From Blepharisma japonicum (taxonomy: Eukaryota > Ciliophora > Heterotrichea > Heterotrichida > Blepharismidae): a stretch of DNA of 64,000 bases. Where the stretch lies: assembly GCA_949751835.1 (NCBI GenBank), contig CATKHK010000047.1, positions 62,001 to 126,000 of the forward strand, written 5' to 3'. The notes under the pieces were generated by a model. It saw nothing but the letters and a program-made list of their open reading frames with translations, was not told where the DNA came from and did no database searches. Position numbers and translations under genes: made by a program. Below are positions 1-64,000 of this stretch, piece after piece. The first letter of the stretch is position 1; each line of letters opens with the position of its first letter.

Positions 1-1128
1 AATGTCATAAGTAGTTCTGAAGTTGTCTTTCATGTCTGATATAGGCTGATAAGCTTCTTTTTGCTTGACACACGTTAAGAGATAGTGAGTGATATTTGAG
101 ATATTTTCATATGGGGTGACTTTAGCAACTGTCATATGATATTCAGTGCCGTTTATATCTGTGAATTTTTGAATATCTGTAGAACTCCCTTCAATAAAAT
201 TATTCCATTGGGTTTCTGAGATTCCTGTTTTGGATTCCTCATAAATTCTTAAAGGGTCTCCCATATTGTTTCATGAGGCCGGCTTACTAATTACAAGCCC
301 TTCATTAGAAACTAATAATATAAAACCACTGTCAAGTATTACTACACTGTTTATTTTTTCAGTTATTGTCGTTAATAAAACATCGGCGGCCACAACCCCA
401 TAAACTGCATTATCAATGACAATTGCTTGAGAAATAGTGAACATCCATTTAAGAGATTCTGCATCTTGATAAGGCTGAGTAATGGCTGCATAGCTTGAGT
501 TGTCATGGGCTTTATAGTACCATTCTCTTGTCAAAGGCGAGTAATCTGTTACATTGAATTTATGTCCAGGGTAAAAATGAAAAAGTTCGTCAGTCTCAAA
601 TCCAGCATATATTGAATCAAATATATCCCTAAACAATTTAGGATAAAGCTTGTCCATTGCAGCATCCATAGCGACTAAGCTTTCACCAGCTGTGCTTAGT
701 GAAGAGGCATATTTGGAATAAAAAACGCCTGTGTTGTAAGTTACATATTCCCCATTCTCTAAAACTTCAATTGATGAAGGGATGTTGTCATGCCATATAG
801 GAGAGCCTGGAACAATAGGTGGAGGTGAGTATTGGTTGTGGCCCAATATAAGTAGCTCAAAATCTTTGAAAATTGATATAAATTTTATATAGCCTCTAAA
901 CTCTGTTTGCACATAAGAAGCCATTTCTTGTCCCAAAATGCTTATATGATTATTCAAGGCCTTTCGCGTGAATGAATCAGATTTATTCGTCATTTTGCTT
1001 CGCAATCAGTCTAATTGGACTTGAGTTATAATAATCAGCACTCCAACAATAATCAAAGCTGTCGTGATAAAAGTAGTTTGAAGCTGCCTTCTAATAGGCC
1101 ACTTTTTATAGTCCTCTCTTATTCCCAT
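1..1128 (-). CDS. Cache-domain transmembrane receptor-like protein (partial)
   Basis: The reading frame starts at 1128 and runs off the window start, giving 376 visible codons. A membrane segment lies at about residues 19-37 (FITTALIIVGVLIII), so the following region is probably extracellular. Residues about 194-255 carry the Cache signature: YSPLTREWYYKA, then TQPYQDAESLKW, then IDNAVYGVVAADVLLTTI. That pattern is typical of dCache ligand-sensing domains. Two in-frame TGAs are read as Trp, one just after the membrane segment and one at about 268-270 before NNMGDPLRIYEE. The C-terminal part is missing, so the output domain (cyclase, kinase, channel or none) is unknown. The ATG at 1128 gives a clean N-terminus ahead of the membrane segment. 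It is divergent from the next gene, with 47 bp between start codons. Confidence 0.8.
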
Positions 1129-1175
1129 AATAATTTTTAAATCTTTTAGAATTCCCCTACGATGCAGCTATTAAA

Positions 1176-2706
1176 ATGGACTTCAATTATGAGACGAAAA
1201 TAAAAAAGCTCTCAAAGCTCCTAGCCCTTCCTGAAAAAGTTTTATTTGCAAATAAAAGCGTTAATGATTCCAAAGAGAGAAAAGAGCTCACAAATTATGT
1301 AGAAGCCATTGATAAATGCAATGAAATCGAAAAGAGAAATAAAAAATTGAGAGAAAAATTAGACAAAGTTGAAAAGAAGATTAAGGCATTGGAGGTAAAA
1401 AAAGCAGAAAATGAGGGGAATTATCAGGAAAGGATTGAGAATTTGAGCAGGTATATGAAGAGCATTGAAGGTGGATTTAACGACTCGAATTTATTAGAAA
1501 CTGAAGGGCATATATCTGATAAATTAAAAGAAGCTGAATGCATTCAAGAGATGCTAGTAAAGTCGCATAATGATGTAATTGGCAGAGCAAGAGATATTTT
1601 CAATCTAAAAACTACTATGAACAACCAATCCAGTGATATTAATTATTTATTAGAAACAAAAAGAGATGCAAAGTCTGAAGTTTATTCAGAATTCAACACA
1701 AGATTTATAGAAATTGAAAATAATAACCGATTTTTCTTAGAAAATGTTAAATGTGAGTATGAAGAAAAAATTGAGCTATTATCAAAAGATATTAATGATT
1801 TTATTATCGAGTCTAAAAGATATTTCAGGTCGAAAGAGTAAAAAATAATCAGTGAACTTGCCAAAAAAATGGAAAAAGAAAGCGTTGAGTTGTTCCTTAA
1901 TTTTCAAAATCAAGATAAACTTATTAGAGATGTAGAGAACGGAAATTTTAATGGAGGGATTAAACCAATTTTTTTATTGGAAAATGAAATACCAAAATAT
2001 CCACAAAGGGAAAAATTTCCATTGTATACTCTTATATAGATTGTTCAAAGCTCTGGCAAGCAATAAACTTTTGACTGCGAAGAGGGATAATAATTATATA
2101 CAGTTGACGAATAATTTGTTTACAAAAAAGTATATAGAAAATACCTTAGCTAAAAAGAGAAGCACAACAGCTGATAGACTTAATAGGACTGCCCCAATAA
2201 GAAGCTTATCTGTTGAAAAATGTAAAAATGATAGCATGAACAACGCCGCTTCACCTGTAAATAAAAGTTGTATAAAAGAAAATGCCTTATTATCTCCAAT
2301 CGCTGGAATAGGTAAAAGCTTGCAAGATGCAATAATTAAAAAGCAAAAAGAAATTAAAAAGATTTATTCAAACCAGGAGCAAGACCTTAAAACCTTAGAA
2401 AAACTGGGAGAAGTATTAAATCAAGTCATAAAAGAAAGGGACAATAACCGGGAACTCTATAAAAAAGAAATTAAACACAAAAATGATACTAAAATTGTAA
2501 TAGATTCTCAAAAGAGGCTCCTTGAAAATTATTTCTTTTTGACTGAGCAAGGCGGCCAACAAACATCATCTCCGAAAGTCAGATCTAGGGCATCTTCTAA
2601 GCAGAATAAAAGTATGCTAATTGATTCTAAAGATATTGTTTTTGACAAAAACCCATCGTTTATACTACAAGCAGAGCTTCCTTCAAATGATAAAAGTAAT
2701 AAATAA
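1176..2706 (+). CDS. coiled-coil protein, two short introns
   Basis: Three exons (1176-1837, 1853-2023, 2040-2706) joined across a 15-nt and a 16-nt intron encode about 499 residues. Both splice events are needed to stay open, because the unspliced frame stops inside each intron. The protein is charged and rich in Lys, Glu and Asn, with long heptad-like stretches in the first 220 residues and again around SLQDAIIKKQKEIKKIY. No catalytic domain, signal peptide or membrane segment is visible. A structural or cytoskeletal role is likely from composition only. No family is recognised. Confidence 0.8.
1838..1852 (+). other. 15-nt intron
   Basis: GTAAAAAATAATCAG. Unspliced, the frame stops at its second codon. 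Removing it joins the GA of one codon to T and restores a continuous frame. The adenosine is at position 10. Confidence 0.88.
2024..2039 (+). other. 16-nt intron
   Basis: GTATACTCTTATATAG. It ends with the in-frame TAG; removal shifts into the frame used by the third exon. The adenosine is at position 11, six from the 3' end. Confidence 0.85.
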
Positions 2707-3025
2707 AAATTTAGTTTAAAAACATTTAATTTCATAATTTTGGTCTTTTTATTGCAAATCTCTCAAAGTTCTAAAAGAAAATCTTAAAAAGTAATTTTTT
2801 ATATTATTTAGCTGGAAATTCATGAGTTCAATACTGGCTTGCAAATTTTATTCCAAATTATTAATAAAATGTCATTGCTATCACGTAAATTAAAGATAAA
2901 ATCCTGCACTTTATATGATTTCTTTTCTATTTAAATAGTTCTTTATATGAAAATTGTTGGTCATAGATTAGTTTTTCCACATCTAAATAAGCATTAGACA
3001 ATAACTTTTATTTCATACCGGAAAT
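2707..3025. other. intergenic, no feature seen
   Basis: A 319-bp A+T-rich gap between two plus-strand genes. No coding frame under the TGA-as-Trp code, no tRNA and no repeat was noticed. Confidence 0.6.
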
Positions 3026-4342
3026 ATGTATGAGAGGGAAGAAAGTCCGAACTCAAGTATGAGTTTTCAACAAAGACGCCTCTTGAGAAGCGTTTCAAAA
3101 GCAATGCTAAAGCAGTCTCTATTTGAGCTTTGGCATGAAGACTTCCGGAAAACCGATAGCTGTTTCGAGCAGCTAAAAATATCAGAAATTTCTTGCTCTT
3201 TGCTCTCAATGATAGGATTTGGCAGCTCAGCAATTATTTATGACCTTTCTTATGATGATTATACTGCTAATGAAAAATCATTTGTGATTGACTGTCTATA
3301 TTTCATATGCTCTATTAGCACGATTCTACTTCTCTTTGAGATCGCATGAAGGACAATAAAAGAGCACAGATGAGAGCAAGCAAAAGGGATTTTTACGGCG
3401 TCTGACACGATAGTCACGTCTGGTAGGATATATTGGCTTATTTTCGAAATTATGCTAAATTGTATACACCCAATATGATTTCTTGGAGATGAAACATTTA
3501 GCTATTATAATGCCAAATATAATGTGGTGATTGCGTACTCTTATAATTCTATATTCACGATTATATGTGCACTTAGGATTTATCATTTAATTAGGCTTTT
3601 TTCAGTGTTTTCGAAATATCGATCAGGTAGATCTCAACGAGTAAATCATCTGAATGGGTCATATCCAGGGATTTCTTTTACAGTAAAATCATTAATGAAC
3701 CAGTCTCCGACTTATGGATTTGTCTCAATGCTAATGATTGGGATTTTAGTATCAGGGTTCTGGATAAGGATATTAGAAAGGCCTATACAAAACGAAAGCA
3801 AATTTGAATTTTCTGACTATGGAAACTGCTTTTGGTATGTGGCTATTACAATGACGACGGTCGGGTATGGGGATATTTACCCTACAACACTTCCTGGAAG
3901 AATTGTAGGGTCTCTTTCGTGCATTTGAGGAATCCTTTCGGTATCAATGATGATCGTAACTTTGACTCAAGCGCTAGAATTCGAATCTGGCCAAGAAAAA
4001 GCGTGGATTTTACTGTCTAGATTGAATTTTAAAAAGAAATTACAAGAGCAGGCTGCAAGCGTAATTGCAAATGCATTTAGATACAAATTGTATGTAAAAA
4101 AGAGGGAAATTGAAAAAGAAATCAGAGATTTGCAGCTGGGAAAAGTCAAAAAAGAGATATATAAATTCCAAAGGTTAAGATTTCAACAAAGAGCTATGTA
4201 TGGTATAGATTCTCCAAGAGATCGCTTGGATAAAAAAATGAACCAAATCTTAAAGGAACATATAGAAATAAAAGCATATCTATTTAGCATCTGCAATATT
4301 CTAAGAAAAATTAGAGATAAAACCCAAGAATCCGAAACTTAA
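3026..4342 (+). CDS. SK-type potassium channel
   Basis: A 438-residue channel read through in-frame TGAs at 3347, 3371, 3476 and 3926 as Trp. It has six hydrophobic segments, the potassium selectivity filter TVGYGD at residues 278-283, and the final membrane segment (GILSVSMMIVTLTQAL). The helix after S6 (LLSRLNFKKKLQEQ, then SVIANAFRYKLY and a charged coiled coil) resembles the calmodulin-binding domain of small-conductance Ca2+-activated channels. S4 lacks the regular Arg repeat of voltage-gated channels, which fits the SK class. It probably conducts K+ out of the cell in response to Ca2+/calmodulin. The family is sure as a K+ channel and probable as SK. Confidence 0.88.
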
Positions 4343-4384
4343 CAATCATGTAGATTTTTTTTTATTATACTAATTGATTTAAAT

Positions 4385-4810
4385 TTAGTTAATAACAGTA
4401 TTCCCACCACTTGTCCTTCTTCTAAATAGAAGCGAAAGTGCTGGCTTGTTTATTTTTATTATACTTGGTTGTATTGAGCAGTCATCTCTTACGCTGACTG
4501 CATCTAAAGAATTATCAAAATTTTTTAGCAAGGAGTTTACTCTTTTATAGAGTTCTTTATAGCTGATTATTTTATCATCCGTGATCTTTTTAAACAGCTT
4601 AGCCGCTTCCTGGGGCTTCACTATCATTAATTCTGCATAATGCGATTTATATAAATTATTCAATTTCCGAGACTCATAATTTTCATCAATAGGTTGGCAA
4701 CTAATGGTTGTATATGAGTTCATGCATTTCTCGTCTGAGAGTCGGAAATGCTTTTTTGGCTGAGAAAGTTCAATAACTGAATTATTAGCCTCAACTGTGG
4801 TTTTGCTCAT
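4385..4810 (-). CDS. hypothetical protein, 141 aa
   Basis: An intact minus-strand frame starting MSKTTVEANN and ending at a TAA, with no in-frame TGA. It is mixed polar with a helical middle (AAKLFKKITDDKIISYKELY) and a basic C-terminus. No signal peptide, membrane segment or known motif is seen. The 42-bp gap to the convergent potassium channel gene is typical for this DNA. Confidence 0.55.
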   Translation of the reverse strand: MSKTTVEANNSVIELSQPKKHFRLSDEKCMNSYTTISCQPIDENYESRKLNNLYKSHYAELMIVKPQEAAKLFKKITDDKIISYKELYKRVNSLLKNFDNSLDAVSVRDDCSIQPSIIKINKPALSLLFRRRTSGGNTVIN

Positions 4811-5067
4811 ATTGTGATAATATTTATCAATTATATCAGTAGGACTACAATATTTTTTGAATTCAGACAGAAATATGGCGAAATTAATTTACGAGAAAAA
4901 CTATAAGAGCCTAAATATTCAAATTTCTTCGTTGTTTATTATAAATGTTTTTAAAAAGGGCATCAGAATTATTTTAATTATTTTTTTTGACTTATTCAGA
5001 ACAATTTTTCTTTTTTCTGATTATTTACCTATTAAATTTCGCATAATGCAATAAAGAACGTTATTGC

Positions 5068-5784
5068 TTATGCAACGTGGTGGCCGACTTTGCAGCCTTC
5101 AGAACATTTTTTGCATTTTAAGCAGCAGTTCATATAGGCATCCTCTCCACAGCCTCTGCAGGAATAATATTTTAGTTTCCCAGGATGGTAGCTGCAGGCC
5201 ATATCATGATTTTGGATTGGGATGAAAATACTTTTGCAGTTTTTACATTCCAGTGGTCTATATTCTTTTTCCTTGGTTTCCGTGATTTTCTTGTTGATTA
5301 TTTCGTTTTCAGTTTGCAAGGAAAATTTTTGGGCTTCAAGATCTTTAAGATGGTTGATGAGGGAAAAAATATTAGACCTCAGGCGGTCATAGGAGGAATT
5401 TTCTATAGAAATTTTGGCTTCCTCGATGTCTCCTTTTCAGTTTTCGTTTGTAATGTCTTGACTGGACTGATTTAAGCGTGCTTCCAGTTGCTCTAAATAT
5501 TGTTTTCTATTTGCTAAGTCATTTTCCATATATTTCAGCTCTTCTTCTTTCTGTGCAGTGCTTTCCTGCATTTTTTTGTTTCTCTTCGAAGTTTGTAGGA
5601 GTTTTTCCTTTAGACTTTGATTTCTATTGTTGAATTCTTCTATCTGGACTGAGCATTGTTTTAGCTGCTGGTTAAAGCCTACACTTAGCTCTTTGGCCTC
5701 AGCCTCAGTCATATAATATGTTTCGTCATCATGAGGCACAACCCTGTCTGTCTTCAAAAACTTCGAAATTGAAAAAGAAAACAT
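5068..5784 (-). CDS. coiled-coil protein with C-terminal Cys-rich domain
   Basis: A 238-residue protein read through one TGA (Trp) at about residue 116. Residues about 25-170 form a long coiled coil. The last 65 residues hold a dense metal-binding-like cluster: CKNC, then a Cys and His (MACSYHPGK), then CRGC, then CCLKCKKC, then CKVGHH. The spacing suggests two zinc sites. Comparable N-terminal coiled coil plus C-terminal Cys/His domains occur in several ciliate proteins of unknown role. Adaptor or scaffold function is inference. Confidence 0.72.
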
Positions 5785-6091
5785 ATTTTCGAAGAGTTAT
5801 GAGAAAATATGATAACATGAGCAGCTGAATGATAATTATAAGGCAAACTATTAAAGATGCAGATTTAAATCAGAATTTTGAAGAAATTATTAAGGCGCGG
5901 TTAATAGTTTAAAGAAACTCATAGATGGGGTTTTATATTTAAATAGGCATAGTTTCATATTAATTAACAATAAAATCCTCCTAGGCACATCCCAATATTT
6001 ACAATATCCTAAATTTGACTAATAATTTTCCCTATTCTCCCCAGAAAACCCTCAATAAATTCCATATATAATCTGCTATTGGAATCTGAGT
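5785..6091. other. divergent intergenic region, no feature seen
   Basis: A 307-bp A+T-rich spacer between divergent genes that should contain both promoters. No coding frame or clear element was recognised. Confidence 0.55.
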
Positions 6092-7078
6092 ATGGGAGGG
6101 ACCGGACCAAGCAAAATTGAAAAAGATTTCGAACAATGCGGTGAAGAGCTTCCAGAGCGCTATTTAGGCTTTGAAAACAAAGACAATATCTGCTACGCCA
6201 ACTCTGTGCTTCAAGCCTTATATTTTTGCCAAGATTTTCGCAAATATTTGATCAACCAAAAAATCGCATCCCGTGATACTGTGATGTCTCAGCTTCAAGA
6301 ACTGTATATCACCATGATTACTTCGAAGCGGAAAACAGGGGTTATGAGTACCAAAAACGTCATGTCGAAATGCAAAGTCCTCAACGAATTATTCGATAAC
6401 GATGACCATCATGATTCTCATGAATTTTTAATATGACTTATCAATAGACTAGACGAAGAACTGAAAGCTCAAGGCTCCCAATCTTGGGTTCAGCAGCTCT
6501 TTGAAGGGAAATTCACAACGCAGACGAAATGCCTTTGCTGCCAAAATGTTACACATAGAGATGAAGTTTTTATGGATCTGAGTCTTGATGTCAAACAAAA
6601 TTGCTCAATTCTTTCTTCTCTGAAGCGGTATTCTGAAATAGAAACTTTAAGTGGAGCTGATAAATTTTACTGTGAAACTTGTGCATGCAAGCAGGAAGCA
6701 CAGACGAGGACTCTGATAAAAGACCCACCAAATATTTTGATTTGCCATTTAAAAAGATTTAAATATTCAGATGAACTTAGAAGATATACAAAACTATCAT
6801 ATAGAGTAGCATTCCCAAGCCAATTAAGGCTTAATAATACAGTTGATAATTGCCCAGAAAAACTTTATGAGCTATTTGCATGCATCGTGCATTTAGGCCC
6901 AGGATTTCAATATGGGCATTATATGGCAATTGTAAAGAGCCATGGGCATTGGATAAGATTTGACGATGATTACGTAGAAAAAGTTGACGAAGCCTTAATC
7001 CAACACATTTTTGGGTCATCTAAAGAAATTGGGTCAGTTCCATGTGGATATATTTTGTTTTACAGAGCCACTTTTTAA
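6092..7078 (+). CDS. ubiquitin C-terminal hydrolase, USP12/USP46-like
   Basis: A 328-residue deubiquitinase of peptidase family C19. The catalytic Cys is C34 in DNICYANS, the catalytic His is H276 in GHYMAIVK, and the acidic residue lies in FDDDYV around 291-293. Two CxxC pairs (CLCC and CETC) form the zinc-finger part of the fingers subdomain. The motif DPPNILICHLKRF is characteristic. The compact length and N-terminus (GSSxxE-like start, then Y-G-F-E-N) match the USP12/46 group, which in animals and fungi works with WD-repeat partners. One TGA at 6434-6436 is Trp, directly after SHEFLI. All catalytic residues are present, so it is probably active. Confidence 0.93.
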
Positions 7079-7164
7079 TAGATAATGTTATGAATGCATA
7101 ATCATAATAAAAATTAAATTGACGGAATTTCCATATATAGCGCTTATCGTTAATTTAAAATAAA

Positions 7165-7545
7165 ATGTCGATATCATTCAAAAGAAAAACTGAGCCTCTT
7201 ATCTGCGATCATTTTCCGCCTGATTTTTTTGATGGAGCAGTAATTAAGAAAAAATTTATCAAGAGACCCTTGTCTCACTTTAGGAATAATTCTCAAATGG
7301 ATACACAAAAGACACCTGAATGGCCTGCACATAAAAGACATAATACAACAACAAAAGGCTCTATCCCTGTCATAAATTGTACTGAAAATAAAGAAAATGT
7401 CCCAATCCTGCATGCAAAATTTTTGAATCCGAATTTGATGGGACAATTGAAAAAAATGACAAACATTAGTGCTTTAGATATAAACAAGAATTTTTCAAAA
7501 ACAAAAGTATTAAAAGACCGTGACACAAATATCTTTAAATTATAG
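7165..7545 (+). CDS. hypothetical protein, 126 aa
   Basis: An intact frame that is basic and polar, starting MSISFKRKTEPL. It contains the short run NCTENKENVP. The KEN tripeptide could be an APC/C degron, as in some cell-cycle proteins, but this is chance-prone. No domain is recognised. It follows the deubiquitinase on the same strand after 86 bp. Confidence 0.5.
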   Translation: MSISFKRKTEPLICDHFPPDFFDGAVIKKKFIKRPLSHFRNNSQMDTQKTPEWPAHKRHNTTTKGSIPVINCTENKENVPILHAKFLNPNLMGQLKKMTNISALDINKNFSKTKVLKDRDTNIFKL

Positions 7546-7829
7546 TTTTTGTATCAATTTTAAATCTTTCAGTAAATTGTTTAAATATATTTTGGCTTAT
7601 ATATATTATAATTTGAAATGATTTTTATTCCTAATTAATCTCAGTGAATAAGAATTTTAAGACATTTTTCATTAGTTTATAACTTGGGTTATATTTTTTG
7701 CCCAAGTTTTATTTATCTTAATACAATTTTTGATTAATTTTTTATGAGAATGCAATTTTCACTTAAATCAAGTTTATTTGAATAACAAATCCATAATTAT
7801 GACAACCCTTCACCATTTATCAATAATAA

Positions 7830-8129
7830 ATGAATTTCAAGCTTCCATTACCTAGAGCGATTCCTGGCTTGTCTTGGGGTACCCACAAACTTTTCTTTCT
7901 TTCTTGGATCTACACTGGAGTTGGATTATTAGCATGGTATAAGATTACAAGTGCTCAAAAGAAAAAAGCAGAGGAAGATTATGTAGCTTTTTATCGCTAC
8001 AGCGGTCATTATAAGCATCCTTGGGAGAAGAAGGACCAAAAATATAATGATCCTAATGCTATTGAAGTTACTAAAGGGAAAGACTACGTGAAGATGGTTG
8101 CTAAGCCTCAGGGAAATCTTCTTTATTAA
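7830..8129 (+). CDS. small single-TM protein, possibly mitochondrial
   Basis: A 99-residue protein with one hydrophobic segment at about residues 20-38 (LFFLSWIYTGVGLLAWY) followed by a charged helix (SAQKKKAEEDYVAFYRY) and a soluble tail. The start ATG sits in AATAATAAATG. The LP-R-xPGLS start, one membrane helix and charged helix are weakly reminiscent of the complex I accessory subunit GRIM-19/NDUFA13 or another inner-membrane subunit. The resemblance is too weak to name it. Confidence 0.6.
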   Translation: MNFKLPLPRAIPGLSWGTHKLFFLSWIYTGVGLLAWYKITSAQKKKAEEDYVAFYRYSGHYKHPWEKKDQKYNDPNAIEVTKGKDYVKMVAKPQGNLLY

Positions 8130-8601
8130 GCTAACCACGTAGAAATAAAAATATGTTAAAAATTAAGATTAATGCAAGTTATTCTTTAGGTAAACAATCA
8201 ATTTGAATAATTTATACAATTTCTTTTCTCTTAGATTTATTATTGATGCTTTTAGGCTTTTAAGAAAATGTTTAAGAAAATTATGAATTTTCGAGATATT
8301 TTTTTTCTTAATTCAATCAGATATATTGCATTAATCTCTTAATACTTTCTTAGATGCAAAATGATGAATTTTCCTTATAAATTTATCTTTGTTACTTTAC
8401 ATTATCAGCAATCAAGCTTTAATAGTTATTATATTTTAATTTTAAGATAACTGAAACAATTATACATTCTATAATCAAAATTAAGTATATAGTAGATTAG
8501 GTTGAATTTTGTTTAATATATCTATAATGCTAGCAAATTAAGCACTTATTTCCAAAATACACAAATTTAATTCAAAAGAAATAAATAACCAGATTAAAAT
8601 A
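8130..8601. other. intergenic, no feature seen
   Basis: 472 bp, very A+T-rich, between two plus-strand genes. No coding frame, RNA gene or repeat was identified. Confidence 0.55.
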
Positions 8602-9327
8602 ATGAATTTTTCTTCGAAAATTGACAAATCAGTTTTTCAGACTTATCGTGGTCTCAGTTTATCTCAGAAAACTTTAAATGCCTCTCTTAAATACCTTAAA
8701 GGCCAAACGAGCTACGATGATTACATTACAAATATAGATGACAAAGATAAAGAAATTTTCCGTTCATTCTTAACAAACAAAAAACCCAAACACTCAAGTA
8801 AAAAAACCCTTAAAAAAAGAAAAAGAAGCTTAATTCCTTCCTTTGTGTATGACTTTTTAGATCAGCAGCAACCTATTTTACAAAAAATCAACTCTAAACC
8901 TTTTAACCAATTGGCTTGTAGACCAAAATCTTTGCCAAGATTAAAACAAGAAATAGTGAAAAATCCAGCACTAGAATCTAAAACTCCAAAACTGCCAAAG
9001 CTTTATTATGAAAGTTACAAAAATCTGCATGGGAATGGGCTGAAATTTAAAGAAAAAAACAAAGTAAATTCGAGTATCTCAAAGGCAAATATTTTCAAGC
9101 CTTACACAGTAGAAATAAGTCCTAGGTCAAAAATGACAATTTTTAGTAGTTCACCGATACCTCGCTCTCGTTCTGCATTAAAAGGACATAGTTTTTTAGG
9201 AGTGTGTGATACTTCAATATCTCCTAGAAGAAGTTTAAGCCCAGATAAACTTTTTTCAAGTATTAAGCAGATTGATAGGTCAAAACAAGTTATGAGCCGA
9301 CTTGCATCTAATGTAGCTTATTATTAA
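8602..9327 (+). CDS. hypothetical basic protein, 241 aa
   Basis: An intact frame rich in Lys, Ser and Pro, with basic clusters such as KKTLKKRKRS and short S-P motifs near the C-terminus (ISPRSK, ISPRRSLSP) that look like proline-directed phosphorylation sites. It is probably disordered. No membrane segment or domain is recognised. Confidence 0.55.
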   Translation: MNFSSKIDKSVFQTYRGLSLSQKTLNASLKYLKGQTSYDDYITNIDDKDKEIFRSFLTNKKPKHSSKKTLKKRKRSLIPSFVYDFLDQQQPILQKINSKPFNQLACRPKSLPRLKQEIVKNPALESKTPKLPKLYYESYKNLHGNGLKFKEKNKVNSSISKANIFKPYTVEISPRSKMTIFSSSPIPRSRSALKGHSFLGVCDTSISPRRSLSPDKLFSSIKQIDRSKQVMSRLASNVAYY

Positions 9328-9525
9328 GTTAATGTACTAAATATTTAATGATATCAGTTTGCTAAGCTAATAGCAAAATTTTGTTGACTAAGTTCTCACT
9401 AGCAAATCTAATGTCAGACGATCATAAACTTGACTGTTTTATCTACTCGATCAATACTTAAACTGTTCTAACGACCTTAGTTATCCTTTATTCATCTTAT
9501 AAATGAATATCCAAATTAATTAACC

Positions 9526-11308
9526 TTACAATAAATCCGTATTGATCACAATTCCCATGAACTGCTGGGGACTAATATCATTGGTTAGTGAAAAAAGAAT
9601 CCTTTCTTCAGGACTTTGTTCAAGCATAAAGCCACACTGTTCGTTTTCCTCTTCAATAATTAAATCATCAATCAGTTTTTCTTGAAGCTCAACTTTACGT
9701 TCAGACTATGTTATTATTACCAATTTCAAAAAATGCTGAATATTTTCAATCATTTTATCATTTCTCCACTGAAGAGTTTCAATAAATTGCCTTATCCTGT
9801 TTTTATTAAAATCCACATTAAAAAGAATTCTTCCAAACTCACTATCAAGCAAATTTTCGGTCACATTTGAATTTACACAGCAAATTCCTGCTTTAAACTC
9901 TTTATAACTCTCACAAAAACAGCTTTTCCAAGCTGAAATTTCCATTTCATTTCTTATTTTCTCTATTTCAATTTGTGTCCTTTTAAGAAAAACCCTTTGA
10001 ATAATATTCATGTCCTTCTCCAAGGCTTCTGAAAGTTTTTCCGCTGGCAAATGTTTAAGAGTTTTATAGTATTCTGCAGTCACAGAAACCGTTTTTTGAT
10101 GCAAGATTTCATAGATTCCATCAGTATAGAACTGAGAATGGTCAAGAAAACGCACATTCAACTCATTAACGCTATGGTCAATTAATGCTTGAACGATTTT
10201 TATTAAAAGATAACTCAACTCTTCGTCAATTTGGTCACTTCTTCACTTATTTAACAAGTCCAAAGCTGTATTAATTAATTTATCCTTTACCGTTTCAAAG
10301 ACTTTTCGTTTCCATTGAAAAACCATAGGCCTCAGCAGAGAAAAAGGAGGGAAATTTGGAGTTTTTTCATGAATTTTGTTGAAGATTTCGTTGAAGAGGA
10401 TGCAGAAGGCTTGGTATTTTTGGTTGAGTTCTTTGATTGAAGCGCTATAGGAGTTTCACTGAATTAATGGTTACTTTTGTGATATAATCATTGCAGAGGC
10501 TTAGGTCATTTTCATTTTCAAGAATTGAGGCAAGGGTAAGTTTACAGTGAAGTGATGAAGTTTTCTTAATAGCGTAATAAAGTTTGATCAGGTATGGGGA
10601 TGAATTTTTTAAAGGAAATTTCTGATTCAGCTGACAAAGGTCGTCTTCTTGATCATAAGTATCAGTTGTCGACTCTATAGACAGCCTTAGAGGGCTTGCT
10701 GTCCATAAATCAAATTTTGGATCTTTCAATGCCCACCTTGCTATAGTAAATTGGTTTTTTTCTATAGAGCCTTTAAACTAAATATCCCATACCTCATTTT
10801 CTAGCCTTTCTGACCAGTCAAAAAGCTTTGCAAGTATGTCTTCAGTCATAAAGTCATCAAAACTAGGCAAGGCTCCTGGCGATTCGTCAATTAGGTAATA
10901 TGTTAGCAATTCTTGGAAGATTGTTGGCAGACATTTGGACTCTCTTCTTAAGGTCGGAGGAGGCATCTGAGGCTCCCTCAATATACTTAAAAATTCTTTA
11001 ACCAAATTATTGGTGTCTGAAGGCTCCAGAACAGAATGATCTGTTGGCCAATATTTTTTAGATTCAATGAGTCCTCTCAGCAGCTCTTTCCATTCTGCAC
11101 ACGACGAAGACTTTTGCGAATTCTGAGTGCCTAGCAAAGGTTCGCCAAATAGCTCAAGATTTCCTATGCCGATTCTCAGTGCTTCTCGACGCCATAAAAA
11201 TGTGTTATTGCAAAGGGCTTGAAAATGTTTGTTAAGACAGGTACATGCCAACAATTCTTGATAGGTTAGATAGGATAGAATATGAGAAAGAATATTTGAT
11301 GATTGCAT
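9526..11308 (-). CDS. F-box protein, three short introns
   Basis: Four exons joined across introns at 10778-10792, 10459-10474 and 9706-9720 encode about 578 residues. The N-terminus is an F-box: NILSHILSYLTYQELL, then CTCLNKHFQ, then a Trp in NNTFLWRREALR. The F-box binds Skp1, so this is probably a substrate receptor of an SCF ubiquitin ligase. The rest is helical with no recognised substrate domain. TGA is Trp at the third exon junction (TKWNSYS) and in LLNKWRSDQ. Unspliced, the frame ends at a TAG inside each intron. The final exon runs to TAA at 9526. Confidence 0.82.
9706..9720 (-). other. 15-nt intron
   Basis: On the minus strand GTAATAATAACATAG. It ends with the frame's TAG; removal continues the F-box gene for about 60 more codons to TAA. 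Confidence 0.85.
10459..10474 (-). other. 16-nt intron
   Basis: On the minus strand GTAACCATTAATTCAG. Removal changes frame and puts a TGA (Trp) at the junction, opening a long downstream frame. The alternative GTGAAACTCCTATAG (15 nt) gives the wrong frame. Confidence 0.83.
10778..10792 (-). other. 15-nt intron
   Basis: On the minus strand GTATGGGATATTTAG, ending with the frame's TAG. Its removal joins the F-box exon to the second exon in frame. Confidence 0.87.
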
Positions 11309-12147
11309 TTTAGGTTTTTAGTTCAGATTTATAAAGCTGATCAAGTATGTCATAACCTAATCCTAACCTATTTGATGTTTTCATTATAATTTGTTTGGGT
11401 ATTTATAATCAAGCAAGAATTTTAAGAAGTTTTGTGGAGGGGTTTTGGTAGCGTGGTTTAGGGTAAAAATAGATAAATATATTACTTAAAAGGGAGAATT
11501 TTAAATTTAAAAAAGCTCATTTGTGTAGTAAGCAAAAAGAGTTGTTTTTAAGAAAGTATAGGTTGGAGGTAAATTAAAAATTATATAAAGTCAGGAATAT
11601 CAAGAGAACTTTGATGTTTTCTTTATTGGCCAGATTGCAAAAAATATGTGGCTTAGTGGGCTATTAAGCTTAAAAGTGTGATTATATTAGCTAGAGGCAT
11701 TTATTTAAGGCAAAGGTTTTATTTTAAAGGATCATTTAATGTGTCTGTTATTTTTTTTGGGAATTTGAATCTAGAAGTTTTATTAGTAATAATTGATAAT
11801 TTGCATATCTCATTTTTTGGGTCAATAGAGCACAGCTTCATCAGAAAATTAACTCAATAATTTCCCCAATCATAATCATATTTCAAAATTTAAGCAAATT
11901 AAATGGTATCAAATTACCCAAAAATTAATTGCCTTTCTATAATTTCTTATTTATGGCCTAAAAGAGCAGCTTTAATGCTTGCATTCTTATAAAAGCAAAC
12001 AAAAGTCTAATAAAAATAGATTTAACTATTCTCTAATTATTTTTTGTAGATTCCTATCATATCATTTACTTTGTTAGAATTTTGGATAAATTTGATATTG
12101 TTGAAATAAAATGGGAAATAATTTAGAATAATAATTATTCTCATATT
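11309..12147. other. intergenic, no convincing gene
   Basis: 839 bp of A+T-rich DNA between two minus-strand genes. A 60-codon plus-strand frame at 11678-11860 is hydrophobic, of low complexity and unlikely to be real. A short CCTAATCCTAACCTA stretch at 11356-11370 is not a telomere array. Nothing else is visible. Confidence 0.5.
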
Positions 12148-13404
12148 TTATTTAAGATGCAAGAGCATCAATGAAGGATTTTCTAAAAGTTCTTTCCATC
12201 TTGCGACAAACTTTGCTACAGTTGCGCCATCTATTAGTCTATGATCAGCCGACCAGGAGGAGCCTAATACTTGTCGTTCAACAATTTCTCCTTTCTTTTT
12301 CTCAAGTCGAGGTCTAATAGCTCCTAAACCTCCAATTAATACTTGAGGAGGCAAAATAACTGGAGCTGTATATGTTCCTCCAATTGAGCCAATATTTGAC
12401 AAACAAATAGTCCCTCCTTCTAGATCACTTTGTCCAATCTTCCCTTTTGTTCCTAAATCTTGCAACCTTGCCATTTCTATTGCAATTTCATAAATTGACA
12501 AATTTTGGCAATTTTTAATATTCGGTACAAGCAGTCCTGCTCTACTGTCCATGGCAACGCTTACATTATGAGAAGCTTTCATGACAAACTCAGTGTTATT
12601 ATTAATAAAGCTTGCGTTTACTATTGGAAAATCGTAGATTGCGAGAGATAATGCCTTTATAAAAAACGGCATAAATGTGAGCTTTACGTCAGTCAGGGTA
12701 GTTTTTATCATTTTTCTTAGCTCTATAAGTGTGTCCATATAAACATCTTCACAATAAGTTAAATGAGGAAATAGCAGAGCTTCTGTCATTGTTTTGCACA
12801 TTCCTTTTTGGAGACCAGAGAGTTTTGATACTTTATCTTTGGCTTCAACTGCAATTTGAGGCCTTACTGGTGGGCTTACATGAGAAGGCTCTTCTAAATA
12901 TCGTAATAAATCTTCTTTGAGAACTCTCCCATCTCTTCCAGTTGCCGGTATAGTCGAGATATCAATACCTTTTTGCTTCGCAAGAAACCTCACAGATGGT
13001 GTTGCTAGTATTTTTGAAGCTTTACTACTCAATTCTTTTACCTCGCTTTCTTTAGCAGCTTCCTCACTACTTTCTTCCACCTTTTTGGCTTGTCCTTTAA
13101 TTGGATATTTCCCATCATCAATTTCTATTTTAAATAAAGGTGACCCAATCGGCGCCATTTGGTTTGCATTGAAAAAATACTCCTTAATAGTCCCATCAAA
13201 AGGGCTTTTATATTCAATAAATCCTTTGTCGCTTCTTGCTTCACACAAAACTTGGAATTCTTTGACTGCTTCTCCAGGTTTTATAAGCCAATGCTGGATT
13301 TCAACCTCAGCAATGCCTTCGCCAGGCTGAGGAATCATGAAGGTTTCTAGTCTATTTAGAATCAAAGACCTTCGAAAAAATCTACGGCCTAAACCTGTGA
13401 GCAT
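12148..13404 (-). CDS. DBT: branched-chain 2-oxo acid dehydrogenase E2 (dihydrolipoamide acyltransferase)
   Basis: A 418-residue mitochondrial E2 core protein. A basic, Arg-rich start (GRRFFRRSLILNR) serves as presequence. The lipoyl domain follows, with the lipoylated Lys at about 60 in ARSDKGFIEY. Next is the E3/E1-binding domain (TPSVRFLAKQKGIDIS, then ATGRDGRVLKEDL), then the acyltransferase core with the catalytic HRLIDG motif (H388, D392). The ending MLLHLK matches the DBT family (typically xLLDLK). It transfers branched acyl groups from lipoamide to CoA in Val, Leu and Ile breakdown. No TGA is used, all Trp being TGG. An assignment to another 2-oxo acid dehydrogenase E2 is possible but the N-terminal IPQPGEGIAEVEI pattern fits the branched-chain enzyme best. 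Confidence 0.92.
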   Translation of the reverse strand: MLTGLGRRFFRRSLILNRLETFMIPQPGEGIAEVEIQHWLIKPGEAVKEFQVLCEARSDKGFIEYKSPFDGTIKEYFFNANQMAPIGSPLFKIEIDDGKYPIKGQAKKVEESSEEAAKESEVKELSSKASKILATPSVRFLAKQKGIDISTIPATGRDGRVLKEDLLRYLEEPSHVSPPVRPQIAVEAKDKVSKLSGLQKGMCKTMTEALLFPHLTYCEDVYMDTLIELRKMIKTTLTDVKLTFMPFFIKALSLAIYDFPIVNASFINNNTEFVMKASHNVSVAMDSRAGLLVPNIKNCQNLSIYEIAIEMARLQDLGTKGKIGQSDLEGGTICLSNIGSIGGTYTAPVILPPQVLIGGLGAIRPRLEKKKGEIVERQVLGSSWSADHRLIDGATVAKFVARWKELLENPSLMLLHLK

Positions 13405-13606
13405 TTTTTATCCACATTGATGCATAGAAAACTACAATAAATAACGAAAATCCTGTGTGAAAATCATTTCTAGCTGGATTCGCCACAATTCTCAACAATT
13501 TCGAACAAAAATAATAGAAAAAGTGTAAATTTTATAAGAATTTATGATTTATTTAAAAAATATTTATGCAGGATTTTAATCATCGGGGGCTTATAAATAA
13601 TTAATT

Positions 13607-14242
13607 ATGCGTAAAACCCGGAATTCCAGAAAAATAGCTATCAATCCCCAAAAAGACCGATGCCTCATATGTTTAGAACCATTAGAAAATTTAATAAAAG
13701 TATCCCTAGACAGCTGTGGTCACAATCAATTTTGCATAATCTGTATAAATCGATGATCAGATATCACAAATAAATGCCCTCTTTGCAACGAAAGATACCA
13801 TTCCTACATCAATCTTTCCTCCTTTAAATTATTTTTTGTAGAAGACAAAGACCAATCAGATGGCGCCATTGACGATCCCTATCGTGACCTTGCCTGCCAG
13901 ATCTGCCACCTTTCTAATGACGAAGAAAATTTACTTCTCTGTGACAGCTGCAATAAAGGTTTCCACATTTCCTGCATAAATTTAAGCCATATACCAATCC
14001 TTGAAGAATGGTTCTGCAAAAAATGCATTAAAAAAAAATCCAAAACAATGCAGATGCTGCAGGCTGAAGAAATGAAAAAAGCAGCAAAGCACGAAAAAAT
14101 CGAAGAAATTATTGTAAAAAAAAGAATTTCAGGGAGGAAGGTAGAGATGAAAATTGAGGTAGAAAAAGTGAGGAGATCGGGAAGGATAAGGAAGAATAAG
14201 ATGATGGAGAAGCGCTGGGATGAGCAGTTTGTGTTTTATTAG
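13607..14242 (+). CDS. RING finger plus PHD finger protein
   Basis: A 211-residue protein that standard-code ORF finding misses because of a TGA at 13754. The RING-HC is C19-x2-C22, C37-G-H39, C43-x2-C46, C57-x2-C60. The TGA gives W50, the position where RING-HC fingers commonly carry the Trp that contacts the E2 enzyme. The PHD finger spans about residues 97-140 (CQICHLSNDEENLLLCDSC, then H120, then WFCKKC) with the acidic stretch typical of PHD. A basic coiled tail follows, ending in RRSGRIRKNK. RING-PHD order is shared with PHRF1-like chromatin proteins. It is probably a nuclear ubiquitin ligase reading a histone tail; this role is inference from domains. Confidence 0.87.
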
Positions 14243-14270
14243 GGCTAATTAATGGATAAATTGAGAAGGG

Positions 14271-14699
14271 TTATTTAAGCTGTCTTAAGAGAGAGTCACA
14301 GTCATTAATTGCTTTTAAGATGGCTGAGAGAGTTTCAGTTTGATATGGGCTAATATTTTGTAAAGATTCAGAAAGATGCAGCATTTTGTCAAAGATGTTT
14401 TTTCTAACTGTTGTTATCTTTGGAAAATCGTGATATATACTTGTGGAATCGGGTATTTCAGGGGTTTTATTTTCTTCTTGCTTCTGTGTATCATTTTTAT
14501 AGATTACTTCTGGCTTTTCTATAACTTGTGTGGGCTCAAGCTTTTTTTCTTCTTCAAGAAACCTCTGACAGCCACAGCAGTATTCTTTGTTGTCTTTTTG
14601 CATTATTGGAGTATAGCATTCTTCACAGTTTTTATTAAGCATGCACCAGCCTTGCAGTAATTTTTGTGATAGTCTTACTCCAACATCATCTGAGCTCAT
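14271..14699 (-). CDS. ZNRD2/SSSCA1-like zinc-ribbon protein
   Basis: A 142-residue protein. The N-terminus VRLSQKLLQGWCMLNKNC followed by C25-x2-C28 and YCCGC (C41/C44) matches the Sjogren syndrome/scleroderma autoantigen 1 (ZNRD2) zinc ribbon, where the family has LLQGWxLL before the first CxxC. The rest is acidic and linker-like with a C-terminal helix. The start codon is 12 bp from the start codon of the divergent sorting receptor gene. Confidence 0.78.
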   Translation of the reverse strand: MSSDDVGVRLSQKLLQGWCMLNKNCEECYTPIMQKDNKEYCCGCQRFLEEEKKLEPTQVIEKPEVIYKNDTQKQEENKTPEIPDSTSIYHDFPKITTVRKNIFDKMLHLSESLQNISPYQTETLSAILKAINDCDSLLRQLK

Positions 14700-14711
14700 T
14701 TTTATAATAAA

Positions 14712-16070
14712 ATGTATTTTTTATTTCTCCTTATAAGTGTAGCTTTCTGCAAAATTATCGTATACGCCCCATTTGAACTAAAAGAAGCTGTCAGAAATCG
14801 TTATTCTCACAGTGGACTTAAAAGCTCCCTCGCAAATTTCGGAAACCCTCCCTACGGATCTTCTATTATTGGGCGTGTATTTTACAGAGAAACTGAAAAA
14901 CTTGCATGTGATGCCATCACCCCTTTCAATTGGAACGATGAGGAGTCTATAAATTCCCCAATTTTACTTGTAGAACGAGGAGACTGCCCATTTGTAGTTA
15001 AAGCTAGACATGCTCAAGATATTGGTGCTAAAGCGTTGATAGTAATAGATAACAGAGAAGAAAACCCTGAAAGCGTGATTATGATTGACTCAGGAACTGG
15101 TGGGAATATTTATATACCTACTTTACTTATATCTGAGGCTGATGGAAATTTATTGAAATTATATTTAGGGGAAAAGAAGGAGGCCGTATCCTTGATGCTT
15201 TCTTTTGAAGTTCCTTATCGTGATGACCATATAAATTATGATATTTGGATGTCGTCAGAAAACACGAAAGTTCAGAATTTTTTGCATGAGTTTTATCAAA
15301 TAGGATCTAAATTAACCAAAAAACAAGCCACGTTTGTGCCACATTATGTGCTTTGGTACTGCGACGATTGCGCTAACCATGGCTATGTCACTGAAAATCT
15401 AGACTGTGTAAGCGGCGGAAGATATTGTGCACCTGATCCTGATGGAAATGGTCCTCGGACAGGTAGAGACGTCGTGATTGAAGATTTAAGGCAGATTTGT
15501 ATATACAAGCAAACAGAAAACGAACACGACTACTCTCTCTGGTTTAAATACATGAAATCTTATAATACCACCTGCGAAGACAAAGATGCATGCACAGAAA
15601 AGTTCTTAAAAGATGCTGGAATTGACCACAAAAAAATCAAAAAATGTATAGACGACAGCTTTATTGGTAATAAAAGGCTAGCCCTAGACGACAACACCCT
15701 CCTCCGTGACGAGTTCAATACATGGGGTAGGCTTGGTCTCTCCTTTTACCCAGCCCTCATAGTAAATAATTTTACTTACCGAGGTGACTGGGAATCCTCT
15801 TCTATATTAAAAGCTTTATGTGCAGGCTACGGTGCTTACCAAGAGCCTGATCTCTGCAGCCAAGACCATTCCCCAGAGAAGGCAGAATCTTCAGGTAAAT
15901 CTACCATAATTTTTATTCTAATTTTATCCTTTGCACTAATAGGTGCAATTGCTGTATTCTATAGGATGTGGATGAACAGAGAAATGAAAGAAGAAATGAG
16001 GGTGCAGGTAAACTCCACAGTAAACCAATACTTCGCTATGTCAGATAGCCCAAGGAATAGAAGAAATTAA
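14712..16070 (+). CDS. vacuolar sorting receptor (VSR/BP-80 type)
   Basis: A 452-residue type I membrane protein. It has a signal peptide (first 13 residues), a protease-associated (PA) domain at about 40-175 (LLVERGDCPFVVKARHAQ, then GAKALIVIDN, then IPTLLISEADG), then the Cys-rich lumenal region (WYCDDCANHGYVT, GGRYCAPDPDGNG) characteristic of plant vacuolar sorting receptors. One membrane helix lies at about 397-420 and the tail is about 30 residues (NQYFAMSD). It should carry soluble cargo from Golgi to the lysosome/vacuole. The tail has a Tyr-based YFAM that could bind adaptor complexes, as YMPL does in plants. All Trp are TGG. Confidence 0.9.
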   Translation: MYFLFLLISVAFCKIIVYAPFELKEAVRNRYSHSGLKSSLANFGNPPYGSSIIGRVFYRETEKLACDAITPFNWNDEESINSPILLVERGDCPFVVKARHAQDIGAKALIVIDNREENPESVIMIDSGTGGNIYIPTLLISEADGNLLKLYLGEKKEAVSLMLSFEVPYRDDHINYDIWMSSENTKVQNFLHEFYQIGSKLTKKQATFVPHYVLWYCDDCANHGYVTENLDCVSGGRYCAPDPDGNGPRTGRDVVIEDLRQICIYKQTENEHDYSLWFKYMKSYNTTCEDKDACTEKFLKDAGIDHKKIKKCIDDSFIGNKRLALDDNTLLRDEFNTWGRLGLSFYPALIVNNFTYRGDWESSSILKALCAGYGAYQEPDLCSQDHSPEKAESSGKSTIIFILILSFALIGAIAVFYRMWMNREMKEEMRVQVNSTVNQYFAMSDSPRNRRN

Positions 16071-16112
16071 TATAAATTGAGGTTTAATAGAGATTTAACT
16101 GGTTTTAAATAA

Positions 16113-18596
16113 TTATCTTTGCCTACGAGCAGGAGTGGTCATGTCGCCAGCCCAAGCTTTTTCGTATGACTTCTTTTCGAAGTTCCAAGAGTTTTTCATC
16201 ATGAGGTCAAAATATCTGTCGTCATCAATAGAAGCGGACACGTGGGCGTAGTACTCCATAAATTCATCAAGTGTGACCCTATGGTCTCTGGTATTTTCTT
16301 TAAAAGTGGCATGGTGGATTTCAAATGTATCTAAAAATTCACAAAGGACTTCTTCCTCAGTTTTTTTGCCAGATCTTACATCAGGGTGGTTTCTTGCGTT
16401 ATACACCCCTTTGATATCATCTAGCTCTACAATTCCATTGCCATTGCTGTCAAGCTTGTTAAAAGCTTGTGTGACCAGCTGCTTTCTATTATTATTCATA
16501 GGTCCTCTTAGTCTATGAATAAACTCTTCATAATCAATTGTCCCACCATTGTCAGCGTCAAAATAATTAAACAGCTTCCTCAGGTCTTTTTCTGGGAAAT
16601 CTACCCTAAAGTCTCTCATAGCTTTCAAGAATTCGTTATAATCCAAATTCCCTGACCCATCGTCATCAATAATCTTAAAATTCCTGGCGATCCCTACAAA
16701 CCCTCTAGCTCCCCTTGCAGCCAATCTGCCTCTTAAAGCTTCCAAAACTTCTTCAATAGTAGGATTTGCCGACCTTGGCTGGGCTGATTCTGCTATATCA
16801 TTATCCCTCCTAGGTGGGGCATAAGTTTCTGTAGTCCCATAAGGTGCAGTGCTGGCTACACTTTTTCCTAATGCAGCACTTGGGTGGTTTGCTAACAAAT
16901 AAGCTCTTTTGCTGTCAGGGGAAAATCCTTTAGAAGACCCAGCCCATGCGCCTCTTCCTGAGTCTTGTTGAAGTTTCCAGGCATTGTTCATCATTAGCTC
17001 GAAGTATCTGTCGTCGTCAATGCTGGCTGAGACGTTGTTATAGTATTCTTCGAACTCTTCTTTGGTAATATTTCGGTCTCGCTTTGAGAGATCACAAATA
17101 TTGTGGTGGGTTTCGAAGGTTTCAAGAAATTCACCGAGGACCTCGTTTTCAGTTTTTTTGCCCGATTTAACGTCAGGGTGGTTTTTGGCGGAGTAGACAC
17201 CTTTAAGGTCTTCGATGTCAATGATGCCACTTTTATCACGGTCAAGCTTGTCCCAGGCTTGGCTGACAACTCTGCGTCTAAAAGAGTTCATTGGGCCTCG
17301 GATGCCTCTAATGAGCTCATCATAGTCAATTACTCCACTTCTATCCCTATCAAGGGCATTAAATAGTTTTTCAATATCTTCGTCTTCTATGTCAATTCTA
17401 AAATCTCTGCAGCCTTTTCTGAATTCTCCCATACTAATAGTTCCTGAGTTATCATCGTCCATAATTTTGAACTGCCTTGCAATCCCAATAATACCTCTTG
17501 CTCCTCTAGTAGCCAGCTTGTTTCTGAACCTTTCTAGTAGCATTTCCACACTTCTCTGGTTCAGTGGTGGGGCAGGAGGTAAGACTCCAGGGGAATTTTT
17601 GCTCGGCCTGGCAAAGCCTTTATTCCCATCTTCCCCTGCGTTAGTCCAAGCTTTATTTTTGGTATAAGCAGGAGCTTCATTGAGTTTCCACGTATTTGAC
17701 ATCATAAGTTCGAAATACTGATCATTATCTACACTTGCAGAAATATTATTATAGTATTCCATGAATTCCTCTCTTGTCACTTTTCTGTCTCTCGTCCCAC
17801 CAATATTATGATGCATTTCAAAGGTTTCTAAAAACTCGCCCAATACGTCATCCTCAGTTTTTCTGCCACTTCTGACATCAGGATGGCCTCTGGCGTTATA
17901 AAACTCTTTAACATCTTCAATGTCAAGGATCCCAGACCTGTCTGAATCAAGCTTATCAAAAGCTCTATTGACTAAAGCAATCCTAAAATCATTCATCGGC
18001 CCTCTTACAGCTCTCAAAAACTCATCATAGTCGATTTCTCCTGACCTGTCTCTATCAATCAAATTAAAAACAGCCTGCAGTTCATTTTCTCTGATTTCCA
18101 CCCTGAAGTCCCTTATAGCTTTTGAAAACTCATAGAAATCAAGGCAGCCTGACCCGTCATCGTCCATAATCTTAAACTGTCTTGCAAGTCCCATGATACC
18201 TCTGCCTCCTCTTGCAGCCAACCTTTCTCTGATTTTTTCTATGCCAGCTTGGCCTTCTTGTATTTGCTGGTTTAGTGTTTTTTGAGAAGTGCCAGGCCTG
18301 CCAGTGACGCTTTGGTTATCATAAATTGCGGCAACAAATTCTTTGTAGTCCAAAGCTCCTGAGTGGTCAGTGTCATAAAACCTAAAAAGATCTTCCAGAA
18401 GCCTTTTATCAGGGACTACAAGGCCGATTTTTTCTATAGCTTTAGTCCATTCGTCGAGAGAGACTGTTTCGCTGTTATCAAGGTCAAAATATTTGAAAGA
18501 ACGCAGGAGGACAGTTTCTTCAGAGACGTGAGAGGTGGATTTCTGCTGGAGCTTGGCACGAAGCTCGTTTTCAAACTGCTGGCGATAGTTGTCCAT
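16113..18596 (-). CDS. triple calcyphosin-like EF-hand protein
   Basis: An 827-residue protein made of an N-terminal EF-hand pair (DLDNSETVSLDEW, YDTDHSGALDYKEF) and three consecutive calcyphosin-like modules of about 220 residues. Each module starts LAARGxRGxxGxARxFKIxDDD and has several canonical EF loops (for example DRDRSGEIDYDE, DSDRSGILDIED). Each module then carries an HPDVxSGxKTExEVL...FLxTFExHH block and a closing YYxxxSASxDxDxYFxLMMxNxW element. The modules are divergent enough to show an old internal triplication. Calcyphosin-like proteins bind Ca2+ and are common in motile cilia. A Ca2+-responsive ciliary or contractile role is inferred. All Trp are TGG and no intron is needed. 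Confidence 0.9.
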   Translation of the reverse strand: MDNYRQQFENELRAKLQQKSTSHVSEETVLLRSFKYFDLDNSETVSLDEWTKAIEKIGLVVPDKRLLEDLFRFYDTDHSGALDYKEFVAAIYDNQSVTGRPGTSQKTLNQQIQEGQAGIEKIRERLAARGGRGIMGLARQFKIMDDDGSGCLDFYEFSKAIRDFRVEIRENELQAVFNLIDRDRSGEIDYDEFLRAVRGPMNDFRIALVNRAFDKLDSDRSGILDIEDVKEFYNARGHPDVRSGRKTEDDVLGEFLETFEMHHNIGGTRDRKVTREEFMEYYNNISASVDNDQYFELMMSNTWKLNEAPAYTKNKAWTNAGEDGNKGFARPSKNSPGVLPPAPPLNQRSVEMLLERFRNKLATRGARGIIGIARQFKIMDDDNSGTISMGEFRKGCRDFRIDIEDEDIEKLFNALDRDRSGVIDYDELIRGIRGPMNSFRRRVVSQAWDKLDRDKSGIIDIEDLKGVYSAKNHPDVKSGKKTENEVLGEFLETFETHHNICDLSKRDRNITKEEFEEYYNNVSASIDDDRYFELMMNNAWKLQQDSGRGAWAGSSKGFSPDSKRAYLLANHPSAALGKSVASTAPYGTTETYAPPRRDNDIAESAQPRSANPTIEEVLEALRGRLAARGARGFVGIARNFKIIDDDGSGNLDYNEFLKAMRDFRVDFPEKDLRKLFNYFDADNGGTIDYEEFIHRLRGPMNNNRKQLVTQAFNKLDSNGNGIVELDDIKGVYNARNHPDVRSGKKTEEEVLCEFLDTFEIHHATFKENTRDHRVTLDEFMEYYAHVSASIDDDRYFDLMMKNSWNFEKKSYEKAWAGDMTTPARRQR

Positions 18597-18677
18597 ATAA
18601 TTATTATGATAATGGTGGATTTTTTTGAATAAGAAAATTATTAAATAAGATAAATAAAGGAATTTATAGAGATTTTA

Positions 18678-19406
18678 CTATCTTTTCAGCTTAATTTTGC
18701 CACTTGAAATATTAAACATATCGCTAACATCAAAAATGTGAGGAGTTGAGGCATTTGATTTGGAGTTTAAGCTTCTTTTTAAAAAGACTTGTGACATTGT
18801 AGGCGAATATAAAGGTTCTCTGTATTCACATTTGATAAATTTTAGTGAGTTTCGAGGCAATTTCATATGTTTTTTTTCTTTTTTTAGGATTTTAACTGTG
18901 GAGAGCTTTTTTTGGACGACGCTTTTTCAGTCGATTGAAATATTGGAAGAGACAAGAAGTTCATTTGTGAAGGGGGAGCTTCGTGAGCTGCTAGATCTGA
19001 AGCGGGGAGAAGCTTGGCTTTCGCCACAGTATTTGTGCAGGCAAGTGCTGTGGTCGATGAAATCGGGATCTCTAAGTGTGGTTTCTTCTTTATTAAGTAA
19101 CTTCCCACTATCATTCAAATTTCGATCAGCTTCTCTTACATAAATTTTGTACCTCGCTTTCATTTTTTCTTTTTGCAGATCTCTCGTAATCTTGGCCGAA
19201 TTCTCAAGTAAAACTCCTTTGTGACGACCATTAATAGAATTTAATGAAGCAGCCCTAAGAGGTTTTGATAAACTAATAGCTCTTATTCCACATCAGTCTT
19301 GAATAGGATTTTTCTGTTTTTCCGTTTTCCTGTAAATGTATTTTTTGTTATAAGCAAGAGCTTTTTTAATAAGCACATTTCTCCTCCCATTGATTGAGAT
19401 ATCCAT
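18678..19406 (-). CDS. hypothetical basic protein, 242 aa
   Basis: Rejoined across two in-frame TGAs (Trp at residue 38 in IQDWCG and at about 160 in SIDWKS), the frame runs from the ATG at 19406 to TAG at 18678. It is basic, with clusters RRNVLIKKALAYNKKYIYRK and LKKEKKHMK, and Ser-rich in the middle. No domain is recognised. The ATG at 19406 (MDISINGRR) is preferred because the overlapping ATG 5 bp upstream leads to an early stop. Confidence 0.65.
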
Positions 19407-19459
19407 ATTGCATTTTAAATAAAATTTCTAACATTTAATAATATATTTTTTAATAAATA

Positions 19460-22400
19460 TTAACGATCATGTTCTTCTAAATACGAGCCTCTTCCTTTAA
19501 GCACAAAATCTAGGTCAGGCCCTCCTTCAGTGATAATTTTGAACATTGATTTATACAATTTGTCTAATTTTGGCTTAAATAATATTTGAATTTGTAAAGG
19601 AAGCTTCTCTGCGTCTTGATTCAGTGCTTGAGGAAGTGCTGGGCCAGTTGGGGTGTATTTTAAAGGCACTGAAGGGCCTTTTAGAGCTCCTTCTGATATA
19701 GAAAACTGGAACACGTCAGGATCATCTAAAATAGTGGCATCTTCTTTTTCTTGTTTAGTCATTGTTTTCCAGCCTGAATTTTTCTTTTTAGGGTACTGGA
19801 CATAAGTAAGTCTCCATTTAGCGTCTACCGGGCTTACATTTGATAAAAATATAGACAGTTTTTTAGAGAATTGGATATTCACCATCCCAAAGTCTTGTTC
19901 TGACAGTTTTTTAAATTCGTCTGACTGCTCTGAATTTATGATTAGTTTTGGCCTATACAGTCTAGCATCTAATTTTAGCCGCTGCTCGTGACCATTTGAG
20001 AAACGAATTAAAAAGGAGCCACCAATAGAGGACCGAGGAGCTATAGGCCAGGCATCAATATCGTTAGGATTTGGTTTTAAAAATTTGACAAATACTTGTA
20101 AGTTATCTTCTGGGGCAAGTGTATGCTTTTGTTCTGCTATTGGTAAGTTGCTGCTAGTCCTTTTTAGCTTAAGCTGCTCTACTTTGTCAGCCACAGTTCC
20201 ACCTTCATAATCTTGTAAATAAATAGATGCAGAACTTTTGGCTTGGACTATCATGAAAGGTCCATTTTCTATTAATATGGTAAAAGTAAGCACAGCTGAC
20301 GTGATATTAGTAAGCCCAATATCTTTAATCCCATTCGGCCCTCCAGCTGAATACCCATCAAATGCTAAATAATACATCCCATCTGACCTCTGAACCTTAT
20401 CCACATGAAGCCAAGGCAAAATCGTTTTAGCTTGCAAATTAATCCCAAGCTCCCCTAGTACAGTATCCTCTTCTTCTACAATTTGTGGGTGAGCCAAAAT
20501 CACAGCTTCATGCATTTCTTCTGTTTCACTAGTAAAACTTATAGTAAAAATGGTCTCTTTTCTGCCTGAAATAATTGCTTCTTTGGGAGATATAGAAAAT
20601 GGGGAAGGTTTTTCGACAGGCTCTGTGACTTGGAATTTTACGTCAAAAAGATCGATTTTTTCGTCGTCAGCTGAAAATTGGATTGTGGTAGGGACAAGGG
20701 AAACTTTGAAAATCCCGTCTTCACGAGCGGCAAGGTCTTTGTAGTTGAAGATTTTCCAGTCAAGCCAAATGTCTTTAGGCCCACTGTTGTAGAGCTTTAC
20801 TTTTTTGGATAGAGGCTGGCCTGAGGAGAGGAGGGTTCCTAATGATAAAATAGGAGGATCAACCTTATAATTTACACCTAGCTGATTTGGAGCTAATACT
20901 AGTGGCGAACCTTTAATTCTTGACCTTATAGGAATTCTATGTGGCTTTAGTCCTTTTACTGAAGACACCAAAATATCTTCAAATCTTCCACAAATGTCAT
21001 TATACATTGTCACAGTCACAATAACCTCACTATGGGCATCAATTACCCCTGACTTTGGCTCACATACAAAAGCAAGGCCTTTATTGTTGCTTAAGTAGAA
21101 TTTTTTTGATTTTTCCAGCTGTTTGGTCGCTGTGAAGGTTTCTCCTTCTTTCGTAGAAAATTTATTTAACTGCTCATGGGCATCACTGAGTAATGGGGGA
21201 AGTTTTTCTCTGGAGTCTGGGCGCTTTGTGGTGTTTTTTGTTTGGAATTTTGTGGAGGAGGTGAATTTGATTTTCCTGGGGCTTACATCTTTGGGGGATT
21301 CAAACTGTAAAGCTTTGGCTTCTTTGGCTTTGATTTGTGCTAAGACTTCTTCTTGTGAAAGTCCTGGCTCGTAATTGTCCAGTTTTAGGTCAAAAGTGGT
21401 TTTTAGGCCTGAGCTGTTTTTTATGATGAATTTTATAGCTTTGGAGTCTCCTATATTAGAATACCCAAAATCAATGACTTTTAAATGCTGATCAGGCTGT
21501 GCAGATAATGTCATACTAGACAGGTAGCTTTGTCTATCACTTGCATTATATAAAGATGGAGGAAGCTTGGATTTCTGCCTTGAACTTGTCAAGCTCGTCA
21601 AAGTGTTCATGTTATTATCTTCAGCAGGAATATAGCTAATTTCAAGACCTTTTACATCTCCAGTGGTTAAAATTCCTAGAGGCGAGTCCAATCCTTCTAC
21701 CTCACAAACCCAAATTTCGTCTAAATTACCACCATTAAATGGAATCATTGTAAATTCACAAGTAACCTTTGATAAAGCCTTGATTTCTCCTGAGGAAGGA
21801 CTTATCTTGAAATCATGGTCTTCAGTAAGAGGAATCACCCATTTAAAAGTTGTATCTAAGTTTCCATAGTTTATAAGGGTCACTATTTTTGGCTTAGACT
21901 CTATCCCAGCAGCAAGCTGCCCAAGCTTGAACTCATAACAATCAAGGCAGACTACAGGCTTTTGAACCTCCGCAAAAATATTGATATATCTGGCTTCTCC
22001 ATTTTTTACCGAAATTTTTACGATTTCTTCAATAGTCTCTACTTTGTCACTCTGAATTTCTATTGACACTTTTAATGTGTCGTATGGGGCTATTTCTTTA
22101 TAATTTGGAGAAATTATAATAGATTGCTCTGAGGAATTGTTATATTTATGGTAATTTTCGTGGCCAATAGTAACATAAGCTGGTATCCCACTTTCGTTCT
22201 TTATCATAAAATAAGAAATTGATTTTTCTTTGCATTTTATGATCCCAAAATCGCAATTGGTTGATTCTAAAGAAATTTCAGGGCCAATTGTGTGGCTTTG
22301 GATTTGGAAATAAATAGGAAAACCGTTACTGACAGAGCATTGATAGACGCCGACTTGGCTGCCTAAGGAGCTTGTGATCCAAGCAAAGTCTAAGCTGATT

Positions 22401-23950
22401 TCAGAATTTCCATCAATTTGCCCATTAGAGATATTTACTGATGTGGCAACAGTTTCTGAGGTCCTTTCGGGCAGATTTATAAGATTGAAATTAACAGATC
22501 CTTGGCTTTTGTTTTTTAGCTTTATTTCTGCTTTATAAGGTTGTCCAAGTAATAGATCATGGGGAAATACATAAAAGACTGGATCAAACTCCAGCTCACA
22601 AAGGCTCCCTTTTCCATGAAGCTCGAATTGTAGATATGGGATTGATGGAAATTTAGCATTGCTTCCTAAAAACTGCCCAGCAATTTCACTTAATAAAGGG
22701 CTTTCTTTTAAGCTTGGGGATATATATTTTAAAGCTGGAAGTGGGATATTATCAACAAATAAATCAGTATATTCATTAAAAGGCTGAAATGATGTAGGCC
22801 TAAATGTAATTTTAAATTGATTTGTGGAGCCAGGGTCTAAAATTCCTTGTATTGGGGCGATTGAGTAATGATTATTGTGAGCTTCTAGTGTAATATTTGT
22901 ATCATTAAATACATAGGTTGACCAATGGAATGGTACAGGAAGCGCACTTAAATTGGAAACATAAATATCTCGAGAAGCGTCAGAATTAGGATGTGTTTCG
23001 TTAAACCAGATTGAATTTAAAGGGTTTTCTTTAAAATTCAAAGGCTTGTCATCTATTTTTGAGACTGAGATATCTAAAGCAGCTCCATAGCCTTTTAGAG
23101 TATAAAACTGTGAGGTCTGGTTATCACATGCTAAAATTATTTTATTTTCAAGAACTCCTTCATCTTTAGGCTGAAAGCTGACTAATACATCAATAAACTG
23201 ACCAGTTGCCAAATAAAACTGCAGCGGAAAAATCGTAAATGGTCCACTTATTAGAATCTCTTCTCCAGGAGCCGCATCTAATTCTTCATTTTCGTGAAAA
23301 AATTTAAAACCAGCACTTCCCCCTATATTTTGGCATCTGAAACTTATGTCAACTCTATCTCCTATCCAAATAGTTCCACAGTCCATTACTTCTACAAGGG
23401 TCAAATTAGGAGGCTCTCTTCTAGCTCTTAACGGCACAACAATAGGATCTTGCTCAGTTTTTATTAAAAATTCATCATCATACTCTGCTAATGAAACTGC
23501 ATGAAAATGGACCAGAATGGTCGCACTCATCCCAGGCGCGATTTCGCCTTTTTCGTTATCTGGATAATTTATTTGCCCAATACTAAACAGCTCAGTTGCA
23601 GGCGGTATAACCTGAATTCTTCTTAAAATCCCTGCAACGTTCGTGATGGTGATTGGGATCTCATACACTCCTCCTTCTTCATAATCTGTAAAAGTAACTG
23701 TTTCTGGAACTAGCCTAAATGGGCTTTTTTCTGCCAATTTCCCAGTCTTAGTCGTCAAATGGGCAGGTAAAGTTCTGGGATTTTTGAGAAAAGTTATTTT
23801 TTTGTTCATGCTTTCAATAAATTTCAGGTTAATTTCTTTGTCCACCTCATTCATTGATTGGAGATACGGGGGCAAGTTTTTAGAGAGCTGCCTTACAGGG
23901 TTAAATTTGTCTAGTGTGGTATCAGCTTTTAGAGTTTTGATCCCTTCCAT
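19460..23950 (-). CDS. ASH/Hydin-like ciliary protein (DLEC1/CFAP class)
   Basis: A 1,496-residue uninterrupted protein of repeated Ig-like beta domains of the ASPM-SPD2-Hydin/MSP type. The recurring signature is a [DE]CG or DFG strand followed by a loop, as in VMDCGTIWIGD, NCDFGIIKCKE, VIDFGYSNIGD and ILSLGTLLSSG. It has PG-based loops (IAPGMSATILVHF, LDPGSTNQFKITF). The N-terminal block with APGM, VPLRARREPP and LDCG-like motif resembles DLEC1/FAP81 and related central-apparatus proteins. These bind axonemal microtubules in motile cilia. Which CFAP it is cannot be settled by eye. It uses about 13 TGG and no TGA for Trp. Confidence 0.85.
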   Translation of the reverse strand: MEGIKTLKADTTLDKFNPVRQLSKNLPPYLQSMNEVDKEINLKFIESMNKKITFLKNPRTLPAHLTTKTGKLAEKSPFRLVPETVTFTDYEEGGVYEIPITITNVAGILRRIQVIPPATELFSIGQINYPDNEKGEIAPGMSATILVHFHAVSLAEYDDEFLIKTEQDPIVVPLRARREPPNLTLVEVMDCGTIWIGDRVDISFRCQNIGGSAGFKFFHENEELDAAPGEEILISGPFTIFPLQFYLATGQFIDVLVSFQPKDEGVLENKIILACDNQTSQFYTLKGYGAALDISVSKIDDKPLNFKENPLNSIWFNETHPNSDASRDIYVSNLSALPVPFHWSTYVFNDTNITLEAHNNHYSIAPIQGILDPGSTNQFKITFRPTSFQPFNEYTDLFVDNIPLPALKYISPSLKESPLLSEIAGQFLGSNAKFPSIPYLQFELHGKGSLCELEFDPVFYVFPHDLLLGQPYKAEIKLKNKSQGSVNFNLINLPERTSETVATSVNISNGQIDGNSEISLDFAWITSSLGSQVGVYQCSVSNGFPIYFQIQSHTIGPEISLESTNCDFGIIKCKEKSISYFMIKNESGIPAYVTIGHENYHKYNNSSEQSIIISPNYKEIAPYDTLKVSIEIQSDKVETIEEIVKISVKNGEARYINIFAEVQKPVVCLDCYEFKLGQLAAGIESKPKIVTLINYGNLDTTFKWVIPLTEDHDFKISPSSGEIKALSKVTCEFTMIPFNGGNLDEIWVCEVEGLDSPLGILTTGDVKGLEISYIPAEDNNMNTLTSLTSSRQKSKLPPSLYNASDRQSYLSSMTLSAQPDQHLKVIDFGYSNIGDSKAIKFIIKNSSGLKTTFDLKLDNYEPGLSQEEVLAQIKAKEAKALQFESPKDVSPRKIKFTSSTKFQTKNTTKRPDSREKLPPLLSDAHEQLNKFSTKEGETFTATKQLEKSKKFYLSNNKGLAFVCEPKSGVIDAHSEVIVTVTMYNDICGRFEDILVSSVKGLKPHRIPIRSRIKGSPLVLAPNQLGVNYKVDPPILSLGTLLSSGQPLSKKVKLYNSGPKDIWLDWKIFNYKDLAAREDGIFKVSLVPTTIQFSADDEKIDLFDVKFQVTEPVEKPSPFSISPKEAIISGRKETIFTISFTSETEEMHEAVILAHPQIVEEEDTVLGELGINLQAKTILPWLHVDKVQRSDGMYYLAFDGYSAGGPNGIKDIGLTNITSAVLTFTILIENGPFMIVQAKSSASIYLQDYEGGTVADKVEQLKLKRTSSNLPIAEQKHTLAPEDNLQVFVKFLKPNPNDIDAWPIAPRSSIGGSFLIRFSNGHEQRLKLDARLYRPKLIINSEQSDEFKKLSEQDFGMVNIQFSKKLSIFLSNVSPVDAKWRLTYVQYPKKKNSGWKTMTKQEKEDATILDDPDVFQFSISEGALKGPSVPLKYTPTGPALPQALNQDAEKLPLQIQILFKPKLDKLYKSMFKIITEGGPDLDFVLKGRGSYLEEHDR

Positions 23951-24201
23951 ATTAAAATAGCATTCAAAAGAAAATTTAGATATAAAGATATAAAGAATTA
24001 GGGATATGAGTGATTTTTTTAATAAGAAAAAAGGATCGATGCTTTGATTTGTATTAAAATAAATAAGTTTAACGATAAAAATGCTTATTATTTAAAAATA
24101 TATTAAGATAAATTTGAAAAATCATCATGGTTTCTATTGAAGAGATCTGCAAAACAACAAGATAATATTTATAAATTATTTTCATTAAAATTTTATAGTA
24201 A

Positions 24202-27200
24202 ATGTCAAAAAGTGAAGTAGAAGAAGAAAGGAAACGTATCCTTTATATCAACGGAGCTGAGATAAATGACACTTATAAATACCCAACAAATTACGTGAGC
24301 ACTACAAAATACAACGTTTTAACCTTCCTGCCAATAAGTTTATTTGACCAATTCAAGCGTATTGCGAACATTTACTTTCTAGTTACAGCAATTCTTCAGT
24401 CAATTCCCCAGATTTCTCCTTTAAATGCTTTTAGTGCTATAGCTCCGTTAGTGTTCGTATTAGCTGTTAGTATGATCAGAGAAGGTGTAGAAGATTATTT
24501 ACGATATAAATCAGACCAAGAAACAAATTCTACTAACACCCTCATCTATAATAAAGGTTCATTTGAAAATGCTACTTTTAAAGATGTGAAGGTTGGAGAT
24601 CTAGTCAAGGTGTTAAAAGATGAGTCTTTTCCTTGCGATTTAGTCATGCTTTCAAATTCAAGCGAAAATGGTATCGCTTATATTGAAACGTCTACTTTAG
24701 ATGGCGAAAAAGCTCTTAAACAGCGACAAGCTTTTGGCCCTACCTCAACATTAGTAAAAGATGAGGGGATTATAAGGATTTTTAATATGATTGAATGCGA
24801 CACTCCAAATCCTAGGATTTATCAGTTCAGCGGAGCTATTGAGTATGAAAATAAAAGGTATCCATTGGATAAAAGCCAAGTTTTACTTGGAGGAGCTTTT
24901 TTGAGGAACACCAGTTGAACGATAGGGGTGGCTGTTTATACAGGAAATGATACAAAATTGAGGCAAAATCTGATGGGGAGGAGGTTTAAGCAGAGCCAAG
25001 TGGAAAGAAAAGTAAATAGATATATTATTTATATCATTGGGATTCAGTCACTTATGTGCCTCGCTACTGCAATTTTAGAAGGACTATGAACCAGCAAACA
25101 CTGGAAAAAGCATGAATATCTCCACGGTTTAGATTATTCTGCAAACATGCAAGGGTTTCTAGGGTATTTTACTTATTTTCTCTTATTAAACACAATGCTT
25201 CCGATTTCCCTTATAGTTTCGCTAGAAATTCTTAAGGTTATCCAAGGATATTTTATGAGCAAAGACAGTGAAATGCATAGCAAGCTCAGAGATAGACCCT
25301 GCAAGGTCTCTTCATTTAGCTTAAATGAAGAGCTTGGAATGGTCCAGCATATTTTTTCTGATAAAACTGGGACTTTGACCTGCAACAGGATGGAATTCAA
25401 ATTCTGCACAATTGGAACCAAAATGTACGGGGATAATAGAAGCCTTATGAATTTAGAATATGTTCAAAAACCTAGTTTCTCTAATAAAGAAATTGCATTT
25501 TCCTTTGATACCAAAGTGATTGAGCACGACACTTTTTTTTCCAAAACCCCAATTTCTATAAAACCTATAAAAATTACCCGAAATTTTGAGCTGCAAAACC
25601 AGCAGCAAATCAATGAATTTTTTTTAAGGTGTCTTTCCCTCTGCCACGAATGTCTTATAGAAAATAATGACTCTGGAGTGATTTCATATGTAGGACAAAG
25701 CCCTGATGAAATTGCATTAGTAGACAGTGCTAGCCGAATTGGGTTTAAATACACAAAAATAAAGGACGGAATCGTAGATTTACAAATTGGGACTAGTCTT
25801 GATTTTTCTATAGAAAAATACGAAAAAATCTGCACCCTCGAATTTGACTCTGACAGAAAAAGAAATTCAGTTATTGTAAGAGATTTATCTACAAATGCAA
25901 TATTTTTATTTATTAAAGGTGCAGATGATATGATTAAAACAAAGCTTGCAGAAGACAGTAGTAAAGAAGTTTTTGAAGTTGTTTCTGCTAATCTGCAGAC
26001 TTTTGCAGAAAGAGGGTTAAGGACTCTTATGGTAGGTTTTCGGATTATTGAGGAAAATGAGTTCAGCTCTTGGAAATCAAAATATGATGTAGCCAGCACT
26101 TCAATTGAGGGTAGAAACCAAAAAATCAGCCAAGTCGCTGATGAAATTGAAAAAAATATTTTTTTGTTAGGATGCACAGCTGTTGAGGATTCTTTACAAG
26201 AAGATGTGCCTAAAACTATTAATGATTTGCTTAGTGCTGGGATTAGTGTATGAATGCTGACTGGAGATAAGCTGGAAACTGCAGAAAATATTGGAAAAAC
26301 CTGCTCTTTAATTGATTCTAATACCACAATTGAAAGATGCTCGTCCGGGATTTTAGAAAATTGCTATGAAAAAATGGTAGAAATTAAAAAAAGTTTTAAA
26401 GAGTCAATAAAATCAGGAAAACCTGTAGCGTTAATAATCCAAGGAGATTCCCTTGAAATTATTCTATTTGACCGCAAAAACCCTGAAAAAGTCTTAAAAT
26501 ATCCTGAATTATCAGGTACAACCAACTCTATACAAAAAGCGACAAAAACCCAAAAAATATTTTTAAAGATTTCCTCTATGTGCAAAACTGTTATTTGTTG
26601 TAGGGTAACTCCTGGGCAGAAACAAGAGGTTGTTAAATTAATGAAAGACAATTGTGGGTATATTACTTTAGCTATTGGAGATGGAGCCAATGACGTAGCT
26701 ATGATTTTAGAAGCACATGTAGGGGTTGGCTTATATGGAGAAGAAGGCATGCAATCTGTTCAAGCTAGTGACTACGCTATAGGGGAATTTAAATTTTTAT
26801 GAGAATTGCTGCTTGTTCATGGTAGGTTTAATTATCTCCGACAAAGCGAAATGATTATGTATTTTTTTTATAAAAATTTAGTCTTCACAATCCCTCAGTT
26901 TTTTTTTGCATTTTATTGTGCTTATAGTGGCCAAACAGTTTATGATGACTGATATATTACATTTTATAATATGGTTTTTACAGCTTTACCTTTAATTGTA
27001 AAAGCTTTATTAGAAATTGATATTATTGTCCCTAGGCGGCATGAAGTGCAGTCCATCGCTAGTATGAATAGCACTGAAGAAAACCAATTAAGGTCAACTC
27101 ACCATCATAAAATTAGGGATTTAGTACCAAAATGTTACAATACAGGGCGATGCAATGAGATTTTTACACCTTATAATTTTTCTATATGAATTGGCAACGG

Positions 27201-27684
27201 ACTTTTCCATTCATTTATTGTTTATTTTATTCCCTTTTATGCGGCTGAGTATGGAATGTTAACTGAAGATGGCTTAAATCATGATTTGTGATCTTTTTCT
27301 ATTACTTCTTTTACCTGTGTGATTTTAATTGTAAATTTGAAGCTGTCGTTACATACTAGACATTGGACTGTTTATAGCGTTTTTTCCATATGTATTCTAA
27401 GCTTGCTGCTGTATTTTGGGTTTATTCTTGTATATGACATCTTCACGGAGCTGCCAGACTATTTATCGATTTATCAGATTATTGCGTCGCCTTATTTTTA
27501 TTTAAGTATACTTACAACGCTTAGCCTGGTCGCCAGCATTGATGGTGGGATTCATTTTTTCAGAAGAATTTTCCATCCATCAAAGCCTGAAATCCTAATG
27601 AATTATGCGTTAAAAGCGAAAAATGTATCGTCAGTTCACCCTGCAGAAAATTTATCCTCTTATAGGCAGGTTTCTCAGAGTTAG
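24202..27684 (+). CDS. P4-ATPase, phospholipid flippase
   Basis: A 1,160-residue P-type ATPase of the lipid-flipping P4 class, read through seven TGAs as Trp (24916, 25087, 26251, 26800 and three in the last third). N-terminal [18 protein letters not shown] and [11 protein letters not shown] are P4 hallmarks. The phosphorylated Asp is D387 in DKTGTLTCN. The nucleotide domain has QSPDEIALV and LFIKGADD. The hinge is [17 protein letters not shown] directly after a TGA-coded Trp684, and [11 protein letters not shown] completes the P domain. The A-domain loop is LDGEKALK (residues 166-173), DGEK where most P4 pumps have DGET. It moves phospholipids to the cytosolic leaflet, normally with a CDC50 partner that is not in this window. 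Confidence 0.95.
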
Positions 27685-27999
27685 ATGTAGCCACGACTAT
27701 ATTAATATAATTTTTATTTTAAATTATATAATTTCTATATAAAAAAGTTATGTAAAAATAAACAGTTTATATATGAAATTTAATGTAAAACTAGTGAATA
27801 AGTTTAAATAAATATTGCGCTATATTCTTTCAATAGAACAATAGCCATTTATACAAATTAAACTTGATGAAATTATAAATGCTTGGAAAATATCAGAAAT
27901 AAACCAAGGAGAGTTATCTAATTCTGATAGCGGATAATTATATAATCAAGTAAAAATCAAGTACTTATATTATTTCTGATTATTAAAATAAAATTTATA
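27685..27999. other. intergenic, no feature seen
   Basis: 315 bp, A+T-rich, between two plus-strand genes, with no frame or RNA recognised. Confidence 0.55.
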
Positions 28000-29010
28000 A
28001 TGGACTCACAGGAAAAGAAACGACCCGAGCCAATACAAAGGAAGCGTATTAATTCAAATTCCCCTTATGCCTCACAAATAAAAATCCAGACAAAGTTAGT
28101 CACTGTTAAGGAACATATAATTAAGTCAAATAAGCACAAGCTACATAATGTATCAAGTCTGAACCATAGGGGATCAAAAATACTTGACAGCAGCTTGTAT
28201 AATTCTTCAAGCGACACTATTTCTTTATCGTTTGCAAGCTCAAATCCATTGTTTTCGACAAGCCTAACACCTACAAAACCTTGTTTTGAGTATTTTGATG
28301 TCAAACAATTTTCTGTCATAGAGGCAAAATTGAAAAATCAAATAGTTTTAATTGGCTGCAATCTAAGTAAAGAATCACGTGCACTTATAAGGAAGATGTG
28401 TTTTGAAGCAATTGATGAAATAATTCTTTTATTTCAACCTTTGTCTTCTTTACTAAGACAAATCAAAGATGGACTATCGAACAGCTATCTAAATGATGAT
28501 CTAGATAAAGACACTCTCAAGCACCAAAATCAGCAAGATTTAAAAGGCGATGAAACAGTAGAGCAGCTAAAAAAAGATAAAAACAAATTGATAAAAAAAC
28601 TAAACACTTTATCCACTGACAATATCAATTTAAATAAAGAAATTGAAACTCTAAAAGAACAAATCAAAACTCTAAATAAAGAGCTTGACGACTATAAGCA
28701 GCAGGAAGCCAATAATCTAGCGTTTGCGTCTTTATTAGAAGAAGCAAAGAAAAAAAGCGAAATTATTAAAGAATTAAGGCTACAAAATTGCGAGTATGAA
28801 GAAAGAGAGATTAGGACTTTAAAACTACTGGAAGTGTTAAAAGAAGAAGGAATTCCTGTTGAAGAAATGCTTCAGCAGTGGGATAAGCTGAAATCAAAAA
28901 CTCAGCCAACCCCGAAAAGAAATAGCAATAAAGTGCCTTTATTAAGAGTTCACACTTGTTTAGAAATACCTGCTCCAGATGCAAAAGAAATTAATTCGCA
29001 TACAGAATAA
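28000..29010 (+). CDS. coiled-coil protein with NSPYA start
   Basis: A 336-residue protein. A basic N-terminus with NSPYASQIK is followed by a Ser-rich stretch, a short helical segment around residues 105-155, then a continuous coiled coil at about 185-290. It ends with a conserved-looking element LKLLEVLKEEGIPVEEML. The same layout (N-S-P-Y-A near the start, coiled coil, then GxPVEE) is seen in the gene at 62334-63611, so these are probably members of one ciliate family. Function is unknown. Confidence 0.68.
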   Translation: MDSQEKKRPEPIQRKRINSNSPYASQIKIQTKLVTVKEHIIKSNKHKLHNVSSLNHRGSKILDSSLYNSSSDTISLSFASSNPLFSTSLTPTKPCFEYFDVKQFSVIEAKLKNQIVLIGCNLSKESRALIRKMCFEAIDEIILLFQPLSSLLRQIKDGLSNSYLNDDLDKDTLKHQNQQDLKGDETVEQLKKDKNKLIKKLNTLSTDNINLNKEIETLKEQIKTLNKELDDYKQQEANNLAFASLLEEAKKKSEIIKELRLQNCEYEEREIRTLKLLEVLKEEGIPVEEMLQQWDKLKSKTQPTPKRNSNKVPLLRVHTCLEIPAPDAKEINSHTE

Positions 29011-29307
29011 TGATCCAAGTTGCTTTATGGTAGATTTTTTATTATTCACACAAGTAGCACTGTTTTAATTTTTTAAATAAATTTAATATTAAATCTTTGA
29101 AAACTCATTAAAATTAGCATTAAAATTAGATTTTGCTTTTAATTTAGTGCATGATTGAGAGTTCTTTACTAGATGATCTATTATATGCTAGTTAATGGAC
29201 TGCATTATATGATTTTTATTTTAAAATAACTAATAAGCAAAAATTTTTGTGAATTTCAAACAAAAATCATTACTCTATCAAAAAATTTTTTAACTGAATT
29301 TAGCTAC

Positions 29308-30696
29308 TTAGTTTGCTGGCTTTTCTTTAGTAGGTGACCAGACCTTTCTTGGTGAATTTATAATTTCCGGGGAAATGCTTTCTCTCCCTTCCCTCGTTTC
29401 TCTAGGCTGCACAACTCTCTTTTGTGCCCCAACATACAGCTGTCTAGGCCTTCCTATCTTCTTGACTGATTCTGACATCATTTCATGCCACTGTGACATC
29501 CATCCAATAACCCTTGCCAGTGCAAAAATCACAGTAAACATATCCCTTGGGATCCCAATAGCCTCCAGAACAATTCCTGAATAAAAATCGACATTTGGGT
29601 ATAATTTTCGCTTAATAAAATAATCATCATTTAGTGCTTTATTTTCCAGTTCCTGAGCTAATTCTAATACATTTTTTTGATTGCATTGCAGATGGGTCAA
29701 AATTTCATGAGCAATATCCTGCATTATTTGGTTTCTTGGGTCAAAATTCTTATAAACTCTATGTCCAAAGCCCATAAGCCTAAAAGAATCATTAGGATTT
29801 TTAGCTCTTGCTATAAAAGTGTCAACGTTTTCCCTCGTTTTTATTTCGTCAAGCATAGCAAGGACAGCCTCATTTGCACCGCCATGCATAGGACCCCATA
29901 GACTAGCAATACCAGCTGCCACACACGCATAAGGATTAGCAAGAGAGCTTCCTGCAATTCTGACTGTAGAAGTAGATGCATTTTGTTCATGATCTGCATG
30001 AAGGATAAAGATTTTTTCTAAAGCGTTTACTACGACTGGGTCCACTGTAAAATCGTCAGTCATAGGGTCGGAAAACATCATGTATAAGAAATTTTCGGTG
30101 TACCCAAACTTTTTCTTTGGAAAAACAATTGGCAAACCATATGCAGTTCTGTAGGCGACTGCAGCCATCATAGGGAATTTCGCTAAAATTCGGATAGCAG
30201 CGGCTTCGCGCTGCTCAGCAACCATTACATCAATGTCTTCGTGCATAAATGCGGATAAAGCGCCTACAACGCCTACCATAATTGCCATAGGATGGGCTCC
30301 TTGTTGGAAACTGCTATAAAAATCAATAAGTTTCATATGGATCAGCATCTCATTTTTGACTGCATTTTCAAACCTTTCTAGTTCTACTGTGCTAGGCAAT
30401 TCTCCATATAATAGGAGATAGCAGACTTCAAGAAACGTGCAATTATTTGCCAGGTCTTGAATTGTATATCCTCTATACCAGAGCTCTCCTTTTTCGCCAT
30501 CAATATAAGTAATTGCGGAAAAGCAGCTTGATGTGGATGTGAACCCAGGGTCAAGAGAAAGGCAGCCTAACTGGCTAAATAATGTGCGGATATCAATAAC
30601 TGGTGGGCCATGAGTGCCTCGTAGGAATGGAAGCTTAGCGGTAGTGCCGTCTGGAAGAGTTATGGTTACGTCACCTTCTCTGTGGACTTCTTCCAT
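29308..30696 (-). CDS. citrate synthase
   Basis: A 462-residue citrate synthase that condenses acetyl-CoA and oxaloacetate. Catalytic His residues are in MHGGANEAV and GFGHRVYKNFDPR, and the catalytic Asp is in PNVDFYSGIVLEAIG. The N-terminal beta strand region with GELWYRGYTIQDLA is of the bacterial/peroxisomal type rather than the animal mitochondrial type. No basic amphipathic mitochondrial presequence is visible (the start is MEEVHREGDVTI). After the usual end (GRPRQLYVG) there is a basic Ser/Pro tail of about 45 residues with no C-terminal SKL. Location is therefore open, cytosolic or peroxisomal being possible. All Trp are TGG. Confidence 0.93.
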   Translation of the reverse strand: MEEVHREGDVTITLPDGTTAKLPFLRGTHGPPVIDIRTLFSQLGCLSLDPGFTSTSSCFSAITYIDGEKGELWYRGYTIQDLANNCTFLEVCYLLLYGELPSTVELERFENAVKNEMLIHMKLIDFYSSFQQGAHPMAIMVGVVGALSAFMHEDIDVMVAEQREAAAIRILAKFPMMAAVAYRTAYGLPIVFPKKKFGYTENFLYMMFSDPMTDDFTVDPVVVNALEKIFILHADHEQNASTSTVRIAGSSLANPYACVAAGIASLWGPMHGGANEAVLAMLDEIKTRENVDTFIARAKNPNDSFRLMGFGHRVYKNFDPRNQIMQDIAHEILTHLQCNQKNVLELAQELENKALNDDYFIKRKLYPNVDFYSGIVLEAIGIPRDMFTVIFALARVIGWMSQWHEMMSESVKKIGRPRQLYVGAQKRVVQPRETREGRESISPEIINSPRKVWSPTKEKPAN

Positions 30697-30910
30697 TTTT
30701 TTATAACGTCACAAGTTATTGAGAAAGATATTTTCTTATAATAATATTGGGTTTTAAGAATTTTAAGATTTTGCATAAACTTTTATTAAATTTAAAAATA
30801 TTTGAATAAAAATAAGATTTATTAAAGCAAGTTTACCATAAAATTGGTTGTAGATTTGAATTTTATGCTGTAAATATTGAAAAATATATATTTATATGAA
30901 ATTTATTTAC

Positions 30911-31411
30911 TTATAACTCCTGCACTAATAAAATCACAAAGGTTTTATAATCTACCAATCCTTCTGAATTTCTGTCAGACCTATCTACAAGCCTATTCAC
31001 AAGATCACTATTTAAGCCTAAATCTGAAAGCAACTTCAAAGCAAGAAACTGTATTTCTTCCCTGCTTAAAAATCCTTTTCTATCTAGATCATAGAGATGG
31101 AAAAGCGCCATAAGATCATCTTGCATGTTCATTTGATGGATTTTTTGTAAAGTAATATTTAAATACTCAGGCAACGATAAGTCAGGCCTTGCTTCCTCTC
31201 CTTCTCCTGGTTTTTTAATTTTTTCAATCATTGCATTAATTTCTTGCTGAGAAAGTTTAAGACCTAAGCTGTCATATGCTTTAGGGACATCTTCTCTTTT
31301 TAAAAGTCCTGTTCTTCTACTATGAAACCACCTGAATGACTTCATAGCTTCTTGAACATCATTAGGATTTATATGGAAATGTGAAAAATCCAGAACCGGT
31401 TCTTCGCCCAT
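30911..31411 (-). CDS. EF-hand protein, calmodulin-like, 166 aa
   Basis: Four helix-loop-helix units in a small protein. The first (FHSRRTGLLKREDV) and second are degenerate. The third, HLYDLDRKGFLSREEI, is close to canonical, and the fourth, RSDRNSEGLVDYKTF, is a plausible loop. It is probably a Ca2+ sensor with one or two working sites. It is not calmodulin itself because the sites are poorly conserved. It is divergently placed from the secreted-protein gene. Confidence 0.78.
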   Translation of the reverse strand: MGEEPVLDFSHFHINPNDVQEAMKSFRWFHSRRTGLLKREDVPKAYDSLGLKLSQQEINAMIEKIKKPGEGEEARPDLSLPEYLNITLQKIHQMNMQDDLMALFHLYDLDRKGFLSREEIQFLALKLLSDLGLNSDLVNRLVDRSDRNSEGLVDYKTFVILLVQEL

Positions 31412-31672
31412 CTTATTTAATTTTCTTTATAAATCAGCGGTTTCAGATGACCAAAATTTGGTTATTGCAATTAGAATACGAAAAACAGTAATTTTTTGCC
31501 ATTTGAAAAATTCCAGTATAATAAAGGCAAAGAAATATTTAATAAATTGACGTAACTTAAATAGTGAAAAGTCATAAATTCAATGATTAAATGCTATGGG
31601 ATTAATGGAGATAGGAAATTTATTATAAAAGGTTGAGGATTAAATATATTCAACAAATTATTATCTAATAAA

Positions 31673-32320
31673 ATGTGGATTCTATTCATTACTTTGGGCC
31701 TCGCAAATGCTTCTTTAGATGCCACTCCTCAGTATCCTCTATGGCCAAATGTTTTTACACAAACCTTCAATGAAACTCTCTATTACCCAGAATTTGGCAA
31801 TCAAACTACCACTGGTACTTATTACTACGATTGGACCAACCAAATGTACCGTATTGACAGAGCAAATGGTAGATTTGACAGATATTGCGGCCTTGTTGGG
31901 TTTAGAGTCTTAACTAATGCTCCATGCAGCCACATCGTTGTTGGAGGAAACAGATTCTTGTATTACCCTAATGATGGTACTTGCTGCTTCTGCTGTAATG
32001 CTGCTCAAGGCTGTGGAGTCCTAAAGCCTACATGGCTTGATAATGCCACTTTTATTGACACTGAGACCCATATGGGAGTTCAAGCTTATAAGTGGAATAA
32101 ACAAGGGCTTCAAAATAATTTCTATTTCGAGACTGTAGCAGCAAATCCTTCAAGCAGGGTTATGCTAAGCATTTATCAAGAGCCAAATGACTTAATGGAC
32201 TTCCATCAAATCACTTATAGTGTTCCTAGTGGAATTTTTGATCTTCCAAAGACTTGCAGCCTGAAAACCGTGTGTCCTGAAATTTCTACATGCACAGCTG
32301 TCAGAAACGCTAGTAACTAA
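31673..32320 (+). CDS. secreted Cys-rich protein, paralogue A1
   Basis: A 215-residue protein with a signal peptide (MWILFITLGLANA). The mature part carries the blocks TGTYYYDWTNQMYRID, then RANGRFDRYCG, then APCSHIVVGG, then CCFCC, with about nine Cys, so it is probably disulfide-rich and exported. The overall pattern (YDY-like strand, R-x-D, spaced Cys) is loosely like ependymin-related secreted lipid-binding proteins; that is a guess. It is about two-thirds identical to the gene at 34547, and each is followed by a tRNA-Trp gene about 100 bp downstream. Confidence 0.82.
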   Translation: MWILFITLGLANASLDATPQYPLWPNVFTQTFNETLYYPEFGNQTTTGTYYYDWTNQMYRIDRANGRFDRYCGLVGFRVLTNAPCSHIVVGGNRFLYYPNDGTCCFCCNAAQGCGVLKPTWLDNATFIDTETHMGVQAYKWNKQGLQNNFYFETVAANPSSRVMLSIYQEPNDLMDFHQITYSVPSGIFDLPKTCSLKTVCPEISTCTAVRNASN

Positions 32321-32421
32321 TAGTTTCTAATAAAAATTAATTTTCTTATTATCCCATACTGTTTATTATCCCATACTGTAAAAAGTATATTTAAGAGGGA
32401 TGTGAACATATAAACTAAGCA

Positions 32422-32494
32422 GGACCCATAGCACAACTGGTAGTGCAACGGACTCCAAATCCGCAGGTTGGGCGTTCAAGTCGCTCTGGGTTCA
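32422..32494 (+). tRNA. tRNA-Trp(CCA), copy 1, 4-bp anticodon stem
   Basis: A 73-nt cloverleaf. The acceptor GGACCCA pairs with TGGGTTC, the discriminator is A, the D stem is GCAC/GTGC, the anticodon loop is CTCCAAA (anticodon CCA), and the T arm is GGGCG-TTCAAGT-CGCTC. The A box (TAGCACAACTGG) and B box (GTTCAAGTC) are present, and a T run (CTTTTT) follows for Pol III termination. The CCA end is not encoded. Position 27 is A and 43 is C, so the anticodon stem has only 4 pairs (28-31 with 39-42). The sequence is identical in all three copies. No intron. Confidence 0.96.
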
Positions 32495-32872
32495 CTTTTT
32501 ATGAATTTGTAAAAGAATACGGAATTCTTTTTCGAAGAAAAATTATCTGTTCTTGGAAAATATAGGCATCTTTTAATAAGCATTAAAATATATACAATCA
32601 GTAAAATCGTATCGCTAAAGAGGGGATTATTTTAGTTTTTTAAGGCTTTTTGTGGATTTCTGTTTAATAAACAGAGGAATGGCTGATTTATGGAAAGCAG
32701 TGATAAAAGTTGACATATGATATAAATCTTAAAGAATAAATTTTAAATAACTTGCAGATGTCGTTCTTTTTCTAAAATTAATAACGAAATCATTTTCGTT
32801 AAGTGCAATTTCTCATAGTTTTCATATCTTTCTATGCCAACTGGTGCGTTATATTTCCTCTATAAAATACTT

Positions 32873-33796
32873 ATGGGAATCAAGTCATCTAAGGAAGGAG
32901 GAAAGAAAAGAAAAAAGGTGCCAGATATATCAGTTTCTTTTGAAAATAGAATAAATACAAGTCCTCCTTTAACTATAAGCAATCATTCTGAGTTTGGCTG
33001 ACAATTAAAATTCGAGAAAGATAAGATCAGAACACTTGAGTCAGAACTCAAAAGTTGTAAACTAAAAATAGAAGTCCTTGAAGAAGAAAAAAAGATAACT
33101 TTAGAAAAGTATGAAAAGTACGAAGAATATAAATTTTTGTCAGAATATTATTTGAAGCAAATCGAAGAATATAAAAGTGCAGAAATTAAGCATGACGAAG
33201 AGTATATGAAGCTGCAGAATGTTTATGATGAGAAAATTGAATATTATAAAAATCAATTGAAAGAATATCAAAGTTCATTTAAATTGATGCGAAAATATGA
33301 GAAGTTTATAGAATCACAGAAAATTGCTCATAGATTGGATTTGCTTGATTTAGAAAAACGATTATTGGAGAGTAAAATCAAGGTTTTAAATTCTCCATCA
33401 AATTATGATATCAATAAAGAAATAGAAAAGGATAGAAATAGACTTCAAGAAATATATGATGAGGCTTTTATGAGTCACAAATATTTAGCAAACATACATT
33501 GCTTAGATGAAGAAAGCAGAGGTCATCTGATGATAGAAAAAGAAAGTAATCGGAAGACAAAATCAAAAGATTATAACATAGCCAAATGTATTGGATTTTA
33601 TGGAAAGCATGGAAACCATGGTCAAAGAAATTCTGAATCAACCAAAAGTCTCAGTTATTCAACCAGAGAATCAACAAAGACAATGCCTGAATCTGTAAGG
33701 CAGCCAAGCTTTTCTAGCAGAGATTCTCATCGTCTAGTGGCTAAATGTTTTGAATCCACCACAGAATCACGAGAAACTGAACATAGGATTCAGTAA
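32873..33796 (+). CDS. N-myristoylated coiled-coil protein (B1)
   Basis: A 307-residue protein starting MGIKSSKEGGKKRKK. Gly2 with Ser6 and a basic cluster is a good N-myristoylation plus polybasic membrane anchor. A TGA-coded Trp lies in SEFGWQLKF, 45 residues in. Residues about 50-180 are coiled coil, and the C-terminal third is Ser/Arg-rich and disordered. A standard-code search would start it only at 33137. Its promoter and first seven codons are duplicated at 33947-34111. Confidence 0.75.
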
Positions 33797-34546
33797 AAGG
33801 TACTATATAATTCTATAATTTCAAATTTCAATAAAAAATTAATTAATAATTGGATAAAATAGTATCACAATCAGGTTTTATATATGGCTTTCTCCTGATA
33901 TTTTCTTAAGAGAGCATCTCCCAATATCAATATGCCATCATAGGAGAAAGAATAAATTTTAAATAGCTTGCAGATATATTGTTTTTCTTAAATTAATAAT
34001 AAAATCCTTTTCGTTAACTTGCAATATCTTATAGTTTTAATATTTTTCTATGCCAACTGTTTGCGTTATATTTTCTCTAAAAAAAGCTATGGGAATAAAG
34101 TCATCTAAGTTTTTTACTTTAAACTTCAAATTTTAACAAGACAAGAAAATATAATTTTTGTCGAGATGGAAGCAATATTAAGCTATTTTCCTAATAAAGA
34201 TGGTCATGCTTTTATAAACTTAGGATCTCTTTAAATCAAAGTCAACTATGGATAAATAAGCTGAAAAGTTATCATCTTTTAAGTTTTAAGATTTAATCAT
34301 AATTAAATTTAGAATTTTAAAATTTAAGTTTTGAACTAGAAAACTGTAAACAGTCAATTTTACAATTTGAAATTTTCAATATCAAAATAACAATAAATAA
34401 TTAAATATTTGAATCATAATTTTTCTAAGCTTATTTATTAAAAAATCAAAATACAATATTTAGCTGCGCTATTTTTATTAGAAATCCTATCATTTTTATA
34501 AAATCTTGAAAAGTAAAATTTATTCACCATTTTATTATATCATAAA
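33797..34546. other. intergenic with duplicated relic
   Basis: 750 bp. It contains the B2 relic (next entry); the remaining 34112-34546 is A+T-rich with no gene. Confidence 0.6.
33947..34111 (+). pseudogene. relic B2: promoter and first codons of the coiled-coil gene
   Basis: This stretch matches 32731-32895 closely. The shared landmarks are AAAGAATAAATTTTAAATA, then CTTGCAGAT, then TTTCTATGCCAACTG, then ATGGGAATAAAGTCATCTAAG (start codon at 34089, coding for MGIKSSK). Similarity stops abruptly after the seventh codon, where the copy continues with a T-rich tract. It is a truncated duplicate. Confidence 0.88.
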
Positions 34547-35185
34547 ATGTGGATTCTGTTCATTGCTTTGGGTCTTGCTCACTCTTCCTTAGAGGATAGT
34601 CCTGAGCCTCCTCTTTGGCCTGATGTTTTTACTCAAACCTTCAACGAAAGTTGGTGGTATCAAGAATTTGGGACAGTTAATACTACTGGCACTTATTACT
34701 ACGACTGGACCAGCCAAATGTTACGTATTGACAGAGCTAATGGTAGATATGATGAGTACTGCGGCCTTGTTGGGTTTAGAGTCTTAACCAATGCTCCATG
34801 CACCCACTATGTAGTTGAAGGCAATAGATTCTTATATTATCCTAACGATGACACTTGTTGCTTTTGCTGCAATGAAGCTCAAGACTGTGGGATGCTTAAG
34901 CCAACCTGGCTTGAAAATGCTAGATTTACTGGCTCTCGCTATACTCCACAGAGTGAGACTTATACCTGAAATCTTCAAAATATTGACTATTTTGAGAGCG
35001 CAAATGTGTCGCCATCAAAGAGAGTTATGGAAAGCATTTACCAAGGATATACTGAATCAATGACTTTTCATAATATCACTTATAAAGTTCCTGAAGGTAT
35101 ATTTACCCTTCCAAATTCTTGTAGCCTGGAAGTTGTGTGTCCAGAGATTTCTAAATGCACAGCTGCCAGAAGAGTTAATAACTAA
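34547..35185 (+). CDS. secreted Cys-rich protein, paralogue A2
   Basis: A 212-residue paralogue of the gene at 31673, with signal peptide MWILFIALGLAHS and the same Cys blocks (YCG, APCTH, CCFCC, CSLEVVCPEIS). A TGA at 34967-34969 codes Trp in TYTWNLQN; the paralogue A1 has TGG at the matching place (YKWNKQG), which independently confirms TGA as Trp. Without recoding the gene would look truncated at 140 residues. Confidence 0.84.
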
Positions 35186-35276
35186 TATAAATTAGTTTTT
35201 AATAAAAATTAATTTTTTGAAGAAAGCATGCTTCAAATAGTATATTTAAGAGAAATAAGATAATTTAAACTAAGCA

Positions 35277-35349
35277 GGACCCATAGCACAACTGGTAGTG
35301 CAACGGACTCCAAATCCGCAGGTTGGGCGTTCAAGTCGCTCTGGGTTCA
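35277..35349 (+). tRNA. tRNA-Trp(CCA), copy 2
   Basis: Identical in all 73 positions to copy 1, including A27 and C43 and the TTTTT downstream. The leader (AAACTAAGCA) and the trailer are also shared with copy 1, so the two arose by segmental duplication together with the A gene. Confidence 0.96.
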
Positions 35350-36077
35350 CTTTTTATGAATTTTAAAAGAATATGGCTAATGAATTTGATAAAATTTCCA
35401 GCTAATTGCTACCGGAAATATTTTTTGAAGAAAAATTAGCTCTGTTTGTTTTGATTTTTATGAGAATTGTGAGAATTCTTCAATAAATCCTTTAAAAAAT
35501 TATTTAATTACTTATTAAGATTTCTAGAAAAATTCCAAATTTAAAAAGGTAAGAAAAACAGAATAATTTTGTATAGACAAAAGCGACATTAAGCCATTTT
35601 TCATGTAACGATTGCTATGCTTTGACTAGAACTTGCTAGCTTTTAAAATTTAATATTAAGCTGCACTGTAATTATATTTAGTGAAATTGAAAAATAATCA
35701 GTTTTTTATGTTTATGAATTTAAACGAAATTGATTCTTGGAATCTAGGATATTTTAATTCCAATATATAAATTTTATATCCATCTTTAAGGCTATTAATA
35801 TTTAGCTCTGAAAAGCTAGCCAACTACTGCAAAGATGCGGAAACTATATTGCAGGCACTAAAAGCAGGCAGGAAACAATAAATTTGCAATAAAGGACAAG
35901 CTAGAGTGTTTTTTCAAAAAAACCGATGATTTAGTCTCATCTTGAAATTCAAGAAAAATCTAAAAGAATTAAATAGGGGTTCACAAGAGATAAATTGAAG
36001 ACTTATGGGTTGATAAAAACACATAATATTTAGAAATTAGTTATATAAATAGCAGTAATGAGATTATTTTTTAAGCA
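35350..36077. other. intergenic between tRNA copies, decayed repeat
   Basis: 728 bp without an intact gene. Around 35550-35630 there is weak similarity to 34130-34210 (AGAAAA..AATAATTTTTGT, ATTAAGC.ATTTT, CATGCTTT), suggesting a third, eroded copy of the duplication unit upstream of tRNA copy 3. Confidence 0.45.
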
Positions 36078-36150
36078 GGACCCATAGCACAACTGGTAGT
36101 GCAACGGACTCCAAATCCGCAGGTTGGGCGTTCAAGTCGCTCTGGGTTCA
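36078..36150 (+). tRNA. tRNA-Trp(CCA), copy 3
   Basis: Identical in all 73 positions to copies 1 and 2, with the same 4-bp anticodon stem, a TAAGCA leader and a CTTTTTT terminator. No intact protein gene precedes it. Confidence 0.96.
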
Positions 36151-36238
36151 CTTTTTTCACTGTTAAATTATAATTAAGCATATCCCAAAATACTTGTTTT
36201 TTTAATTAATTATTTAGCAAATCGACAGTTTGAAGCTC

Positions 36239-36254
36239 ACCCTATTAATAGGGT
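36239..36254. repeat. 16-bp perfect palindrome
   Basis: ACCCTATTAATAGGGT, 88 bp after tRNA copy 3. It could be a protein-binding site or chance; no function can be assigned. Confidence 0.5.
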
Positions 36255-36465
36255 ATGGCCGGGAATATTGAATTTTTATAATTTTTTGTTAAATGCATTT
36301 TTAATTATAAAATGAATCTTTAAATCTTGCCTAAAAATACTATTTATTGCATTATATAGAATTCCTCTGCGATATCCACAATGCATAATCTCTATATCTA
36401 TTTACACTATAATCTATAAATAAATATCCTAATTATCGCCTTCAAAATCAGATTAGTTATCAAGA

Positions 36466-37203
36466 TTATTCATCAGACTCTTCAGGACCAACTTCGAACT
36501 TTTGCTTATTTCTTTTATTTCTTCTTTTTACCTTCACCTCCATCTTGTACTTCATCTCTTGCTCTCTAGGATTAACATAAGCTTCATTCTTATATAAGGT
36601 TTCTCCAGTAAGTGCTCCTTCAAAAACCTTTATGGGAGTCAAAGTAAACCTTGGTCCGATTTCTACCAAAGCGACTTCACTATTACTTTGTATCATTTCG
36701 AAATTTCTGAAAAATATTTTATTGTGTGCTTGGTTAAAGCTTAAAATGTGATCCACAAATGGCATTGATTTAGGGTGTTTTAAAGGTGTGCTAAATGTTT
36801 GTGTTAACATATGCTGAAGCAGCTGAAGTTGTGGCTTTTCACTCCAGCTGTTATCGAATGACAAAAGTGGTCTTGATCCTTTTAAGCAATTTCCTGACAA
36901 TTTAAGCTCACTACTTGTGTGAACACTTTGGAGTAAGAACTTCGCAGAAGGTCCAGAAGGGAAATTCGCAATCCAAAGGAAGGAAATGTGTTTTCTGCTT
37001 TCTAGATATATGCAATTATTGCAAGAATGCATTTCGGCAAGCTCTGCTAGGGTGGAAACTTGTGTTTTTCGATCCAGCTTGGTTTCTTTTTTACTGTGTG
37101 GTAGAAGGCGGATAAGATCGCTTATCAGGTGGCGCTCTTGGTGGGAAACTCCTCTGGAGCAGACGATAAGTGTCCTTTGCTTGTTTACCCACTTTTCTTC
37201 CAT
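36466..37203 (-). CDS. BRX1: ribosome biogenesis protein BRX1
   Basis: A 245-residue Brix-domain protein needed for 60S ribosomal subunit assembly in the nucleolus. N-terminal KQRTLIVCSRGVSHQERHLI, then LLPHSKKETKLDRK, then FLWIANFPSGPSAKFLL are the Brix signatures of BRX1. The block NKIFFRNFEM, then IGPRFTLTPIKVFEGALTGE, is specific to BRX1. It is shorter than the yeast and human proteins, mainly at both ends. The lysine-rich C-terminus fits nucleolar location. All Trp are TGG. Confidence 0.93.
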   Translation of the reverse strand: MEEKWVNKQRTLIVCSRGVSHQERHLISDLIRLLPHSKKETKLDRKTQVSTLAELAEMHSCNNCIYLESRKHISFLWIANFPSGPSAKFLLQSVHTSSELKLSGNCLKGSRPLLSFDNSWSEKPQLQLLQHMLTQTFSTPLKHPKSMPFVDHILSFNQAHNKIFFRNFEMIQSNSEVALVEIGPRFTLTPIKVFEGALTGETLYKNEAYVNPREQEMKYKMEVKVKRRNKRNKQKFEVGPEESDE

Positions 37204-37436
37204 TTATAAGGTAAATAGCTTTATGGTTATTTTAAAGATAAAAGAAGTTGATTTTAAGGAATAAATAAGTTTAAAAGTCAAAATTTAGCTTTTTCTATCC
37301 TATTTTAGCAATGAATAAAATTTAATGTATTTCATAGGGAGAAATAGTCAGCCAATTATGATATAAATTTTTTATTGGTAAATTTATTGATTGTTAACTT
37401 CTATCCTTATTGCATCTCTCTTTATTTGTTATATAA

Positions 37437-38195
37437 ATGTCACGATTTTTCAATAGCTATTACCTCGCTAATTATGCAGTTTTACTTCTATACCCTCTAT
37501 TCAGGCTGCTTTCAGGCACAGAACCTTCAAGACTCTTTATGGCGGACGACACTTTGCCAAGCTCTCTTGCATATTCTCGAGAAATCCAAGTACTGGCAAC
37601 CTGTACCGTCATTGCATTCTTAAAATACATCAAAAGCTTAACCTGGGAAGCCTTTTTCATTGAGTTTTTCTTCTACTACAAAATCTCTATAATCATCCTC
37701 TGCTTTTTTATCAGCATTTGGCTTATGTTTTGGTACATTTTTGCTTGTTTGCTTGTATGAATGCTCTTTAAAATGCCTATGTACGACGGTCCTCACAAGT
37801 TCAAAGAAATTGACTCAATGCGAGACTTTGAAGAAGACGTCTTAAAAAGCAAAAAAACCTGAATCGTGCTTTTTTATGCCCCTTGGAACGATGATTGTTT
37901 AACTACAATGACCTTATGATCTGATATGTCTATAAAATATACCACAAATTCTTTATGTTTTGCTAGAATTGATGTAGAAAATAATGAACATCTAGCCAAA
38001 AAATGCGCTGTAGATAATTCAGGGTTTTCTAGACAGCTGCCAAGCTTGATTGTATATGAAGATGGAAAAGAGGTGAAAAGGTTCCCACCAGTGGATAAAG
38101 AAGGGTATGCACCAAAGGTAAAGAGCTATAAAACAAAGGAAATAGTCCAATTTTTAGGAATTGATAGAAGATATTTAGCGACTAGAGACAATTAA
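37437..38195 (+). CDS. TMX2-like thioredoxin-related transmembrane protein
   Basis: A 252-residue protein with several hydrophobic segments in the first 115 residues (near residues 10-25, 45-60 and 78-110) and a thioredoxin-like domain at about 120-245. The active-site strand is LFYAPWNDDC (C154), which corresponds to the SNDC-type site of TMX2 with one Cys instead of CxxC. Three TGAs are Trp: at 37758, in KKTWIVLF and in MTLWSDMS. It is probably an ER membrane protein with little or no disulfide exchange activity. Confidence 0.82.
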
Positions 38196-38227
38196 TAATT
38201 TTCTTGGTAATTAGACTAATTGGCTTT

Positions 38228-38932
38228 TTATTCATATTCTACTATGAAGGTAGTGTCAGATTTACAGCCAAACTGAGTAAAGGTAACTCGGGTCATGTCT
38301 TCCATCTTTATTGGAGGGGATGCCCTGCTGGTTTTTACGACAAAGTTCCTCCTGTCAGTTAATTTTTCATAAATTTTGCTGAGCATGCTCCACATTGGTT
38401 GACTTGCATCAAATACTTCTGTAAATTCTGCACCGTTTGGCATTATAAATCGGATATTAAGTCTTGGCCTATTTCTAGCAATATCAGCAGGACTCATATC
38501 TCCAGAGCTCTCTGAATAGCATTGAATAGCTTTAGCCACATCCCAATTCCCAGCTTCTAAGTAAAAAAACGCAGCATTTACATCATAAATGTTTGGGCAT
38601 GCCGACATTAGTTCTTGGGCCTTGCATAAGCGTTGATATTCTCTTTGTTCTTGCTGGACTTTTTCGTCTTGCCGCTTTTGGTTTTCCTGCCTGATTCTGG
38701 CCATTTCTTCTTTGTTTTTCCTAAGCTTCTCATCTCTGAGCTGGCTTTTTTGTCCTTGAAGCCTTTTAATATTTTGGATTTCATGCTTTCTATTGAGATA
38801 TTTATTTAATTTTATGTTCAGGCCTGATGTATCGATTTCTTCTATTAGGGCTGATTTTAGAAGTCTTGGGTCAATTTCGATAGGAGGGATGAGGCACTTT
38901 TTGATAGTAAAAAGAGCTTGAGTGTTTTCCAT
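38228..38932 (-). CDS. UBA-like/UBX-like domain protein
   Basis: A 234-residue protein. A basic coiled coil at about 40-105 is followed by a UBA-like helix set (IYDVNAAFFYLEAGNWDVAKAIQCY). The C-terminal domain (about 155-234) looks like a UBX or ubiquitin-like fold (RLNIRFIMPNGAEFTEVFDASQPMWSML, then FVVKTSRASPPIK). The R-x-x-x-P-N-G start is UBX-like, though the FPR signature loop is not clear. UBX proteins are cofactors of the p97/Cdc48 ATPase; that role is inferred. Confidence 0.75.
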   Translation of the reverse strand: MENTQALFTIKKCLIPPIEIDPRLLKSALIEEIDTSGLNIKLNKYLNRKHEIQNIKRLQGQKSQLRDEKLRKNKEEMARIRQENQKRQDEKVQQEQREYQRLCKAQELMSACPNIYDVNAAFFYLEAGNWDVAKAIQCYSESSGDMSPADIARNRPRLNIRFIMPNGAEFTEVFDASQPMWSMLSKIYEKLTDRRNFVVKTSRASPPIKMEDMTRVTFTQFGCKSDTTFIVEYE

Positions 38933-39008
38933 TTATATGATATTACTCTATTCTTATATTTCTTATGGGGAATTAAGCAAAAATAATTATTCTGGCAAGA
39001 AATATTTA

Positions 39009-40403
39009 TTAATCAAATTTCAATACTACACGTTGGCTTTTTAATAGAGAAACTGCTGGACACAATGGTCCTGTCACTTTATTATATGCAATCCCAAGTG
39101 ATACTCCATTCCTACAGAACTCTAATGTCTGATGCATAATGTCTACCTTTACAGTAATAATATCTCCTCTCTTGCATGGTGTTGTATATTCTTCTCTTGT
39201 GTCTACATTAGATATTTTTATTCCATTATAGCAAGCTAATCCCCATTCTTTATTTCCTGACCCCAGATGTCCAGATATTGGTGTGTCAGGGTGCGCGACT
39301 CCCAAAATAATTTGTCATGAGTTGCTGGATACTGATGTATTCAACTCTATAATCACAGAATAGGTATGAACTCCAGCATACCATTTTACGTCCCCTAGAA
39401 CTTTTTCCCAGTCATAATGGTGCCCAACAGCTGTTTTTTTGTCACTTGATAGCACAATTAAAGATCCAATTTTGTTTGAGTTTCATGTCCATGGCCTTTT
39501 GCTACCTGATCTTTCTTTAAATATCTTACTATCACTCGTTTGGTACATATGAGGTGCCGCTTGAAATGCAACAGCATGATAAAGATCATCTTTAGAAATA
39601 AGGCGAGTAGGTTCAATTTCTCTAATAATATAGCATGCTGGAATTAGTGGGAATCTTATATGCGCAAACAGCCTATTAAGCATTTCAATATTTTCAGCTG
39701 TAAACACAGATACGTCAAAGTTTTCATGAATTTCTGGATTAATGCTACCATATCCTCTTACATATCTTAAACAAGCCAAATACAAACTTACCTCAAAAAC
39801 GCCATCATATAAAGTGTCTCTTTCTAAAACCAACTCGACGACTTCTACAGGCAAATGCAAAAATGCTTCACTTTCTAAATACTCTTCTGTATAAACATCA
39901 ATAAATTCTAAGCACATTTCTTGAATTTCTAAGATTTTTAAGTCATAAGAGTCTATAAGGATTATTGAAATTTGTTCTAGGTTCGAAGGCGAAGTGTTTA
40001 GATTTTCTATAATGGTTTTGGCTGCATTGCAAAACTCTGATTTTGCAGTAGCAATGCAAAATGCGTCTGCAGCTTTAATTAAAGGTACTATAGTAGAAAT
40101 ATTCAGATTTATGCTGCCTGTGTAGAGAAATTGCAATAGTAATTTAAAAATATCTGAGTTTGTGTCGTTTAGTCTCATTTGTTTAGAAGAGCCTTCTACA
40201 AATGGGCCGTAAAGCAGCTTTGCGAAGTAAGGACTTGCAGCGGCCAAAATTTGGCTATGTGCTGGAATTCTTTCTCCAGTTTTTTCAATAATGATAGTGA
40301 AATCACTATAAAGATTCGAAAACAGCAACTCTTTCAAAGATGAAATCACGATGTGTTGCGAATTTATTTGTATTTCAAATAAATCTTCCTTTTGATTTTC
40401 CAT
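39009..40403 (-). CDS. BTB-BACK-SPRY protein
   Basis: A 464-residue protein rejoined across two TGAs (Trp in RPWTWNSNK and SNSWQIIL). BTB spans about 30-130 (FSNLYSDFTIIIEKTGERIP, HSQILAAASPYFAKLL, FLYTGSINL), and a BACK-like helical region follows. The C-terminal SPRY-like domain (about 310-464) has DWEKVLGDVKWYAGVHTYSV and KWGL-like GNKEWGLACYNG blocks. BTB domains recruit Cullin-3, so it may be a substrate adaptor of a Cul3 ubiquitin ligase. Its start codon is 13 bp from that of the divergent decayed gene. Confidence 0.85.
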
Positions 40404-40416
40404 TTATTGCCGCTTA

Positions 40417-41700
40417 ATGATTCATCAGAAATTAGTGCTTCAAAGGTTTTTTCCTGAATTTATAATAACGATTAATAAGGAAAGAAATTTTGGTAAAAGG
40501 TGGATTAATTATTATAATAAATATGCGCCCCAACTGTTTTTAGAAGCAATTCCTTTAAATAAGAGTGATGATATAGTTGTTAAGGTCTTCGAAGAAATAA
40601 GCAATTACTCTATCACTCCAACGAGTTTTCACGGCCGAAATATAAACTGCAATCAAAACATATACTATGCTTCGCAAGAACTCCGAAACTATAATAAAGT
40701 TTTAATAAGTAAGCTGCAGACTGCTGAAAGCTTATTAAAGGATAGTAATATTATTTTAGAGTTGCTGTTTAAAATAACATTTTTACAACTCGAGAAAAGC
40801 AAAAGCTATATAGCACAAACCATATTGCAAAACTATTAGAAGCAAAAATAATAGATTTTAAAAATCAATTAATAAAGTGCAGCTTATATGAGAAGCGCAT
40901 AGAAACTATCACTTTCAGCGGTACATATGATGGCATTTACCAGACTTTAAAAGAAATTCAGTTGCAAGATTTGCACTTAATGCTTCAGGGCTTAATAACA
41001 AGATCAAAATATATAATCAAGAGTTAAAGGAATTAGTTCTTATTAAACTTCTGAATCTAAATCAGATATCAAAAAGAGTGCAAAACGCAATAAAGAGGAT
41101 ATTGGCATTACTCTTAATCCTCTTGAAAACATTAATAATCAAGAAAGCTATTAACTCATTAGTATCAGACCAACATACAGCACTAATATACATCTTCGCT
41201 AGAAAAGGAAAAGGAAAATTATTATTGATTCAAACAATAATTTGCTTGAAACGCATACTGTTGTTTATATAAAATCTCTCCGAGCAACTATATAATTTTC
41301 GACCCAAGTAATTCTGACTTCAGCAAACACCTTGGATAGATATCAATAGAAAATTGTAGGTGAATTTATAAATCTTGACATTGTAGAAGAAGAATTACGA
41401 ATTTACACTCCAGAAAGCAAACAATTGTATCGATATCTATGCAAAGATACCATTTGCATTAAATAATATTGAATCTATAGATATAAAACATGCCAAAAAT
41501 TTAGAATTTTGAAAACAATTTCAAATAATGCAGATATATGCATTGAAATAGCTTTTTATGGGAGTAGTCTGCCTTTAAGAATAAAGCAATCATCAAGTAT
41601 GAATTTAGTAATATATGATTTAATAAAATGCATAAACAAGCAATTTAAAAGTTTAAAAATTTACCCAAGTCTTCGGTGAAAATATTGAATTAAGTTATTA
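40417..41700 (+). pseudogene. decayed coiled-coil-like gene
   Basis: An ATG at 40417 opens 140 codons (IHQKLVLQRFF onward). Coding-like sequence then continues in shifting frames: a second frame from about 40825 (LLEAKIIDFKNQLIK, then YEKRIETITFSGTYDG) and a third from about 41050 (SESKSDIKKSAKRNKED, then ENINNQESY). A later part is broken by several TAA/TAG (FINLDIVEEELRIYTP). No 15- or 16-nt GTA...AG intron repairs these breaks. It is best read as an inactivated gene of unknown family. The first 140 codons might still be expressed. Confidence 0.6.
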
Positions 41701-42146
41701 TGAATGATACACTAAATCGAATTAATTGTTTAAAAAGCGACGAATATTATTTTGGGGTCAAAATTTTGAGAGATTTTATATGGTCTAGCTATTCATGCTT
41801 ATTTCTCAACTTTACCTAAAGCTCCTAGCATTTCTCTCGAGCCTATTTTACTTGAGTTGAGCCACTCTTATTAATTGGCAAAAAATGGAAGCCGCTATCT
41901 TGATGATTATTCTCTGTAAACTGATATGAGAGAGAATAGTCAAGCATTAGTTTAATATAAAGATTTTTTATATGAAGAAACTCATAATAATAATTAATAA
42001 ATTTAATGGATTCAAATAAATTTTTGATCATAAGTCATAAAAATTGGTATTTTGATAAGAAGCTAATTATAAGTCTAAGAAATTGGAGAAAATTTTAATC
42101 CAAAAATGATAAATTATTTAGTTAATAAAGTCTCAAATGATAACAA
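41701..42146. other. intergenic, no convincing gene
   Basis: 446 bp downstream of the decayed gene. A 62-codon minus-strand frame at 41843-42031 is of low complexity and is not credited. Confidence 0.45.
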
Positions 42147-42866
42147 TTAGCTAGGCTGAATGCGCCTTAGATAGCTTTCAAACCTTTTTTCAGCTGAAAT
42201 TAGGATAAAAAATATAGCTATGCAAAAGCTATATAAGTCAAAAAGCACAAAGGTGTAAACTTTGTCTTTTCTTAATATTTCGATTTCTGATATTAGACCA
42301 ATTAAAGACCCAACAATTATTCCAAACGTTAGAATAAAAGTTAAAATTGTGAATATTTTGTAACGCTGAGCTCTCTTCTGAACAAGAGTCACAATTTTAA
42401 TTGTAAAAAGTCCAGCAAGTACAGCTAAAATAATCGCGCTGTATGCACTGCATAAATCTGTTGAAGACTTTAAGCTGAAAATACTGCTCACCTCATCGCA
42501 ATTATCAAAATCATAAATAATCACAGTCAGCAGCACTGTTGACATAAAAGGTGCATAAAGAGCTCCAATTTTCGGAAAAACGTTTGTTCTCGCTATAAAC
42601 TTGTAGAGATTAACCACTTTAGTTAATAAGAGTATTGCTGTAAATATTAGTCTAATAATATATCCAAGAGTGGTTGCAGCTTCAATAGACATATTGGCGA
42701 CGTCAAGTGAGCACGAAGAATGAAATACGGCCTCGTAATTCATCTGGGCGTCTATAATCGCAGTCACAAAAAAGCACATATCCGCAACCAATAAAATGTG
42801 TCCGACCACACTTTGTATGTCGTAAAGATTGTTATTTGGAGTAATTCCTCTTAACAAATCGTTCAT
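42147..42866 (-). CDS. six-transmembrane protein, 239 aa
   Basis: An intact frame with about six hydrophobic helices (near residues 17-40, 63-85, 100-122, 140-164, 170-195 and 203-225). Polar loops between them include a Cys-containing loop (SSCSLDVANMS). The ends are short and the basic C-terminus (KRFESYLRRIQPS) is probably cytosolic. No family was recognised; it does not look like a standard transporter. No TGA is used. Confidence 0.72.
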   Translation of the reverse strand: MNDLLRGITPNNNLYDIQSVVGHILLVADMCFFVTAIIDAQMNYEAVFHSSCSLDVANMSIEAATTLGYIIRLIFTAILLLTKVVNLYKFIARTNVFPKIGALYAPFMSTVLLTVIIYDFDNCDEVSSIFSLKSSTDLCSAYSAIILAVLAGLFTIKIVTLVQKRAQRYKIFTILTFILTFGIIVGSLIGLISEIEILRKDKVYTFVLFDLYSFCIAIFFILISAEKRFESYLRRIQPS

Positions 42867-43496
42867 ATTTTTTGTTTATGGTCCTATAAGGAAATTTCAG
42901 TATTTTTATATGCCGGAAATCAGAATATTTACAAGATTATTTTTAAGAGATTTGCTGAAGGAAATCCAAAAGTTTTTGAATTTTTTGAGGAAATTGGTTC
43001 ATATATATTGAAATCTTCTGCTCTTTTGAGATATTTTCTATAAAACTCTTAAAAAAACTTTTTATGTACAAAATAAACTGTATCATTTAAAATGGAAATT
43101 CTAGATAATATTAATAATAAGGCAAGTGAAATTATCAAACGCTAAATGCTTTTAAGGGAAACATATACAATAATTTGTAAATTCTACTAAGAGTTATGAA
43201 AAAATGTGGCATATGCAAGGTAAGAGAAAGCTTATACGTTTAAAAATAAAAAAATTGTAAAGCTATATAATTAAAGTAAACAATTCATCAATTCATGAGA
43301 AATTGATTTATTTTGAATATTCACAATGAAATTTAGGAGATTTATAACAAAATTCAGCTATAAAGGAAACTAATTTTATATATAAAATTCAGAGTTTAAA
43401 CTGCAATATTTTAATCAAACAATAATTAAAATTTTTTTTCTTTGAGTTTACAAGAATAATAATTTGTCCGTATTACCATAAATCCCCTAGAAAAAA
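42867..43496. other. intergenic, no feature seen
   Basis: 630 bp between two minus-strand genes, very A+T-rich with many stops in every frame. No tRNA or repeat was noticed. Confidence 0.55.
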
Positions 43497-45080
43497 TTAA
43501 TTTTCTTTATTTTTACATAAAAACGCTTTTGGGAAAATTTTTCGCAGAAATAATTCCAGCTCAAGTGAGTTCCTTAGAGTCTCAATGCCTTTTCTTATAT
43601 TCAGCGACTGCAAATCAGTAAGTAATTTATATCTCTTAGACTCAGAACTGATATCGACTGTCTCGTTTTCATATTTTGCATTAATCTTTATATGCTGAGT
43701 AGACCCAAGGACCTCTAATGTAAAAACAGAATTACTAATTTTTACTTCAAACGTATATAATTCGCTAAATAACAAAATATCAAGCTCTTCTTTAAGATAT
43801 TCATCATTCATTAATATAGAGTTCATTTCTTTTTGGAAAAATATAAAGCCTGGGTCTCCAACTTCATGCCAATAAAGTCCATTCATTTCAGGGATATAAC
43901 ACAAATATTTTTCAATTACTCTTTTAAGCCAGTCAGATGTTTCAAGAAACAAACTGCTTTTTGAAGTAATAATATAAATTGGCACTTCTAAAGCATCGTC
44001 TATAGAGCTTACCTGAATGTGAGCCTGCTGCTCGTTATTTTCAGTAAGCTCGACTGAGCAAACCCCTCATCCTCTGATTCTACAAATTAAGCTATAAAAA
44101 GTATGACTGTGCCTATAATCATAATTCATTTTTAATTCATTTTTATAGTAAATATAGTAAAGATGAGGCAGTATACTTTTTTTAGCGTATGCACAGACTT
44201 GTTTTTTATTTTGATACGAACTTGATATAGCTAGTCTTATATTAATATTAAAAAAATCCCCATATGGTGTCTGGACAGTAATTTCTATATACTCCAATCA
44301 TTTATCACTACGAAAATTTACTATACTTGCTATAGAAGATATATTGAAAATTCCTTGGAAGACTGATTCGAATTTTTGTATCTGGTAAATACTTTTTAAG
44401 TCAAATGATTCATATTCAATTTGATTGTGGCTTAGCTGAGGGTTGCGCTGAGTTTCTAAATTTAAAATTGAGTTTAAGCCTTCAGTTAATTTTTTGTAGA
44501 CTACTTTTTCTTCAGCTTGAATCCCATTATTTTCATCATAAGTATCAGGAATAGATATCGATAATATTCTCAGTCTGCCTAATAATATCGATAGATCTTT
44601 TGACTTTGAAAAATTATTTTCATAAGTTGCAAGGTCTCTCATCAGCTCTAATTTATCACTTAATGCAGTCTGGATTTCATACATCCCTTCCTTTATCCTT
44701 TTTTCATTGTTATCAACCCTTTGAATTGGGGTTATCTGTGATAGAGATTCTGCACGATTTGTTATTTTTCGTTTTATATGTTTTGAAGAAATGCTTGTAA
44801 GATTTACTTTTTTTTCTTGAGTTCCTTCACGCATAATTTCTGAATTTTCGTTTAATCTGATAGTAGATTGCCCTTGTGATATTGTTGTTTTAGGGAAAAT
44901 TTTATTACTGTAAAGTTTTGTGTAAGTCTGCATTCGGATATTACTCAGTGATTCTGCCATTGATGATTTAGAAAGAACAATGGAGGTTCTCAGAGTCGAT
45001 TCAGATCTTTTTTTCATAGCAACTAGTGATGGTGCAGGAGGGGGTAATTTGGCTTCAAAACTGTTCTCTTTTGTGCTCAT
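43497..45080 (-). CDS. hypothetical protein, 527 aa
   Basis: A continuous 527-residue frame after reading TGAs as Trp at FRSDKWLEYIEI and IRGWGVCSVE. The N-terminal 110 residues are Ser/Thr-rich and probably disordered. The C-terminal 300 residues are folded-looking, with mixed beta strands and helices (EITVQTPYGDFFNINIRLAI, YIITSKSSLFLETSDWLKR). No signal peptide, membrane segment or known motif was found. Standard-code reading would split it into three. Confidence 0.68.
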
Positions 45081-45535
45081 GAATATTCTTAAAATTTATA
45101 ATGGAAGTATAATATCTAAAAGATTGTAGCTTGTTTTAAAACTAAGAAGAAATTTGGAATTGAGGATATTTATCATGAAATCAAATTGAATTTTAGATAA
45201 ATATTTATTTTGAAATATGGAATATTACAAATACTTAAAATTACTATCTTTATAAGAAATTATATAATTACTTCCAAGCTTGAGCTTCTATCTATCATAA
45301 TATATAATTAATTTAATTAAATAAGTATCCTAAGCTGCAAAATGAAATTAAATAAAGTTTTAGATGGGCTAATCCTCCTTTAAAAAATTTAAAAAATTTT
45401 TTAAGATATAATTTAAATATGCGTTTAAATTTATTATACATATAATTGGATATTAACGAATCAGCCAATTTGATTAAGATTATTTTTCAGATTTAAAATA
45501 TTTAAATTGGATTATACTTATATTAGCTATCAAAT
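45081..45535. other. intergenic, no feature seen
   Basis: 455 bp, very A+T-rich (a TTTAAAAAATTTAAAAAATTT tract is near 45380-45400), with no gene recognised. Confidence 0.55.
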
Positions 45536-46297
45536 TTAAATCTCACTATTAATGAATACTCTATATTCCTGAGGCTTTCTTTTTATATTTTTATTTATCA
45601 TAGGCAATTTTTTATCTGTTAGGTTTTCCGCACCATAAGATTTTTTCATTTTGCCTATATCTTTTCGTTCTTCATAATTCACTCCATGCCTTTGAGTTTT
45701 TGGTGTAATTTCAATATAATTCCTAGGAGTTATATCAGAAGATGATGTCTCTCCTGAGTCTTCTTTAAATTTTATTGACATATTTTGCTTATTTTCACTT
45801 TTTCTTGGTGAAAATCTTTTATCTGAAATTTTTAAAAAATTTCCAGTTTCAGAAGCTGATAGTCTTTTATCTAATTTTTTAATAGGCTCTCTAAGCTGAT
45901 AAGAAAAAATTAGCTTTGTAACTCTTTCTTTTTCTTCTTTAATTTCTGAGTCAGTATTATCTAATCAAGTATTTTTTCTTCTCCTCTTCAAATTCGTCCT
46001 TGATATCAATTCAAGAAAATTCTTCCCAACTATATTTTTTACACTGTCCGTAGATATTGAAGTAGGCTTAGGCCATGATTTTTCACGTTGAAGATCTAAG
46101 AGCCCGTCAAATTCTAAGCTAGAAGCTATGCATGTATTTCTTCTATTGAAGGTTCGAAAGCCATCATTAGGGGATTTTGATAAAGGATTTAATAGGCTTG
46201 CTCTTTCTTGAGGTAAAGTGAATTGTTTTTTAGATAAAGTTTTTAAAAGGCTTTTCTTATCTTCAGTTTCAAATGATTTCCTTTTTGTACTGTTCAT
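45536..46297 (-). CDS. hypothetical basic protein, 253 aa
   Basis: The frame continues across one TGA (Trp in KNTWLDNTD). I chose the ATG at 46297 (MNSTKRKSFE) because the 40 codons upstream of it are low-complexity Ile-rich sequence that looks like leader. The protein is Lys/Ser-rich with short phosphorylation-like motifs, and no domain is recognised. Confidence 0.58.
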
Positions 46298-46609
46298 TAA
46301 GATATTTTGTAATGATAATGAGTTTTCGACAATAAAGATGTTGATAGATTTTATAGCGGATCGGAAAATTATTGAGTTAATGCAAGTTTTAGATATATTA
46401 AGGAAGATTTTCTGCAAAAAATAAGTTTAACTGTTCTGAAATGTGGCTATAATTTGGCAAATCATTAAAAGGCTTATATGCTTAATTTTTTACCACCAAA
46501 AAATCCAATTATTTGTGCTTGATATATATAATCCTGCGCTGTTTGTCCTAATTGATTTAATTATTAATAGCTAAATTACACCGAAAATATTTATTAATTT
46601 ATACAAAAT
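46298..46609. other. intergenic, no feature seen
   Basis: 312 bp between two minus-strand genes, A+T-rich, with only the untrusted upstream extension of the previous gene. Confidence 0.5.
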
Positions 46610-47113
46610 TTAAAGTTGGGCTACTTTTCTTTGTTTTATCTGTATATGAAATCATAATGGTTTCTGCTCACAATTTTGTTTAAATATAAGTGGAGATACC
46701 AAAACCCTTCCTGTGTCTTTTTTTTCTAATGGCTTCACTAATTGTTTTAAATCTTGCTTATCTCATGTTGGCTTTAAAAATGGCATCATTTTATATTTGC
46801 CTAATTTTAAACTAAGCGCAGTTTTTACTGAATTTTCAGTATTTGGCTTATTTGTAGTTGGAGTTAATATTTTGTATGCTTCAAATATTGCAGAATCATC
46901 TAATAAATCATTTGAATTTTCTTCAGCTGGCTCTATTACTGAAAGTTGCAAAAAATTTTTGTCGTAGGATTCTCTGGTAGTTTCAGGATAATAATGGCGG
47001 ATTCCTTTTTTGTGGATCCGGATTTTTTGAGCATTAACGTCGATATGAACTCGATCTGTTTTCCTATCATAGGAACGAGGAAGTGATTTTAGATGTAATG
47101 GATTTCGGCTCAT
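46610..47113 (-). CDS. hypothetical protein, 167 aa
   Basis: Read through two TGAs (Trp after MMPFLKPT and after CEQKPL), the frame ends at TAA 46610. It is basic at the start (MSRNPLHLKSLPRSYDRK) with the block KIRIHKKGIRHYYPET. No domain is recognised. The second TGA and the last 13 codons are less certain. Confidence 0.55.
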
Positions 47114-47489
47114 TTGATTTAATAATTATAAAAAAAATGAAATTAAAATATTTTTAAATTTTTTTGCGTTCTGAGACTAAAAATCCAATAAAAGCATAAA
47201 ATAATCTTAAAATTAAAATAAATTTACATATATCAATAAATTCTTTAAAATACAAAAATATGTAACTCAAATAAAATAAAAGAAAATACTCCCTCAATTA
47301 ATTTTGAATTTTGGTTATTTATGCTATTTGGTTAATAATATTTTTGTTCTCCTAAGCGGAAATTTACAATTAACTTCTCTTCAAAAATAAACTAAAATGT
47401 TTTTGATAATTACTTTTAGTCAACAAAATAATAAAAAAATAGTTCAATATTGATTAATTGTAATCTATTTAAACATAATCATAACTCAT
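47114..47489. other. intergenic, no feature seen
   Basis: 376 bp, A+T-rich, with no coding frame or RNA recognised. Confidence 0.55.
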
Positions 47490-48545
47490 TTATAAATCGT
47501 CTTCAGTCGAATAATCTTGACTAGATCCACTTTTTAAAGAAGCTTCAAGCACAGTTCTTCCAACCTGTAAAACCAATTCATCCTCTGCTTCAATTCTATA
47601 TGGTTCCTGCAGCATAACTAAAGTCCCAAATTTGCTTGCTTTATCCTCCAAAATAAATATTCCATTCATATATTTAATAACTGCATGACATCTTGAGACG
47701 GAAATATCTGAAACCCTTAAGTCAGAATCATGACCTCTTCCTAGGGTTATTGAGCATTTATTAGTAAAGGAAACTAAATAAAGCATTCTATGGTTGTTAC
47801 TGTCTCTAGACATAGATTCTAGCATGAAATAAGGGGTCTGAATGTCTCCTGCCGTAAAAATCGCATACACTTTTCTGCCGACTTTTATGCTTGCTGGGTA
47901 AGGATTTTTACAAAGTTCACAATCCATTGATTTTCAACAAAAAATCACTGAATTTGATCCAGTTTTCGTAGAAAACTTAGAAGAAACCCATTTTTGGAGA
48001 CACTGGATGTGAATGTATTTCATAGTCCCTTTACACACGCAAGGACTGATAAGAGGGTTTTCCGTATCAATAAACCCACAAAGGCATATCCTGCATACAC
48101 TATCCTCAGGTAAAGCGCTTTCTGGGGCATCTTGTACAAACATCAAAGGCTCCAGATTTGAAGTATGTAATGCGCTTATTTTGAATTTTACCCTGCCTAA
48201 TTTCATAATTGTCCCTTCAGTAAGAGTATAATTTTTTGACTCCTCTGGCTTAGAATTTCTTAAAGAGAGCCACAATGGCTCATCAAATTGTGATAGAAAG
48301 CATTGGCTATCGTCTATCGAAATATTTGCTAAGTTGACGCAGCCCTCTATATGATTGATATCTATATCTTCACCTACAAAATTCACATCATTCCCAACTC
48401 GGAATATTTTTCCTGAATGGTCTATTTTTGTGATTTTCTTGTGAACATTTTTGGACTCATAATCAAAAAGTCCGTGAGAGTCCCTTGCCCATGTCAATGA
48501 CTTTAAGCAGACACTGAGTAAAAGTTACTATTGATCCTTTTTCAT
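47490..48545 (-). CDS. RING-CH (MARCH-type) and FHA domain protein
   Basis: Two exons encode about 346 residues. The first exon is six codons (MKKDQY, completed across a 15-nt intron at 48514-48528). Residues about 146-207 form a RING-CH finger: CRICLCG, then CVCKG, then HIQCLQKW, then CELC. The TGA at 47934-47936 (Trp) lies inside it, just before the last CxxC. Residues about 245-310 are an FHA domain (LGRGHDSDLRVSDISVSR, then CHAVIKY, then DKASKFGT). The N-terminal 120 residues may hold a second, degenerate FHA-like fold. RING-CH proteins are usually membrane E3 ligases, but no membrane segment is seen here, so this is a soluble E3 that reads phosphothreonine by inference. Confidence 0.86.
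48514..48528 (-). other. 15-nt intron
   Basis: On the minus strand GTAACTTTTACTCAG. Splicing supplies the only ATG in frame with the protein; without it a TAA lies just upstream of the coding frame. Confidence 0.84.
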
Positions 48546-48626
48546 TTTTATGTAAGTATATTTTTTACATGAAAATTTATTAAATATAAAATTTCTATTG
48601 TAGTTTTAATTACAAGGCTTTCTTCA

Positions 48627-50297
48627 CTAGAAATTCTTAGATAACTTAAGAGCAGAAGGATTATTAAATTCAGAAGCAATTTCTGTAAAACTCTTAGCCT
48701 TTTTGATGGTTCTTTTGGAGTCTTGATTAAGTCTTGATACAGGAGTTAGCATATCACACTAAATAAATTTTACATTTTTATCTTTAGCATTTTCCTTCCC
48801 CTCTTCATTGAGGTTTCTATTTGCGCTTTGGAAAACTAAAATATTTTTTTCTTCACCATTTGTAATTTTTTGGATCCTTTTTTCTATATACACATTCTGC
48901 ACTCTTGGAGAAATTGACCCTTCTGTATTTCTCTTGACAGGAGTTCTTCTTTTATTTTTTTCAGTTTTACGAGGTCTTGGAGAATTTGAGTTGCTTTTAA
49001 AGACAGTTGGGCTTAGCCTTGATCTTGATAGTGACGGGAGCCCAAACTTTATATAGCTTGCATTGTTTGGTTTACTTTCATTTGCCGATTTTGGAGATGT
49101 CTGGGCTGCCAGCTGATTTAATAAAGTTTCCAGTTTTTTTTCTTTTGCTTGCAAAATTTTTTCTTTGATATTCAGCATTTCTTCATGGGCTTTATTTTTA
49201 ATTTCTCTCAATTTGTTCATTTTTTCAATTGAATCTTGGATTTCTAAGTCTTCACTGTCAAGCTCAGTTAGTTTTTGAATTTCTGAGGTATTAAGCTCGT
49301 CTATTTCTTTTGGGCCTGATTCTTTTACACTGTCAATTTTGATAGCTGGGATCACTTTTTTCTTGGGTTTTAGAGCAACGCTGCTAGGGGTGTTTTGGGA
49401 GCCAGAGCGGGTATAAGAAGAGCTTTGTGGGTTATGGGGTGTCAAAAATTCTCTATATACAGGCTCTTTTCCCATTGAGTTAGCCCTATTAAGCTCTGGT
49501 TTGGATTCTTCTTCTGCTTGATTAGCTTCTATTAATTCTTCAAGAGAGTTTGTCAATGATGTAATAACTTTAGAGTTCTTTTTCGCATAATCATTATAAG
49601 TCTCCTGAAACTTTAAAACCTGGTTTTGTGCTGCATTTCTTGGACTTTCATCTTGATGTCTTAAAGGCGGATCTACTTCCAAGCTGATTGACCTAAAGTC
49701 AAACTCTTTAAATTCTTCTTTGTCTTGAGCAAGCTCTTCTCACTCAGTTTGAGCCCTATAAAATCCAGGGTCAAGTATCGCAGATTCTTCCAACATATCC
49801 AATGGGTTTCGAAAAGAATCTTCAATATCTGATGGAGCCTCATACCTCCAGTTTTTAGACCACGAAGTCGTGGTTTGAGGACTTTTTGGTTCTTCTGCAT
49901 TTGCATTGTTTACTACAGGCGCCGGCATTTTATTTTGCTGGCTAGGCGTTCGGTTTCATGTGCAGTTGTTTGGGTTGATTAACAAGTTGCTCGTTGATTT
50001 GCGGACTGGACCTTTTTTTTCTGTCGAAACCTTGAGTTCTTGCTCAGGATCTTTGCTTATCGCCTTTTTTTTTGTGGGAAAAGTGAAGCAGATGGACGAG
50101 TTCAGATCTTCAATATCAGCAAATTCATTTATGAGGGCATTTTTTTGGTTTACAAGCTCTTCTTTTGTACTCAATAAATACTCTTCAAAGCTTGAATCAG
50201 GGTCTTTAAAAGTTGTCTTTTTCAGGTGATCGTCGATTTTGTCAAGCTGAGTTTGTATTTCTTTTAGAACGTTCTCCAGCTTGTCACGAATGCTCAT
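48627..50297 (-). CDS. coiled-coil/disordered protein, 551 aa
   Basis: Rejoined across two TGAs (Trp in NNCTWNRTP and AQTEWEELA) and a 15-nt intron at 48759-48773. An N-terminal coiled coil (SIRDKLENVLKEIQTQLDKI) is followed by a long polar Ser/Pro-rich middle, then a second coiled coil around NKAHEEMLNIKEKILQ, then a basic tail. The last exon adds 43 codons ending SKNF. No domain is recognised; a scaffold or cytoskeletal role is possible. Confidence 0.72.
48759..48773 (-). other. 15-nt intron
   Basis: On the minus strand GTAAAATTTATTTAG, ending with the frame's TAG. Removal adds 43 in-frame codons to the next TAG. Confidence 0.82.
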
Positions 50298-50311
50298 TTT
50301 TTATAATAATT

Positions 50312-52654
50312 TTAAGATTTAGGATTAAATTGGGATTCTTCGTCAAAAGTGTCAGCTACTATAGCAGGAAGCTCTTCTTCCATACCTTCAGGAGCTTTGC
50401 TGAGATCGCTGAAGTACCCGGCCTTGTCAAAAATTTCTAAGCCTTTAAATTCAGTCCATTTTTTGAGGATAACATCTGAAAACCGCACATAAAGTAGACC
50501 GATTATGATAACTATAAGGACGAAGATTATCATAATTCCAGTCGTTCCTATCGCATTTGTGTCGCATTCAAATTTTAATGGCTCTAAATCTTCACTGACC
50601 CCGTTTACACAGGTATCTCCAGCTACTCTTCTGTACCCTTTTGAAATCTCATAATACAAATCTCCATCCTGGCATTTTTCTTCATCAATAAACCCTTGAA
50701 TTTTCCTACATGGCCCTTCATTTTCGCTGAAATATCCTAAATCGCACTCGTAATCAGCTTTAGTGCACTCACAGTTATATTTAAACGTGCCTCTTTCGAA
50801 CTGCTCTCCATTAAAGCACTCACTTTCTCTTTTTCTCCTTACATATTCTACCTTTCTGCCTAGCAAGCATTCATTTCCAGCCCTCCCATCATTAGGACTC
50901 CACAGTTCATAGTCACTATTGCTTTCCCCGGGCTTTTCAGCACCTTTGCATTGTGGCTCATGAAGTGAGGAAAAATCAATGGCGATGCTAGCGCCTTTTT
51001 CGCCTATTTGGCCGTATATTACGAAATTTTGAGATGTCGCTTTAGGTTCAATGATAATATTGTCGACTTCTATAGGAGTATCAGTGAATTTGACAGAGTC
51101 CCAGGTAAGGCCTTCATTCCAAGAGAAAAAGACTTTATCTGTTGCTTTTTGGTCGTCAGCCATTACTATAATAGCACCATGGTCGCCTATTTCATAAATA
51201 TATGACCCTTTTTTGATTTCAGTCCAGGTTAAACCACCATCTCTGGATAAATAGGTATTGAGCTCGTCAGGCTTATTGGATAAATATTTTCCGACGTTTC
51301 CGACACCTATGATAATTCCGACAGCATTTTCTGAGGAATAAGCAGGACCAAATTTTTGAGAAGTAATGGAATGCAGATGAAGGGAACAGTCTTCGTCTTT
51401 GCAGAGAACGCGCTTACCATTAGAGTCCTTTTCTGGAGGAGTTAGAGGTTTCCAAAGTCCTCCTTTATCGAATGTAATAGCAGTTTTCTTGTAGCTTTGG
51501 TCTATATCTGTGTTAATTTTTTTCTTTTTTGCATTAGAAGCGTCAAATTCTTCATTTGTTTTTTCACGGTCATAGATATTGGCTATATAGATCCCTTCCA
51601 GCCCATAAATTTTGTCAAAATCACAGTATCCTTTTGCATCTCTGACGTTATGGAGTAGAGAAACTGCAAATTTTCTGCCTGTTGGGTCAGATTCATAGAT
51701 ATTTCCATATCTAGAGCCTGGACCATAATGATTTACATTGAGAAAAATCGACCCTTCACTTGTGTCTAATAAAGTATAGCTATGCTCAGGAATTCTTTTA
51801 ATAGGTAAATCTGCTTTATAGAATTTCTCTATATTTTTTTCATTAGAAACCTGCAACTGGACATCTTGGGATCCTTCTTCAATAGATTGAGCTACTAATA
51901 TGTACCTATCAGCAAGTAAAAACTTATTCCCATGTGGGACTAAAATTGAAGAGGTTAGGAAAAAATCATCACTTTTAACCATATCAACATTATAGCTCCA
52001 TCCTGCCAGCTTTTGATCGCCTTCCTCTAAACTTCTTGTGACATAAATTCTTTCCTTTGGGATATTTTTTCTGATATATTTTGCTAAATTTTCATAAGCC
52101 CATGAAAATTGAACAACATAATCTACAACCTTTGTCCAAGTTTCTCCTAAATCTTTCGTCAAATAAATAGCTCTGTATTTTTTGCATGGCTCATCTAAGA
52201 AATCAGAACATTTAGTCCATGATGCTGCTAGACCCCAGTCTCTTTCTGTAGGATGAAAGTGATATTCTTCCATTGGTCTTCCATAGTTTAAAGCTTTTAT
52301 TGTTTTGCCGCAGTCTTCTGAAAACCAGTTGAGTCCTGCGCTTCCTAACATTACCACGACTTGTTTGTCAGCTGGATTTATGATTATTTGTGTTACTTTA
52401 CCGATTGTTGATCCTGCTTTTTTGCCTTCTTTTTCTAGAATTGGGGAAAGCGGCTTCCATGAAAAGCCTTTGTTTTCTGAACGATAAACAGAATTTTCAG
52501 TGGTGAGAAGAAGCATGACTTCGTCTTGAACTCCGCAGAATTTTATTTCGGTGACTGGAGAGTTTAAATCGATATACTGGTATTCTACTCTGTCAGGATT
52601 TGGCTCGCCATGGGTAAACGATACTAAGCAAAATGCCAGAATAAGTAATACCAT
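50312..52654 (-). CDS. VPS10/sortilin-family sorting receptor
   Basis: A 780-residue type I membrane protein. I chose the ATG at 52654 because it starts a signal peptide (MVLLILAFCLVSFTHG); an upstream in-frame ATG adds only 35 leader-like residues. The lumenal part is a ten-bladed VPS10 propeller with Asp-box-like repeats (SENKGFSWKPLSP, SEDCGKTIKAL, SRDGGLTWTEI, SWNEGLTWDS). The 10CC Cys-rich module follows (CLLGRKVEYVRRKRESEC, CNCECTK-like, KCQDGDLYYEISKGYRRV). The membrane helix is at about 703-725 and the acidic tail is 55 residues. It carries hydrolases from Golgi to endosome/lysosome. All of about 14 Trp are TGG. A second sorting receptor (VSR) lies at 14712. Confidence 0.93.
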   Translation of the reverse strand: MVLLILAFCLVSFTHGEPNPDRVEYQYIDLNSPVTEIKFCGVQDEVMLLLTTENSVYRSENKGFSWKPLSPILEKEGKKAGSTIGKVTQIIINPADKQVVVMLGSAGLNWFSEDCGKTIKALNYGRPMEEYHFHPTERDWGLAASWTKCSDFLDEPCKKYRAIYLTKDLGETWTKVVDYVVQFSWAYENLAKYIRKNIPKERIYVTRSLEEGDQKLAGWSYNVDMVKSDDFFLTSSILVPHGNKFLLADRYILVAQSIEEGSQDVQLQVSNEKNIEKFYKADLPIKRIPEHSYTLLDTSEGSIFLNVNHYGPGSRYGNIYESDPTGRKFAVSLLHNVRDAKGYCDFDKIYGLEGIYIANIYDREKTNEEFDASNAKKKKINTDIDQSYKKTAITFDKGGLWKPLTPPEKDSNGKRVLCKDEDCSLHLHSITSQKFGPAYSSENAVGIIIGVGNVGKYLSNKPDELNTYLSRDGGLTWTEIKKGSYIYEIGDHGAIIVMADDQKATDKVFFSWNEGLTWDSVKFTDTPIEVDNIIIEPKATSQNFVIYGQIGEKGASIAIDFSSLHEPQCKGAEKPGESNSDYELWSPNDGRAGNECLLGRKVEYVRRKRESECFNGEQFERGTFKYNCECTKADYECDLGYFSENEGPCRKIQGFIDEEKCQDGDLYYEISKGYRRVAGDTCVNGVSEDLEPLKFECDTNAIGTTGIMIIFVLIVIIIGLLYVRFSDVILKKWTEFKGLEIFDKAGYFSDLSKAPEGMEEELPAIVADTFDEESQFNPKS

Positions 52655-52937
52655 TTTTATTATGTTATACGTTGAAACTATATTATAAGAAAAATCATGT
52701 ATTTTTGCATTAAATAAAGTTCTTAATATTTCTAAATAATTAACAAAAATTAAATGCATATTTCAATAAACAAAGCTTGATAAATCACTGCTTGCTAATT
52801 TAAAGTTGCAATAGATTTAAAAGTATTAAGAATTATTACATAAACAAGAATTAGCGATTCAATTTCAACTTTCAGTTTCAATCTCTGCAATTTATTTAAA
52901 TTTCCTTTAAAATACCATTTATAAGCGCAAAGGAATA

Positions 52938-53690
52938 ATGAATACAAATCTGATGATACATGAAAAGCGTAATTGTGGATCCCCTCAGCATTCTTTTCCT
53001 CAAAATCCATCATATCTTAAACACGCATTTTCTCAATTATCATTGGCTAAGTCTCACAAAGCTCATAAGGACAATTTAATTAGAAGGTATAATTCCATCA
53101 TTGGAAAATTATCATCCAAATCCAAGTCTTACCTGCTCAAATCCAACCAGCCTAGTAATTTAGGTAAAGAATACAGGTCAAAAACGCTAACCCAAAGAAT
53201 TAAATCAAAATTTGAAGACCCAACAGGGTCAACTAAAGACCCCTGCTGAGAAATCAGTTCTATCGAAAATGAAATGTCTCATGATTTTATTTTAGAGAAC
53301 GAGCTAGAAATCGAGCTGACCGAAAAAAAGACTTTAAAGCATATAAGTAGCTTATGGTCTCCTATTGACTCTAAAAGCAAATTCCAAGAGTTTAACAAAA
53401 AAAGAGCAAGAATTGTTTCAGGGATCCAGGAGGCTATGAATGACGAAAAATATTCAAGGGGAAAAAAATTCAGTCTTCAGTATGACACTTTGCAGTCTAT
53501 TAAATCGCCAATGAGACAAAATAGAGAAAGTGATAGATGAAATGTGGATCTTTATAAGTCTACCAATTTTAAAGCATCCCCTGTAAGAATAAAGAAGCTT
53601 TTAAGCTATAAGAGTATAAAGGAGCCTGCTTTTAAAAGTACTGGATTTTCTTCTGACTATTGTACAAGTCCTAGAGCAACTCAAAAATAA
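52938..53690 (+). CDS. hypothetical basic protein, 250 aa
   Basis: Rejoined across two TGAs (Trp in KDPCWEISS and ESDRWNVDL), the frame ends at TAA 53690. It is Lys/Ser-rich and polar, with an acidic patch in the middle (ENELEIELTEKK). No membrane segment or domain is seen. Confidence 0.62.
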
Positions 53691-53769
53691 AACTGTTTTT
53701 ATTGCGTTAATATGGAATTTTTTAAATGAATAATCTCAAAAATGGAAAAAATAGATAAGGTATTGCATT

Positions 53770-53990
53770 TCTTAGAGTATTGATTATTTATAAGTTTATA
53801 AATCATGAAGCAGCTTGAAATAAAAGCAAGGATTATCAAGAAAAAAAAACTCATTCCATGAAAATTGTTTTTATTGATCACCATCTCGAGCCTGTCCTTT
53901 CATAGCCAACTTGATAGAGCACTCTTCCTACAATATATTGAGCTGCAAAAGCTATTGTATAGCAGATAAGCTCATCTATCCAATTGGGAT
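53770..53990 (-). pseudogene. relic of a MAPEG-family gene
   Basis: Translated on the minus strand, the stretch AAQYIVGRVLYQVGYERTG matches AAAYIVGRAIYAIGYTRIG of the intact gene at 54766-55272. A second piece, in another frame, LAFISSCFMIY, matches VIAFISSIFMVY at that gene's C-terminus. The N-terminal two-thirds is absent and the frame is shifted between the two pieces. It is a truncated, inactive duplicate about 0.8 kb downstream of the intact gene. Confidence 0.82.
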
Positions 53991-54765
53991 AAACATTATG
54001 ATTATAAAATTATATAATTAATTCTCTTGCTCTTTCCATAAGTAAGTTATAGTTAAAAAAGCAAAATATTTTTTACTTATTTTAAATTAACGCTAGAATA
54101 GAAATATTAAATCTTTCTTAACTCACCAAAGCATAGTTTTTTGACACAATACTCAATAATTACTAAAATCCTATAAATAATCCTATCAATAATTGTTCGG
54201 AAGTTCCGTTTTTTAATGCTTATTTGCCAATATTTATATTAATAAAATAATATCGTTTTCACTTATTATCTTTGCTCTAATTTTGTGTTGCTCTTCATTT
54301 ATTAACAATCTTTCAGTATCATTGCAATAAGTAAACGAGCTGTTTAATGCAAAGATTAGACCCTAAATTAATTTAAAATATTTGATTTATTGAAGACTCT
54401 AGAGCTATAGCAAATCACAAAAGCAGAATTTTTAATCTTCCTTTCTCTGGTTACTTGCACCCCACTGATATAATTTTTTTATCTTTAATCATGATTTTTT
54501 ATGTAGCTTGGGTATAAATTGTGCAGCTGCCAATTAATAGCTGCCTCAATGTTGTTTAAACATAAAATGATTAATTTTCTCTGTTTTGCTTATATTGTAT
54601 TCAATAAATTAAAGATGAAACGTTGATTTTTATTCTGCCAAATTTAGAGTTTCTTTTTATATGCCAATCTCAAAGATGAATATTTATTTGCATTAATTTT
54701 GCTTCTTTAATATTCGCAATAAGCATTCAAAAAACTGGGATAATTATATTTAAAAATAAGAGGAC
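53991..54765. other. intergenic, no feature seen
   Basis: 775 bp between the MAPEG relic and the intact gene, A+T-rich, with no frame or RNA recognised. Confidence 0.55.
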
Positions 54766-55272
54766 TTAGTTATAAACCATAAAGATGCTAGAAATAAAAG
54801 CAATTACCACAAGTCCAATAAGCGCTAAATCAAGAATCCCCACTCCTACCAATCTTCCTTTTGAGCCTATCCTTGTATAGCCTATTGCATAGATAGCTCT
54901 TCCAACAATATAAGCAGCTGCTAGCCCAATTGTATAGTACTCCAGTTCGACCCCTCCAATTGGAATGCAAACAAGAGGGATGTGGATTCCTTCTAAAAAG
55001 TTATAATGCACCCTTTGAGCATTGTTAAAATAATACCAGTCCGCAAAAGATAGCTTTTCAGAGAATCGTCCATTTCCCATGTCTGGATATCCTAGTGGAT
55101 CCGGATCACGTCTGAACGTGTTTCTGAACTCTTCCCCAAAATTCTCACTCATAAACTTTGGTGTAAAAACTTTTTTCCTGGCATGGCCAACATAGATGAC
55201 AGTGCAATAGTATTCAATAAGGATTAAAAGTTCCATAAACAGAACCCAGCCGTAGTTATCTGGAAGGTCCAT
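54766..55272 (-). CDS. MAPEG-family membrane protein (microsomal GST-like)
   Basis: A 168-residue protein with about four hydrophobic segments. The core motif NNAQRVHYNFLEGIHIPLV is the MAPEG signature (R-x-H-x-N-x-x-E), which binds glutathione in microsomal glutathione S-transferases and leukotriene C4 synthase. The later AAAYIVGRAIYAIGY is the conserved third helix (xRxxYxxGY). A glutathione-dependent role at an ER-like membrane is likely; the substrate is unknown. It has about 30 extra N-terminal residues in the first loop compared with MGST3. Confidence 0.85.
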   Translation of the reverse strand: MDLPDNYGWVLFMELLILIEYYCTVIYVGHARKKVFTPKFMSENFGEEFRNTFRRDPDPLGYPDMGNGRFSEKLSFADWYYFNNAQRVHYNFLEGIHIPLVCIPIGGVELEYYTIGLAAAYIVGRAIYAIGYTRIGSKGRLVGVGILDLALIGLVVIAFISSIFMVYN

Positions 55273-55362
55273 TTTCTAATTATTTGATCGCCAATGTTTT
55301 TTTTATTGATAATTTTTAAATTTTATATGTCTACTAATAAATTATAGTCTAGCTATTATTGA

Positions 55363-57001
55363 TTATTCATAATCTTCATATTCCCCATCTTCTTCTACAA
55401 TTCTCGAGTTTGGATAATTATAGCTCAAATTTTCATTAAATCTTACTGTCTTTTTTGCCTCGCTTTCTACATCTCTCAGCTTCCTTGTCATATCTTCACT
55501 CATCTTGTTAGTCTGATTTATTGTCCTTTGTAAATCTTCTAGTCCTTTTTCTAGCTTCTCCACCTCTTGCTGTGGCCTTGATTTTCTAGTTTTGGCTTTG
55601 TATATAACAATCCCTATAATTGCTAAGCCAATTGCAATAATCCTTAAATTACTAAAATCAAAGCTTTCAGAGGCTACTTGTGGCTTATATTTGGGTGCAA
55701 TAATTTCATAAGCCGCTATTCTGTCACTGCTTGCTATAGCTAAATAATGCCCTCCTAATGATAATTTAAATCCTTTTATAAGTGGAGATTCCTTTTGTGG
55801 AAGCTGATTAAGGGTAAAATAGGCTGGAGGAAGGAAAGGTTTCCCATCAAGAAATGAAGTATTAAAATTTGTTAAAACGCCGTCACCCCAAGCTAATAAT
55901 GATCCTTTTACACTAACAAGTTTTGTATCCGGGCCGCCATGCTTATTTACTAGTCTTGCAATAGCTTTACAATGTGTGGGGACATTATTTGCGGTAAATC
56001 TGGTATCATAAGTAAAAATTTCTCCATTTTCAAAAGCAGCATGGACTATTGAGGAGGTAAAGTCTATAGAGATGTCAGTTATATTGTAAATTCCTGGGTC
56101 ACAGATTATGTGAGGCTCCATAGAGCCTAAGTTGTAAATCCCAAGGGTTTTATCACCTGCATAGGCTAGCTGCTGGCCTGATCTGTCTAAAGTTTTTATA
56201 GTAGATAAGCCTGTAGATCCACGGCTATAGATTTCTCCATTATAGTGATAAACATTTATAAATCCATCACTATCCCCAACAATCCAATATTTTTTGCCTA
56301 ATCTAGAATAATGAGAAAATGCAGTTGGTTCTGGATTTGTGCCATTAAATAAAATACCACTAGAAAGCAAAGAAACAGTAAATTTAGCTTTACTGCATTT
56401 TAATCCAAATTCCTGATCAGTTGCTGTTATTGTTGAATTTGCCTCTAAGTGCATTTCTATATGATGGACCTTTATTTCTGTTTTATCAATAGTCGCGATC
56501 AGCATTTCATCAGTACTCTGAGTAGCTGCGCAAAATAAATGTTTATGGCCTGTTTTGTATCTATAAAGAAGTTCTCCTGCTAAATCATAAATATTAAGCG
56601 TCCCATCATTCAAACATACCACAATTACTGTATTAATGAAGCTATATGACTCTTTATTCTGCTCAAAAGGCTTCAAAATCATGATATCCGCAGCCTGAAT
56701 TTTCCCTGGGACACTATTGGCTCCTTTCAAAATAAACCTATTTTCAAGATTTTCTTCTTGACTGTAGTCTTCAGACAGCTGAGGAAGATGCCTTCATGAG
56801 TCTCCAAACTAAATAAAAGATTACTGGTAATTCAACTTCATTTTTGAGCAAATCTTCACGAAGCTGGCTAAGTAGCTGGATTTTTTGATCGAGAAGTGAC
56901 AGCAGTTTTTTGGATTCTTCTATTTCTTGCTGGATTATGTCTAAGTCAGATTGAGATAGCACAAGGGAGAGCAGACATATAAGGATATGCAATTTTGCCA
57001 T
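55363..57001 (-). CDS. ER/secretory beta-propeller membrane protein
   Basis: Two exons joined across a 16-nt intron (56809-56824) encode about 540 residues. A signal peptide (MAKLHILICLLSLVLS) is followed by a short coiled coil, then repeated beta strands of propeller type (VVCLNDGTLNIYDLAGELLY, GDSDGFINVYHYNGE, TLGIYNLGSMEP). A membrane helix lies at about 440-460 (LRIIAIGLAIIGIVIY), and a coiled-coil acidic cytosolic tail follows. A TGA codes Trp just after the intron (GDSWRHL). This layout is like lumenal-propeller type I proteins, but no named family fits by eye. Confidence 0.75.
56809..56824 (-). other. 16-nt intron
   Basis: On the minus strand GTAATCTTTTATTTAG. Removing it shifts frame and joins the signal-peptide exon to the propeller exon. 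Confidence 0.86.
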
Positions 57002-57122
57002 TTATTCTAAAATATATTAAATGTTTTTTGCAGGTTGAATTAAACTCAATCTAAGGGCTTTTTCTTAAGAATTATGCTAAAAAATGCTTAGAAGTATCCT
57101 AAAATAGTATTTTTAAAGTTTT

Positions 57123-60107
57123 TTAAAAGGATTCACTACTTGAGCTTGAATTGAGGCCTATTTTTCTTGCTGGAGGGTCTCCCCACCTATTTTCTTCTGC
57201 CAAAATTTGGATATCATCACTGCTTTCGTCCGCTCTAAAAGCAGCGCTTATAGGCTGGAATGAGCTTTTAACAGGAGGGCCTCCTACATTTATCCCAGCT
57301 CCAGGTATTTGGGCTCTTGGCTGGCTTTCAACCGAAACACCTATAGATCCTTTGAACTGAGGACTAGCGAACTGTGGTTTTTGCTCTTCCGCTGGCCTTG
57401 AAAATCCTATCCCTCTGCCCATTCCTCCTATTCTTGGTTGTGGGTCTCCATATATAGGACGTGGATCATCTGCTTCGTATACAGGTGCCAAGGACTGTTT
57501 TTCTTGTATAGGATTTTTCATTACAGGATCATTAGGCTGCCTCGCGAAGTCCCCTGGCCTTGAAAATCCTGCTCCTCTACCCATCCCTCCTATTCTTGCT
57601 TGTGGGTCTCCATATATAGGTTGTGATTCATCTGCTTCATATACAGGCGCCATGGACTGTTTTTCTTGTATAGGATTTTTCATTGCAGGATCAGTAGGTT
57701 GCCTTGCAAAGCCTGGGAGTTGTGGCTCTTCAATAACGCTAAGTTTAGCTTGAGGTTCCCTTCCAAATGGAGAAGCTCTAAGGTGGGAAGGAATTTCTCG
57801 TCCTGCAGGGTTGAATTTTCCTTTAGGAGCGTCTGATTCTACTTGGATAGCGGAAAAGCCTGAAGGAACATTTACACTGCCTTTTAGCTCAGGCTCAGCT
57901 TTAGGTGGAAATCCAGGTCTCATTGAAGGGATATTGACGCTCGTGTCGGGATTTCTAGAATCAGCTCTGGAGGAATCTACACTTATATCAATTTTCTGGA
58001 TTCCTGGCCTCATATCAGGCCTTCCAAAGCCTGAATTTTCTGCTCTTGGACTTTGCTTTTCAGGTATTTCAACTGCTCTCTGCCCTCCAAGATTTCCTCT
58101 AGTACCAAATGCTAGGTTTTCCATCCTTGGGCTTTGCTTTTCAGGCACTTCAGGTCTATATCCTCCAGGATTCCCTCTTATTTCAGGCTGAGGATTTGGC
58201 ACCCCAAATCTCCCTTTTAGCCCAGGTGACCCTTCTTCTGGCAATCTTGCTTCAGATCTAAACTCAAATTTCTTAGGTTCTTGATTCATATTTTTTACCT
58301 CAAATCCATTAGGATTTCTAACCCCAAATCCTTGGAAATCTTCTCCAGGTCTTGATGGGAATTCATTTTTGCTATTTATATTATCAGTTGTGACATTTTT
58401 GTTATCTTTTTCATCTAGCTTAATATTGATCTCTTCATGAGACATCGGGTCATGTTCTTCATGGCTGCTTCCGAACTGTTTTTCATTTTTGAATTTTAGT
58501 ATAATAAAAACCCATATCAGTATCATAATAATTCCCATAAAAATACTGATTACAGCTACTGCAGCAAGCTCTTTGTGACTACTGGATACTCTAATGTATT
58601 GAAAAGCCCCAGAGCCATTATTGCTGTTACTATCAGTAGAAGGTGTTGTGGTCCCTGATAGTTTAGCATCACCAGTAGTCAAAAATGTTTTTGTTGAAGA
58701 TAATGAGCTGGTAACTGTCGCTGAATAGGTAATTGCCATGTCTTCATTATTATAAGAAGCTCCTTTATAGCTGTATAAGTTTATATTAAAAGTGTAGTTC
58801 GTAAGCTTTGCAAGTGTGGCAATATTGACTTGGAAACTGATTTTTTGAGTAGAATCAGTCACATTTGTAATAGGTAAAGCAGTGCCTCCACTTGTGACAT
58901 TGGTAACCATGTAGTCATAGGTTGAACCATAAGTAGCTTTAAAATCAAAGATTAAGGTATCATAACTGTCGGAAATCCCAAGATTTTGCAATGTGAATGC
59001 TAATGTAGAATACGCTACAGGGCTTACAGCGTCCCCACAATTTGTTCCGCAGTCAACTTTTACACTGCTAGTAAGGTAGAGTTTTATATCAGGGGTACTA
59101 GTCATAACAAGCTCTTTAAAAGTAGCAGTATGGGTCTTACAAGTAGAAAGTATTGAATCTTTTGCAGTATTTTTGTCCCCTATTGCAGCTTGAAATGAAA
59201 TAATGGTATTGTTCATACCATAGTCTATTATAGCTCCATTTACAGTAGATTTTGCAATATCATTGCTAGTTCCATAGGTCATTGAACTCAAAGAAGTCGC
59301 GTTTGTTAATAAATTCGTATAATAAGAGTAATAATTTTCTTGACCTGAATAAGCTTTTAACATATTTTCGCTTGTGTATGAGTAAGGATAAAGATACTGA
59401 TTTCCATAGTTATCATAATGAATCCACATTTTAAAAGTCCCTTCGCTTGCTATTAATGACTTTATTGCTGAAGACTCTTTTTCAGAAAACTCAGCCGTTC
59501 CACGATAAGTATCACTGCAATTATCACCTGAAGATCCTACTTCATCATAATGCCAATAAGCCCCAAAATTTCTATTAAGATCTACTCCTGATTTAGTAGC
59601 ACTGCATAAAAATTACTCTGTTGTACATGTACTTTTGGTGTTTTTTAAATATGTCACAAAGCTACTGGTAGTTGCATAGTTTTCGTATGATTTTGTATAT
59701 GCGTCTATATTAATCACTGGAAAGAAGTAGAATATGGAGGTTTGAAGTAAATAAACGGTGTCAGCACTTTCGTCATTGATCATGTAATTTAATAGATATA
59801 AGACTTGGGTAGCTGATAAAGGCTGAGTCGTTGTATGCATCCCTGTAACCAAAATTTTTTGTCTTATTGAGGAGTCAAGGCCATCTAAGTAATATTTACC
59901 TGTTGTACTCACTTTGGCTCCTTTTATATCGACGCCGCCTTCAGTTTGGCCTGCAGTAATCAAGGTCACGTTGGTGGAAACTAATTTGCTGAGCATTGCA
60001 TTAATTTCCGTCATGTTAAAGTAGCCTCCTAAGTAACCTGTGGCCAAATTTGAGTCATCCCAGGAATAAACGATGCTGAAGAAAAGAAAAATCAAATGAA
60101 TTGCCAT
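57123..60107 (-). CDS. membrane-anchored M14 pseudo-carboxypeptidase
   Basis: Two exons joined across a 15-nt intron (59602-59616) encode about 989 residues. A signal peptide (first 15) is followed by an M14 carboxypeptidase-like domain (about 20-320), a beta-rich linker, a membrane helix (510-532) and a 457-residue Pro/Gly-rich cytosolic tail. Family landmarks are present: H91 (first zinc ligand), GVDLNRNFG (N173, R174), YRGTAEFSEKES, and H225 in MWIHYDNYGNQYLYPY (third zinc ligand). Two key acids are not: the zinc-binding Glu three after H91 is T94 (HTTT), and the catalytic Glu (family FxFELR) aligns with Q301 (ISFQAAI). It is therefore predicted inactive and perhaps a peptide-binding receptor. 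The tail has two 54-residue repeats. Confidence 0.86.
57385..57708 (-). repeat. two 162-bp coding tandem repeats
   Basis: Within the cytosolic tail of the pseudo-carboxypeptidase two adjacent 162-bp (54-codon) units differ by few changes; shared landmarks are FARQPxDPxMKNPIQEKQS, APVYEAD and IYGDPQxRIGGMGRG. A shorter EKQSPRxEN motif is also doubled upstream. Confidence 0.9.
59602..59616 (-). other. 15-nt intron
   Basis: On the minus strand GTAATTTTTATGCAG. Removing it joins TTD to ATKSGVDLNRNFG, the conserved carboxypeptidase block. Confidence 0.9.
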
Positions 60108-60376
60108 TTTACAATTATCACGAATATAATTTGAATGCTAATTAGTATATAATCAGTTACTAATTATATTTGTTATCCTTTCTTTTTATATTTGTGTATC
60201 ATCACACTAAATTTATTGTAATTGTTCATATATAATGTAGATAATAAAAATAAGATTAAAAATGATGCCGTTTTGCTATAAAATTATTAATTTGAATATA
60301 GCTTTTTTATTAAATATAGTTTTATCAAGAAGTCATTGAGAAGGGGTTATAATAATTTTAAATAAAATTATCAAAA

Positions 60377-62104
60377 ATGAAAGACCATAGAGGAGCTATA
60401 AAGCTTATAAAATTCGCAATTTTTGTAGCAATTGTCGTGCATGTGATGGGTTGTCTTTGATACTTGATAGCAAAGCTTGATAATTTTAGTCCAAATACTT
60501 GAGTAGCTCGGCATGGCTATATAGATTCTGATAAAACCTCTTGTTATATTGCCTCGATTTATTTCATTTTCACGACTTTAACAACTGTAGGGTATGGAGA
60601 TATCCATGCCTATACTAAATCTGAAAGAGCCTTTGTATTTGTACTGATGGCACTTGGGGTTGCATTTTACTCTTACACTATATCAAATCTCTCCACGATC
60701 ATGGCCAACATGGACAGCAAAACATCAAACTTGAGAAACCGCTTGAATGCCTTAAATGATTTTGCAAAAGCGACGAAGCTTCCAGATGATTTAAAGCAGA
60801 AAATTAAAGCTCATATTCTTTTGAATTATGAAGAAAATATGTTTAGTTGGTTTGATCAGGATACTTTGATGAATGAATTGCCAGCTTCGCTAAGGACTGA
60901 TGTGTCTTTGCACATGCATCATAAAATTGTGGAAAAAATTTACTTTTTCCAAGACAAAGACCCTGGATTTATATCTTATATAGTCCCAAAACTCCGAACA
61001 GTAAGTCTTCAACCAGGCGAGTTTTTATATAAAGAGTATGAATTTCCAGATGAGGTTTATTTTTTGACAAAAGGAAGAGTAAATTTAATAGCCTCAAATG
61101 GCGTTGTTTTTAAATCATACGTGCAAGGATCCTACTTTGGAGAAGTCGAGATCATGGAAAACACTCCTAGAGACTGCTCGGTGCAAGCCACAAAGGATGG
61201 GGCTGAGTTTTTAGTCCTGTCTAAAAGGCATTTCTTAAAGATGCTTGAAGAATTTCCGAAAATTGCTGAAGAAATTAATGACACTTCTAGACTGAGATGT
61301 ATAAAAAATTCTGAAGCAAAAGAAACTGCTCTAAAAATAGAAACAAAAGAAGCTTTTATTCTTGATAGACAGCAAAGCTGAAGACTTAAAAAATCTTCAA
61401 CTAGAAATTTAGAAAAAAATGATAAATCGCCTAAAAATAGTGATAATAACAAAAAAATGAAGCAAAAAACAATGAATTTCAAAAAAGAAAGATTCAGAAA
61501 AATGTGGCAAAATATAATAGAAGAGAAAAAAGAAGAAAATAAATCTGAAATTGCCAGAAGAAAGAAAGAAAACTCATTAAAAGGCTCAGAGCCACAATCC
61601 CCAGATAGCAAGCCAAACTTAAGAACGCTCAAAAGACACCCTACAATGATGCCAGGCGTGAAAATGAATAATGAAAAAATCAGAAGTTCTCGTCGACATT
61701 CGACTTTTGCCCCAAATATAGACAGATTTGATTCATTAGAGAGAAATCCAAATAGAAATTATGGTGCAAAAACTGATTTTGACATTCCAATTATGAAATA
61801 CGAAGAACTTGAAGTTGACTCCCCTTTAGTTACTGAAGAAAACGAAAATAGAGACCCAAAACATAATAAATTGCAGCTATTAAAGATGCTATATGCTCAT
61901 TTATCAAAACACAATGCCAAATTGCATAATAAACTGAGAGTTTCAAAAGGGTCTTTGGCACTTCTTCAAAACAGACAAGGGTATATAAAAGAGCAAGTCA
62001 CAAAAATTTTGTCATTTTTAAAAGAAGAACATGAAGGAAAAAGTGAAAAGAAAACTGAGGAAATAAGATTTTCAAGAAAAAGAAACAGCGTGGACTCATT
62101 TTAA
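60377..62104 (+). CDS. short K+ channel with cyclic-nucleotide-binding domain
   Basis: A 575-residue protein. It starts directly in an S5-like segment (IKFAIFVAIVVHVMGCLWYL, the Trp coded by TGA), then the pore with TTVGYGD (residues 69-75), S6 (AFVFVLMALGVAFYSYTIS), a C-linker (about 105-190) and a cyclic-nucleotide-binding domain (about 190-310: LQPGEFLYKEYEFPDEVYFL, GSYFGEVEIMENTPRDCSV). A Lys-rich disordered tail follows. Two further TGAs are Trp (SPNTWVAR and QQSWRLKK). The RDC/S part of the phosphate-binding cassette (PRDCSV) is close to canonical PRTA-S. The S1-S4 voltage sensor found in EAG/HCN/CNG channels is absent; an in-frame TAA lies shortly upstream of the ATG. Confidence 0.84.
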
Positions 62105-62333
62105 GATGCGCAGATAATGATTTTGATGCTAATGTTAATACCTTTACAAATTATTTTTATAATATATTTCAGATGCATTATTCGAGACATCTGCTTCCTT
62201 ATTTATTTAATTTAATAAAAATTATACGAAGTTTAATATTTAGTCTTTCAATAAAAGCTTTTTTCTGCTTATTAATTTTAAATAATCAGAACCATTTCAA
62301 AATTTATTTTGAGGAAGATAATAGCTAATTAAA

Positions 62334-63611
62334 ATGAATCTCAATAAAGTTCAGCGATTTTCCAACACCCCAACAAAGCTAGGACACATCTCTTTATCCC
62401 AACCCCCAAAAATCACTCTTTCTCAATCAGTCACCAACAAAGTTTCCCAAATTTACAAGAACTCCCCATATGCACGTCCAAATTCACGCTCAAAGTCTTC
62501 TCCTCACAAGGCCGACCCTTCCCCAGCCAGAATTCGTCGAGCTACCCCTACAATAAAAAAAAATTCTTCGAGTTCCCTTCTACAAACCCATTCAATTCCT
62601 CCTCAAAAACGGACTTCTTCGCATTCAAATTTGCCACTTCTCAATGAAAGTATCGATAATTTTACAGTCGTAAAACCTAATAGACAAGGCCACAGCGTAA
62701 ATTTGTCATTTAATAATTCCTTCAAAATTTCTTCACAAGGGAACGATTCTAAAGGGTCTCCGAAAATCCCTTCAAGGCAAAGCACGGCATCGACAGAAAT
62801 TCAGTTTCTTGAAGGCAAGCTTTCGCAGAAGCTAAGTGAGTTATCACAAAAAGATAGGCTGCAAACAGTAGGAAAACTTAGTGTTTATAGAGAAATTTTC
62901 CAGGAAATTATAAATAAGGATACGATTTACGGGACTTTGTTGGCAAAAATCCAGAAAGCGTATGATGAAGCTATAACGGAAAGAAATACTTTGAAGTCTT
63001 TAAATACAAATGACTTAGAATCTAAATTAGAAGACTTAAACAGAAAATTAACTAACTGTGCAGAAAGTAAAAGATCGCTTGAAAAAAAAATTGAGCGAGT
63101 TTTAAAAGAAAATCAAGCTTTAAATATAAAGCTTGAAGACAAAGAAACAAGATATGAAGAATTGCAAGGCAAACTTTATAAAATATCACAAATTAATGTT
63201 GAAGGAGTGGATATGAATGAAGAAAGCTGAAAATTCATTATTGCTGAAAACAAGGCATATGCTGACTTATGTCAAAAAATGAAAACTGATATAAAAAATT
63301 ACAAGTACAAAGAAAAAAAATTATTAAAGCTTGTAATGGCGCTTAAAAAGCGAGGATACCCAGTTGAAGAAGTGTATGACCAAGATGTCCAGAAAAAGAA
63401 GAAAGAAATGCCAAAGTATGAAGGATCTGATGAGCCTGAAGATAATTCGGAAAATGAGCAGCTTGTTAGTGGCAGACCAAAAGATGTGAAGAAGCCTCAG
63501 AATATTCCAAGTTTAAAGTTGGAAGAAATTCAGCATGAAACCTTTTCATCATCTTCGTCTTCAAGCTATTCGGAGTCCAATGAATCGTCATCGTCTTCAT
63601 CAAAAGCTTAA
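62334..63611 (+). CDS. coiled-coil protein with NSPYA start and Ser-rich tail
   Basis: A 425-residue protein read through one TGA (Trp in NEESWKFII). The basic, Ser/Pro-rich N-terminus contains KNSPYARPNS. A coiled coil spans about 230-345, then LLKLVMALKKRGYPVEEVY, then an acidic, Ser-rich end (SSSSSSSYSESNESSSSSS). The same three elements are seen in the gene at 28000-29010, so the two probably share a family. Function is unknown. Confidence 0.75.
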
Positions 63612-63730
63612 TATAAATATATGTATTAGTCAAGATTGCTTGAATTTTTTGAATAATAAATCTTTTCTTTAATTTTTATTATTTATCATTTAAAAATAAT
63701 CATTATACACAATTTTTATTATTTCGCTAG

Positions 63731-64000
63731 TTAATTTTGAGTTTCATTTAAAAAACTACTTCCCTTATGCTGCTCAGTGCAGATTTCGCCTCTCATGACA
63801 AATTGGCTATCATTTTCGGTCGTTTTATTTATCATTTTTGCTTCAGTTTCGGTTTCTATTGTAACATATCTTTGCTCTTCGTATGAAAGTTTTTGAATGA
63901 TTATTTTTCTTGCAATAATTAAATAAGCAATATTTACAATTGTAATAAGAACTAGGATAGCTAATGATAGCTTTGGGGCATCTTCTGCACAAATTGTTAT
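63731..64000 (-). CDS. membrane protein C-terminus (partial)
   Basis: Ninety codons are visible, from the window end to TAA at 63731, in one continuous frame with no TGA. A membrane helix (LSLAILVLITIVNIAYLIIA) is followed by a basic then acidic cytosolic-looking tail of about 60 residues. The main part of the gene lies outside, so the family is unknown. Confidence 0.7.
   Translation of the reverse strand: MTICAEDAPKLSLAILVLITIVNIAYLIIARKIIIQKLSYEEQRYVTIETETEAKMINKTTENDSQFVMRGEICTEQHKGSSFLNETQN

Follow-up and report, generated by a model that had tools for sequence, protein, structure and literature searches.

How can a stop codon be read as tryptophan when the tRNA-Trp genes at hand all carry the ordinary CCA anticodon? 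The question is raised by a 64-kb stretch of the Blepharisma japonicum genome (the window, meaning the whole stretch of DNA that was analysed). ARAGORN and Rfam agree that it holds exactly three tRNA genes, and ARAGORN types all of them as tRNA-Trp(CCA) (Table 1). Each scores 62 bits in Rfam, where the gathering score is 29, and the three are identical across 74 nt. By sequence reading, the acceptor stem has 7 bp, the D stem 4 bp and the T stem 5 bp, with discriminator A73; a C and then a run of five to six T lie 3' of each gene. The anticodon arm is A-CGGA-CUCCAAA-UCCG-C, in which A27 stands unpaired opposite C43 and is followed by the pairs C-G, G-C, G-C and A-U. In the minimum-free-energy fold, a cloverleaf, four anticodon-stem pairs form and 27-43 stays open; this fold makes up 15% of the ensemble, and the same prediction gives a different centroid. 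Note that A.C can make a wobble-like pair once the A is protonated, and '4-bp' may overstate how far the stem is open. The description given in the earlier note (three identical tRNA-Trp(CCA) genes, A27 and C43 unpaired, a 4-bp anticodon stem and T runs) is confirmed in full by ARAGORN, Rfam and the letters themselves.

Table 1. Positions of the features discussed (plain numbers are window positions; the prefix C marks other contigs of the assembly)
Feature	Position	Strand	Details	Identified by
P4-ATPase (lipid flippase) gene	24202-27684	+	7 in-frame UGA	alignment to phospholipid-transporting ATPase IC (8ox7)
ORF upstream of copy 1	31673-32320	+	215 aa; hydrophobic N-terminus; Pfam search without match; Trp codon UGG at 32093-32095	
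Paralogous ORF upstream of copy 2	34547-35185	+	212 aa; in-frame UGA 34967-34969	
AAGCA leaders of copies 1, 2, 3	32417-32421, 35272-35276, 36073-36077	+	directly 5' of gene	
tRNA-Trp(CCA) copy 1	32422-32494	+	A27 = 32448; anticodon 32455-32457; C43 = 32464; T5 terminator 32496-32500	ARAGORN, Rfam, sequence reading, fold
tRNA-Trp(CCA) copy 2, identical	35277-35349	+	A27 = 35303; C43 = 35319; T5 35351-35355	ARAGORN, Rfam, sequence reading
tRNA-Trp(CCA) copy 3, identical	36078-36150	+	A27 = 36104; C43 = 36120; T6 36152-36157	ARAGORN, Rfam, sequence reading
15-nt GT-AG intron candidate	59602-59616	-	in-frame TAA; joins two ORF halves of metallocarboxypeptidase-like gene	
tRNA-Ser(CGA), U27.U43	C2:806306-806367 and C100:42190-42251	-	C34 tRNA; 4-bp anticodon stem, as in tRNA-Trp	
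tRNA-Sec	C60:226544-226629	-	75.6 bits, cut-off 47	
SepSecS match	C173:18481-19665	+	425 bits; match contains a TGA and a TAG	
SelD match	C2:736620-737438	+	213 bits, cut-off 125	
eEFSec match	C111:29219-29425	-	75.5 bits, cut-off 27	

Two lines of evidence support the claim, also made in the earlier note, that UGA means Trp here. The flippase aligns to phospholipid-transporting ATPase IC with an E value of 1.7e-210, across five of its UGAs, three of which face Trp. Furthermore, the two ORFs that flank tRNA genes (143 of 215 columns identical in the protein alignment) display a natural UGA/UGG exchange at one Trp, the UGA of one being aligned to the UGG of the other. We also compared blocks of five proteins, which were picked for holding a Trp and set against one homologue each. 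Their 14 UGA sites include 12 with a partner residue (Trp at four, Phe at two, Tyr at one and other residues at five); seven of the 14 face a non-aromatic residue (five) or a gap (two), which speaks against this reading. The 12 UGG sites of the same blocks face Trp five times, Phe twice and another residue five times. Within this small sample, UGA appears to behave like UGG. Beyond the compared blocks lie two UGA sites of the flippase (W996, W1030) and one each in P0004 (W340) and P0002 (W9). Stop-codon counts were rejected as evidence on the genetic code, since ORFs that end only at TAA or TAG follow from the table 4 reading itself. UGA of B. stoltei is described as reassigned to Trp (PMC9942806). 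The two paralogous proteins, for which a Pfam search gave no match, share a hydrophobic start and a cysteine cluster, and each is encoded just 5' of a tRNA-Trp gene.

Telomere repeat, 15-nt intron, AT-richness and UGA = Trp together very probably mark this DNA as part of a Blepharisma nuclear genome. The window has a GC content of 28-41% per 2-kb stretch, and the gene around its intron candidate is one that we take, from the stretch GVDLNRNFG, to be metallocarboxypeptidase-like. A Blepharisma nuclear genome is expected to be about 66% AT, with introns of 15-16 nt; those of B. stoltei are predominantly 15 and 16 bp (PMC9942806). The Blepharisma telomere repeat given in the same paper, CCCTAACA, was found at two of the ten contig starts inspected, as a clear array on the window's own contig (C47) and as a short run on C4.

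A BLAST search of the whole assembly (45.2 Mb, 224 contigs) with the tRNA-Trp gene returned six matches, all of them 100% identical over 74 nt; the three beyond the window lie on contigs C49, C14 and C6. The earlier note had called for a genome-wide look at position 27-43 of the tRNA-Trp genes, and by BLAST all six of those found have the open A27.C43. They also have in common the AAGCA leader, which is absent from the 30 leaders of other tRNA genes that were examined, although a single tRNA-Val leader has AAGC at its end. The six are separate genes: when 45 nt of 5' flank were compared without the AAGCA, only 2 of the 15 pairs proved clearly related, one made up of copies 1 and 2 and the other of copy 3 and the C14 gene (0 of 500 shuffles for each). 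AAGCA stands before all six genes although most of the flank sequence beyond it is unrelated. Copies 1 and 2, each behind a paralogous ORF, are a local duplication. Boxes resembling TATAAATA occur ~23-36 nt upstream of several tRNA genes (five loci outside the window, and window positions 36042-36051) and are possible candidates for an upstream Pol III element.

Identity among the copies had been taken as a sign of selection or recent conversion. Such identity is no special evidence, since identical copies also occur within other tRNA groups: 5/5 of the genes examined for Gln(UUG), 4/4 for Arg(UCU) and 4/4 for Lys(CUU). For the same reason, we reject the argument that identical tRNA-Trp copies prove selection for UGA reading.

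We consider it very likely that these ordinary nuclear tRNA-Trp genes read both UGG and UGA as Trp, the open 27-43 position enabling the acceptance of UGA with no need for a UCA anticodon. A tRNA-Trp(CCA) would read UGG as its cognate and UGA as a near-cognate (C34.A3). With 27-43 opened, the anticodon stem would be looser at its upper end, and UGA would accept the tRNA frequently enough for it to outcompete the release factor. According to PMC13092985, UGA read-through increases with a 4-bp tRNA-Trp stem when tested in trypanosomes, yeast and E. coli, and we infer that A27.C43 may be the causal change in B. japonicum.

The release factor itself offers another explanation, in which the main cause is an eRF1 that no longer recognises UGA; the short tRNA stem would then help only a little, or would have arisen merely under relaxed selection. 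Changes in eRF1 accompany the short stem in Blastocrithidia (PMC12153298), and the mismatch in tRNA-Ser(CGA), discussed below, shows that 27-43 can drift. However, assays point to a B. japonicum eRF1 that continues to recognise UGA along with the other two stops (PMC4967479, figure legend), which would place the burden of UGA reading on the tRNA. Stentor and Fabrea, where UGA is only a stop, are moreover described as being without a 4-bp tRNA-Trp(CCA) (PMC13092985, citing Swart et al.). We therefore regard a primary role of eRF1 as unlikely. Four loci with an eRF1_1 domain were located in the assembly, on contigs C4, C121, C29 and C9.

An open 27-43 pair is unusual in this genome, yet it is not unique to tRNA-Trp. 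A standard pair is present in 57 of 59 other nuclear tRNA genes with a readable stem (19 isoacceptors), a set in which 31 genes of 11 isoacceptors favour intact stems, most of them being the best-scoring entries of a ranked list. The other 28 (five tRNA-Tyr and 23 Leu/Ser genes) were taken with no selection on the stem, from A-box/B-box patterns with a gap of 38-64, a spacing that picks up only genes whose variable arm is long or that contain an intron, and that passes over even tRNA-Trp. Both exceptions are tRNA-Ser(CGA) genes, with U27.U43, so that the top pair of the anticodon stem is open in two of 20 isoacceptors, Trp counted in. An open 27-43 pair was accordingly rejected as proof, on its own, of a recoding tRNA, since tRNA-Ser(CGA) has one in the same genome. 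Left out of this control were the tRNA-Phe and tRNA-Leu(UAA) of C157, both paired at 27-43; this 35-kb contig, on which a nad7-like gene (Complex1_49kDa) adjoins the tRNA-Phe, is probably mitochondrial.

The tRNA-Ser(CGA) would be a eukaryotic candidate for the device studied in PMC13092985, as a lead only, because the assembly has a tRNA-Ser(UGA) gene as well. The bacterial test reported in that paper was itself mixed, with five tRNA species behaving as predicted, four in the opposite way and three showing no difference. Among the matches listed for the literature on tRNA-Ser, the phrase '4-bp anticodon stem' was not found. Other departures from the standard stem or gene structure were also observed. 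In all three tRNA-Met genes examined the lowest pair of the anticodon stem, 31-39, is open (U.U), as is usual in eukaryotic elongator tRNA-Met. Five tRNA-Tyr(GUA) genes, on C18, C59, C65 and C74, have a short intron of ~10 nt; ARAGORN misreads the structure of these intron-bearing genes, and a manual parse was used.

A separate tRNA-Trp(UCA), either nuclear and missed or mitochondrial and exported, could also read UGA, in which case the 27-43 mismatch would be neutral. Ciliate mitochondria encode such a tRNA (PMC4967479), and the assembly includes the probably mitochondrial C157. The earlier note had seen no tRNA-Trp(UCA), and our search, which is incomplete, likewise found none. BLAST with tRNA-Trp returned the six CCA copies and no UCA form, and a UCA anticodon was absent from ARAGORN scans of 38 and 54 loci (92). 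A UCA-anticodon pattern gave 97 matches versus 158 for its reversed control, and thus no excess; 30 of the 97 were examined in context, and none is a tRNA. The covariance search for tRNAs scored 63 of 2483 candidates. Given the lack of any UCA form among the matches and loci covered, we consider a separate tRNA-Trp(UCA) very unlikely. Also very unlikely is that C34 is edited or modified in the mature tRNA, becoming either U or a C able to pair with A, and thereby reads UGA. C-to-U editing of tRNA-Trp is known from kinetoplastid mitochondria (PMC13092985), but in Condylostoma, also a heterotrich, RT-PCR clones and small-RNA reads are reported to contain no significant anticodon editing (PMC4967479).

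Reading of UGA by the short-stemmed tRNA-Trp(CCA) does not mean that this tRNA is its only reader. It is probably not, because the assembly also contains a tRNA-Sec together with three genes of the selenocysteine pathway, SepSecS, SelD and eEFSec. Judged from these matches, a selenocysteine toolkit exists alongside UGA = Trp, and the codon probably carries two meanings as a sense codon. The proposal of the earlier note, that the tRNA-Trp(CCA) genes are the UGA decoders of this genome, is supported in substance: UGA = Trp is supported, all six genes found have the 4-bp stem, the incomplete search gave no UCA form and the mechanism is published for the genus. It needs correcting in that, given the Sec toolkit, tRNA-Trp is probably not the sole reader. 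UGA is reported to serve as both Trp and Sec in Condylostoma and Parduczia (PMC4967479) and in Blastocrithidia (PMC12153298). For Blepharisma, we found no such report among the titles and abstract openings listed.

UGA is used sparingly as a Trp codon. Counted from the first ATG in 40 ORFs that were chosen mechanically and left uncurated, with short introns in place, UGA occurs 39 times and UGG 112 times, an A-ending share of 26% (39/151 UGR). The A-ending shares of the comparison pairs in the same ORFs are 78% for AAR, 77% for GAR, 64% for CAR, 70% for UUR and 68% for AGR. Half of the ORFs (20/40) have no UGA at all. ORF 40906-41394 was judged not to be a gene and was dropped; with it, and without ATG trimming, the counts are 51 UGA and 117 UGG in 41 ORFs. 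Such avoidance suggests that UGA is read less efficiently than UGG. It would fit a reader of lower efficiency or residual termination at this codon, and might also stem from recent capture of the codon.

That a 4-bp tRNA-Trp(CCA) reads UGA is already known for Blepharisma. The short-stemmed tRNA has been reported in Blepharisma and Loxodes (PMC13092985 and PMC12005148, both citing Swart et al.), and from the description in these citing papers the published Blepharisma tRNA-Trp resembles ours in anticodon, shortened stem and UGA = Trp. Blastocrithidia nonstop and Condylostoma magnum (Kachale et al. 2023, in PMC13092985) likewise have the top pair open, a CCA anticodon, UGA = Trp and no UCA tRNA found. 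This matches what the earlier note had said of read-through promoted by a 4-bp tRNA-Trp(CCA) in these two genera. PMC13092985 gives the open pair of these two species as 26C.42U, whereas here it is A.C. Condylostoma also has UGA as a stop at gene ends, in contrast to B. stoltei, where the codon is described as reassigned to Trp (PMC9942806). In Amoebophrya sp. ex Karlodinium veneficum (PMC12005148), a 4-bp stem likewise goes with no UGA-cognate tRNA found, but only one of seven Trp genes has it, with U26 and C42, compared with A and C in all six found here. What is new in our analysis is that all six copies found in the assembly are alike, that UGA is little used, that a Sec toolkit occurs together with UGA = Trp, and that tRNA-Ser(CGA) has a 27-43 mismatch too.

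These details allow a broader and rather doubtful conjecture. An open 27-43 pair in C34 tRNAs might be a general device, by which tRNA-Trp(CCA) reads UGA, and tRNA-Ser(CGA) reads UCA as well as UCG. A weak Trp reader would then leave room for tRNA-Sec on selenoprotein messages, UGA becoming Trp or Sec by competition between two tRNAs of very different affinity, with low UGA use as the price.

For Blepharisma, the six tRNA-Trp genes found across the assembly confirm independently that no new anticodon is needed for a stop codon to become a sense codon. With UGA use 2.5 to 3 times below that of the A-ending codons of other pairs, the cost of near-cognate decoding becomes testable, as does the question of how Trp and selenocysteine share one codon.
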